From NCBI GenBank assembly GCA_021792615.1, contig JAJYUJ010000025.1, forward strand, positions 1-36,261: a stretch of 36,261 bases of DNA. The letters run 5' to 3'. Source of the DNA: a bacterium. GTDB lineage: Bacteria; JAMCPX01. Position 1 is the first letter of the stretch. Each line of letters begins with the position of its first letter. The notes beneath the pieces were generated by a model. That model was not told the DNA's origin, searched no databases, and saw only the letters and a list, made by a program, of their open reading frames with translations. The position numbers and the translations under genes are program-made. Shown here one piece after another: positions 1-36,261 of the stretch.

Positions 1-416
1 CTCTTGGAGGTGTTCGAGTAGCGCAGGTTTTAGAGAGGTTAAAGCAAACCAGAGGATTACCTGATAGAATCAGAACTGACAATGGTCCTGAATTTATCAG
101 CCGTGCACTGGATGAATGGGCATATCAAAACGGGGTGAAGCTGGACTTCATAGAACCGGGCAAGCCTACAGAGAATGCTTTTATAGAAAGCTTTAATGGG
201 CGGTTCCGGGATGAATGCCTGAACGAGAACTGGTTTATGACGCTTCAGGAAGCCAGGGAGATCATCGAGCACTGGCGGATTGATTACAATCAGAACCGGC
301 CACACGGCTCCTTAGAAGGACTTACACCAGATGAATTTGCAAGAAAGCACGAAATAATGGTAAGGAATAGTCAGGAAACTCTAATTCAAGGTGCTCTATA
401 AAATGGGGGAAGGTCA
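1..416 (+). mobile_element. IS3-family insertion sequence, right end only
   Basis: The window opens inside an insertion sequence. Its transposase reading frame ends at 401. The sequence then runs into ATGGGGGAAGGTCA, which ends in the CA dinucleotide typical of IS3-family termini (read inward: TGACCTTCCCCCAT). I place the right terminus at 416. The bases AAGG just outside could be part of a target duplication, but the left end is beyond the window, so this cannot be tested here. Confidence 0.7.
3..401 (+). CDS. IS3-family transposase OrfB, C-terminal part (5' end outside window)
   Basis: This is the C-terminal part of a DDE transposase with an rve integrase core. The frame is open from the first bases of the window, so the gene continues to the left. 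Visible motifs are RTDNGPEF, carrying the second catalytic Asp, and [15 protein letters not shown], carrying the catalytic Glu. These are followed by the family's conserved tail with [10 protein letters not shown] and TPDEFA. The stop codon sits within the insertion sequence's right terminus, as is usual for IS3 elements. Intact OrfB proteins of this family have roughly 270-290 residues, so about 130 residues are visible here. The element's activity cannot be judged because the first catalytic Asp and OrfA are missing from view. Confidence 0.9.
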
Positions 417-976
417 AAGGCATTAAGCTTAATTATTCCGATAAGAGCTTATCAATCTTGATATGGTTGATATGTATATGCCTTATCTTAATATGGTTGA
501 TATATATATGTCTTAAATAAATTATATAACCTTATCATAGTGCTATGGCAGGGCTTATAATATCAGTTAAGGTTATCTAACAATGATAAGGCTACCATAA
601 GCATTTATTAAGTCCATATATGATATATAGGCTAAAGATATTAATATAATGACCTTCCATGAGGTATTTAAAGCTGATAATAGGTCTATTATTATAATGA
701 CTATGGTATGGCTTATATATAATAGCAGTAAGGCATTAGCTTAATAATACTGATAAGAGCTTATCAACCTTGATATTATATGGTTGATATGTTCATGGTT
801 GATAGGAATATGGTTGATATAGCTTATCAGCGTTGACCTTATCAACTTTAATAAGGATAGGGCTATCAATGGCTATATCATAGACGGACGCCTTGTAATT
901 ATCATGCTAAGGACTGGATTTGCGGATACCGGATCAATAACAGGGGCATGGAATACTTGAAGTATAAAAATGAGAT
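417..976. repeat. AT-rich gene-free region with iteron-like direct repeats and short palindromes
   Basis: No gene is visible in these 560 bases. The stretch is very AT-rich and dominated by a few words. ATGGTTGATA(T) occurs five times, starting at 463, 493, 780, 795 and 810, so neighbouring copies are 30, 15 and 15 bp apart. GATAAG/CTTATC occurs nine times, including two near-palindromes GATAAGAGCTTATC at 440-453 and 752-765. A roughly 60-bp block beginning at 420 is repeated imperfectly from 733. Such arrays occur at plasmid or element origins, partition sites and excisionase-binding attachment regions. Which of these applies is not decidable from sequence alone. Confidence 0.75.
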
Positions 977-2863
977 TTAATGTTTTAAGGGATGTCTTAT
1001 TATTTCTCTTTTTGGGTGAATAATAGCCGAAATCTTATTTTTCTCTTGTATTGAATATTTTTTCTCCTGTGCTATTACTTTTTTATATTTCTTCCAATAG
1101 AAAGGTAGATGTTTTTGTACAGTGGATTGAGCTACTTTAAAATGTTTAGCTATGGCTGGTATTATATCTTTATTTTCGTTTATTTTATCATTTCTGATTT
1201 TAAGCCGTTCACTTAAATCTTCGCAATATCTTTGCGACAATTGTTTAAGCCGATAAGTTACTCTTGTTTTATCATTTTTATTTCTTTCTATTTCTCTGTA
1301 AAAGGTAGTTTTATTTATCTTGTAATATTTATCAGCATCTAAGTGATCAAGCCATACAGGGGATTTCTCTTTCGGATTGTCTTCCGACTCGAAAGCAAAT
1401 GCACTACGACCTTGTTTATGCTTTTGTTCATCAGCATATGCACTACGACCTTGTTTTGTTAATGAACTAACTATAAGCCTTTTAAAACCGTTAAAGGTGG
1501 TTTGTATTTTACAGTTTCTAATTGTTTCTTTTATAATCTGAAATGAGGTTTTATCACTATCTTGTCGATTATATTTATTTACTATGGGTTCAATTGTAAG
1601 TAGTTCGATGAGCTTATTATAAATATCATTATCAGTTTTTGTTAACTTTATTATTTTATTCTGAATTGCTCTTATAATAAGGTTTAATAAATTATAATTT
1701 TTAGATTTGTTTAAAAGGATATTGCGCTTATACTCTGTAGGTAAGAATTTATATTTTTCATTTATTATTATATTTTTTCTTATTTCGGGGGGTGTATCTT
1801 TAGGTATGCTATTTTTTAGTTGGTTTGTATTATATCTATCCTGCTCTTGGATTCTATAATTTTGAATTGTTGTATCCTCTTCAAATGATGTCATTGTTTT
1901 TCTAAATCTATCAGGGTGTGCTTGTTTTATTTCTTCATTTGTTCTAAAAGTGTGCCCCTTACCTGTAATTATCTTTTTACTGTGATCTTTTTCTTCAATT
2001 ATAAACTCAGCTTCTTTCATTCTGGTAATCTTTGGTACAGGCTTACCATCTGAACCCGTAACATATTTACCATCCGAAGTTGTAAAACATGGATCATCTT
2101 TTGTCATTGTGCACACAATAAAAGGAAGACGGGATGCACTTATGGATGATACTCCATAATTGACATAGGAGAATTTCTTGTCAGAGGGAAATATAAGATC
2201 GAAACGTTGAAAGTTTAAATTATTGTCTTTAAAATAAATCTCTATGGTTTGGTCGGAGAATTCTTTTTTAATTATACGATCAAATAATAATGCACCTGTG
2301 TTAATAAATGCTATTACATCAGAAAGTTGAAACTGTTGAGGCAGGTATCTTGGTAATAAATAATTGGCATGTTCAAATAAGTTTATAACGTAGGCTTTAG
2401 GTTTGCATATATCCTCGTCAAAAGAATGCTCTTGTTTTACAGATTTTAAATATTCAGGGCTGTTTAGTTTTGATGATTGTTTTATCAATAAATTCGTTCG
2501 TGGATCAAAGATAGACCATTCCATTGATTCAGGATGACTTACCGTAATTAGTCTATACTCATAATTATTTAGTAAAAAAGTTCTGTACATGAATGACGGG
2601 AAAGGTCTTTCTTTTGCCTCTGCAATAGCAGGACATAATGTATAAGGTACATATTCTTCACCAGAAGGGGTTGGTATAGGATAAGATCGCATGATTGCAT
2701 TGGAATTCACCTCTGATTCTGGCAGTCCTTTAAACAGCTTCTTCCTATCAATTTCAAGAGGTTGTTTGAATTCCTTACTGTTGGCATAATCCGCAAGCGT
2801 TTTAGCCCATAGTTCAAACCGTTTAAGCATAGGTTCATTACTTTCCATAAATGATGTCTTCAT
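977..2863 (-). CDS. Uncharacterised AT-rich element protein with C-terminal helix-turn-helix
   Basis: I do not recognise this protein of about 628 residues. It is hydrophilic, lysine- and asparagine-rich, and has no signal peptide or obvious membrane segment. Near the C-terminus, AKHFKVAQSTVQKHL followed by a basic tail looks like a helix-turn-helix, so DNA binding is inferred. Two in-frame copies of KQGRSA[YF]A lie 13 residues apart in the last third. A longer frame reaches 2965 but would overlap the divergent regulator at 2952. I therefore prefer the ATG at 2863; 2848 or 2830 are also possible because none has a convincing ribosome site. The base composition is clearly more AT-rich than the chromosomal genes, which suggests foreign origin. 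It ends beside the repeat array at 417-976, so a replication or maintenance role is conceivable but unproven. Confidence 0.7.
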   Translation of the reverse strand: MKTSFMESNEPMLKRFELWAKTLADYANSKEFKQPLEIDRKKLFKGLPESEVNSNAIMRSYPIPTPSGEEYVPYTLCPAIAEAKERPFPSFMYRTFLLNNYEYRLITVSHPESMEWSIFDPRTNLLIKQSSKLNSPEYLKSVKQEHSFDEDICKPKAYVINLFEHANYLLPRYLPQQFQLSDVIAFINTGALLFDRIIKKEFSDQTIEIYFKDNNLNFQRFDLIFPSDKKFSYVNYGVSSISASRLPFIVCTMTKDDPCFTTSDGKYVTGSDGKPVPKITRMKEAEFIIEEKDHSKKIITGKGHTFRTNEEIKQAHPDRFRKTMTSFEEDTTIQNYRIQEQDRYNTNQLKNSIPKDTPPEIRKNIIINEKYKFLPTEYKRNILLNKSKNYNLLNLIIRAIQNKIIKLTKTDNDIYNKLIELLTIEPIVNKYNRQDSDKTSFQIIKETIRNCKIQTTFNGFKRLIVSSLTKQGRSAYADEQKHKQGRSAFAFESEDNPKEKSPVWLDHLDADKYYKINKTTFYREIERNKNDKTRVTYRLKQLSQRYCEDLSERLKIRNDKINENKDIIPAIAKHFKVAQSTVQKHLPFYWKKYKKVIAQEKKYSIQEKNKISAIIHPKREIIRHPLKH

Positions 2864-2912
2864 ACCATTCAATACCAGTTTAAAGCTAAAACCGGATGGT
2901 GTCAACAGCCTT

Positions 2913-3184
2913 GTGGCGTTGGGAATTATACAGGGTAGGAGGTAGTAAAAAATGAATACAAACAATCAAAAAAAAGAACAATCTAATCCTGAACGCTTAA
3001 TTGATATTCGGGAATTATCCGATTTGACCGGCATGAAGGTATCGACTCTCTATCTATGGAGTTCAACCTCAAAAATTCCCGTCATTCGCATGGGAAAGTC
3101 CTTACGGTTTAGGTACTCTGATGTAATACAAACATTTCAGGATAAAAAATAAGTGGTGTTGGGAATTATGTAGAGTGTGGAGGA
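2913..3184 (+). repeat. Duplicated translation leader in front of two consecutive genes
   Basis: The sequence GTTGGGAATTAT plus a following AG-rich stretch ending in GGAGG occurs at 2913-2942, just before the AlpA-like gene. It recurs at 3153-3183, just before the ATPase gene. The two copies match at almost every position over about 30 bases, with one indel. Both supply the ribosome-binding site of the next start codon. They could be a shared protein- or RNA-binding operator, or the scar of a local duplication. Confidence 0.7.
2952..3152 (+). CDS. AlpA/excisionase-like helix-turn-helix protein
   Basis: This small DNA-binding protein of 66 residues belongs to the MerR-like HTH_17 (excisionase/AlpA) group. 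The segment from residue 16 onward reads LIDIRELSDLTGMKVSTLYLW and then a wing containing IPVIRMGKSLRF, the typical helix-turn-helix plus basic hairpin. Such proteins control excision or transcription of integrated elements. The start is well supported by GTAGGAGG seven bases upstream of the ATG. It lies directly upstream of the ATPase gene, and both have the same duplicated leader, so they are probably regulated together. It is divergent from the unknown gene at 977-2863. The family is clear; whether it acts as excisionase or transcriptional regulator here is not. Confidence 0.85.
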   Translation: MNTNNQKKEQSNPERLIDIRELSDLTGMKVSTLYLWSSTSKIPVIRMGKSLRFRYSDVIQTFQDKK

Positions 3185-3190
3185 TTGTTA

Positions 3191-4864
3191 ATGACCGAAA
3201 ATATCTCTTATAAAAAGGTGCGGGAACAGGTCGAGCAAATAGCCAAAATTCAGAGTCCTATAGAAAAGGAGCAATGGATTAAAGTGCTGGCAATGAATGC
3301 CCATGTTTCGGCGAAAGTTATTAAACAGGAATTAACAGAATATCAACGGCAAATTCTCACCGGCACAAGTGATGATCTTAGCTACACAGATCAGGAAAGG
3401 GCGCAAGCGTCTGAACTCTTAAAAAGCAATGTTCTTCTCAATAACTTTTTGGATGCCTGCCATACAAGATATGTCGGACGGGATAAGGAGCTTATCCTTC
3501 TAAAGCTCGCTACTTTGAGCAGACATTTCAATATGGGGCTATCTGTAGTTATCACTGGAACATCAGCGGTGGGCAAATCCGAGCTTATAAAAACAATTTT
3601 ACAAACAGTCTACCCGCCTGATTGCGAAGACTTTACACGAACGTCCGAGCAGTATCTACTCTATCGTGAAAAACCATTGGATCATAAAATTATAACTTTC
3701 TACGAAATGCACGGAGCGAAATCGGCTTCCTATCTTTTACGCACAGCATTATCAGAGGGGAATCTAAAGCTTGGCACTGTTATAAGCAATTCAAAGGTTG
3801 GAATCGTGCCTAAAGATATTGAGAAATCCGCAAAAGGACTTGTTATTTTTTCGTCAACTACTGAACAAAATCTTGATCCAGAACTTGAAACACGCTTGAT
3901 AAAAATAGAGATAACGCATGACGAACAATTAGCACGCAAGGTTTATCAGCTTAATGCTGATAGCAATGATAATACCTTCAAAGTATGGCAGTGTGCCGAC
4001 AGCCTTATAAAATCTTTGTCGGTAAAAATTCCCTTTGAAAAAGAGCTTGCGAATTTGTTCGCGACAAAGGAAGAACGCTATCTAAGAGACTTCAAAAAAG
4101 TAAAATTATTAATAACGGCATCTGCACTGTTCCATCAATACCAACGACCTCGTAAAAATGATAATTGTATCCTTGCAACGCAGGATGACTATGCTTTGGT
4201 GTACAGTTTGCGGGATTTAATCAGTCAGAGCGTGAATATTGCAGGCTCTCACATTATTGATTTTTTGCAAAAAGCTGAAGCATTAGGTTCACCTACTCGT
4301 GAGGAATTACAAAATGCTTTGAATAAGTCATGCGCAACTATGAAAAGGTACATTAAAACAACAATTGACTCTGACCTTATAGAAACTACTGGCAAAGGGA
4401 AAAGACAAACCATCAAAGTAGTGGATATTCCTAAGCCTATCTCTGCCTTACCTGCACCTGAAACCATTTTTAATGAAAAAAACACCTACAGCTTTGATGA
4501 GCCAGTGAGCCAAACAGGTCAAGTAATTAAAAACTATAACGGAAAATTGGCTCACAGCTATTTGAGCCAGAATGAGCCAGTGAGTTATTCCGATCTACCA
4601 TTTAGCTCATCGGTTCAAATCGGCTCAAACAGTGGTGATCCAGCGCAAAACCGCTTCAATAATACATCTTCTGAAAATGGCTCATCGGCTCACGAGAACT
4701 ATATACATAAAATATTATGGGTCGAGCCTGCCATCAAGGAACTATCAGCAGCACAGACTGAAGCACTTGAGGAACGCATAGCCATCATGGAGTTTGATGG
4801 GGAGCTATCGCACGAACAGGCTGTTCGGAGTGCAGTAAAGCAAATTTTTGATCGAGGGAGGTGA
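3191..4864 (+). CDS. P-loop ATPase of an integrative element, probable replication helicase or loader
   Basis: The protein has 557 residues. A Walker A motif GTSAVGKS is at about 123-130, and the hydrophobic stretch KIITFYEMHG about 40 residues later is a plausible Walker B strand. The first 50 residues, with SPIEKEQWIKVLA and a following helix, resemble linker segments seen near DnaG-type primase and primase-helicase domains. A replication role is therefore inferred, not proven. Residues from about 435 to 510 form a low-complexity Ser/Asn/Gln-rich linker, followed by a short helical C-terminus. The DNA encoding that linker carries a dense hexamer array (see the origin candidate at 4498-4719). 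I chose the ATG at 3191 over an upstream TTG because GGAGG lies at 3179-3183. The stop overlaps the ribosome site of the next gene. Confidence 0.75.
   Translation: MTENISYKKVREQVEQIAKIQSPIEKEQWIKVLAMNAHVSAKVIKQELTEYQRQILTGTSDDLSYTDQERAQASELLKSNVLLNNFLDACHTRYVGRDKELILLKLATLSRHFNMGLSVVITGTSAVGKSELIKTILQTVYPPDCEDFTRTSEQYLLYREKPLDHKIITFYEMHGAKSASYLLRTALSEGNLKLGTVISNSKVGIVPKDIEKSAKGLVIFSSTTEQNLDPELETRLIKIEITHDEQLARKVYQLNADSNDNTFKVWQCADSLIKSLSVKIPFEKELANLFATKEERYLRDFKKVKLLITASALFHQYQRPRKNDNCILATQDDYALVYSLRDLISQSVNIAGSHIIDFLQKAEALGSPTREELQNALNKSCATMKRYIKTTIDSDLIETTGKGKRQTIKVVDIPKPISALPAPETIFNEKNTYSFDEPVSQTGQVIKNYNGKLAHSYLSQNEPVSYSDLPFSSSVQIGSNSGDPAQNRFNNTSSENGSSAHENYIHKILWVEPAIKELSAAQTEALEERIAIMEFDGELSHEQAVRSAVKQIFDRGR
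4498..4719. repeat. Intragenic iteron-like array plus AT-rich stretch; candidate replication origin
   Basis: TGAGCC or its complement GGCTCA occurs eight times, starting at 4498, 4506, 4549, 4563, 4573, 4622, 4679 and 4687. The first, second, fourth and fifth copies are in plus orientation, the others in minus. The exact string TGAGCCAGTGAG appears at 4498-4509 and again at 4573-4584. Right after the last copy, 4697-4718 is almost purely A and T, like a DNA-unwinding element. Iterons inside the low-complexity linker of a replication gene, next to an AT-rich region, are the known layout of the lambda O-gene origin. The assignment as origin is inference. Confidence 0.5.
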
Positions 4865-4869
4865 TGATC

Positions 4870-5055
4870 ATGGCTAAGGGAAAAGAACCGATGGAAATAT
4901 CGGTCAAATTGCCTAAAGGGTTGTACGGCACATTGTTGCAAATTTCCGATAGGGATAATGTCAACATGGATGATCTTCTGACAGACATCGTTGAAGATTA
5001 CTTTGAATCAGGAGATGAGCCGGAGGTCAACCCCGATGAAAATCCGGAGGAATAA
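4870..5055 (+). CDS. Small ribbon-helix-helix-like protein (single module)
   Basis: This 62-residue protein has one module: a beta strand MEISVKLPKG, then a helix LYGTLLQISD, a loop, and a second helix MDDLLTDIVEDYFES, ending in an acidic tail. The layout matches the ribbon-helix-helix fold, but no family name can be given with certainty. The ATG at 4870 is preferred over 4864 because GGAGG at 4857-4861 is then eight bases away. The gene follows the ATPase gene with essentially no gap, so it is probably co-transcribed and translated with it. The two modules of the next gene's product are recognisably similar, so the pair are paralogues. It may be a DNA-binding maintenance or copy-control factor of the element. 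Confidence 0.65.
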   Translation: MAKGKEPMEISVKLPKGLYGTLLQISDRDNVNMDDLLTDIVEDYFESGDEPEVNPDENPEE

Positions 5056-5064
5056 GGCATATGG

Positions 5065-5092
5065 GGGCAGGTATTGCACCTGCCCTTTCTTT
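5065..5092 (+). terminator. Rho-independent terminator
   Basis: There is a perfect 8-bp stem GGGCAGGT / ACCTGCCC with a five-base loop (5065-5085), followed by TTTCTTT. It lies between the two ribbon-helix-helix-like genes and could end or attenuate the transcript from the ATPase operon before the second gene. Confidence 0.7.
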
Positions 5093-5109
5093 AAAAAGGA
5101 GGTTTTAAA

Positions 5110-5511
5110 ATGAAAACAAAAAAAGTTAAATCTCAAGATGATCCTTTTATGACGGATACCGAGTCAATACGTTTGGACAAGTCAAAGCACCTGATTGAAG
5201 TAATAGTCGAGATGCCGTTAGGGGTACACGCTGAACTGTTAGAGGTAGCTAAAAAGGGAAAAAAATCTATAGATGATCTTGTGAAAACAGCCATCAACAA
5301 CTTTTTTTATGAATTTCACGCTAAACAAGATGATGCAATGTGTTCTATTCCGAAATGGGTGATGATCAAAATACCTCAAGAGATGTTTACTGATTTAGTG
5401 TTGATGACAAAATTTCGAGACGGAAAACCTGTTTCGGCTGACGACATAGTAACAGAGGCAGTGGAAAACGAGCTTGCAGTCATCAAAAAAATAACCCTGA
5501 AGGGAACTTAA
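5110..5511 (+). CDS. Tandem two-module ribbon-helix-helix-like protein
   Basis: The protein has 133 residues with two copies of the module found once in the upstream neighbour. The first runs from about residue 28 (IEVIVEMPLGVHAELLEVA, then SIDDLVKTAINNFF). The second runs from about residue 82 (WVMIKIPQEMFTDLVLM, then SADDIVTEAVENEL). The pattern is beta strand, helix, loop with Asp-Asp, helix in each. A ribbon-helix-helix protein normally acts as a dimer, so a fused two-module chain could be a single-chain version of that dimer (inference). The start is supported by AAGGAGG seven bases upstream. It lies after a terminator and before the serine recombinase gene, so it may be expressed separately from the ATPase. 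Function unknown. Confidence 0.65.
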   Translation: MKTKKVKSQDDPFMTDTESIRLDKSKHLIEVIVEMPLGVHAELLEVAKKGKKSIDDLVKTAINNFFYEFHAKQDDAMCSIPKWVMIKIPQEMFTDLVLMTKFRDGKPVSADDIVTEAVENELAVIKKITLKGT

Positions 5512-5526
5512 CAAAAGGCAATAATG

Positions 5527-6132
5527 ATGAAAACAGCACTCTATCTCCGGGTGAGTACCGACAGACAAGAAGTTGAAAATCAGCTTGAACCGCTTACTAC
5601 CTTTGCACAACAGCGGGGGCTTGAAATAGTGAAGGTTTACCGAGATACAGCAACTGGCAAGAACAGCGACCGTGAAGCGTTTAAACAAATGCTTAAGGAT
5701 GCACACCGGCACAATTTTGACGTCATAGTTGTCTGGGCTTTGGATCGCTTGAGTCGGGAAGGTATGAGCAGGACTATTCAACTGATTGAGATGCTTCAGC
5801 GCATGGGGATCGCCGTGATCAGTTATTCCGAACCATATCTCGATACTACAAATGAGCTTGCCCGCAATATCCTTCTTGCTGTCGTGTCTACTTTGGCTAA
5901 AGGAGAGCGGGAAAGAATATCCGAGCGAACAAAAGCAGGGCTTGCCAGACTAAAAAAATCCGGTAAGAAACTCGGACGTCCGGAGATTGATCTAAAAAAA
6001 CGTGCTGAAGCAATTAAACTTGTTGAAGGCGGTATGAGTATGAGGAAGGCAGGCCAGCAGCTTGGAATCAACCGATCGAGTATTTCAAACTGGCTAAAGG
6101 CTGGCGAAAAAAGGGGGGGCAGAAATGGATAG
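5527..6132 (+). CDS. Serine recombinase (resolvase/invertase family)
   Basis: This small serine recombinase has about 201 residues. The catalytic Ser is in ALYLRVSTDRQ at about residue 10. Conserved motifs DTATGKNSDREAF, VVWALDRLSREG, ERERISERTKAGLA and the KLGRP hinge follow in order. A C-terminal helix-turn-helix (MRKAGQQLGINRSSISNWL) completes the resolvase/invertase layout, and the length is normal. It would cut and rejoin DNA at specific sites, for example to resolve multimers of the element or invert a segment; no site can be assigned by eye. Two ATG codons are adjacent; I chose the second because family proteins begin close to the first strand. It precedes the tyrosine integrase, so the element carries both recombinase types. 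Confidence 0.92.
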   Translation: MKTALYLRVSTDRQEVENQLEPLTTFAQQRGLEIVKVYRDTATGKNSDREAFKQMLKDAHRHNFDVIVVWALDRLSREGMSRTIQLIEMLQRMGIAVISYSEPYLDTTNELARNILLAVVSTLAKGERERISERTKAGLARLKKSGKKLGRPEIDLKKRAEAIKLVEGGMSMRKAGQQLGINRSSISNWLKAGEKRGGRNG

Positions 6133-6565
6133 GCGGTTTCATTCTGATGACTTCAACATCGAAGCTATGAGAATAAACGGTCGTTTTTTAGACACGGTAG
6201 TTTTTAAATCAGGTTTGACATTAACCATTAAACTATTCATAGATCATCTCAGTTTATGCTTTTATACACCAGCTAAAGCAATGAATAAGCTATTTCTGGA
6301 CACGATCTCGACGCCGTCCGTAAGTAACTACATACCCCGCCAAGCAGGACACAATAATCTCTCTGTAACAACGTATGTTTATAAGGCCTTCAATAGCACT
6401 TTTGGCAGTGGTTTTATACAACACAAAGTAAGTCATGCAAACAGATATGAAAGGGTAAAAAATAATTGCAATTCTTATGCCGGTAAAGTATATTTATCAT
6501 GGCGTAGGACTGCCATATTTTTTAAAATCTTAAATACAAAAGGGGAGGTGAGACAATGTATTTAA
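6125..6565 (+). CDS. Doubtful open frame between the two recombinase genes
   Basis: This frame of 146 codons overlaps the end of the serine recombinase gene by 8 bases and the start of the integrase gene by 10. The product matches nothing I recognise: no clear domain, no signal peptide, and a composition without a strong protein-like pattern. It has no good ribosome site of its own. The stretch from 6133 to 6555 may instead be untranslated spacer or a decayed gene carrying regulatory or recombination sites. Another reading is a small element-specific protein translated by coupling. I list it so that these 420 bases are not left unexplained. Confidence 0.25.
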   Translation: MDRRFHSDDFNIEAMRINGRFLDTVVFKSGLTLTIKLFIDHLSLCFYTPAKAMNKLFLDTISTPSVSNYIPRQAGHNNLSVTTYVYKAFNSTFGSGFIQHKVSHANRYERVKNNCNSYAGKVYLSWRRTAIFFKILNTKGEVRQCI

Positions 6566-7602
6566 GGGGAGCAATATGGTGGACGCAATTCAAACGTAAC
6601 GGTAAGCTTATAAGGCTATCAACAGAAACAAAGGATAAAGGCGCAGCAAGGAAAAAAGAGGTTGAGTTGATAACAGACTTTGACAAGCATGGATTGAGGA
6701 ATGAGGGTAAAAAGAAAACATTCAAGGATATGACGGATCGGTATATGCAAGAATATGCTACACAAAAAGCCCCTAAGAGCATGTTAAGGGATACTATATC
6801 TTTAAAACACTTGTTACCTGTGTTTGGTGATATGCCTCTCATCAAGATAACACCCGACAAGATAGTGAGATACAAAACACAACGTAGAAATGAGGGTGCT
6901 TCAGCTTCAAGCATAAACAAGGAATTAGCCTTTTCCAAGCACGCCTTTAATCTTGCAATCAAGGAATGGGAATGGATCAAAGACAATCCATTTACAAAAG
7001 TTAGTATGGAAAAAATGCCGTCCGGACGGGTAAAATATCTTCAAGTGGATGAATTCAACAAGCTATATGTGGCTTGTGACGAGAACCTAAAGCCCATCAT
7101 GCTATTGGCAGCCAATACGGGACTGAGACAAGACAACATTTTGAGTCTTACATGGCAGCAGGTCAATTTCAAAAATGAGATGATCACAGTTGAACAGACA
7201 AAGAACCATGAGCGGCTCGGTATTCCCATGAACAAGACCATTAAAACCCTGTTATTAGGGCTAAACAAGATAAGGCATATAGACAGTCCGTACCTATTCC
7301 ATACTTCCGCAGGCGCAAAACTTTGCAATACGCTGGTAAGCAGATGGTTCAGGCAAGCTTGTAAAAAAGCAGGCATACAAGATTTCAGATTCCACGACAT
7401 GCGGCATCACTTTGCATCGCAATTGGTTCAAAGCGGCGTTAACTTGTATGTCGTTCAGCAGTTACTCGGACACAAGACAATAACTATGACTCAAAGGTAT
7501 TCGCATCTTGCACCTGATAATCTCAAAAGTAGTGTAGCTGTACTGGATCAATTTCAAGGAAGGGTGATCACAATGGGGGATCACAGTGGTGTTCAGCAAT
7601 GA
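6556..7602 (+). CDS. Tyrosine recombinase / phage-type integrase
   Basis: This 348-residue protein catalyses site-specific integration and excision. An N-terminal arm-binding part is followed by a SAM-like core-binding domain (about 55-145). The catalytic domain contains Arg191 (NTGLRQDN), Lys216, His280 and Arg283 (HDMRHHFAS), His306 (LGHKT) and the nucleophile Tyr315 (TQRYSHL). All residues needed for activity are present. GGGGAGG lies upstream of the ATG. The gene ends 33 bases before the 3' end of tRNA-Cys and points toward it. This is the usual arrangement for an element integrated into a tRNA gene, which makes tRNA-Cys the likely attachment site. The distal attachment copy is not seen in this window. 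Confidence 0.95.
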   Translation: MYLRGAIWWTQFKRNGKLIRLSTETKDKGAARKKEVELITDFDKHGLRNEGKKKTFKDMTDRYMQEYATQKAPKSMLRDTISLKHLLPVFGDMPLIKITPDKIVRYKTQRRNEGASASSINKELAFSKHAFNLAIKEWEWIKDNPFTKVSMEKMPSGRVKYLQVDEFNKLYVACDENLKPIMLLAANTGLRQDNILSLTWQQVNFKNEMITVEQTKNHERLGIPMNKTIKTLLLGLNKIRHIDSPYLFHTSAGAKLCNTLVSRWFRQACKKAGIQDFRFHDMRHHFASQLVQSGVNLYVVQQLLGHKTITMTQRYSHLAPDNLKSSVAVLDQFQGRVITMGDHSGVQQ

Positions 7603-7660
7603 CAATAACAACTTCTAACTCCTTGAAAAATCAAAAGGCGGCATCCGGATTTGAACCGGA
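7603..7660. other. Candidate attachment-site border at the tRNA-Cys 3' end
   Basis: The integrase gene abuts the 3' half of the minus-strand tRNA-Cys. By analogy with tRNA-integrating elements, the crossover would lie in the T-arm or acceptor end (about 7636-7660). I searched 1-7600 by eye for a second copy of the tRNA 3' end (GGCATCCGGATTTGAACCGG). I found only a short, unconvincing GGATTTG near 916. The other border is probably left of the window. Confidence 0.35.
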
Positions 7661-7706
7661 GATAACGGTTTTGCAGACCGCTGCCTTACCACTTGGCTAT
7701 GCCGCC
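7636..7706 (-). tRNA. tRNA-Cys (GCA)
   Basis: This is a 71-base cloverleaf on the minus strand. The acceptor stem pairs GGCGGCA with TGCCGCC, the anticodon loop reads CTGCAAA with anticodon GCA, and the T-arm is CCGGTTCAAATCCGG. The CCA end is not encoded, because TTT follows the discriminator base. Its 3' end faces the integrase, which suggests it serves as integration target while remaining intact. Confidence 0.96.
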
Positions 7707-7744
7707 ATAAATCCCATTAGAAAGGGATTTGATTCTGAACCTAA

Positions 7745-7856
7745 ACCCCGTTAGAAAGTCAACCAAAGACTGAGGAGTTATCTGGTTTGGACGAGGCTTT
7801 AAACCATGCCCTTTCTCTGCATCCCCACCACACACGGTATAGCTTTCTAACGGGGT
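7745..7856. repeat. 112-bp segment bounded by 14-bp perfect inverted repeats between two tRNAs
   Basis: ACCCCGTTAGAAAG at 7745-7758 is matched by its exact reverse complement at 7843-7856. A related copy (CCCATTAGAAAG) begins near 7714, inside a small AATCCC/GGGATT hairpin. There is no gene inside. The layout resembles a miniature inverted-repeat element or a dispersed palindromic unit inserted between tRNA genes. Confidence 0.6.
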
Positions 7857-7867
7857 AAATACAAAAA

Positions 7868-7940
7868 AGCGGGCGATGGGATTTGAACCCACGACTTTCG
7901 CCTTGGCAAGGCGACGTTCTAGCCGCTGAACTACACCCGC
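7868..7940 (-). tRNA. tRNA-Gly (GCC)
   Basis: This is a 73-base cloverleaf on the minus strand. The acceptor stem starts GCGGGTG and pairs with CGCCCGC (one G-T pair). The anticodon stem-loop is CGCCTTGCCAAGGCG with anticodon GCC. The T-arm is GTGGGTTCAAATCCCAT. CCA is not encoded. It lies upstream of tRNA-Cys in the same orientation, 161 bases away, and may share a transcript with it. Confidence 0.97.
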
Positions 7941-7954
7941 TTAATTGTACTCAA

Positions 7955-7981
7955 TTTATATAAAATAATTTTCAAAGTCAA
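7955..7981 (-). promoter_or_regulatory. Possible tRNA-Gly promoter
   Basis: On the minus strand, TTGACT (7976-7981) and TATAAA (7955-7960) lie 15 bases apart, ahead of the tRNA-Gly 5' end at 7940. The spacing is short for a sigma-70 promoter, so the assignment is tentative. Confidence 0.4.
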
Positions 7982-8011
7982 GCAAGAACTTGACAGAACA
8001 ACGAACAGATA

Positions 8012-8040
8012 TTGACAGAGGCATAAAAAAACTATATAAA
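8012..8040 (+). promoter_or_regulatory. Sigma-70-type promoter of the CsgG-like gene pair
   Basis: TTGACA (8012-8017), a 17-base spacer and TATAAA (8035-8040) form a near-consensus promoter. A second TTGACA lies 22 bases upstream at 7990-7995. Transcription would start about 5 bases before the ATG at 8052, where no ribosome site is visible, so the message may be leaderless. Confidence 0.65.
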
Positions 8041-8051
8041 CATTTAGTATT

Positions 8052-9626
8052 ATGCTGAGAGCAAAATTTATAGCTTTTTTCATACTTGCTTTTCTTTGGT
8101 CTTTACCTCTCGTATATGCTGAGCCGCCGGTGAGCCAGGGGTCATGGGCAATTGCCCTCGTCAGGAGTGCGGGCTGGGAAAAACAAGGAATACCTGCCAA
8201 ACCCTATATGAACGATTACTATGATTTGTTGTCCGGCAGGAACTTTATCAATGTGAACCTGAGGAGCTATACCTCAAGGCTGGGCAGCATGCCTGATACA
8301 CTTATCTACACGATAAATGCCGCACATAGCGGGAGATATCATCTTATCGTCGACGTGACGGGAAACCCGCTTTTTTTCGCCATAGATAAAACAAGCACCG
8401 CTTCCACAGCATCGGGTTCATGGGGTTATCAGGACCTCGGCACATTTATCCTGAGCAGGGGTATGCACAGTCTTTATATAACCATACCGGAGGGCAGTTC
8501 AATAGCTGCGCTCTATCTGAGCTCGTATGCATCCGACTCCATCGAACCTTCCAGCGGCTGGAATACATCCGCAATACTGGATAACGCAACAGCAGCCCGG
8601 ACCATGGATATGATGCTGCACGCGTACAACCGCCTTCCCTTCGGGGGGACCATACCTTATACGATGCAGTCAGGACCCGGAGCAGACAAGTTCATGTTCC
8701 AGACACCTTCTTCGGATAACATCGTTACTCTGCAACTCGCGTTTCCAGGACCGTCAGCCGGCTCTGTCATGATCGATAGCTCCGTTGTTTTTACCTACAG
8801 CACCATGGACAATCCCTCAGCCCATGTTCAACTCCCGGCAGTCAGCCTCGGTGCCGGTACACATACGGCTTTTTTGAAGGTGCAGGCCGGACGAATGCCG
8901 GTATCCTTCGTTATCAATAAACTGAATTCGTCTCCGCAATCATTCCTCGATAGTATGCAAGCCCTGGGGTACAATTTCGGTATGGCGAATTACGCCGCAT
9001 CGTACAGCAATGCCGTACATGCGCTCGGAAGATTAAGCCAGGAATCCCGCGTCATAAACAATGCCTATTATTCTCCCGCCATTGCAACACCGCCAGTTTC
9101 AAATACGGCACTTCCGGATGTATCCGGATGCGGAGCAACAACCGGAGTTATCCTGTACAAGCCCGGGCCCGTTACCATACCGGACAATACTTTTATAGCC
9201 GTTGCTCCGTTTGAAAATCTAACCGGCGCAAAGGGTGCAACAGCCGCAATATCAGGCAGTCTTCAGGAAGCATTGATTGAATCGAGTAATGTATGGGTTA
9301 CGGACTGGGACAAGGTGGCGGATCAACTCGTACATTATGGATTTGAACGGGGCATCCCTATAGGCATGACGCTCGCAAAAACAATCGTATCGAAGCTCAG
9401 GGTAAATATGATCTTATACGGGTCCATCGTCGAGTATGATTACCGGATGGACGCTGACGGCAAGTATGACATACCGAGTGTCGGCATAGAATTGAGCCTT
9501 CTGAATGTGCAGACAGGAAGGGTGCTCTTCGCGGGATCGTTTGCACAGAGCGGCACACAGGGTGAATCACGGGAAGACACGGCAAGGGCTCTTGCGGCCT
9601 CTATTTTCGGCGAGATGAGCAGATGA
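8052..9626 (+). CDS. Exported protein with C-terminal CsgG/LpoB-like domain
   Basis: The 524-residue protein starts with a classic signal peptide (basic RAK, hydrophobic core, cleavage around VYA-EPP), so it is exported. Residues of roughly 90-155 and 215-290 look like two beta-sandwich modules, in the manner of carbohydrate-binding domains; this is tentative. Residues from about 380 (IAVAPFENLTGA) to the end have the alternating strand-helix layout of the CsgG/LpoB/TolB-N type of periplasmic domain, including ILYGSIVEYDY and NVQTGRVLFAGSF. No lipobox is seen, so it is probably periplasmic or secreted. Its stop overlaps the next start by four bases, and the next product has a similar domain, so the two probably work together at the envelope. 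Exact function unknown. Confidence 0.8.
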   Translation: MLRAKFIAFFILAFLWSLPLVYAEPPVSQGSWAIALVRSAGWEKQGIPAKPYMNDYYDLLSGRNFINVNLRSYTSRLGSMPDTLIYTINAAHSGRYHLIVDVTGNPLFFAIDKTSTASTASGSWGYQDLGTFILSRGMHSLYITIPEGSSIAALYLSSYASDSIEPSSGWNTSAILDNATAARTMDMMLHAYNRLPFGGTIPYTMQSGPGADKFMFQTPSSDNIVTLQLAFPGPSAGSVMIDSSVVFTYSTMDNPSAHVQLPAVSLGAGTHTAFLKVQAGRMPVSFVINKLNSSPQSFLDSMQALGYNFGMANYAASYSNAVHALGRLSQESRVINNAYYSPAIATPPVSNTALPDVSGCGATTGVILYKPGPVTIPDNTFIAVAPFENLTGAKGATAAISGSLQEALIESSNVWVTDWDKVADQLVHYGFERGIPIGMTLAKTIVSKLRVNMILYGSIVEYDYRMDADGKYDIPSVGIELSLLNVQTGRVLFAGSFAQSGTQGESREDTARALAASIFGEMSR

Positions 9627-10597
9627 GACTACTGCGATACACGACACTTTTCCTTCTCCTTGCAGCCGGGTGTTCTGCCCCGCTCAGTAATTTTAATGTT
9701 TCTCCGGCGCAAATTAAAGCTGTAAGCTGTGTTGCAGTCCTGCCGTTTCAAAACAGTTCCCAAAACAGCAATGCAGGAAAGATTGTTTCGGACATTGTCT
9801 CTATAAAAGTGATGGGGATCGGCGACTTCAGTGTTATGACAAGACCGGATGTACAGGATATACTCAGCGCCCGCGGTATTCTCTTCAAAAACGGTATACC
9901 GGTATCCGATGCCCCTGCCATAGGAAAGTTACTGGGAGTGCAAGCGGTTTTTGCAGGCGTAGTTACAAGCTTCCCTTCAACGGAGAACAGAGGTGGAAAC
10001 GGGAATGTCCCGGTCGGGCTTAAACTCTATTTCATAGATGTGCCTTCAGGCAATGTACTCTGGAGTGGAAAAGGCGATTTCAGCCAGGCATCTCCGCCTG
10101 ACCGCGAAACAATACCGTACGCAACCGTTGTACAGGACGGTGTGACACAACTTCTGGATCAATTCCACAGCAACGTGGATAATAGTTCGGGCGCGTCCGA
10201 CGTCGTATGCTGGAACGATCCGGATCAGATCCTCTCCAGGCTCGTCATCAACCGGCACGCCGCTGAAACAGCACCTGCAGTACAGGCCGGAGTTCCTGCA
10301 GCCGCAACAGGTGTACAGGCGGCAAACGTACCGCCGGCGAATGTTTCCATTATCAATGCGAGCGGTATCCCGAGGCTTGAGATCAAAATGGGCATACTGC
10401 TCGTCAAGAATAAGTACAATGTATCCAACGTCATCAGCGGGAAAAAACGGATGAACAAAACAACGATCTTTTACAAGCAGAAATACTACAATCAGGCGGT
10501 TGCCATCGCAAAACTACTCCACATACAGCCCGAGTTCGTTCAATCGGATTCCTATAATTGGGACATCACGCTGTTTATCGGCAAAGACATGAAATAA
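9623..10597 (+). CDS. Lipoprotein with CsgG/LpoB-like domain and C-terminal LytR_C-like domain
   Basis: The 324-residue protein has a lipoprotein signal peptide with lipobox LLAAGC, so Cys17 is probably lipidated. Residues of about 30-185 resemble the CsgG/GNA1162/LpoB group: AVLPFQNSS, then VMTRPDVQDIL, ALGKLLGVQAVFAGVV-like strands (here AIGKLLGVQAVFAGVV) and SGNVLWSGKGDF. An Ala/Val/Pro-rich linker (about 215-240) leads to a final domain of about 85 residues. That domain starts VSIINASGIPRL and ends ITLFIGKD, matching the pattern of LytR_C (PF13399-like) domains. LytR_C domains are usually found on cell-wall or envelope proteins. The gene is translationally coupled to the upstream exported protein through ATGA. 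An envelope-assembly or transport role is inferred. Confidence 0.8.
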   Translation: MRLLRYTTLFLLLAAGCSAPLSNFNVSPAQIKAVSCVAVLPFQNSSQNSNAGKIVSDIVSIKVMGIGDFSVMTRPDVQDILSARGILFKNGIPVSDAPAIGKLLGVQAVFAGVVTSFPSTENRGGNGNVPVGLKLYFIDVPSGNVLWSGKGDFSQASPPDRETIPYATVVQDGVTQLLDQFHSNVDNSSGASDVVCWNDPDQILSRLVINRHAAETAPAVQAGVPAAATGVQAANVPPANVSIINASGIPRLEIKMGILLVKNKYNVSNVISGKKRMNKTTIFYKQKYYNQAVAIAKLLHIQPEFVQSDSYNWDITLFIGKDMK

Positions 10598-10623
10598 CAA
10601 GGAATGAACAAGCTTTCCTGTTC
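10596..10623. terminator. Weak hairpin between convergent genes
   Basis: GAACA/TGTTC with an eight-base loop, and an alternative AACAAGGAA/TTCCTGTT pairing, lie in the 45 bases between the lipoprotein gene and nadB. There is no strong T tract on either strand, so a bidirectional terminator is only possible. Confidence 0.3.
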
Positions 10624-10642
10624 TGTAACTATATTTTCTGGT

Positions 10643-12250
10643 TTATCCTTTCTTGATAACCGTGTCTTTTAACCATGATGCGTCATCCTTATGCGGATAA
10701 TCTATGGTGTAATGGATGCCCCGCGATTCCTTTCTCATCTGTGCGCCTCGGATGGCAAGCTCGGCAACCGTTGCTATGTTTCTGAGCTCGAGGACATCCT
10801 TGTTGATTTTAAAGTTCCAGTAGTACTCGTTGATTTCCTCTTTGAGCATCTCTATCCTTCTCCTCGCACGCATGAGCCTTTTATCCGATCTCACAATACC
10901 GACATAGTTCCACATAAACCTTCTTATCTCGTCCCAGTTGTGGGAAACGACGACCATTTCATCGCTGTTGACCGCATTACCGGATGTCCAAGGAGGGATT
11001 GCCTCATAGGGAAGCACGTCACCGAGATACGACTGGGTTATCTTTGAGGTCTGCTGGGCAAATACAAGACCTTCGATAAGGCTGTTCGATGCGAGCCGGT
11101 TTGCACCATGCAGGCCCGTACACGCCGATTCCCCTATCGCAAAGAGTCCTTCTATATCCGTCTTCCCGTTCAGGTCGGTTTGCACGCCGCCGCACGTGTA
11201 GTGTGCTGCCGGCACGACCGGAATGGGCTGTTTAGTCATATCGATGCCGTATTTCAGGAGGGTATTGTATATGTGCGGGAACCTTTTTTTTGTAGACTCG
11301 GGATCAAGGTGCGTGACATCGAGAAAAACGCAGTCATCTCCCGACTTTTTCAGCTCGCTGTCTATGGCCCGGGCAACAATGTCCCTGGGGGCAAGATCTT
11401 TCATCGGATGATACGCAGCCATAAACGGAGAACCGTCTTTCCGCTTCAATATGCCGCCCTCCCCGCGTACAGATTCCGAGATCAGAAACGATTTTGCCTC
11501 CGGATGGTAGAGACAGGTAGGATGAAACTGTATGAATTCCATGTTTGCGATCGATGCACCTGCCCTATACGCCATCGCTATGCCATCGCCCGTTTCGGTA
11601 TCCGGAACACTGGCATAGAGATAGACCTTTCCGGCACCGCCTGTGGCAAGCACAACAACCTTCGATATGATCGTTTTCACCTCGCCGGTCAGGGTATCGA
11701 GAACATAAGCTCCAAGCACCCTGTTTTTTGTTTCCTTGGTACCAAACAATTTCCTCGTGGTTATGAGGTCGATGGCCATGTGGCGGTCAACGACCTTTAT
11801 ACCCATACCTTCTGCTGCACGCATGAGTGCAACCTCTATCTCCCTGCCGGTCAGATCGTCGGCATGCAGTATCCGCCTTTTGGTATGTCCGCCCTCCCGC
11901 GTAAGGTCATAAACCATGTCATTGTCCACAGGATCATAAACCTTGCTGAACTTTACACCCAGATCGATGAGCTCCTTGATGCGGCTGGGTGCATCCCTTA
12001 CCACGAGGGAAACAGCATCCTTATGACACAAACCATCACCTGCTATCAGGGTATCGTTGATATGCTCCTCAAAGCTGTCCTCCGAAGAAAAAACCGTGGC
12101 TATGCCGCCCTGCGCATAGTACGTAGCCGATTCATACTTGTCCAGTTTGTTGATGATCATCAGTCTGCCCTGGTTGTGTGATTTTATAGCGTAGTAGAGG
12201 CCAGCTATTCCGCTGCCGATAATCAGGATATCCGTTTCGAGTATACTCAT
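10643..12250 (-). CDS. nadB: L-aspartate oxidase
   Basis: NadB is a cytosolic flavoenzyme that oxidises L-aspartate to iminoaspartate, the first step of de novo NAD synthesis. In anaerobes fumarate is the likely electron acceptor. The 535-residue length is normal. Visible features are the FAD-binding GSGIAG near residue 12, TYYAQGGIA, the active-site segment GGHTKRRILHADDLTGREI, and MEFIQFHPT. These are followed by SESVRGEGG, YTCGGVQTD and the second FAD-contact region GANRLASNSLIEGL. The pattern favours aspartate oxidase over the related succinate dehydrogenase flavoprotein. AAGGAG precedes the ATG. The partner genes nadA and nadC are not in this window, so nadB appears to be a single-gene unit with its own promoter. 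Confidence 0.95.
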   Translation of the reverse strand: MSILETDILIIGSGIAGLYYAIKSHNQGRLMIINKLDKYESATYYAQGGIATVFSSEDSFEEHINDTLIAGDGLCHKDAVSLVVRDAPSRIKELIDLGVKFSKVYDPVDNDMVYDLTREGGHTKRRILHADDLTGREIEVALMRAAEGMGIKVVDRHMAIDLITTRKLFGTKETKNRVLGAYVLDTLTGEVKTIISKVVVLATGGAGKVYLYASVPDTETGDGIAMAYRAGASIANMEFIQFHPTCLYHPEAKSFLISESVRGEGGILKRKDGSPFMAAYHPMKDLAPRDIVARAIDSELKKSGDDCVFLDVTHLDPESTKKRFPHIYNTLLKYGIDMTKQPIPVVPAAHYTCGGVQTDLNGKTDIEGLFAIGESACTGLHGANRLASNSLIEGLVFAQQTSKITQSYLGDVLPYEAIPPWTSGNAVNSDEMVVVSHNWDEIRRFMWNYVGIVRSDKRLMRARRRIEMLKEEINEYYWNFKINKDVLELRNIATVAELAIRGAQMRKESRGIHYTIDYPHKDDASWLKDTVIKKG

Positions 12251-12297
12251 GACTTCTCCTTAGCGATTCAACATCTAAATTGCTTTTCGTATCAATT

Positions 12298-12325
12298 TCT
12301 ATATCCCCGCTCATGCCTGTGTCAA
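12298..12325 (-). promoter_or_regulatory. Promoter of nadB
   Basis: On the minus strand, TTGACA (12320-12325), a 16-base spacer and TATAGA (12298-12303) lie about 48 bases upstream of the nadB start. The spacing is good and the -35 element is consensus. Confidence 0.6.
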
Positions 12326-12347
12326 GGATATACAAGGAAACGGGCTG

Positions 12348-13799
12348 TTACCTGGACAGGTAGGCGGCAAAATTTGCCGCTGTTCCCGTAAACCGGTGCG
12401 GCAGGTCGATGAGGGGATTTGAAAGCTTGCGGTTGCCGTGCAGCAAACTCTTGAGGTTCTCATGTCCTGTACCGTACCCGGAAAGTACGGCGTTGAATTC
12501 GTCTTTTGCCCGCTGCCGTGCCTCATAGAGTTTCATCTGTACCCTGCTTTTGACATTGATCTCCGCATCGCCGGATGTTTCTATGGAAACGAATATGCTC
12601 CCGGGAATATCGCTTGTTACCTTTGACTGAACACCGTCGCTGAGCGTACTCGGCATACATCCGAAGGGCTTCACGGAAACGACCATGTGTGCCTTCCGGT
12701 CTTTAAAAGCCATGATATGTTTACCGACCTCGAGATGTCCCTCTCCTCCGGTTATATGAACGTCGAAGTACGGAGACGCGTACCCGGCAAGCTTCCCCTG
12801 GGATGGAAGTTTCTGTATCCATGAACCGAGTGCTCTTCTGTACGTATTGAAATAAAATTTAAAAAGCCGCTCAAGCAGAAATATGCCCATGAGCCTTTTT
12901 CCGGACTTAACCGGCCTTATCCTTAATCTTTCCTTCTCTTCGAGCATACTGCTCCAAAGCAGGTAATCTATCCATGTTGACACCGGCTCCAGTTTGACTT
13001 CGGCGCCCTCTGACTCAAGCCATCGCGCGAGTTTGTAGTTTCCGTCACCTTCGGTGGTCTGTGCCCAGAATTCCCCGATGATCTGCACCAGGGGTTTGAC
13101 CTGAAGAAAATCAACCCTGATGTCCCTGAGTCTGCTGCGAAGCTCCTTCAGATGAACGGTTATGGGTAAACCGTGCCGCAATGCCATGGAGAGTTTTTCC
13201 CGGTATTGTGCTATTACCCCGTCGGTTTCGCCCTTCCTTTCCTCATAGGGCCGTATCCGGTACCCTATCTCATTCAGCATGTCTCCGAGTACCAGAGATT
13301 TGATGAGCGCGGCGTAAAACTCTTTGTTCGTATCGAGCCCTCCCCCTGAGGATTCGCCGAACTTGTCCGATTGCTCAAACGTAAGGATCCTGAAATTGTC
13401 GAACCCGGCATTCTGCAGCGATTTTCTGTACTCCGCTTCATACATACCGAACCTGCACGGACCGCATGCTGCGGCGGTAAGAAAGACAAACTTCTTCTCG
13501 ATATCTTTTATGCCCCGTTCTTTCAGTCCGTTCAGATACCGAATAAGATTACCCACGGTATAATAGGTGGGGTTGCACTGTCCCCTGTTGCCGTATTCCT
13601 TACCTGTCTGCAGGGACGAATTGTCAGGAACGGGGAGGTAATCCGCATGATAACCAAGACTTTCTATGGCCCCTTTCAATAAATGTTCGTGGTTGAGCGT
13701 GAGTCCGCCGAAGAGAATCGTTGTTGTGTTTATCTCTTCCCCGGTCAGCGGCAGCTCGGCCGGTTTCTTATAATGTTTTATGGGTGCAGTATTGTTCAT
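12348..13799 (-). CDS. Acyl-CoA dehydratase activase-related protein (COG3581-like)
   Basis: The 483-residue protein belongs to the group that forms the C-terminal third of giant 2-hydroxyacyl-CoA dehydratase activase proteins in clostridia and relatives. Typical segments are NRGQCNPTYYTVGNLIRYL, LTAAACGPCRFGMYEAEYR, HITGGEGHLEVGKHIM and SVKPFGCMPSTLSDGVQSK. Conserved Cys residues (GQCNP, ACGPC, FGCMP) could bind an iron-sulfur cluster or face the dehydratase. It is separated from, but translationally coupled to, the upstream 1112-residue activase (ATGA overlap), so the two chains probably act as one machine. Its biochemical role is not established: the family is often annotated only as CoA activase or DUF2229-type. 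No dehydratase subunit gene is visible next to it. Confidence 0.8.
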   Translation of the reverse strand: MNNTAPIKHYKKPAELPLTGEEINTTTILFGGLTLNHEHLLKGAIESLGYHADYLPVPDNSSLQTGKEYGNRGQCNPTYYTVGNLIRYLNGLKERGIKDIEKKFVFLTAAACGPCRFGMYEAEYRKSLQNAGFDNFRILTFEQSDKFGESSGGGLDTNKEFYAALIKSLVLGDMLNEIGYRIRPYEERKGETDGVIAQYREKLSMALRHGLPITVHLKELRSRLRDIRVDFLQVKPLVQIIGEFWAQTTEGDGNYKLARWLESEGAEVKLEPVSTWIDYLLWSSMLEEKERLRIRPVKSGKRLMGIFLLERLFKFYFNTYRRALGSWIQKLPSQGKLAGYASPYFDVHITGGEGHLEVGKHIMAFKDRKAHMVVSVKPFGCMPSTLSDGVQSKVTSDIPGSIFVSIETSGDAEINVKSRVQMKLYEARQRAKDEFNAVLSGYGTGHENLKSLLHGNRKLSNPLIDLPHRFTGTAANFAAYLSR

Positions 13800-16700
13800 A
13801 TGACCTCGCTTATAGTTTCCGTGCCGTCATCGTACATTGTTTTACGCGATATCGCTGTTTCTTCCCTGCCTGCCCGTAGCTTTTCCGTGTACTGTCTGAG
13901 GAAATAATCAATCGTTTCTATCCGTATCTTTATGGAACCCGCAGGCTTATTTTCATCTATGTCGTGAAACGTAAAATACGGCGTATCGGATGCCCGCAGT
14001 ATGGACTCGACCGTGCTGTATATGGGCGCATCGTTCCCGCACCTGAAGTTCGAAAGATCGACTGCCACAAGGTTTTTATGCCGTGCAACATACTTGGCTG
14101 CCCAGAGTTTTTTATTCGTATTTTCGCTGTAAGAGTTTTTCCATACGTCATCGATACTCATGGGGTCATTGAGTTCTCCCGCTGCGAGTTCGTCGCCGAA
14201 CAAACGCAAAAGGGTTTCGTGGTCCACGGGCAGGGACTCTGTCGTGAAAATGGGATACCCGCGCTTCTGCAGATCCGAGAGTATGTCGTGGTTAATACCG
14301 GGGTCAGCATGGTACGGCCTTCCCAGCACCACAATTCCCACCCTCTTCTCGTGCTCCAGACTTTCGATGACCGCGCGTGCCTTGTCCCGCATACCGTTAT
14401 AGAACTGGCGGAGCGCGAGCTCGCCGGATTCAATCGCGCGGATATTTTCCTGCCTGCTCACCCCGAAGTGCTCATGAAAGAACGCATACATCTGGAACCT
14501 GAACAATTCCGGCTCCGCCATGTTGAGCACAGGATTGAGATAGGTTATGCCCTGCTGCCGGAATACATCGTCCTGCTTGGTAAATGCCGCCTTGATGACC
14601 TCGGGTGTTATGGTTGCCGAAGGACACGCGTGGCTGTTCAAGGCGTTTTTGAGCTCCGTTTTGAGCGTCAGCATAATGGGGTAAAATATCACACCGGCCT
14701 TTTTTTTGTATATCAGGTTGTGGACATGCGCCAGTGCAGCCTTACTCGGATAGCACTGGTCGATGGAACCTCTCCTCGTTCCCTCTTTATACATACCATC
14801 TTCCGTTACATCGGAAAAAATGATGTTTTCGCCCGGCACACCGATCGCCTTCAGGTATCCGGTGAAAAACGGCGCTGTGTTGTACATATTCAAAGCACGC
14901 GGCATCCCTATCCTGGTGCGTGTGCGGATATCCGGATGCCGCACCTTTACAAGCTTCTTGAATAGACCGGGGAGCATGGATTTTTTGTCCTGCTGCACCG
15001 GTGCAGGCCCGTAGATATCCGTGGCAAATGCCTGATGGAGCTGGATATCGGCAAAATTGGGGTTATCTTTCTTTATCTTGTTTATTTGTGCGTTTGCGGT
15101 CCGCACTGCAGCTGCGTTATCGGCCATCCCTTTTTCGCACGTGGCAACGATAAACCTGCTGTCCTTCCCCCCGGCCCGGTGCATATCGATGAATATCCGG
15201 AGGCATTTGTTCTTGCAGAAATTACAACGGGTGGATTGATCCTGCTTTATCGAATAGCTCAGATCGCGCACGGCATCCATACCGATAAACCGCGATGCCC
15301 TATTGTCCAATACACTGATTGCCTCCATAGCCGCGCCGATAGCACCGCTCTCGCCCGTGTACCGGTGAACAGTAATGCGCGCATCCGGTACCCGTGCCTT
15401 GATGAAATCGTGTTGTGCCTTTACAACCGCCCTGTTGTTGTGGGTCCCACCCTGAAGAACGAAGTTTTTTCCGAACTTGCCAAGGTTCGATTCCTGCACC
15501 ACATAGAGCCAGATGTTCTTCGGCAGGACATCGGCAAGCCCGGCCATGATCTCTTCCCTGGTAAACCCCTGCTGCTGAAAGTTGACGATATCGGCCTCCA
15601 GAAACACGGCACACCCGTAGTTGAACGACGGTGCCCGTACTGCTGTGAATGCCACGTCGGCATATTCATGGATCTTATATCCGAACCTGCTCGCAGTGTT
15701 CTGCAGAAAATATCCGTTGCCCGCGGAACACTGGGTGTTCAGCTTGAAATCTTTTACCCTGCCGTTGTCGAGAAAGATGATCTTTATGTCCTGGCCGCCC
15801 ACGTCGCATATTACATCCACGTCCTTGTAGAAATGCAGGGCCGATTTTGTGTGCGCCACGGTCTCGACAATCGCGACATCTGCGCCGATCGCCTCTTTGA
15901 TGATGTCCTTTGCATAGCCAGTTGTGCCTGCACCCAGTATTTCAAGGGTCCTGTTGCTGCGAATCACGGCATCGTTTAAGCTCATGATGATATGTTTTGT
16001 ATCATCGATCGGGTTGCCGCGCGAAAGGATATACGCCCGTTCTATGACCTCCCCGTCCTCTGTTATGAGTACGCCTTTTGTCGATGTGGAGCCCCCGTCT
16101 ATGCCGAGGTATGCCCTGATGTTTTTATCCATGACAGGACTTTTTTCCGTATTGGACAGTACCGCAGCGTCCTGAAGAAAGGGCACTGACACCCCGGATA
16201 TACCGGAAGTTTTCCTCGTGAGCTGCTCCGGTGCTGACCGAAGCGTATGAAGATGCTGATTCAGGAGTTCTGTACCTTTGAAAAGGCTTTCGCGGTTCTC
16301 CTCCAAACCGTAGAGTATACTCCCGATGGCTGCAAAAAACTGTGCATTTTCCGGCACCCGTATATGCGATGCCGGGTCACCGGTCACCGGGATCCCCCTT
16401 TGCTCCCAAAGCTGGGGTATATTGTGCTGCCAGGCCTGCTTGAGTGCCGGTATAAAGGTGTTCGGCCCGCCGAGCAAAAGCACGTCGGCATTGAGCGTAT
16501 TGCCCCGTGTCAGAACGCTGAGGTTCTGCTGAACGATTGCATCGAACAATGACGCCATGAGTTCTTCCGGAGGTACGCCCTGTTTCTGAAGGCTGTTGAT
16601 ATCCATTTCCGCAAACACGCCGCACCTGCCAGCAACGGTGTGTAATTTTACACCCGTATAGCGGAGCTCCGGCAGGTAGCTCTGGATAATGTTGAGCTTG

Positions 16701-17134
16701 CCGGATATTCTGTCTATCACCGTTCCGGTGCCGCCTGCACACTTGTCGTTCATGGTCGTAAACCTGCGCTTTCTGCCTGTTGACGGATCGAGTGTCCAGA
16801 GAATAGCCTTTGCATCCTGGCCGCCTATCTCTATGACACTGTTGATGTCCGGATACCGCTGTTCTATGACCAGTGTTATGGCATTGACCTCCTGAACATA
16901 CCTGCACCCCATTATGGACGCTATCGTTCCACCGCCGCTGCCGGTAACAAAAAGGTTCAGGTCTGCACTGCCAAACCGCTTCTCGATGTCCGACAGGAAT
17001 TCTATTACTGTTTCGATCTGCCGTGCCTCGTGTCTCTGATATGAACGGTAGATTATGTTCTGAGAATCATCTGTTACGACACCTTTGACCGTCGTGGACC
17101 CGACATCGAGTCCTATGCTATAGTGTGTATTCAT
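13796..17134 (-). CDS. Giant acyl-CoA dehydratase activase with two BcrAD/BadF/BadG ATPase modules
   Basis: The 1112-residue protein has two ASKHA-type ATPase modules (about 5-275 and 340-610). The phosphate loops are GLDVGSTTVKG and GIDGGSTSTKG, and the adenosine motifs are EIGGQDAK and DVGGQDIK. Each module has the cysteine pair that binds the bridging [4Fe-4S] cluster in known activators: Cys132/Cys171 and Cys469/Cys508. A CxxCxxxC motif (637-644) follows. The last third has the DUF2229/COG3580 pattern with GMPRALNMY, SIDQCYPSKAA and VVLGRPYHADPGI. Such activators inject an electron into 2-hydroxyacyl-CoA dehydratases or benzoyl-CoA reductase-type enzymes at the cost of ATP. It lies 4 bases after tetR and overlaps the next gene by 4. 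The substrate of the partner enzyme is unknown. Confidence 0.9.
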   Translation of the reverse strand: MNTHYSIGLDVGSTTVKGVVTDDSQNIIYRSYQRHEARQIETVIEFLSDIEKRFGSADLNLFVTGSGGGTIASIMGCRYVQEVNAITLVIEQRYPDINSVIEIGGQDAKAILWTLDPSTGRKRRFTTMNDKCAGGTGTVIDRISGKLNIIQSYLPELRYTGVKLHTVAGRCGVFAEMDINSLQKQGVPPEELMASLFDAIVQQNLSVLTRGNTLNADVLLLGGPNTFIPALKQAWQHNIPQLWEQRGIPVTGDPASHIRVPENAQFFAAIGSILYGLEENRESLFKGTELLNQHLHTLRSAPEQLTRKTSGISGVSVPFLQDAAVLSNTEKSPVMDKNIRAYLGIDGGSTSTKGVLITEDGEVIERAYILSRGNPIDDTKHIIMSLNDAVIRSNRTLEILGAGTTGYAKDIIKEAIGADVAIVETVAHTKSALHFYKDVDVICDVGGQDIKIIFLDNGRVKDFKLNTQCSAGNGYFLQNTASRFGYKIHEYADVAFTAVRAPSFNYGCAVFLEADIVNFQQQGFTREEIMAGLADVLPKNIWLYVVQESNLGKFGKNFVLQGGTHNNRAVVKAQHDFIKARVPDARITVHRYTGESGAIGAAMEAISVLDNRASRFIGMDAVRDLSYSIKQDQSTRCNFCKNKCLRIFIDMHRAGGKDSRFIVATCEKGMADNAAAVRTANAQINKIKKDNPNFADIQLHQAFATDIYGPAPVQQDKKSMLPGLFKKLVKVRHPDIRTRTRIGMPRALNMYNTAPFFTGYLKAIGVPGENIIFSDVTEDGMYKEGTRRGSIDQCYPSKAALAHVHNLIYKKKAGVIFYPIMLTLKTELKNALNSHACPSATITPEVIKAAFTKQDDVFRQQGITYLNPVLNMAEPELFRFQMYAFFHEHFGVSRQENIRAIESGELALRQFYNGMRDKARAVIESLEHEKRVGIVVLGRPYHADPGINHDILSDLQKRGYPIFTTESLPVDHETLLRLFGDELAAGELNDPMSIDDVWKNSYSENTNKKLWAAKYVARHKNLVAVDLSNFRCGNDAPIYSTVESILRASDTPYFTFHDIDENKPAGSIKIRIETIDYFLRQYTEKLRAGREETAISRKTMYDDGTETISEVI

Positions 17135-17138
17135 AATC

Positions 17139-17753
17139 CTACTCCTGCGTTTGTACGATATCTGCCGTACCTGATGCCAGGCCCTGAAGATTAAAGTCTA
17201 TCAGCTCTTTTATAATCTTATCGATCTGCGGCATGTGATTTTCAGGACGGGTGATCCTGTCCATGATTTCCTTTACGCCGCCCGTGATAAATATGGATAT
17301 CAGTTTAAAGTCTCCTTTTTTTACGATATTCATTTTTTCTCCCAGCGCCAAGGCGCCCTCGACAAGTGATGCAATCTTGTTGTAGAAGCCCTCTATTTTC
17401 TGATCCGTAATACTGTCAAGTCCCGGGGCGTGCCTGAACAGTATGCGCGCAAGCTCCGGGTCGTTCATTGCAAGCTGGAATATCCTGTGCAGATTTTCTG
17501 CGATCTGATCCAGCGGAGGCTTTTGATCCGGGGCTATCGTTACCCGCATCAATGATTCATTGATCTTTTGAAGAAGTTGGTCAAACAAGGCATCGAATAT
17601 TTCTCTCTTGTCCTTGAAATAAAGGTAAAACGTTCCCCTCGCTATATCGGCACGTTTTATTATGTCGCTTATGCTGGTATCGTGATAACCGTTTATGGCA
17701 AACATCTCTTTTGCAGCGTTTAAAATAGAGAGTTTTCTTTCTTCAGGCAGCAT
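17139..17753 (-). CDS. TetR-family transcriptional regulator
   Basis: The 204-residue protein has an N-terminal TetR_N helix-turn-helix: ILNAAKEMFAINGYHDTSI, then DIIKRADIARGTFYLYFKDKREIF. A variable all-helical ligand-binding domain follows. Members usually repress their own promoter and the adjacent genes until a small ligand, often an acyl-CoA or a hydrophobic compound, binds. The gene is first in an operon with the two activase genes (4-base gap), and a perfect 22-bp palindrome lies just upstream of its start codon. Autoregulation and control of the activase operon are therefore likely. GGAGG precedes the ATG. The ligand cannot be predicted; a CoA thioester would fit the operon. Confidence 0.92.
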   Translation of the reverse strand: MLPEERKLSILNAAKEMFAINGYHDTSISDIIKRADIARGTFYLYFKDKREIFDALFDQLLQKINESLMRVTIAPDQKPPLDQIAENLHRIFQLAMNDPELARILFRHAPGLDSITDQKIEGFYNKIASLVEGALALGEKMNIVKKGDFKLISIFITGGVKEIMDRITRPENHMPQIDKIIKELIDFNLQGLASGTADIVQTQE

Positions 17754-17764
17754 TACCCCTCCTG

Positions 17765-17812
17765 TTAGACTGACATGTCAGTCTAATTATCTGTTACATC
17801 TTATCTTGTCAA
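17765..17812 (-). promoter_or_regulatory. Promoter and palindromic operator of the tetR-activase operon
   Basis: A perfect 22-bp palindrome (TTAGACTGACA followed by its exact reverse complement) spans 17765-17786. Upstream on the minus strand is a consensus TTGACA (17807-17812), with a poorer -10 around 17784-17792. The palindrome sits at the start-site region, 12 bases before the regulator's ATG. It has the size and symmetry of a TetR operator, so a bound dimer would block transcription. Confidence 0.75.
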
Positions 17813-17961
17813 GTATTTTTTATAATTTTTGAAACGATATATTTATTGAATACTTACCTACTTCTGTCTTTTTTGTGTTTGCCAAGCAGAAGGCCTTGCA
17901 CACAAGCCGCAACCACATAAGGAGGAGAGCAGCCTCTGGCTAAAAATAGCGGGGGTTGAGG

Positions 17962-17987
17962 GATAGCAACCGTTAAAATTTGCTATC
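17962..17987 (-). terminator. Hairpin overlapping the hepT stop codon
   Basis: GATAGCAA and its complement TTGCTATC are separated by ten bases and overlap the end of the toxin gene. No T tract follows on the minus strand, so this is more likely an mRNA 3' stabiliser or a weak terminator. Confidence 0.3.
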
Positions 17988-18393
17988 TTTTCAAGAAATC
18001 TTCGGCAGACTTTAAAAACTCGTTTATATTCTCAATCCCGGATGCACGCATAAACTGGACATTTTTCCAGTTAACCTTCATGTATTCATGAATTGTTTCA
18101 TTCCTGAGTTTGGCGAGCGGCGCAGTTTTCAAAGCAATACTGCCGAGCAATTCTCTTGTCGACAGAATAATCTCCTTATACGTTGTGGGAACTCTCATAC
18201 CGGCTTTGCGTAAACATTCACCGGCGAGGTCAACCGTGGCCAGCACAAGCTCGTTTAAGGTTGCATTCAATATTTTTCTTAAATCCTTGTCTGACGCAAA
18301 ATCATCATAGCGGACATCTCTGGCTTTTTTTTGAAAATATGCTGTTTCTTCTTTTATAAAACTTACAATGTCGTAGAGCTGTTTTTCTCTCAT
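17983..18393 (-). CDS. hepT: HEPN-domain toxin of an MntA-HepT system
   Basis: The 136-residue, all-helical HEPN (DUF86-like) protein belongs to the HepT group. The signature RX4HXY is present as Arg97-Asn-Glu-Thr-Ile-His102-Glu-Tyr104, within LRNETIHEYM. In characterised systems the Arg and His form an RNase active site, and the Tyr is modified by AMP groups from the partner MntA, which silences the toxin. The gene overlaps the upstream mntA-like gene by four bases (ATGA), the classic layout of this toxin-antitoxin family. It lies downstream of the activase operon's divergent flank, with no other defence gene in view. A stabilising or anti-phage function is inferred from the family. Confidence 0.88.
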   Translation of the reverse strand: MREKQLYDIVSFIKEETAYFQKKARDVRYDDFASDKDLRKILNATLNELVLATVDLAGECLRKAGMRVPTTYKEIILSTRELLGSIALKTAPLAKLRNETIHEYMKVNWKNVQFMRASGIENINEFLKSAEDFLKR

Positions 18394-18779
18394 GCCGTTT
18401 TCCGGAGTCTCCCTATAACATGTTTTTCTTCCTGCGCCCGGTGAATCGTCTTCAGAATAAATTGATTCAGGGAATCAGGGTCATTGATCATAATGGGTAT
18501 ACCCTGTACAGCCTCTAATCTGACACGGGAAGATATATCTTCATCATCAAGTGAAAGTATATGAACAGGTTTGTCGAAAAACATTGAGACCGTGTGTTCG
18601 ATCCTGAACCTCATGGTTTCGCTGAGTCCTTTATAATAAAGTGCAATATCAATATCAGAAAGAGGGGTGTGCTTTCCAATCGCATATGAACCGAAAAGGA
18701 ATGCAAAAGGTATATTCTGTGCATACGATAACAGGTATGTCTTGATTTCACGGATTTTTTTCTTCCTGCTGTCTTTCAT
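18390..18779 (-). CDS. mntA: MntA-like nucleotidyltransferase antitoxin
   Basis: The 129-residue minimal nucleotidyltransferase carries the GSX10DXD motif: Gly30-Ser31 (FLFGSYAIGK), Asp42 and Asp44 (LSDIDIALYY). In studied MntA-HepT pairs this enzyme transfers AMP to the Tyr of the HEPN toxin and so neutralises it. All motif residues are present, so it is probably active. It is the first gene of the pair and overlaps hepT by four bases. The AAGGAG upstream is about 20 bases from the ATG, which is too far for normal initiation. The likely promoter ends very near the start codon, so leaderless initiation is possible. Confidence 0.88.
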   Translation of the reverse strand: MKDSRKKKIREIKTYLLSYAQNIPFAFLFGSYAIGKHTPLSDIDIALYYKGLSETMRFRIEHTVSMFFDKPVHILSLDDEDISSRVRLEAVQGIPIMINDPDSLNQFILKTIHRAQEEKHVIGRLRKTA

Positions 18780-18785
18780 GAAAAA

Positions 18786-18814
18786 ATTCTATATCTTTCT
18801 CCTTGTTATTGCAA
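18786..18814 (-). promoter_or_regulatory. Possible mntA-hepT promoter
   Basis: On the minus strand, TTGCAA (18809-18814), a 17-base spacer and TAGAAT (18786-18791) precede the ATG at 18779. Transcription would start almost at the start codon. Confidence 0.4.
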
Positions 18815-18877
18815 GCAGAAATGATATCCATCTGTTGATAATAATGATGGTTATTTCAATAATATCCTATAAGAAAA

Positions 18878-18904
18878 AAAGGGCGGGACGAAGTCCCGCC
18901 CTTT
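18878..18904 (-). terminator. Strong rho-independent terminator on the minus strand
   Basis: A perfect 12-bp stem (AAAGGGCGGGAC with its complement) and a three-base loop are followed on the minus strand by a run of seven T (the stem's last three included). It lies 7 bases past the stop codon of the coding remnant at 18912-19025, which suggests that remnant is the tail of a once-expressed gene. Confidence 0.75.
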
Positions 18905-18911
18905 GATTATA

Positions 18912-19025
18912 TTATGGCCAGCTCCAATTGCCTCCGCCCTGGAACTGAGGTTCGTTAGGCCGAATATGAAGAAGTATGTTAATCGCTGAGCCCGCCGGAG
19001 CCGGTTGAAGCGGCAGTGGAGTGCT
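18912..19025 (-). pseudogene. Probable C-terminal remnant of a lost gene
   Basis: This minus-strand frame encodes 37 residues that look protein-like: a Pro/Ala start (PLPLQPAPAGSA), an apolar INILLHIRPNEP segment, and a Gly/Trp-rich end QFQGGGNWSWP. The stop lies directly before a strong terminator, the usual end of a gene. In frame upstream is a TGA at 19026-19028, preceded by a few more codons with an ATG (MNTFA). The piece could be the surviving 3' end of a deleted gene. Less likely, it is a tiny peptide, or a very short frame with a UGA read-through. The family is not recognised. Confidence 0.35.
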
Positions 19026-19042
19026 TCAGGCAAAAGTATTCA

Positions 19043-19070
19043 TTGCATATTTGTAAACTTCAGCTATAAT
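19043..19070 (+). promoter_or_regulatory. Promoter of the typA-phoB-phoR operon
   Basis: TTGCAT (19043-19048), a 16-base spacer and a consensus TATAAT (19065-19070) lie ahead of typA. The predicted transcript would start near 19077, exactly where a terminator-like hairpin begins. Confidence 0.65.
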
Positions 19071-19077
19071 GACATTT

Positions 19078-19106
19078 CTCCCGGCTAAGACCGGGAGTTT
19101 TATTTT
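19078..19106 (+). terminator. Terminator-like hairpin in the typA leader
   Basis: A perfect 7-bp stem CTCCCGG / CCGGGAG with a six-base loop (19078-19097) is followed by TTTTATTTT. It lies about 8 bases after the -10 element and about 40 bases before typA. It may attenuate typA transcription or stabilise the message 5' end, or it may end a transcript from further left. Confidence 0.65.
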
Positions 19107-19145
19107 ATCACAAATGCATTAAATTAAGGGAGACAAGATTACTTT

Positions 19146-20987
19146 ATGTTATCGGCAGACAAAATAAGGAACATCGGGATTATAGCCCATATAGACCATG
19201 GGAAAACGACACTGGTAGATGCCATGCTCAAGCAGGCGGGTATTTTCCGCATTAATGAACAGGTCATGGAAAGGGTGATGGACTCGTTCGAGCTCGAGCG
19301 CGAGCGGGGCATAACGATACTCGCAAAGAACACATCGATCCGGTACAATGACTATAAGATCAACATCGTCGATACACCGGGGCATGCCGACTTCAGCGGC
19401 GAGGTCGAACGTGCGCTCTCCATGGTAGACGGCGTGCTCCTGCTCATCGATGCAATAGACGGACCCATGCCGCAGACCAGATTTGTGCTGAGAAAGGCGC
19501 TGGAAAACAAATTGAAGGCCATTGTCGTCATCAATAAGATAGACAGACCCGAGGCACGTCCGGATGAAGTGCTTGATGCTGTCTCGGAGCTGTTTCTGGA
19601 CCTCGTCGTCGATCCGTCCCAGCTTGATTTCCCGGTCATCTATACGTCTGCACGCAACGGAACGGCAACCACCGCAATGAATAAGCCGCTCAGCAGCCTC
19701 AAACCCCTGTTCGATGCAATTGTCGAAAACATACCATCCCCTGCTGTCGATACCGGAGATGACTTTGAAATGATGATAAGCCAGCTCGCCTATGATCAAT
19801 ATATGGGCCCGCTTGTTATCGGAAAGGTAAAAAGCGGGAAACTCCACCCGGGGGAGGACGTCTATGTCCATGCAAAGGGCCGGGAGGCGGTGGTAAAGAA
19901 GATCCTGAAACTTTTTACCTTTGAAGGCCTGCAGAGGATCGAGATCGACGAGACTACCGCGGGCGACATAATAGCCATTGCAGGTATAGACACGCATGAT
20001 ATCGGGACGATCGTTACCCAGAAGGAAGACTTTGTACTCGTCGAGGGCATCAGTATCGAAGAGCCCACGATCGCCGTACAGATGCTCGTCAACAACAGCC
20101 CGTTCTCCGGCAGGGAGGGTAAGTTCTTTACATCGCGGCACCTGACCGAAAGATTAAAAAGGGAGATAAAATCGAACCTTTCACTGAAGGTGACACCGAC
20201 AAACAGTCCCGATGTATTCGATGTTGCCGGCAGGGGAGAACTGCACCTTTCCATACTGTTTGAAACCATGCGCAGGGAAGGATACGAGTTCCAGGTCGGG
20301 ATGCCGAGGGCGATATTGAAGAACGTCGACGGCAAGGTGATGGAACCTATCGAGGAATTGACCATCGAAGTCACCGACGAGTATTTCGGCAGGGTTATGG
20401 AAAAGATCGGTCCGAGAAGGGGCGAGCTGCTCCATTCCAACAAAACGCCTTCGGGCCTGACGCGGTTGATATTTTCGATTCCTTCAAGAGGCATCATAGG
20501 ATTACGGTCAGAGCTTTTGCTTGAGACAAAAGGCAACGTTGTCCTGCACCACCAGTTCACCGGATACGAACATTACCGCGGAGACCTTCCGTCCCGCAAG
20601 AAAGGCGTCCAGATTGCAAAAGAACAAACGGTCGCCGTCGCTTACGCACTGTGGTTCCTCCAGGAACGGGGCCCGTTGTTCCTGTCACCGGGCGACAAGG
20701 TATACGGCGGCATGATCCTCGGCATACACAATAAAGAAACGGACCTTGTTGTGAACCCGGGAAAGAAAAAACATCTTTCCAACGTACGGGCTGCGGGATC
20801 CGATGATGCAATTAAACTCGTTCCCCCTCTGAAACTATCGCTCGAATACGGACTGGGATTCATACAGGAAGACGAATTGCTTGAAATTACTCCTGAATCG
20901 ATACGATTGAGAAAAAAGGTGCTCGACCATATAGAGCGCAAAAGATCGGAAAGATTTGCAGAGCAGGAGCTGGACGATGACGAATAA
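19146..20987 (+). CDS. typA: Ribosome-binding translational GTPase TypA/BipA
   Basis: The 613-residue protein has the normal length of BipA/TypA, an EF-G-like GTPase that binds the ribosome, aids 50S assembly and supports stress and low-temperature growth. The GTPase motifs appear in order: AHIDHGKT (P-loop), RGITI (switch I), DTPGHADF (switch II), NKIDRPEA, and SARNG. After domains II and III comes the BipA-specific C-terminal domain, with SIPSRGIIGLRSELL, GNVVLHHQFTGYE and GMILGIHNKETDLVVNPG. GGGAG lies 13 bases before the ATG, a somewhat long spacing. The last 11 bases overlap the response-regulator gene, so the three downstream-reading genes are probably one operon. Confidence 0.97.
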   Translation: MLSADKIRNIGIIAHIDHGKTTLVDAMLKQAGIFRINEQVMERVMDSFELERERGITILAKNTSIRYNDYKINIVDTPGHADFSGEVERALSMVDGVLLLIDAIDGPMPQTRFVLRKALENKLKAIVVINKIDRPEARPDEVLDAVSELFLDLVVDPSQLDFPVIYTSARNGTATTAMNKPLSSLKPLFDAIVENIPSPAVDTGDDFEMMISQLAYDQYMGPLVIGKVKSGKLHPGEDVYVHAKGREAVVKKILKLFTFEGLQRIEIDETTAGDIIAIAGIDTHDIGTIVTQKEDFVLVEGISIEEPTIAVQMLVNNSPFSGREGKFFTSRHLTERLKREIKSNLSLKVTPTNSPDVFDVAGRGELHLSILFETMRREGYEFQVGMPRAILKNVDGKVMEPIEELTIEVTDEYFGRVMEKIGPRRGELLHSNKTPSGLTRLIFSIPSRGIIGLRSELLLETKGNVVLHHQFTGYEHYRGDLPSRKKGVQIAKEQTVAVAYALWFLQERGPLFLSPGDKVYGGMILGIHNKETDLVVNPGKKKHLSNVRAAGSDDAIKLVPPLKLSLEYGLGFIQEDELLEITPESIRLRKKVLDHIERKRSERFAEQELDDDE

Positions 20988-21669
20988 ACAAATTCTCATC
21001 ATAGAGGACGACAAAGACATATCCAATCTCATAGCACATTACGCCGAACAGGAAGGCTTTCTGCCCATGACCGCGGCAGACGGTGAAGAAGGACTGTGGC
21101 AGGTAAAAACAAAACCACCGGCCCTTATCGTTCTCGATCTCATGCTGCCGCGCAAAGACGGGTATGAGGTTATGCGGCAGTTGAAAAGCCTGCGGGAAAC
21201 AGCGTCTATACCGGTTATCATACTTACGGCAAAGTCCGACGAAATAGACAAGATACTCGGTCTTGAACTCGGAGCGGACGATTACATGACCAAACCCTTC
21301 AGCCCCCGTGAACTTATTGCCAGGATAAAAGCGGTCATGCGCCGCATGGACCACGAAGCAGCCGTCAACGCACCGAAAAAAATCATCTTTGATAAATTGG
21401 AAATAGATGATATAAAGCATGAAGTACGTTACGAGGGTAAGATAGTAATTCTGACATCGAAGGAGTATAAGCTGTTAAAATATTTCCTGGATCACAGAGG
21501 CGTCGTATTATCGCGGGATACCCTGCTGCAGGATATATGGGGGTACAATTACTTCGGTACGACCCGTACCGTTGATGTACACATATCACGGCTGAGAAAG
21601 AAATTATCCCATCTGAACAACCATATTCAGAATATCAAGGACATTGGTTATAAATTCAACGATGAATAA
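20977..21669 (+). CDS. OmpR/PhoB-family response regulator
   Basis: The 230-residue protein has an N-terminal receiver domain with the acidic pocket EDD (residues 10-12), the phospho-acceptor Asp54 (IVLDLMLPRKDG), a Thr/Ser in PVIILTAKSD, and the conserved Lys in DDYMTKPFSPRE. A winged-helix DNA-binding domain follows, with KLEIDDIKHEV, LTSKEYKLLKYF and RTVDVHISRLRKKL. A start further left would fall inside typA without a ribosome site. The ATG at 20977 has AGGAG eight bases upstream and gives the family's usual N-terminus. It is coupled to typA and to the kinase gene. The pair most resembles PhoB/PhoR, but the phosphate-specific partner genes are not in view. Confidence 0.93.
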   Translation: MTNKQILIIEDDKDISNLIAHYAEQEGFLPMTAADGEEGLWQVKTKPPALIVLDLMLPRKDGYEVMRQLKSLRETASIPVIILTAKSDEIDKILGLELGADDYMTKPFSPRELIARIKAVMRRMDHEAAVNAPKKIIFDKLEIDDIKHEVRYEGKIVILTSKEYKLLKYFLDHRGVVLSRDTLLQDIWGYNYFGTTRTVDVHISRLRKKLSHLNNHIQNIKDIGYKFNDE

Positions 21670-22987
21670 ATCCGCATTCATCATATTTACGGCACTTACC
21701 CTGCTCACAGGGGCTATTGTCCTGTTCGTCAAAAATGCCGGCATAGAATTATCCATCTTCATAACAATCCTCATTTCCGTGTTCATCGGTATTATAGCCG
21801 CAGTCGTTTATGCAAAGCGTGTAAAAGCACTGATTAAGCAACTGGTCTCCTCCGCACGCAACGACCTCCAGATTTACAATCTTCCCTATTCATCGACCCC
21901 GGGTATGGACGACATCGAATCCGTTGTAAAACTCCTCATAGCGAAGGTGAAAGAATCAGAGGGACAATTGAACAGGAACATCGGTGATATAAAAAAGATC
22001 ATGGACACCGTCGATATCGGCATCCTTGTCGTTAACAGACACGGGAGTGTCGTCTATGCCAATGACTATATGGAGAGGTTTGCATCGCTCGGCAAGGATT
22101 TAACCGGTATCTATTTTCTGGACATCCTGAGGAGCTATGAGGCAGAGGCACTGTTCAACGCCGTCGTGTCGGGTTCACCGGTGAATCAAAAAGAGATTTC
22201 CTTTTTTACGCCGGAGGAAAAGAAGTTCAGCCTCCGCATAAAAAATATAGAATACTGTACCCAGGAGCAATGTTACCTTATGACATTAAAGGACATAACA
22301 AGGCTGAAACAGATCGAGATAATACGGCAGGACTTTATAACAAACGCATCGCATGAATTAAAGACGCCGCTGACATCCATTATCGGATACCTCGAGGCAC
22401 TGCAGGAAAATTACAATAAAGAGTTTGTGACTATCGTTTACAAGAATGCAAAGAGGATGCAGAGGATTGTGGATGATATGCTGGTGCTTTCAAAGGCGGA
22501 CCGGGGCTCATCCGAATTCAGTCCCAAGGAAATCAGTATCTCGGATGTTATCAATGAAATTCAATCATTACTGAACAACGATATCGAAAAGAAGCATCAA
22601 AGGTTCGTTGTAACCATACCGGATGAACTCGATGTCGTTTATGCGGACCGGGAGGCATTATTTCACATCCTGCTCAATCTTATCGACAATGCCATAAAGT
22701 ACAACAATGAGAGGGGAGAGGTCAGTGTCTCCGTATATGAAAACGATAAGGACATAGAAATAGTCGTCCGGGATACGGGTTCCGGCATCCCCTCGAACGA
22801 ACTTGACCGGATCTTCGAGAGGTTTTATACGGTGGACAAAGCACGTTCACGCGCACTCGGAGGCACAGGACTCGGACTCTCCATTGTAAAGCACTTCGTG
22901 CTTGCACACAACGGAAGAATATGGGTAGAAAGCACCCTGAACAAGGGCAGCGCCTTCCATTTTACCATTCCGAAGAAGAAGAAATAA
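21662..22987 (+). CDS. PhoR-like sensor histidine kinase
   Basis: The 441-residue protein has two closely spaced membrane helices (about 5-23 and 28-50) with almost no periplasmic loop. A PAS domain follows (about 108-210, GILVVNRHGSVVYAN). Next come the HisKA segment with the phospho-acceptor His231 (NASHELKTPLTS) and the HATPase domain with NLIDNAIKYN, DTGSGIP and GGTGLGLSIVKHF. This is the layout of PhoR-type kinases, which sense through partners rather than a large external domain. The start ATG lies inside the last codons of the response regulator, giving tight translational coupling. Phosphate sensing is plausible, but no pst or phoU genes are present here to support it. Confidence 0.93.
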   Translation: MNKSAFIIFTALTLLTGAIVLFVKNAGIELSIFITILISVFIGIIAAVVYAKRVKALIKQLVSSARNDLQIYNLPYSSTPGMDDIESVVKLLIAKVKESEGQLNRNIGDIKKIMDTVDIGILVVNRHGSVVYANDYMERFASLGKDLTGIYFLDILRSYEAEALFNAVVSGSPVNQKEISFFTPEEKKFSLRIKNIEYCTQEQCYLMTLKDITRLKQIEIIRQDFITNASHELKTPLTSIIGYLEALQENYNKEFVTIVYKNAKRMQRIVDDMLVLSKADRGSSEFSPKEISISDVINEIQSLLNNDIEKKHQRFVVTIPDELDVVYADREALFHILLNLIDNAIKYNNERGEVSVSVYENDKDIEIVVRDTGSGIPSNELDRIFERFYTVDKARSRALGGTGLGLSIVKHFVLAHNGRIWVESTLNKGSAFHFTIPKKKK

Positions 22988-23038
22988 AATAAACTGCCTC
23001 GCAGCAAGCCGGGCCGTTTCCCCCGTCTCCTTCCCTTA

Positions 23039-24067
23039 TTACGGCTGGCCGTCCGGGAACTGGGGACCTGTATATGGGAAATACTGCGGGCCTGCTGCAA
23101 TGCCCATCCACTCGGTAACCGTGTTGTCATTGGTATTCGCCACCCATACATCGCCATAAGTATCTATTGCAATACCCCCGGGATTATTGCCGACAGCAAA
23201 AGTGGCAAGTAACGTACCCGAAGAGTTGAACTCAAGAAGGGCTGCATTTGCAGCGTCAGTAACCCAGACATTACCGGCCTGGTCTATTGCTATGCCCTGA
23301 AATTGTGCACCACTGGCCGAGTACATTAATACGGGGTTATTTTGCGGACTCATCAGATACAGTCTATCGAGGTCGACAACCCATGCATTCTCGTTCTGAT
23401 CTATGGCAATATTCCCGGGACCGCCGGAAGGAAATACGAACGAATCTATTTCTGTTCCGGTAGACGCATTAACTACGTAGACAGCACCGCAGCCAGAAAG
23501 CCATACATATCCCAGACCGTCCACTGCCACGGACTCAACGCAGGTTGAACTCACTGGGGAAGTTCCATAAGACCAAGGGTACGAGCTTGACCCGATCAAT
23601 TCCGTTAACGAGCTATAGGGGGTCGCTCCACTCCCCGTGTCCCCTACCCATATATTGCCTGATCGATCAATCGCAACACCATACGGATCGTAACCCGTGG
23701 GGTATGGATTTATAGCGCCCGTTGAAGGAATTAATTGCGCAACAAATCCTCCTGCATAGTTAACGGCCCATATATTCCCGGATGCAGCGATTGCCATACC
23801 GGCATAACTTATCTGCCCTGTACTGGCTGCTGGTAAAGAATATGTTGCAAGTAAAGCGCCCCGTGAGTTGATCTGTGCAAGCCCCCCAGCCTGACCCAGC
23901 ACCCAGACATTGCCGGATGCGTCTATGGCAAGAGCATCGGGAGCAGATACACCGGCAGGTGACGTATACGCCACGGGGCCGCTGTTATTATTTGCAGGCG
24001 GGGCGCATGAACCGAAAAAGAATGCAAAAGCTGAAATACCAAAAATTACAAAGAATAGTCTTCTCAT
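23039..24067 (-). CDS. NHL-repeat beta-propeller lipoprotein
   Basis: The product has 342 residues with the start at 24067. AGGAGG lies upstream of that ATG, and an upstream in-frame start would pass through the promoter. A signal peptide ends in a lipobox-like FFGSC, so it is probably a lipoprotein. The rest is a run of NHL/Vgb-type blades with the recurring pattern P-x-x-[IV]-AID-x-x-GN-[IV]-WV, for example ALAIDASGNVWV, GVAIDRSGNIWV, NIAIDQNENAWV, GIAIDQAGNVWV and GIAIDTYGDVWV. Such propellers sit on the cell surface or in the periplasm and usually bind proteins or sugars. It resembles virginiamycin B lyase-like propellers but shows no convincing catalytic site. It is a single gene, convergent with the histidine kinase. 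Confidence 0.88.
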   Translation of the reverse strand: MRRLFFVIFGISAFAFFFGSCAPPANNNSGPVAYTSPAGVSAPDALAIDASGNVWVLGQAGGLAQINSRGALLATYSLPAASTGQISYAGMAIAASGNIWAVNYAGGFVAQLIPSTGAINPYPTGYDPYGVAIDRSGNIWVGDTGSGATPYSSLTELIGSSSYPWSYGTSPVSSTCVESVAVDGLGYVWLSGCGAVYVVNASTGTEIDSFVFPSGGPGNIAIDQNENAWVVDLDRLYLMSPQNNPVLMYSASGAQFQGIAIDQAGNVWVTDAANAALLEFNSSGTLLATFAVGNNPGGIAIDTYGDVWVANTNDNTVTEWMGIAAGPQYFPYTGPQFPDGQP

Positions 24068-24086
24068 ATACGTTCCTCCTGTTGCT

Positions 24087-24115
24087 ATTGTGAACAAAAA
24101 CAGCGGTTCTGTCAA
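24087..24115 (-). promoter_or_regulatory. Promoter of the NHL-propeller gene
   Basis: On the minus strand, TTGACA (24110-24115), a 17-base spacer and CACAAT (24087-24092) lie just before AGGAGG and the ATG at 24067. This also supports that start over the longer frame. Confidence 0.65.
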
Positions 24116-24242
24116 GATTTCTGCTTTTCGGTGACGGACCACCCGTCAGCCGGCTGCATAAACGCTTCGTGCGCTGTTCATTCTGTAAAAAATTATTGTA
24201 TTCCCGCTGCATTTCTGATTAAAAGAGATACGGAGGAATAAG

Positions 24243-25427
24243 ATGGACATGGATTTTAGTGATTTTCCGAGAATCACACGGCTTCCCTACTATGTTTTCA
24301 ATATCGTAAATGAGCTGAAAATGAAGGCACGGAGGGAAGGCGAGGACATTATCGACCTTGGTATGGGCAATCCCGATCAGCCCACACCGCATCATATCGT
24401 CGACAAGCTGATAGAGGCGGCACAGAACGGGAAAAACCACCGGTACTCCGTTTCCCGGGGTATCTACAAACTCAGGGTCGCGATATCCGACTGGTACAAG
24501 CGCAGATACGATGTTTATGTTGACCCCGAAACCGAATCGATAGTAACCCTCGGGGCAAAAGAGGGCATTGCACACCTTGTGCTCGCTATGATCGATAAAG
24601 GTGATGTTGCCATCGTACCGGGCCCGGCGTATCCCATACATCCCTACTCTGTCATTATTGCAGGGGGCGATGTGCGTGCCATACCGCTCGCGACGGACGG
24701 GACATTCTTCGAAGAGCTGGAAAAGGCAATCAAAAACAACTGGCCAAAACCCAAGCTGCTGATACTATCTTTCCCCCATAATCCGACGACTGCCGTCGTG
24801 GATCGCGATTTTTTTGCAAAGGTCGTTTCCTTTGCTAAGGAAAATAAGCTGTATGTCATCCATGACCTTGCTTACGCGGATCTTGTGTTCGACGGGTATC
24901 GTGCACCGAGCATACTCGAAATACCGGGTGCAAAAGATATCGCGGTTGAATTTTATACGCTGTCCAAAAGCTACAATATGCCGGGCTGGCGTGTGGGGTT
25001 TGCGGTGGGCAACCAGAAAATGATCTTTGCACTTTCACGGATCAAGAGCTATCTCGACTACGGTATGTTCCAGCCTATACAGATTGCTGCAATAACCGCT
25101 CTGAACGGGCCGGTTGAACCTGTCCATGATATCGCAAACCTTTACAAGAAAAGGAGGGATGCCTTGATAGACGGGCTGGACAGGATCGGCTGGCACATAG
25201 AAAAACCAAAGGCGACGATGTTCGTATGGGCGGGCATACCCGAACAATTCAAGAAGCTCGGTTCCCTCGAATTTACAAAGCTGCTCCTCAGCGAGGGCAA
25301 GGTTGCGGTGTCACCGGGCATAGGATTCGGAGATTACGGGGAGGGATATTTGAGATTCTCTCTCATTGAAAACGAGGAACGCACGCAACAGGCAATACGG
25401 GGCATAAAGAAGGTTTTACACAGATGA
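24243..25427 (+). CDS. alaC: Class I/II aminotransferase, probably AlaC-type
   Basis: The 394-residue fold-type I PLP enzyme carries the N-terminal [27 protein letters not shown], the substrate loop [17 protein letters not shown], and the PLP lysine Lys242 in [16 protein letters not shown] conserved Arg appears near the end ([14 protein letters not shown]). The pattern fits alanine/aspartate-type aminotransferases such as AlaC. Related enzymes include LL-diaminopimelate aminotransferase, so the substrate is not certain. GGAGG precedes the ATG. It overlaps hom by 4 bases and hom is followed by thrC, so it is the first gene of an aspartate-family amino acid operon and supplies amino or keto acids to it. 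Confidence 0.85.
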
Positions 25428-26734
25428 AAAACGGAAAAATAAAAATAGGGCTTGCTGGCTTCGGCACCATAGGTACCGGATTGGTGAGGACCCTGCAGGA
25501 AAAAAAAGGGCTTCTGAAGCAAAGGACCGGCCTGGACATAGATCTTACGAGAGTAGCAGACCTTGATCTGAAAAGGGACCGGGGAGTAAAACTTTCCTCT
25601 TCCGTCCTGACAAAAGACATCAATGCGATCCTTGACGACGGCTCCATAGATATTTTCGTCGAGCTTATGGGCGGCATCCACCCCGCACGAGAGTTCGTCC
25701 TCAAGGCGATAAAAAAGGGCAAGAGCGTGGTCACCGCCAACAAGGCACTCATCGCAAGTCATGGAGCGGAGATATTCAGGGCTGCGGATAAAAACGGTGT
25801 ATACGTAGGATTCGAGGCTTCGGTGGGCGGCGGAATACCCATTATCAACGCGCTCAGCAACAGCCTTATCGCAAACCGGTTTCTCTCCATATCCGCCATC
25901 ATAAACGGCACCTCCAATTATATCCTTTCGAAGATGACGGCACAGGGCGGTGAGTTTGAAGATGTACTCGGGGAGGCAAAAAAAAACGGCTATGCGGAGG
26001 CAGACCCTTCCCTCGATGTCGACGGTATCGATGCCGCGCATAAACTGACCATCCTGCTCGTGCTTGCCTACGGCGGCAGTGTGTCCATGAAAAATATGTA
26101 CGTCGAAGGGATACGGCATATAACACAGACCGATATAAAATTCGCAGATGAACTGGGATATGTCATAAAACAGCTCGCCGTTGCAAAGGGAGAGGGAAAT
26201 GCTGTCAGTGCGCGCGTACATCCGGCAATGGTTGCAAAAGGAACGATTATATCCATGATCAACGATGTCTACAACGGTATTCATATCATAGGAGATTCCA
26301 TAGGATCGCAATTGTTTGTGGGCAGAGGCGCGGGCATGATGCCGACTGCAAGTGCGGTCGTGAGCGATATTGTTGATATATCCAGAAAACTGAACCATCA
26401 TAACGGAACACTTTTAAGACAAAATATCTTTACAGACAAACGGGATCTGAAGATAATAGATATCGGGACGATAAGAACGCGGTATTATCTGCGGTTCACC
26501 GTACTCGACAAGCCCGGGGTACTCGCGAGCATCGCAAAGGTATTGGGCACGCAGAGTATCAGCATAGAGTCGGTGATACAGAAAGGCAAAAGCGCCGGAA
26601 ACGTCGTACCGATCGTCATTATGACGCACGCTGCCACAGAGGCCAACCTGACGAAGGCCCTCGGCATAATAGACAGATTACGGGTGGTAAAAGAAAAGAC
26701 AAGATTTATCAGAATAGAAGAAGAGGTTATATAA
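25424..26734 (+). CDS. hom: Homoserine dehydrogenase
   Basis: The 436-residue enzyme reduces aspartate semialdehyde to homoserine with NAD(P)H, at the branch point to threonine and methionine. It has a Rossmann fold at the N-terminus ([13 protein letters not shown]), the [12 protein letters not shown] and VTANKALIA segments, and the catalytic-domain pattern [11 protein letters not shown] and [12 protein letters not shown]. The lysine and acidic residues of [18 protein letters not shown] follow. A C-terminal ACT domain (from about 355: [20 protein letters not shown]) is the usual site for threonine feedback. It overlaps the aminotransferase gene by 4 bases and lies 2 bases from thrC. The length and domain order are typical. 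Confidence 0.97.
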
Positions 26735-26736
26735 CA

Positions 26737-27798
26737 ATGACAGCTTACAGAGGCGTAATAAGAAAATACCGGCAGTTCCTCCCCGAGGTAGAGGATGAAC
26801 AGATCGTAACGATCCATGAGGGCAACACCCCTCTTATACCTGCAAAGAACCTCAGTTCTTTTATTAACCCTTCTCTCCATATTTATCTGAAGTATGAAGG
26901 CCTCAACCCCACGGGCTCATTCAAAGACAGGGGCATGACTGTTGCGGTGTCCATGGCGAAGAAACAGAATTCAAAGGCTGTTATATGCGCTTCGACCGGG
27001 AACACCTCGGCATCGGCATCGGCCTACGCTGCATCCGCAGGCATAAAGGCATACGTGATCATACCGGAAGGCAAGATAGCGCTCGGCAAACTTTCACAGG
27101 CCATCGTCCACGGGGCAGTGGTGATACAGGTAAGAGGTAATTTCGATGATGCCTTAAAACTGGTACGGGAGATCTCCCAGAAATATCCCGTAACACTGGT
27201 CAACTCCTTGAATCCCTACAGGCTTGAAGGACAGAAAACAGCGGCATTCGAGGTATGCGACCAGCTTGCAATGCCCCCCGATTACCACGTTCTTCCCGTC
27301 GGCAACGCAGGGAACATAACCGCATACTGGATGGGCTACAAGGAGTACAGGAACAAAGGGTATACGGACAAGCTGCCGGTTATGGTCGGCTTTCAGGCAG
27401 AGGGCGCTGCTCCCATCGTGAGAGGTTTCCCGGTAAAAAATCCCGAAACCATTGCAACCGCAATAAGGATCGGGAACCCGGCAAGCTGGAAAAAGGCGGA
27501 ACAGGCAAGGGATGAATCAGGCGGTCTTATCGATATGGTATCGGACAAAGAGATCCTCCACGCGTATAAGCTTGTCGCCAGTATGGAAGGAGTATTCTGC
27601 GAACCTGCATCCGCGGCATCCATTGCAGGCCTGATAAAAATGAACAGCCGGAACTATTTCAAGTCGGGATCGAACATCGTGTGCACGCTGACGGGACACG
27701 GCCTCAAAGATCCGGACACTGCGCTTAAAACATTCGAACAGCCTGTTATAACGGACCCGGATATCGATAAGGTCCTGAAGATCATCGGCTTCGCCTGA
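26737..27798 (+). CDS. thrC: Threonine synthase
   Basis: The 353-residue PLP enzyme converts O-phosphohomoserine to threonine. The PLP lysine is Lys63 in [11 protein letters not shown]. Other marks are [31 protein letters not shown], the phosphate-binding [15 protein letters not shown], and [16 protein letters not shown]. It belongs to the short bacterial and archaeal-type threonine synthases. It is the last gene of the operon; no homoserine kinase gene lies next to it, so phosphorylation of homoserine must be encoded elsewhere. The following 264 bases hold only imperfect inverted repeats and no terminator that I would call. Confidence 0.97.
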
Positions 27799-28062
27799 TC
27801 CAGAAAACGCAACAGGAAAGTCAATGAAAGCAGTGTTGCAGAACAAGGAAAGAGTTGTTCGTCTCTGCTCGCGAAACAACGCTCTTTCGAGAACCGGGAG
27901 AGCCTGCATCCTCAAACCTTTTCTCTTCCGTCGGTGAGAAGTAGTCCACGCAGAATACCGTGAAAGCATTGCAAGCAGTTCGCAAGTGTTCCGCTTCGCA
28001 TCGTCTCAAACTCTTTCCTTGCGGCGAACCAATGCACCCGGAAAATGCTTTTTTGCGGGCCG
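27799..28062. other. Intergenic stretch between convergent operons
   Basis: No gene is seen. Imperfect inverted repeats are present, for example AAAGAGTTGTT against AACAACGCTCTTT around 27850-27895. They may give an RNA hairpin, but there is no T tract, so I do not call a terminator. Confidence 0.4.
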
Positions 28063-29364
28063 TTACTGTTTCTTACGCTTGTCGATGACCCTGACTGCTT
28101 TGCCCGCACTGCGCTCGATGCCCTTGGGCTCGACGAGTTTTACCTTTGCATTCACCCCGAGGTAGTCCTTGATATCGTGCTCGATCTTTTTCTCCATGGT
28201 CTCAAGGACCTTTATTTCATCGAACGGGATCCGGTCGCTCACCTCAACCCGCACCTCGAGCGTATCGAGCGGACCGTCTTTATCGACGATAAGCTGATAA
28301 TACGGCTCTATGCCGTCGGCCCTCAGGATAACGCTCTCGATCTGCGAGGGAAACACGTTGACGCCCCGTATGATCAGCATGTCATCGGTCCTGCCGGTGA
28401 TCCTCGACATGCGCATGGTCGTCCTGCCGCATAGGCAGGGCTCGCTGTCCAGACTGGTCAGGTCCCTGGTCCTGTACCGTATCAGGGGTATTGCCTCTTT
28501 CGTGAGCGTGGTGATGACAAGCTCGCCCCGTTCTCCCGACGAAACAGGCTGGAGTTTGTCCGGATCGATGACCTCGGGCAGAAAATGATCCTCGAACACA
28601 TGGAGTCCTTTTTTTGCTTCAAGACATTCGACGGCAACACCCGGACCCATGATCTCGCTCAGGCCGTAGATATCAACTGCGTCTATGTTCAATTTCTCTT
28701 CAATCTCGGTCCTCATGCTCTCTGTCCACGGTTCTGCACCGAACACACCTGCCTTCAATTTGAGTGAGTCCATGTTCACACCCATTTCCCTCGCCACTTC
28801 TACGATATTGAGTGCGTAGGAAGGCGTGCAGGTGAGCACCGTTGTTCCGAAATCCTGCATGAGCATGACCTGCTTCTGCGTGTTGCCCCCGGACATCGGA
28901 ATGACTGCAGCGCCGAGCTTTTCAGCACCATAGTGAATACCGAGACCGCCGGTAAACAAGCCGTATCCATAGGCATTCTGGAGGATATCGCCTTTATGAA
29001 CACCTGCAGAGGCAAGCGCCCTTGCCATAAGTTCTGCCCATGTTTCTATATCACTGCGGGTGTATCCGACAACCGTGGGTTTGCCCGTTGTCCCCGAGGA
29101 TGCGTGTATTCTGACAACGTCGTCCATAGAGACGGCAAACATACCGAACGGGTAATTTTCCCTCAGGTCGCTCTTTGTCGTGAACGGTACATGCTCTATG
29201 TCTTTCAGCGTTTTTATATGATGCGGCTTCAACCCTATCTGATCAAACCGCTTCTTATAGAAAGGCACCCTGTCATAAACCCATTCGATGACCCATTTCA
29301 GCTTGTTCAGCTTGATCTCGTCAATCTGTCCTCTGGTATAACTTTCAACATCTCTCAGAATCAT
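28063..29364 (-). CDS. paaK: Phenylacetate-CoA ligase (AMP-forming)
   Basis: The 433-residue enzyme activates phenylacetate or a related arylacetate to its CoA thioester with ATP. The adenylation signature [16 protein letters not shown], the segment [25 protein letters not shown] and the hinge [20 protein letters not shown] are all present, and the length is typical. A Cys-containing CLCGR segment is shared by this family. It overlaps iorB by 4 bases and is the last gene of an iorA-iorB-paaK operon. In that setting it probably handles the arylacetates linked to the Ior reaction; indoleacetate or hydroxyphenylacetate are also possible substrates. Confidence 0.95.
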
Positions 29365-29945
29365 ACAATCTCCTTTACCTGCTTTTCATAGCCATACAAA
29401 AAACTTTCTATGGCCTTGTCCGGCCTTTTGAACCTTTGCCTGATTGCCTCAAGCCATACCATTTTTTCGTACGATTGAAAACGTGCATAGATACCCAGAA
29501 GAAACACATTTATGGAGTATCCCGGATGTTCTTCGAGCATGGATACAACACCGGGCCTGTAACATTTTACTGCAGGTTTCATTTTCCTGAGCACCTCCTG
29601 AATATGTCCGGGATAACGCTTAAATCCCAAGGCAACATCAGGGGGAGGCGTGTGAAAATCCGACAGGATAACGGTACCGTTTTCCTTCAGGAAGTTAATG
29701 CCTCTCAATGCTTCCATCTCTTCGAGCGCTATAAGAAAATCAGCGGTACCCTGTTCTATGATGGGCGAGTATACCTTCTCACCGTACCTGACGAAACTCG
29801 TTACGGCACCGCCCCTTTGCGCCATGCCGTGGACATCGCTTTTTTTTACGTCATACCCTGCTGTGAGTGCGACGATCGAAATAATGTCCGTTGCGGATAC
29901 AACGCCCTGTCCTCCAACCCCTGTCACAACCGTGTTGACCGGCAT
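29361..29945 (-). CDS. iorB: Indolepyruvate:ferredoxin oxidoreductase, beta subunit
   Basis: The 194-residue protein is the gamma-type (POR/KOR-gamma) subunit of the Ior enzyme. It shows [39 protein letters not shown] and the [14 protein letters not shown] segment characteristic of IorB. With IorA it oxidises aryl pyruvates (indolepyruvate, phenylpyruvate) to arylacetyl-CoA, reducing ferredoxin. It starts one base after the iorA stop and overlaps paaK by four bases, so the three genes are translated from one message. The length is normal. No cluster-binding cysteines are expected in this subunit. Confidence 0.95.
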
Positions 29946-29946
29946 A

Positions 29947-31746
29947 CTATTCCTCTGCCCTCACGATTGCATCGAACGAGCACACATCAGCGCATAATCC
30001 GCACCCCGTACAGCTTACCGGGTCTATGTACGCTATACCTTTTGCACGCTTCTTCCCTTCAGCTTTCACCTCTGCCGGCTCCCACCAGATAGACGGACAG
30101 TCTATGTTCAGGCAGATGGTACAGCCTGTGCACAGGTCTGTTTTTACGGTAAAGGGTTTCGGCCTGATCTTTTTAAACTCCGGCAGCAGGACACAGGGTG
30201 CTTTTGTTATAATAACCGCCGGGCCCTCGAAGGCTGCAGCCTCTTTTATGGTTTTCTCGAGCGGTTTTGTTTCATACGGGTTGACGGTCTTGATCCATTT
30301 GACGCCCAATGCGGATACGATCTGCTCGAGGGAAATGTCCGGGGAAGGATTCCCCTGTATATCGGTTCCGGAGAGCGGGTTTGCCTGGGCACCGGTCATT
30401 GCGGTGGTTCGGTTATCAAGGATCACGACCAGGATATTGCTTCTGTTGTAAACTACGTTCAACAGTGCGGTCATACCGGAATGAAGGAATGTGGAATCAC
30501 CGATCACTGCGACAGGCTTTTTACTGCCCCGGGGCATTGCTTTCTCAATACCCATCGCCTGTCCGATACCGGCACCCATATCAAGACAGGTATGAACAGC
30601 TTTCAGCGGTTCATCGAAGGCAAGGGTATAACAGCCTATGTCACCTGCTATAAATGTCCGCTGTTTGCTTAACTGATAAAAAAGCCCGCGGTGGGGACAA
30701 CCCGGACAGAGAATAGGAGGCCGCCGGATGAGATCGGGCGGTGGACTTGCGGCCGGAGACACCGGAGATGGCACTGCGCCGGTAAATTCTCTTATGCCGT
30801 CCCTGACCTTTTCGGGCGTAAGTTCGGATATTGACGGGATAAAAACCTTGCCGTGAATCGCAGCTGAAATATGGCGTATCTGCATCTCTATGTAAGGGTC
30901 GAGCTCCTCAACGACGAGTATTTTCTTGAACCTCTCTACAAATACCTTTATCAGCTGGAGAGGCAGAGGATTTGTCAATGACAGCTTGAGTATGTTTGCA
31001 CCGGGCATTACCTCTTTCACATACTGGTACGAAATACCGGACGTGATGATACCGTAATCGGTACTGCCGGATTCAACTTTGTTCAGAGAACATTGTTCAG
31101 AAAACCGGGCAAGCTTGTTCAATTTGTCCTCGAGTGACAGGCGGGCTTTGCGTGCATTCGCCGGCACCATAACATATTTTTCTATCTGTTTCCCGGGAAA
31201 GAAGGATTCTTTCGCACCCTGAGGTTCTTCAGGATAAACCACGGTCCTGGAATGCGAAATCCTCGTTGTTACCCGGAGCAGGACAGGCAGATCGAAAAGC
31301 TCGCTTATTTCAAAGGCTTTTTTTGTAAATATGCGTGCCTCTTCACTGTCCGAAGGCTCAAGCATGGGTATTTTTGCCATAAGGGCATACCAGCGGTTGT
31401 CCTGTTCGTTCTGCGAACTATGGATGCCGGGATCGTCCGCGGATACGACAACCATGCCTGCTCCGGTACCGGTGTATGCAAGCGTCATGAGAGGATCGGA
31501 TGCGACATTCAACCCGACATGCTTCATGGTCACGATAGACCGGGCACCTGCGAGGCAGGCGCCGGACGCCGTCTCCAGAGCTACTTTTTCGTTGACAGCC
31601 CAGTTTGTATAGATCCCTTCGTACCGGGCTATACTTTCCAGTATCTCCGTCGAAGGGGTCCCCGGGTATCCGGTTGCAAACCTGCAGCCGGCTTCGTAGC
31701 TGCCCCGCGCTATAGCTTCATTGCCTGATAAAAGAATGCGGTCCAT
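29947..31746 (-). CDS. iorA: Indolepyruvate:ferredoxin oxidoreductase, alpha subunit
   Basis: The 599-residue catalytic subunit has an N-terminal pyruvate-ferredoxin-oxidoreductase-type domain (LLSGNEAIARGSYEAG, FATGYPGTPSTEI). The thiamine-diphosphate domain follows, with LCPGCPHRG, GDIGCYTLAF and the GDS-N-type cofactor motif GDSTFLHSGM to VILDN. The C-terminus carries ferredoxin-like cysteines (CTGCTICLNIDCP and CTGCGLCADVC) for two [4Fe-4S] clusters. The enzyme needs an anaerobic cell. No ribosome site is seen before the ATG; the probable -10 lies six bases away, which suggests a leaderless message. The operon continues with iorB and paaK. Confidence 0.96.
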   Translation of the reverse strand: MDRILLSGNEAIARGSYEAGCRFATGYPGTPSTEILESIARYEGIYTNWAVNEKVALETASGACLAGARSIVTMKHVGLNVASDPLMTLAYTGTGAGMVVVSADDPGIHSSQNEQDNRWYALMAKIPMLEPSDSEEARIFTKKAFEISELFDLPVLLRVTTRISHSRTVVYPEEPQGAKESFFPGKQIEKYVMVPANARKARLSLEDKLNKLARFSEQCSLNKVESGSTDYGIITSGISYQYVKEVMPGANILKLSLTNPLPLQLIKVFVERFKKILVVEELDPYIEMQIRHISAAIHGKVFIPSISELTPEKVRDGIREFTGAVPSPVSPAASPPPDLIRRPPILCPGCPHRGLFYQLSKQRTFIAGDIGCYTLAFDEPLKAVHTCLDMGAGIGQAMGIEKAMPRGSKKPVAVIGDSTFLHSGMTALLNVVYNRSNILVVILDNRTTAMTGAQANPLSGTDIQGNPSPDISLEQIVSALGVKWIKTVNPYETKPLEKTIKEAAAFEGPAVIITKAPCVLLPEFKKIRPKPFTVKTDLCTGCTICLNIDCPSIWWEPAEVKAEGKKRAKGIAYIDPVSCTGCGLCADVCSFDAIVRAEE

Positions 31747-31752
31747 TTTGGT

Positions 31753-31781
31753 AGTATAAAACAGAACAATTCATTTGAAAA
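31753..31781 (-). promoter_or_regulatory. Possible iorA promoter
   Basis: On the minus strand, TTTTCA (31776-31781), a 17-base spacer and TATACT (31753-31758) lie directly before the iorA ATG. The -35 match is poor, so this is tentative. Confidence 0.4.
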
Positions 31782-31826
31782 GTACCGGGGCCTGCGACAT
31801 GAACGAGGCAGACAAATTTCCTACCA

Positions 31827-31850
31827 CTCCTTTGTGAAAGGAGGGATAGA
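31827..31850. repeat. Short palindromic dispersed repeat
   Basis: CTCCTTT GTG AAAGGAG is a perfect 7-bp hairpin followed by GGATAGAGGGG. It resembles the CCCTCC-rich palindromes at 35503-35769 and probably belongs to the same sort of intergenic repeat. The rest of 31747-31984 holds no gene that I can support. Confidence 0.5.
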
Positions 31851-31984
31851 GGGGCTTACCGGACAGGAACAAGAAAGGCAGTTCTGCCGATCGAATGAGC
31901 TCTCCCCACTCAAGCCCAGCCCGCATACCTGATTTGTATCCAAAACAACCGATGAGTTCTATGCCAAATCCAGCCACGAAACGG

Positions 31985-32998
31985 TTATATCGCCCTTCCA
32001 ATCGCTCGTGCAATCCTGTCGATTGCCTTTACCATTTGTTTGAACTCGTCCGGCTTCAGGGATTGTTCTCCGTCGCTGAGCGCCTTTTCCGGCTGCTGGT
32101 GGACTTCAACGATAATGCCGTCAGCCCCGGCCGCGATTGCAGCCATGGACATCGTTGCGACGATATCCCTTCTGCCGGTGCCGTGGCTTGGATCCACGAT
32201 AATGGGAAGATGGGTCAGTTTTTTGATAACCGGTATGGCGTTCAGGTCGAGCGTATTGCGTGTTTCTGTTTCAAAGGTCCTTATGCCTCTCTCACAGAGA
32301 ATAATTTTATCGTTTCCTTTGCTTGCTATGTATTCGGCAGACATAAGCAATTCTTTGATCGTCGCAGAGAGGCCGCGCTTCAAGAGGATAGGTTTGTTCG
32401 TGGAACCGAGTTCTTTTAACAGCGAGAAGTTCTGCATGTTCCTCGCTCCAACCTGAAATATATCCGTGTAATCGGAAATGAGATCGATATCCTTTGTATC
32501 CATAATCTCCGTTACAACAGGCATCTTCAGCAGGTGCTTTGCCTCTTTGAGGAGTTCCAGTCCTTCTTTGCCCATGCCCTGGAACGAATACGGAGATGTC
32601 CTCGGTTTGTATGCGCCCCCTCTTAAAATTGCCGCACCGGACGATTTTACGCTTTTTCCTATCGCCATAAGCATTTCCCTGCCCTCTATCGAACAAGGAC
32701 CTGCCATGATCACTATTTTTTTACCGCCTATGGAAACTCCATTGACCCTTATCAAGGTATTCTCTTTTTTGAACTCCCGGCTTACAATCTTATAAGGACT
32801 CAGGATCGGCATAACCTTCTCTACACCGGCAAATGTCGTCAGCGGTATATTTGCAAGGTTCCTTTCGTCTCCTATTGCTCCTATTATCGTGCGTTCCTTC
32901 CCCTTCGAGATATGAGGTCTTAATTTCATATCCCGTATGGTTTTCACAACGTGCTCGATGTCTTTTTTTGCTGCATCCGGCTTCATTACAATTATCAT
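31985..32998 (-). CDS. aroF: 3-deoxy-7-phosphoheptulonate (DAHP) synthase
   Basis: The 337-residue enzyme joins phosphoenolpyruvate and erythrose 4-phosphate, the first step of aromatic amino acid synthesis. The N-terminal 70 residues (MIIVMKPDAAKKDIEHVV) form the ferredoxin-like regulatory domain of the type I-beta (Thermotoga-like) class. The barrel carries AGPCSIEG, RGGAYKPRTSPYSFQG, QVGARNMQNF, LKRGLSATIKE and the metal-site segment PSHGTGRR. It lies 2 bases after the metallophosphoesterase gene, at the end of a five-gene operon. The other chorismate-pathway genes are not in the window. Confidence 0.96.
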   Translation of the reverse strand: MIIVMKPDAAKKDIEHVVKTIRDMKLRPHISKGKERTIIGAIGDERNLANIPLTTFAGVEKVMPILSPYKIVSREFKKENTLIRVNGVSIGGKKIVIMAGPCSIEGREMLMAIGKSVKSSGAAILRGGAYKPRTSPYSFQGMGKEGLELLKEAKHLLKMPVVTEIMDTKDIDLISDYTDIFQVGARNMQNFSLLKELGSTNKPILLKRGLSATIKELLMSAEYIASKGNDKIILCERGIRTFETETRNTLDLNAIPVIKKLTHLPIIVDPSHGTGRRDIVATMSMAAIAAGADGIIVEVHQQPEKALSDGEQSLKPDEFKQMVKAIDRIARAIGRAI

Positions 32999-33000
32999 GG

Positions 33001-33741
33001 TTAAACTCCTATCATTAATCTATAAGCGAGCCATTTCGGCAATCCCGCTTTGAGAATTTTATCGCTTGCTTCCTTTATAGCATACGGTAACCTTTTTACA
33101 CTATATATACCTTTATCCGTGTCAAGTATTCCATACGATGTCGTGGTATCAGAATCCCTCGGCTGCCCCACACTGCCGACACTGATGATATACTGGCGGT
33201 GCTCATCCATGCGGATAACATCGGAATAATCGATGACCGGCTCTTCATCGCCATGGATATTTTTTGATACGACAAACCTGCGGTGGGCATGCCCTACGAG
33301 AAAAACGGGGTACCGGTTATCGAACGCATAAAAGACTTTTTCTATATCACGGACCGACATGATATAATCAAATTCCTCGGGATTGACCGGCGAGCCGTGG
33401 CTGAACAACGCACCTTCGTATTCTACGGTATACGGAGAATTTTGCAGCCATGATACCGATGAGGCCGCAAGCTGCTGCTTCGTCCATTCTATACCCTGCC
33501 GTGCCTCGTCATTGAATGAACCGGTATCGATGACGCCCGCAGCAGCGGCATCGTGGTTGCCCATAATATTATCCTGTACAATCTCACGAACCCTGTCGCA
33601 GCATTCCTGCGGGTTTGCTCCATACCCTACAACATCGCCGAGCGATACGACGGTATCCGGCATCGATTCTTTCAAATCAGAAACAACAGTTTGAAGGGCT
33701 TCGAGATTTCCGTGTACATCCGCTATGACAGCGATTCTCAT
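33001..33741 (-). CDS. Metallophosphoesterase (calcineurin-like, YfcE/DUF2436-type)
   Basis: The 246-residue protein shows the full set of calcineurin-like metal ligands: Asp8 and His10 (ADVHGN), Asp36 (SLGDVVGYG), Asn62, His63 and Asp64 (MGNHDA), then FSHGSP and VGHAHRR. It hydrolyses a phosphoester; the natural substrate is unknown, with cyclic nucleotides or phosphoproteins as possibilities. It is cytosolic, since no signal is seen. The start overlaps the pentapeptide-repeat gene by 4 bases and the stop is 2 bases from aroF. Its position among PilZ proteins hints at a nucleotide-signalling link, which is inference. Confidence 0.9.
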   Translation of the reverse strand: MRIAVIADVHGNLEALQTVVSDLKESMPDTVVSLGDVVGYGANPQECCDRVREIVQDNIMGNHDAAAAGVIDTGSFNDEARQGIEWTKQQLAASSVSWLQNSPYTVEYEGALFSHGSPVNPEEFDYIMSVRDIEKVFYAFDNRYPVFLVGHAHRRFVVSKNIHGDEEPVIDYSDVIRMDEHRQYIISVGSVGQPRDSDTTTSYGILDTDKGIYSVKRLPYAIKEASDKILKAGLPKWLAYRLMIGV

Positions 33742-34451
33742 TTGACGTTTTTCAGAAAGAACTCAGCTAATAATTCTTCATCCTTTTTAGCCTTGGACTC
33801 TTCTTTCTCCTTGTTTGCAAGCTCTTCTTTGAGCGGCAAGCCGATAAAACCGGTCTCAACCCTGTAGACATTGTCTTTGACAACGACAGAATCCGGGAAT
33901 ATCTCGGCCTTTATCTCGTTCAATTCATTCAGCGGTTTTACTTTACCGACAAGTTTTTCGGTGTCTTCGCCGCTGTCGAGTGCGGTGAACCTGACTGCCT
34001 GCTGGAGGCTGAATTTCGGTTTTGCCTTCGTCAATATCGTTATCGTTTCACCCTCGAGCAGGAGTTTGCCCTGTGCATTTAATTCATCGAGCAGTTCCTG
34101 GGTAAAAAAGACCTTTTCGGATATGCCCTTGGCTCCCCGGACCTGTGCGTTATTGATCTTTGTCCCTACCATGGTCGCACCGCGTATATCCGCATGCGTC
34201 AAATCCGCATTCGTCAGGTCCGCACCGCTCAGATTGGTATTGACCAATACCGCATGCCGGAGGGAAGCACCGGACAAATCCGCGTTGGAAAGATTCGTGT
34301 TGGTAAGATCCGCGTATCTGAAATTGGCATTTTTGAATATACCCGAGGAAAGATCCATGAATTTCAGATCGATACCCTTGAGATTCGCCCCCTCAAAGGA
34401 CATCTTTTTTTTAATTCCCTTTTCGACTTCCTCACGTGTTAATTCGTTCAT
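33738..34451 (-). CDS. Pentapeptide-repeat protein with C-terminal extra domain
   Basis: The 237-residue protein has pentapeptide repeats of the A[DN]LxG type from about residue 18 to 110 (ANLKGIDLKFMDLS, ADLTNTNLSNADLSGASL, and so on). These form a right-handed quadrilateral helix. The rest (about 145-215) looks like a beta-rich domain with SLQQAVRFTAL and VYRVETGFIGLPL, ending in a Lys/Glu-rich helix. The role is unknown; pentapeptide proteins often act as scaffolds. The start overlaps the upstream PilZ gene by 4 bases and the stop overlaps the phosphoesterase gene by 4. The tight coupling suggests that the products work in one process. Confidence 0.85.
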   Translation of the reverse strand: MNELTREEVEKGIKKKMSFEGANLKGIDLKFMDLSSGIFKNANFRYADLTNTNLSNADLSGASLRHAVLVNTNLSGADLTNADLTHADIRGATMVGTKINNAQVRGAKGISEKVFFTQELLDELNAQGKLLLEGETITILTKAKPKFSLQQAVRFTALDSGEDTEKLVGKVKPLNELNEIKAEIFPDSVVVKDNVYRVETGFIGLPLKEELANKEKEESKAKKDEELLAEFFLKNVK

Positions 34452-34831
34452 TTGATGTCATCGATAAAGCTTTTTATTCTCAGTTTTGTTTTTTCCTTTA
34501 CCTGCGAAAATTCTATACCGACCCCCTGTTCGATGTTGTTGGCACGTGCCTCTTCTTCGGATGTAATCCATTTTACCACACCGGTTGCCTCCAGCAGATT
34601 GACATCGTTGGGTATAGTAAACTTCATGGATATGGGTTTTCCGATGGGTATGTATTCTGTTGTTTTTAAGAATATGCCGCCTTCACTCAGGTTCGTTGAA
34701 TAATCGTACAGGTAGGCTTCGCTGTCGGGATAATCCAGCAGCAGCTTTATGGCTGCATCATCCGCAGATACAATAACGACCTTGACCATAACCCTCGGGG
34801 TCCTTCTCTTGTTTATGTTTATGTCTGTCAT
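34448..34831 (-). CDS. PilZ-domain protein, first of a pair
   Basis: The 127-residue single-domain protein keeps both cyclic di-GMP-binding signatures: RRTPR (RxxxR, residues 9-13) and NLSEGG (N-x-S-x-x-G). It continues with GIFLKT, VVKWI and GVGIEF as in PilZ proteins of deltaproteobacteria. It probably binds cyclic di-GMP and changes the activity of a partner, in motility or surface behaviour. The gene overlaps the pentapeptide-repeat gene by 4 bases and is 12 bases from the second PilZ gene. The two PilZ proteins are clearly paralogues. Confidence 0.93.
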   Translation of the reverse strand: MTDININKRRTPRVMVKVVIVSADDAAIKLLLDYPDSEAYLYDYSTNLSEGGIFLKTTEYIPIGKPISMKFTIPNDVNLLEATGVVKWITSEEEARANNIEQGVGIEFSQVKEKTKLRIKSFIDDIK

Positions 34832-34843
34832 AACTCCTGCCCT

Positions 34844-35197
34844 TTACTCCGGTTGCCGTAACGAGATCTTATCTATAAAGTTATTGAGTCTTTTTTGCTC
34901 TTCTTCGTTCAGGCTTTGGAATTCAACTCCCATGCCGGGAATAAGATTTGTGCCCTTGATCCGATCCGGGTCGTTAATCCACGATATTTTGCCCTTCGCC
35001 TTGATCGGCACCTTAATGTCCGGTATGACGAATTCCACGGAAATACTCGTACCGGTCTTCAACGGATTTTTCGTAGAGATGAACATGCCTCCCCTGCTTA
35101 TATTCATGGCGTAATCGGATATAAAGCTGGTGATGTCCCCGTACTTTACTTCAAGTCTGGTATCCAAACGCTTTGCACGTCTTTTATCTTCGCCCAT
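34844..35197 (-). CDS. PilZ-domain protein, second of a pair
   Basis: The 117-residue protein carries RRAKR (RxxxR, residues 6-10) and NISRGG, then GMFIST, SVEFVIPD, ISWINDP and MGVEFQ. It is a cyclic di-GMP receptor candidate like its neighbour. It is the first gene of the five-gene minus-strand operon. Its ribosome site AAGGAGGTG is strong, and a promoter is visible upstream. The C-terminal helix (EEEQKRLNNFID) is shared with the neighbour. Confidence 0.93.
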   Translation of the reverse strand: MGEDKRRAKRLDTRLEVKYGDITSFISDYAMNISRGGMFISTKNPLKTGTSISVEFVIPDIKVPIKAKGKISWINDPDRIKGTNLIPGMGVEFQSLNEEEQKRLNNFIDKISLRQPE

Positions 35198-35221
35198 ACA
35201 GCACCTCCTTACTAAAAATAA

Positions 35222-35250
35222 ATTATAAATTATTAACCGGAAAATTGCAA
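35222..35250 (-). promoter_or_regulatory. Promoter of the PilZ-aroF operon
   Basis: On the minus strand, TTGCAA (35245-35250), a 17-base spacer and TATAAT (35222-35227) precede the strong ribosome site and the start at 35197. Confidence 0.65.
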
Positions 35251-35286
35251 TAACAACAAACGTCTGGCACTACACCTCGCCATCAT

Positions 35287-35502
35287 CTACCCTGAATATT
35301 TATCACTGTCTTTTGTGTCTCCTGCAAGAATAGATAATGTTATCCCTGTATCATTGGGATGCAGGAATACGCTAATGGCGGAGAGATTGCAGTTTGTAGT
35401 GTGTGTATTGGTAGAAACATTACTTTTACTGCAGCCTGCAACCAAACCAGCAATGATCAGCAGATATACCATGAATTCCAGGTAGTCCTTATGAGCAATC
35501 AT
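35287..35502 (-). CDS. Possible small lipoprotein
   Basis: The frame of about 71 residues has a short hydrophobic segment ending in a good lipobox (LIIAGLVAGC), followed by Ser/Thr/Asn-rich sequence and a final ILAGDTKDSD. It has no recognisable domain. The sequence upstream of the ATG at 35502 is part of a dispersed repeat, so the apparent ribosome site may be accidental. A shorter start at 35472 is possible. It could be a real small lipoprotein or the truncated front of one. Confidence 0.35.
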   Translation of the reverse strand: MIAHKDYLEFMVYLLIIAGLVAGCSKSNVSTNTHTTNCNLSAISVFLHPNDTGITLSILAGDTKDSDKYSG

Positions 35503-35769
35503 AGCCCTCACCTTCGTCCTCTCCCAAAGGGCGAGGAATTTTAAGTACCCCTTCCCCTGTTAGGGGAAGGCAGGGATGAGGTCTCATGTACGTACCACCA
35601 TCCGCACCATGCTCTGCTTGGGTACCCCGTCTCCCCCATCAAGCAGTCTGTCAGACAATACAAAAGTCCCCTCGCCTCTTGTGGGAGAGGGTTAGGGGGA
35701 GGAGTGAAGTTGTTAATATACAGCAAATTTATCACCCTCCCTTTCGTCCCTCCCATCAAGGGAGGGAAA
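35503..35769. repeat. Cluster of four CCCTC-rich palindromic intergenic repeats
   Basis: Four units lie at about 35503-35541, 35545-35583, 35665-35709 and 35733-35769. Two have clean hairpins: CTTCCCCT/AGGGGAAG at 35551-35569 and TCCCTCCC/GGGAGGGA at 35747-35767. The others are looser (CCTCTCCC...GGGCGAGG and CCTCGCC...GGGAGAGG). This style of palindrome is scattered between genes in many bacterial genomes. Confidence 0.7.
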
Positions 35770-35792
35770 CAAAAAGAGTGAAATAAGCATTT

Positions 35793-36260
35793 TCACTTCC
35801 CTACCTCCGGCTTCCAGCCGGGCTTTTCCCATGGTCTGTTGATGGGAAGCTCTTTTACGATCTTGTTCTGCTTAATGTCAAAGTAGATGAGCTGCTGGGT
35901 GGTGTTGTAGATGAAGGTGTGATCATCAGGCCAGGAAATGATTGCGCCTTTGCCTGTATTCTGAGTTATAGTCAAACCAGCCACCTTATTACCTGTGGTT
36001 GTATTATAGACATTAACCTGACCAAGAGATACAAAAGTTCCGTTAGTGAATGATTGACCATCAACTGTCAGGTAATCATTATCAGGGCTTAAATTAAAGT
36101 TACCATAATAAGTGTTTGTAGGTATGCTTGGAGATAAGCCGCCTGTTCGAATATTATATACGTATGCTACATTATCCTTTAAGCTATAAATAGCATGTGA
36201 ATGGGATAAAAATATACTACCAGGTTTATTGATAACGTTAGGAAGAATACTTTTTATAAT
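35793..36260 (-). CDS. Propeller-like protein, C-terminal part (5' end outside window)
   Basis: The minus-strand frame is open from the window's right edge to a stop at 35793, giving about 155 residues without an upstream start; the gene continues beyond the window. The visible part has blade-like repeats. Examples are FLSHSHAIYSLKDNVAYVYNI, NLSPDNDYLTVDG with VNVYNTTTGNKVAGL, and SWPDDHTFIYNTTQQLIYFDI. The pattern (short strands, D-N turns, then a strand describing a named quantity) resembles WD40/YVTN-type beta-propellers. Base composition is more AT-rich than the operon next to it. The protein is probably extracytoplasmic, but its signal is not visible. Family unknown. Confidence 0.6.
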   Translation of the reverse strand: MIKSILPNVINKPGSIFLSHSHAIYSLKDNVAYVYNIRTGGLSPSIPTNTYYGNFNLSPDNDYLTVDGQSFTNGTFVSLGQVNVYNTTTGNKVAGLTITQNTGKGAIISWPDDHTFIYNTTQQLIYFDIKQNKIVKELPINRPWEKPGWKPEVGK

Positions 36261-36261
36261 A

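Follow-up and report, generated by a model that had tools for sequence, protein, structure and literature searches.

A mirrored array of TGAGCC hexamers inside the gene of a predicted MCM-like helicase: a candidate replication origin of a bacterial integrative element

SaPI Rep and SCCmec Cch2 recognize iterons that lie directly beside their own genes (PMC7581432). In SaPI, the C-terminal domain of Rep recognizes multiple short iterons 3' of the gene, apparently as two hexamers, and SCCmec Cch has been described as MCM-like, with two-hexamer initiation proposed (PMC7581432). The locus described here lies on a 36,261-nt stretch of bacterial DNA (contig JAJYUJ010000025.1, assembly GCA_021792615.1), which was analyzed over its whole length and is hereafter called the window. 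It resembles SCCmec Cch/Cch2 in that an integrative-element helicase is encoded beside recombinase genes and the iterons adjoin the helicase gene, whereas SCCmec has a few direct repeats after the stop codon in place of the in-gene, 12-site dyad of the window (PMC7581432). With SaPI Rep and its origin it shares a self-encoded helicase and iterons at the 3' side of the gene (PMC7581432); SaPI differs in being a staphylococcal pathogenicity island with the origin downstream of the gene and a helicase of another family by sequence. Unlike Cch and Cch2, the window protein contains no DUF927 or D5 match (D5_N/COG3378) in Pfam and NCBIfam scans. By analogy, the window helicase may work like SCC Cch, Cch2 and SaPI5 Rep, yet it would not be a member of those families.

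Other replicons carry the origin within the initiator gene itself, as in phage lambda, whose origin lies inside the O gene. The same holds for the RepA_N plasmids pSK41 and pSK1, and in pSK41 the residues encoded at the origin are dispensable (PMC5703833); in the repABC plasmid p42d, the origin lies within the repC coding sequence (PMC3155836). All of these differ from the window in having non-helicase initiators and no mirrored array, their boxes being central direct repeats (absent in repC). The pRN1 protein ORF904 is, like the window protein, a replication protein of the primase-helicase type whose gene bears a cis element at its 3' end, but that element is a stem-loop origin and not an iteron array, and the protein combines an AEP primase with an SF3 helicase (PMC4234260). 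The primase-helicases of XerC plasmids (NZ_CP072857, NZ_CP055112, and Leptospira plasmids) share with the window a helicase half of ∼30% identity, a 3'-end array and a nearby tyrosine recombinase, and are unlike it in their fused DnaG-type primase and in arrays built of 11-bp phased direct repeats of other words. Because in-gene and just-downstream origins are known from lambda O, pSK41, SaPI, and SCCmec, the layout of the window is a variant of described arrangements and introduces no undescribed principle; the suggestion of an undescribed replication module, made in a preliminary description of this DNA, is therefore not upheld.

Eight exact copies of TGAGCC/GGCTCA lie within 195 bp of the window, at 4498, 4506, 4563, and 4573 on the forward strand and at 4549, 4622, 4679, and 4687 on the reverse strand, and they occupy all three codon frames (Table 1). 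These represent 8 of the 18 copies in the window; the chance expectation is 15.8 copies per window, or ∼0.09 per 195 bp. Both the count and the expectation of roughly 0.1 given in the preliminary description are thereby confirmed, and the array is the strongest and densest hexamer cluster of the window. An exact repeat that had been reported as 12 bases long is also real, although its length is 13 bp (ATGAGCCAGTGAG, at 4497–4509 and 4572–4584). When codons were resampled synonymously, no hexamer reached more than five copies in 5,000 trials, against the eight observed.

The dyad arrangement of these sites had gone unnoticed. Twelve TGAGCC-type hexamers, the eight exact copies plus four degenerate ones (TGAGTT at 4581, TGAGCT at 4604, TGAACC at 4612, and TGATCC at 4636), mirror a single center at 4595. 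Exact sites are paired with exact sites at +4498/−4687, +4506/−4679, and +4563/−4622, and with degenerate sites at −4549/+4636 (TGATCC) and +4573/−4612 (TGAACC), while the pair +4581 (TGAGTT)/−4604 (TGAGCT) is degenerate on both sides. Allowing at most one mismatch about this center, a mirror partner exists for all eight exact sites, compared with a maximum of six in 20,000 random placements. The hexamers had been picked before the symmetry was seen, and the degenerate sites were noticed along with it; for this reason the complementarity of mirrored bases in the hexamer columns (33 of 36, vs. 20 of 79 elsewhere, which is the chance level) is a slightly favorable figure. The symmetry of the array is one of site placement and not that of a decayed palindrome. 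The A/T stretch beyond the array, to which the preliminary description had drawn attention, does exist, and the helicase gene contains one more like it; given that 86 windows within the element are equally A/T-rich, it is unremarkable and by itself weak evidence. No DnaA box was found near the array within one mismatch, the nearest having two.

Table 1. Features of the integrative element in the window, with the TGAGCC array of a phage contig for comparison.
Feature	Position	Strand	Remarks
Second repeat cluster	440–870		Noncoding, 3' of ORF 977–2965; rival origin or regulatory region
ORF, 662 aa	977–2965	−	C-terminal HTH hint; 3' end faces second repeat cluster
HTH_17/AlpA-like small DNA-binding protein	2952–3152	+	
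MCM-like AAA+ helicase gene (predicted)	3185–4864	+	Start TTG 3185 or ATG 3191
Dyad array	4498–4692	both	12 TGAGCC-type hexamers, center 4595; candidate initiator-helicase sites/origin
Left outer pair	4498–4511	+	Spacing 8; mirror of 4679–4692
GGCTCA-N8-TGAGCC unit	4549–4568		Mirror is GGCTCA-N8-TGATCC at 4622–4641
Left inner triplet	4563–4586	+	Spacings 10 and 8; mirror is 4604–4627, spacings 8 and 10
Right outer pair	4679–4692	−	Spacing 8
A/T-rich stretch	4697–4718		20/22 A+T; possible unwinding element; unexceptional for element
Arc-like (ribbon-helix-helix-like) small protein	4861–5055	+	Weak match
Second Arc/RHH-like protein	5110–5511	+	Very weak match
Serine resolvase	5524–6132	+	
Tyrosine integrase	6556–7602	+	Beside tRNA-Cys
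att core	7633–7676		44 bp, exact; at 3' end of tRNA-Cys (7636–7706, −)
Phage TGAGCC array	L131:9511–9812		15 sites

Residues 435–510 of the encoded protein (nt 4496–4723) are predicted to be disordered by AlphaFold2 and coincide with the array, which agrees with its earlier placement in a low-complexity linker. A winged-helix-like region follows the AAA+ core at about residues 360–410. Residues 64–325 are ∼30% identical to the helicase half of plasmid CHC2/Toprim primase-helicases, and tblastn matches to the homologous AAA+ region reached E-values of 2e-18 among plasmids and 1.5e-31 in genome G212. The CHC2 zinc finger and Toprim primase present in these relatives are absent from the window protein by Pfam scan. 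From these comparisons the protein appears to be a primase-less relative of the CHC2/Toprim primase-helicase family, corresponding to the helicase half only, and not the unrelated ATPase it had been taken for. Close homologues were found neither in viral contigs and phages nor in the window's own phylum or ∼590 genomes, where matches were partial (26–32%), the best relative reaching 32% identity over part of the protein only. Structural models were of moderate quality (mean pLDDT of 72 for the model built with 43 relatives, and 77), and the top 50 Foldseek matches in the PDB were all MCM helicases whichever of the two models, full or trimmed, was submitted, with best E-values of 1.3e-9 and 4.6e-10, respectively (TMq about 0.5 for the trimmed one). 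Searching the PDB by sequence, including by profile, gave no relevant match, so that the MCM assignment stands on the predicted fold; we accordingly refer to the product as a predicted MCM-type AAA+ helicase.

A genome scan with the single window protein gave no match. When an alignment of its relatives was run against a collection of 84,980 species genomes, a wide family emerged, with at least 545 stretches confirmed. Small circular plasmids or elements carry these CHC2/Toprim primase-helicase relatives next to XerC-type tyrosine recombinases. The best 77 of these loci were fetched, and in their primase-helicase genes the position of the largest 7-mer cluster has a single peak, within the final 360 nt; 74 full-length genes, all of them best-scoring members, were sampled for phased repeats, defined as at least three exact 6-mer pairs per gene at distances of 11, 21, 22, 32, 33, 43, or 44 bp. 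Phased exact repeats (11/21/22 bp) occupied the last 330 coding bases in 68 of these 74 best-scoring genes, vs. 9, 3, 5, and 0 of 74 in four control windows taken from these genes and 4 of 70 in the sequence downstream. Half of all exact 6-mer repeat pairs in the 3' ends of the family fall at the seven distances listed, and since neither 11 nor 22 is a multiple of three, the phasing is not due to protein repetition. The repeat words vary among members (GGTCGGGG, AAGTCAGGG, TCGCGGGG, CTTGCGGG, and others). Two of the genes are on the complete small plasmids NZ_CP072857 and NZ_CP055112, for which the (incomplete) gene table gives no further annotated replication protein; the former, an 11.3-kb Lonsdalea plasmid, carries the repeat words CAAGTCTG with its replication gene. 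In the distant members L107–L110, the arrays lie directly past the stop codon, and the nearest relative by E-value, L106, has no clear array. The window gene likewise has a 3'-end repeat array, with 8/10-bp spacings in a dyad in place of the 11-bp phasing of the family. We did not find the family-wide form of this array in the searchable literature, nor a description there of a CHC2 primase/XerC/Rhs replicon (most subscription papers being outside that scope).

The element itself is integrative, as had been proposed: it carries an integrase and a serine resolvase, and matching tRNA-Cys att cores mark both of its ends, the second copy lying on contig C23 near 63,975–64,020. The contig starts within an IS3-type transposase copy (window positions 1–401), 127 bp of which match the end of contig C33 exactly. 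Because the assembly is broken at this repeated IS, the element is only partly assembled on its left side, where a primase may have escaped notice. A 24-bp near-repeat (83%) precedes the starts of both the AlpA-like gene (2913–2936) and the helicase gene (3153–3176) and is probably a duplicated leader.

The same hexamer recurs in a group of related phage contigs (L131, L168, L152, and L145), in which as many as 15 TGAGCC sites occupy the noncoding DNA immediately after the 3' end of a Prim-Pol/PriCT/AAA_25 replication gene. The units GGCTCA-N8-TGAGCC and TGAGCC-N2-TGAGCC are common to the phage and window arrays; the pattern used to search viral contigs contained the N2 unit and did not contain the N8 unit. 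Across L131, L168, and L152, the hexamer columns vary at 0 of 90 positions, vs. 47 of 271 for the other columns (P = 7e-7). The 16-base array pattern was present in 58 viral contigs, mostly by chance, and the four named here are the informative ones; L122 and L125 were rejected as parallels, having 8-bp tandem repeats instead. The phage Prim-Pol protein was likewise rejected as a homologue of the helicase. As the two proteins show no similarity past the P-loop, the common word may have arisen by convergence or may point to a DNA-binding domain of a type that both possess, and we regard the phage parallel as a lead, not as proof.

Taken together, the array is probably the origin from which the integrative element replicates, and the protein that binds it is probably the MCM-like helicase encoded around it. 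Repeated sites are arrayed inside an initiator-type gene, as in iteron-type origins, and this reading is favored because the array is a DNA-level feature, is located where an MCM-like helicase has its disordered linker, and has counterparts at the same place in distant relatives of that gene. The candidate origin of the preliminary description thus remains the best-supported interpretation, although one supported in part. The winged-helix region of the helicase would be a likelier reader of the array than the AlpA-like or ribbon-helix-helix proteins, whose proposed binding finds no support here. In the mechanism we propose, the integrase would first excise the element as a circle, helicase protomers would bind the hexamers via the winged-helix region after the AAA+ core, and the two mirrored half-arrays would load two opposed hexamers that then melt the A/T-rich flank. 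Since the window variant has no fused primase, primers would be made by host DnaG or by a primase encoded in the unassembled left portion. Location of the origin within the initiator gene would tie the initiator to its own origin, and the disordered linker would keep the coding cost of such an arrangement small.

Small DNA-binding genes flank the helicase gene, and a phage with a TGAGCC array also encodes an HTH_17-like protein (judged by eye), both of which would fit an operator or partition-like site at which an AlpA-like or RHH factor, or a segregation protein, controls the operon or distributes the element. We consider this rather unlikely: the array comprises twelve sites over 195 bp, mid-operon and distant from any start, no ParA/ParB gene was seen, and across the family the arrays are tied to where the primase-helicase gene ends, not to AlpA-like or RHH regulators.

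It is also unlikely that the origin is instead the second, noncoding repeat cluster, served by the 662-aa ORF, with the TGAGCC array in an auxiliary role (incompatibility, handcuffing, or copy control). In this cluster, GGTTGATA recurs at a 15-bp phase, CTTATC/GATAAG words occur several times, and a 39-bp sequence is directly repeated at 426 and 738; its z-score in shuffling equals that of the TGAGCC array, its repeats too lie 3' of a large gene, and the product shows a hint of a C-terminal HTH. However, no relative of the 662-aa ORF was detectable in Pfam, PHROGs, NCBIfam, plasmids, viral contigs, or 98 genomes, whereas the helicase is a member of a replication family.

With two recombinases in the element, and recombinase genes coming after the array in many relatives, the array might serve as an accessory recombination site of the serine resolvase or the tyrosine integrase. 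The genome also contains a sibling element (L179, contig C31:44000–58790) that makes this improbable, in that its resolvase and integrase are 87 and 58% identical to those of the window (88% DNA identity across the resolvase region), but it lacks both a helicase and a TGAGCC array, a joint absence that we count in favor of the origin reading. In addition, the att core is 2.9 kb from the array, and a res site consists of three subsites, a layout unlike the spacing observed here.

Although the linker is of low complexity and disordered, a chance, codon, or low-complexity source of the words can be set aside, given their occurrence in three frames and on both strands, their perfect dyad placement, and the resampling maximum of five against eight.

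More tentatively, and with somewhat less than even confidence, we suggest that the origin reading extends to a class of mobile replicons that is very widespread in bacteria (at least 545 matched stretches, in many phyla); each would have an MCM-like helicase, in most cases joined to a DnaG-type primase, and an iteron origin in the 3' coding tail of its gene, the words diversifying like plasmid specificity groups. The window would then represent a primase-less member whose 12-site dyad loads two opposed rings, a bacterial counterpart of head-to-head MCM loading. If so, the end of its primase-helicase gene would reveal the origin of each plasmid or element in this large, unnamed family, and the word of each member would predict the origin recognized by its helicase. 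The locus would also offer a small bacterial system for opposed loading of MCM-type rings on a symmetric origin, and an instance of a coding sequence shaped by a DNA-binding array within the disordered part of the initiator.

Two further observations concern the wider family. Within the last 130 nt of the genes at L023–L099, many members share, 3' of the iterons, the motifs AAAACGC (∼−75), TCGTAC/G (∼−45), and TTTAGCYG (∼−22), which are possibly unwinding or recombination signals; TTTAGCYG as a recombinase core was rejected, being found in just 16 of 74 family tails. The primase-helicase/XerC modules are often located beside Rhs/YD-repeat fragments, toxin-immunity-like genes, and SymE-type genes, also on circular plasmids (neighbors of this kind were seen at L017, L018, L019, L020, L106, L109, L182, and L183), and the module may shuttle Rhs C-terminal cassettes.
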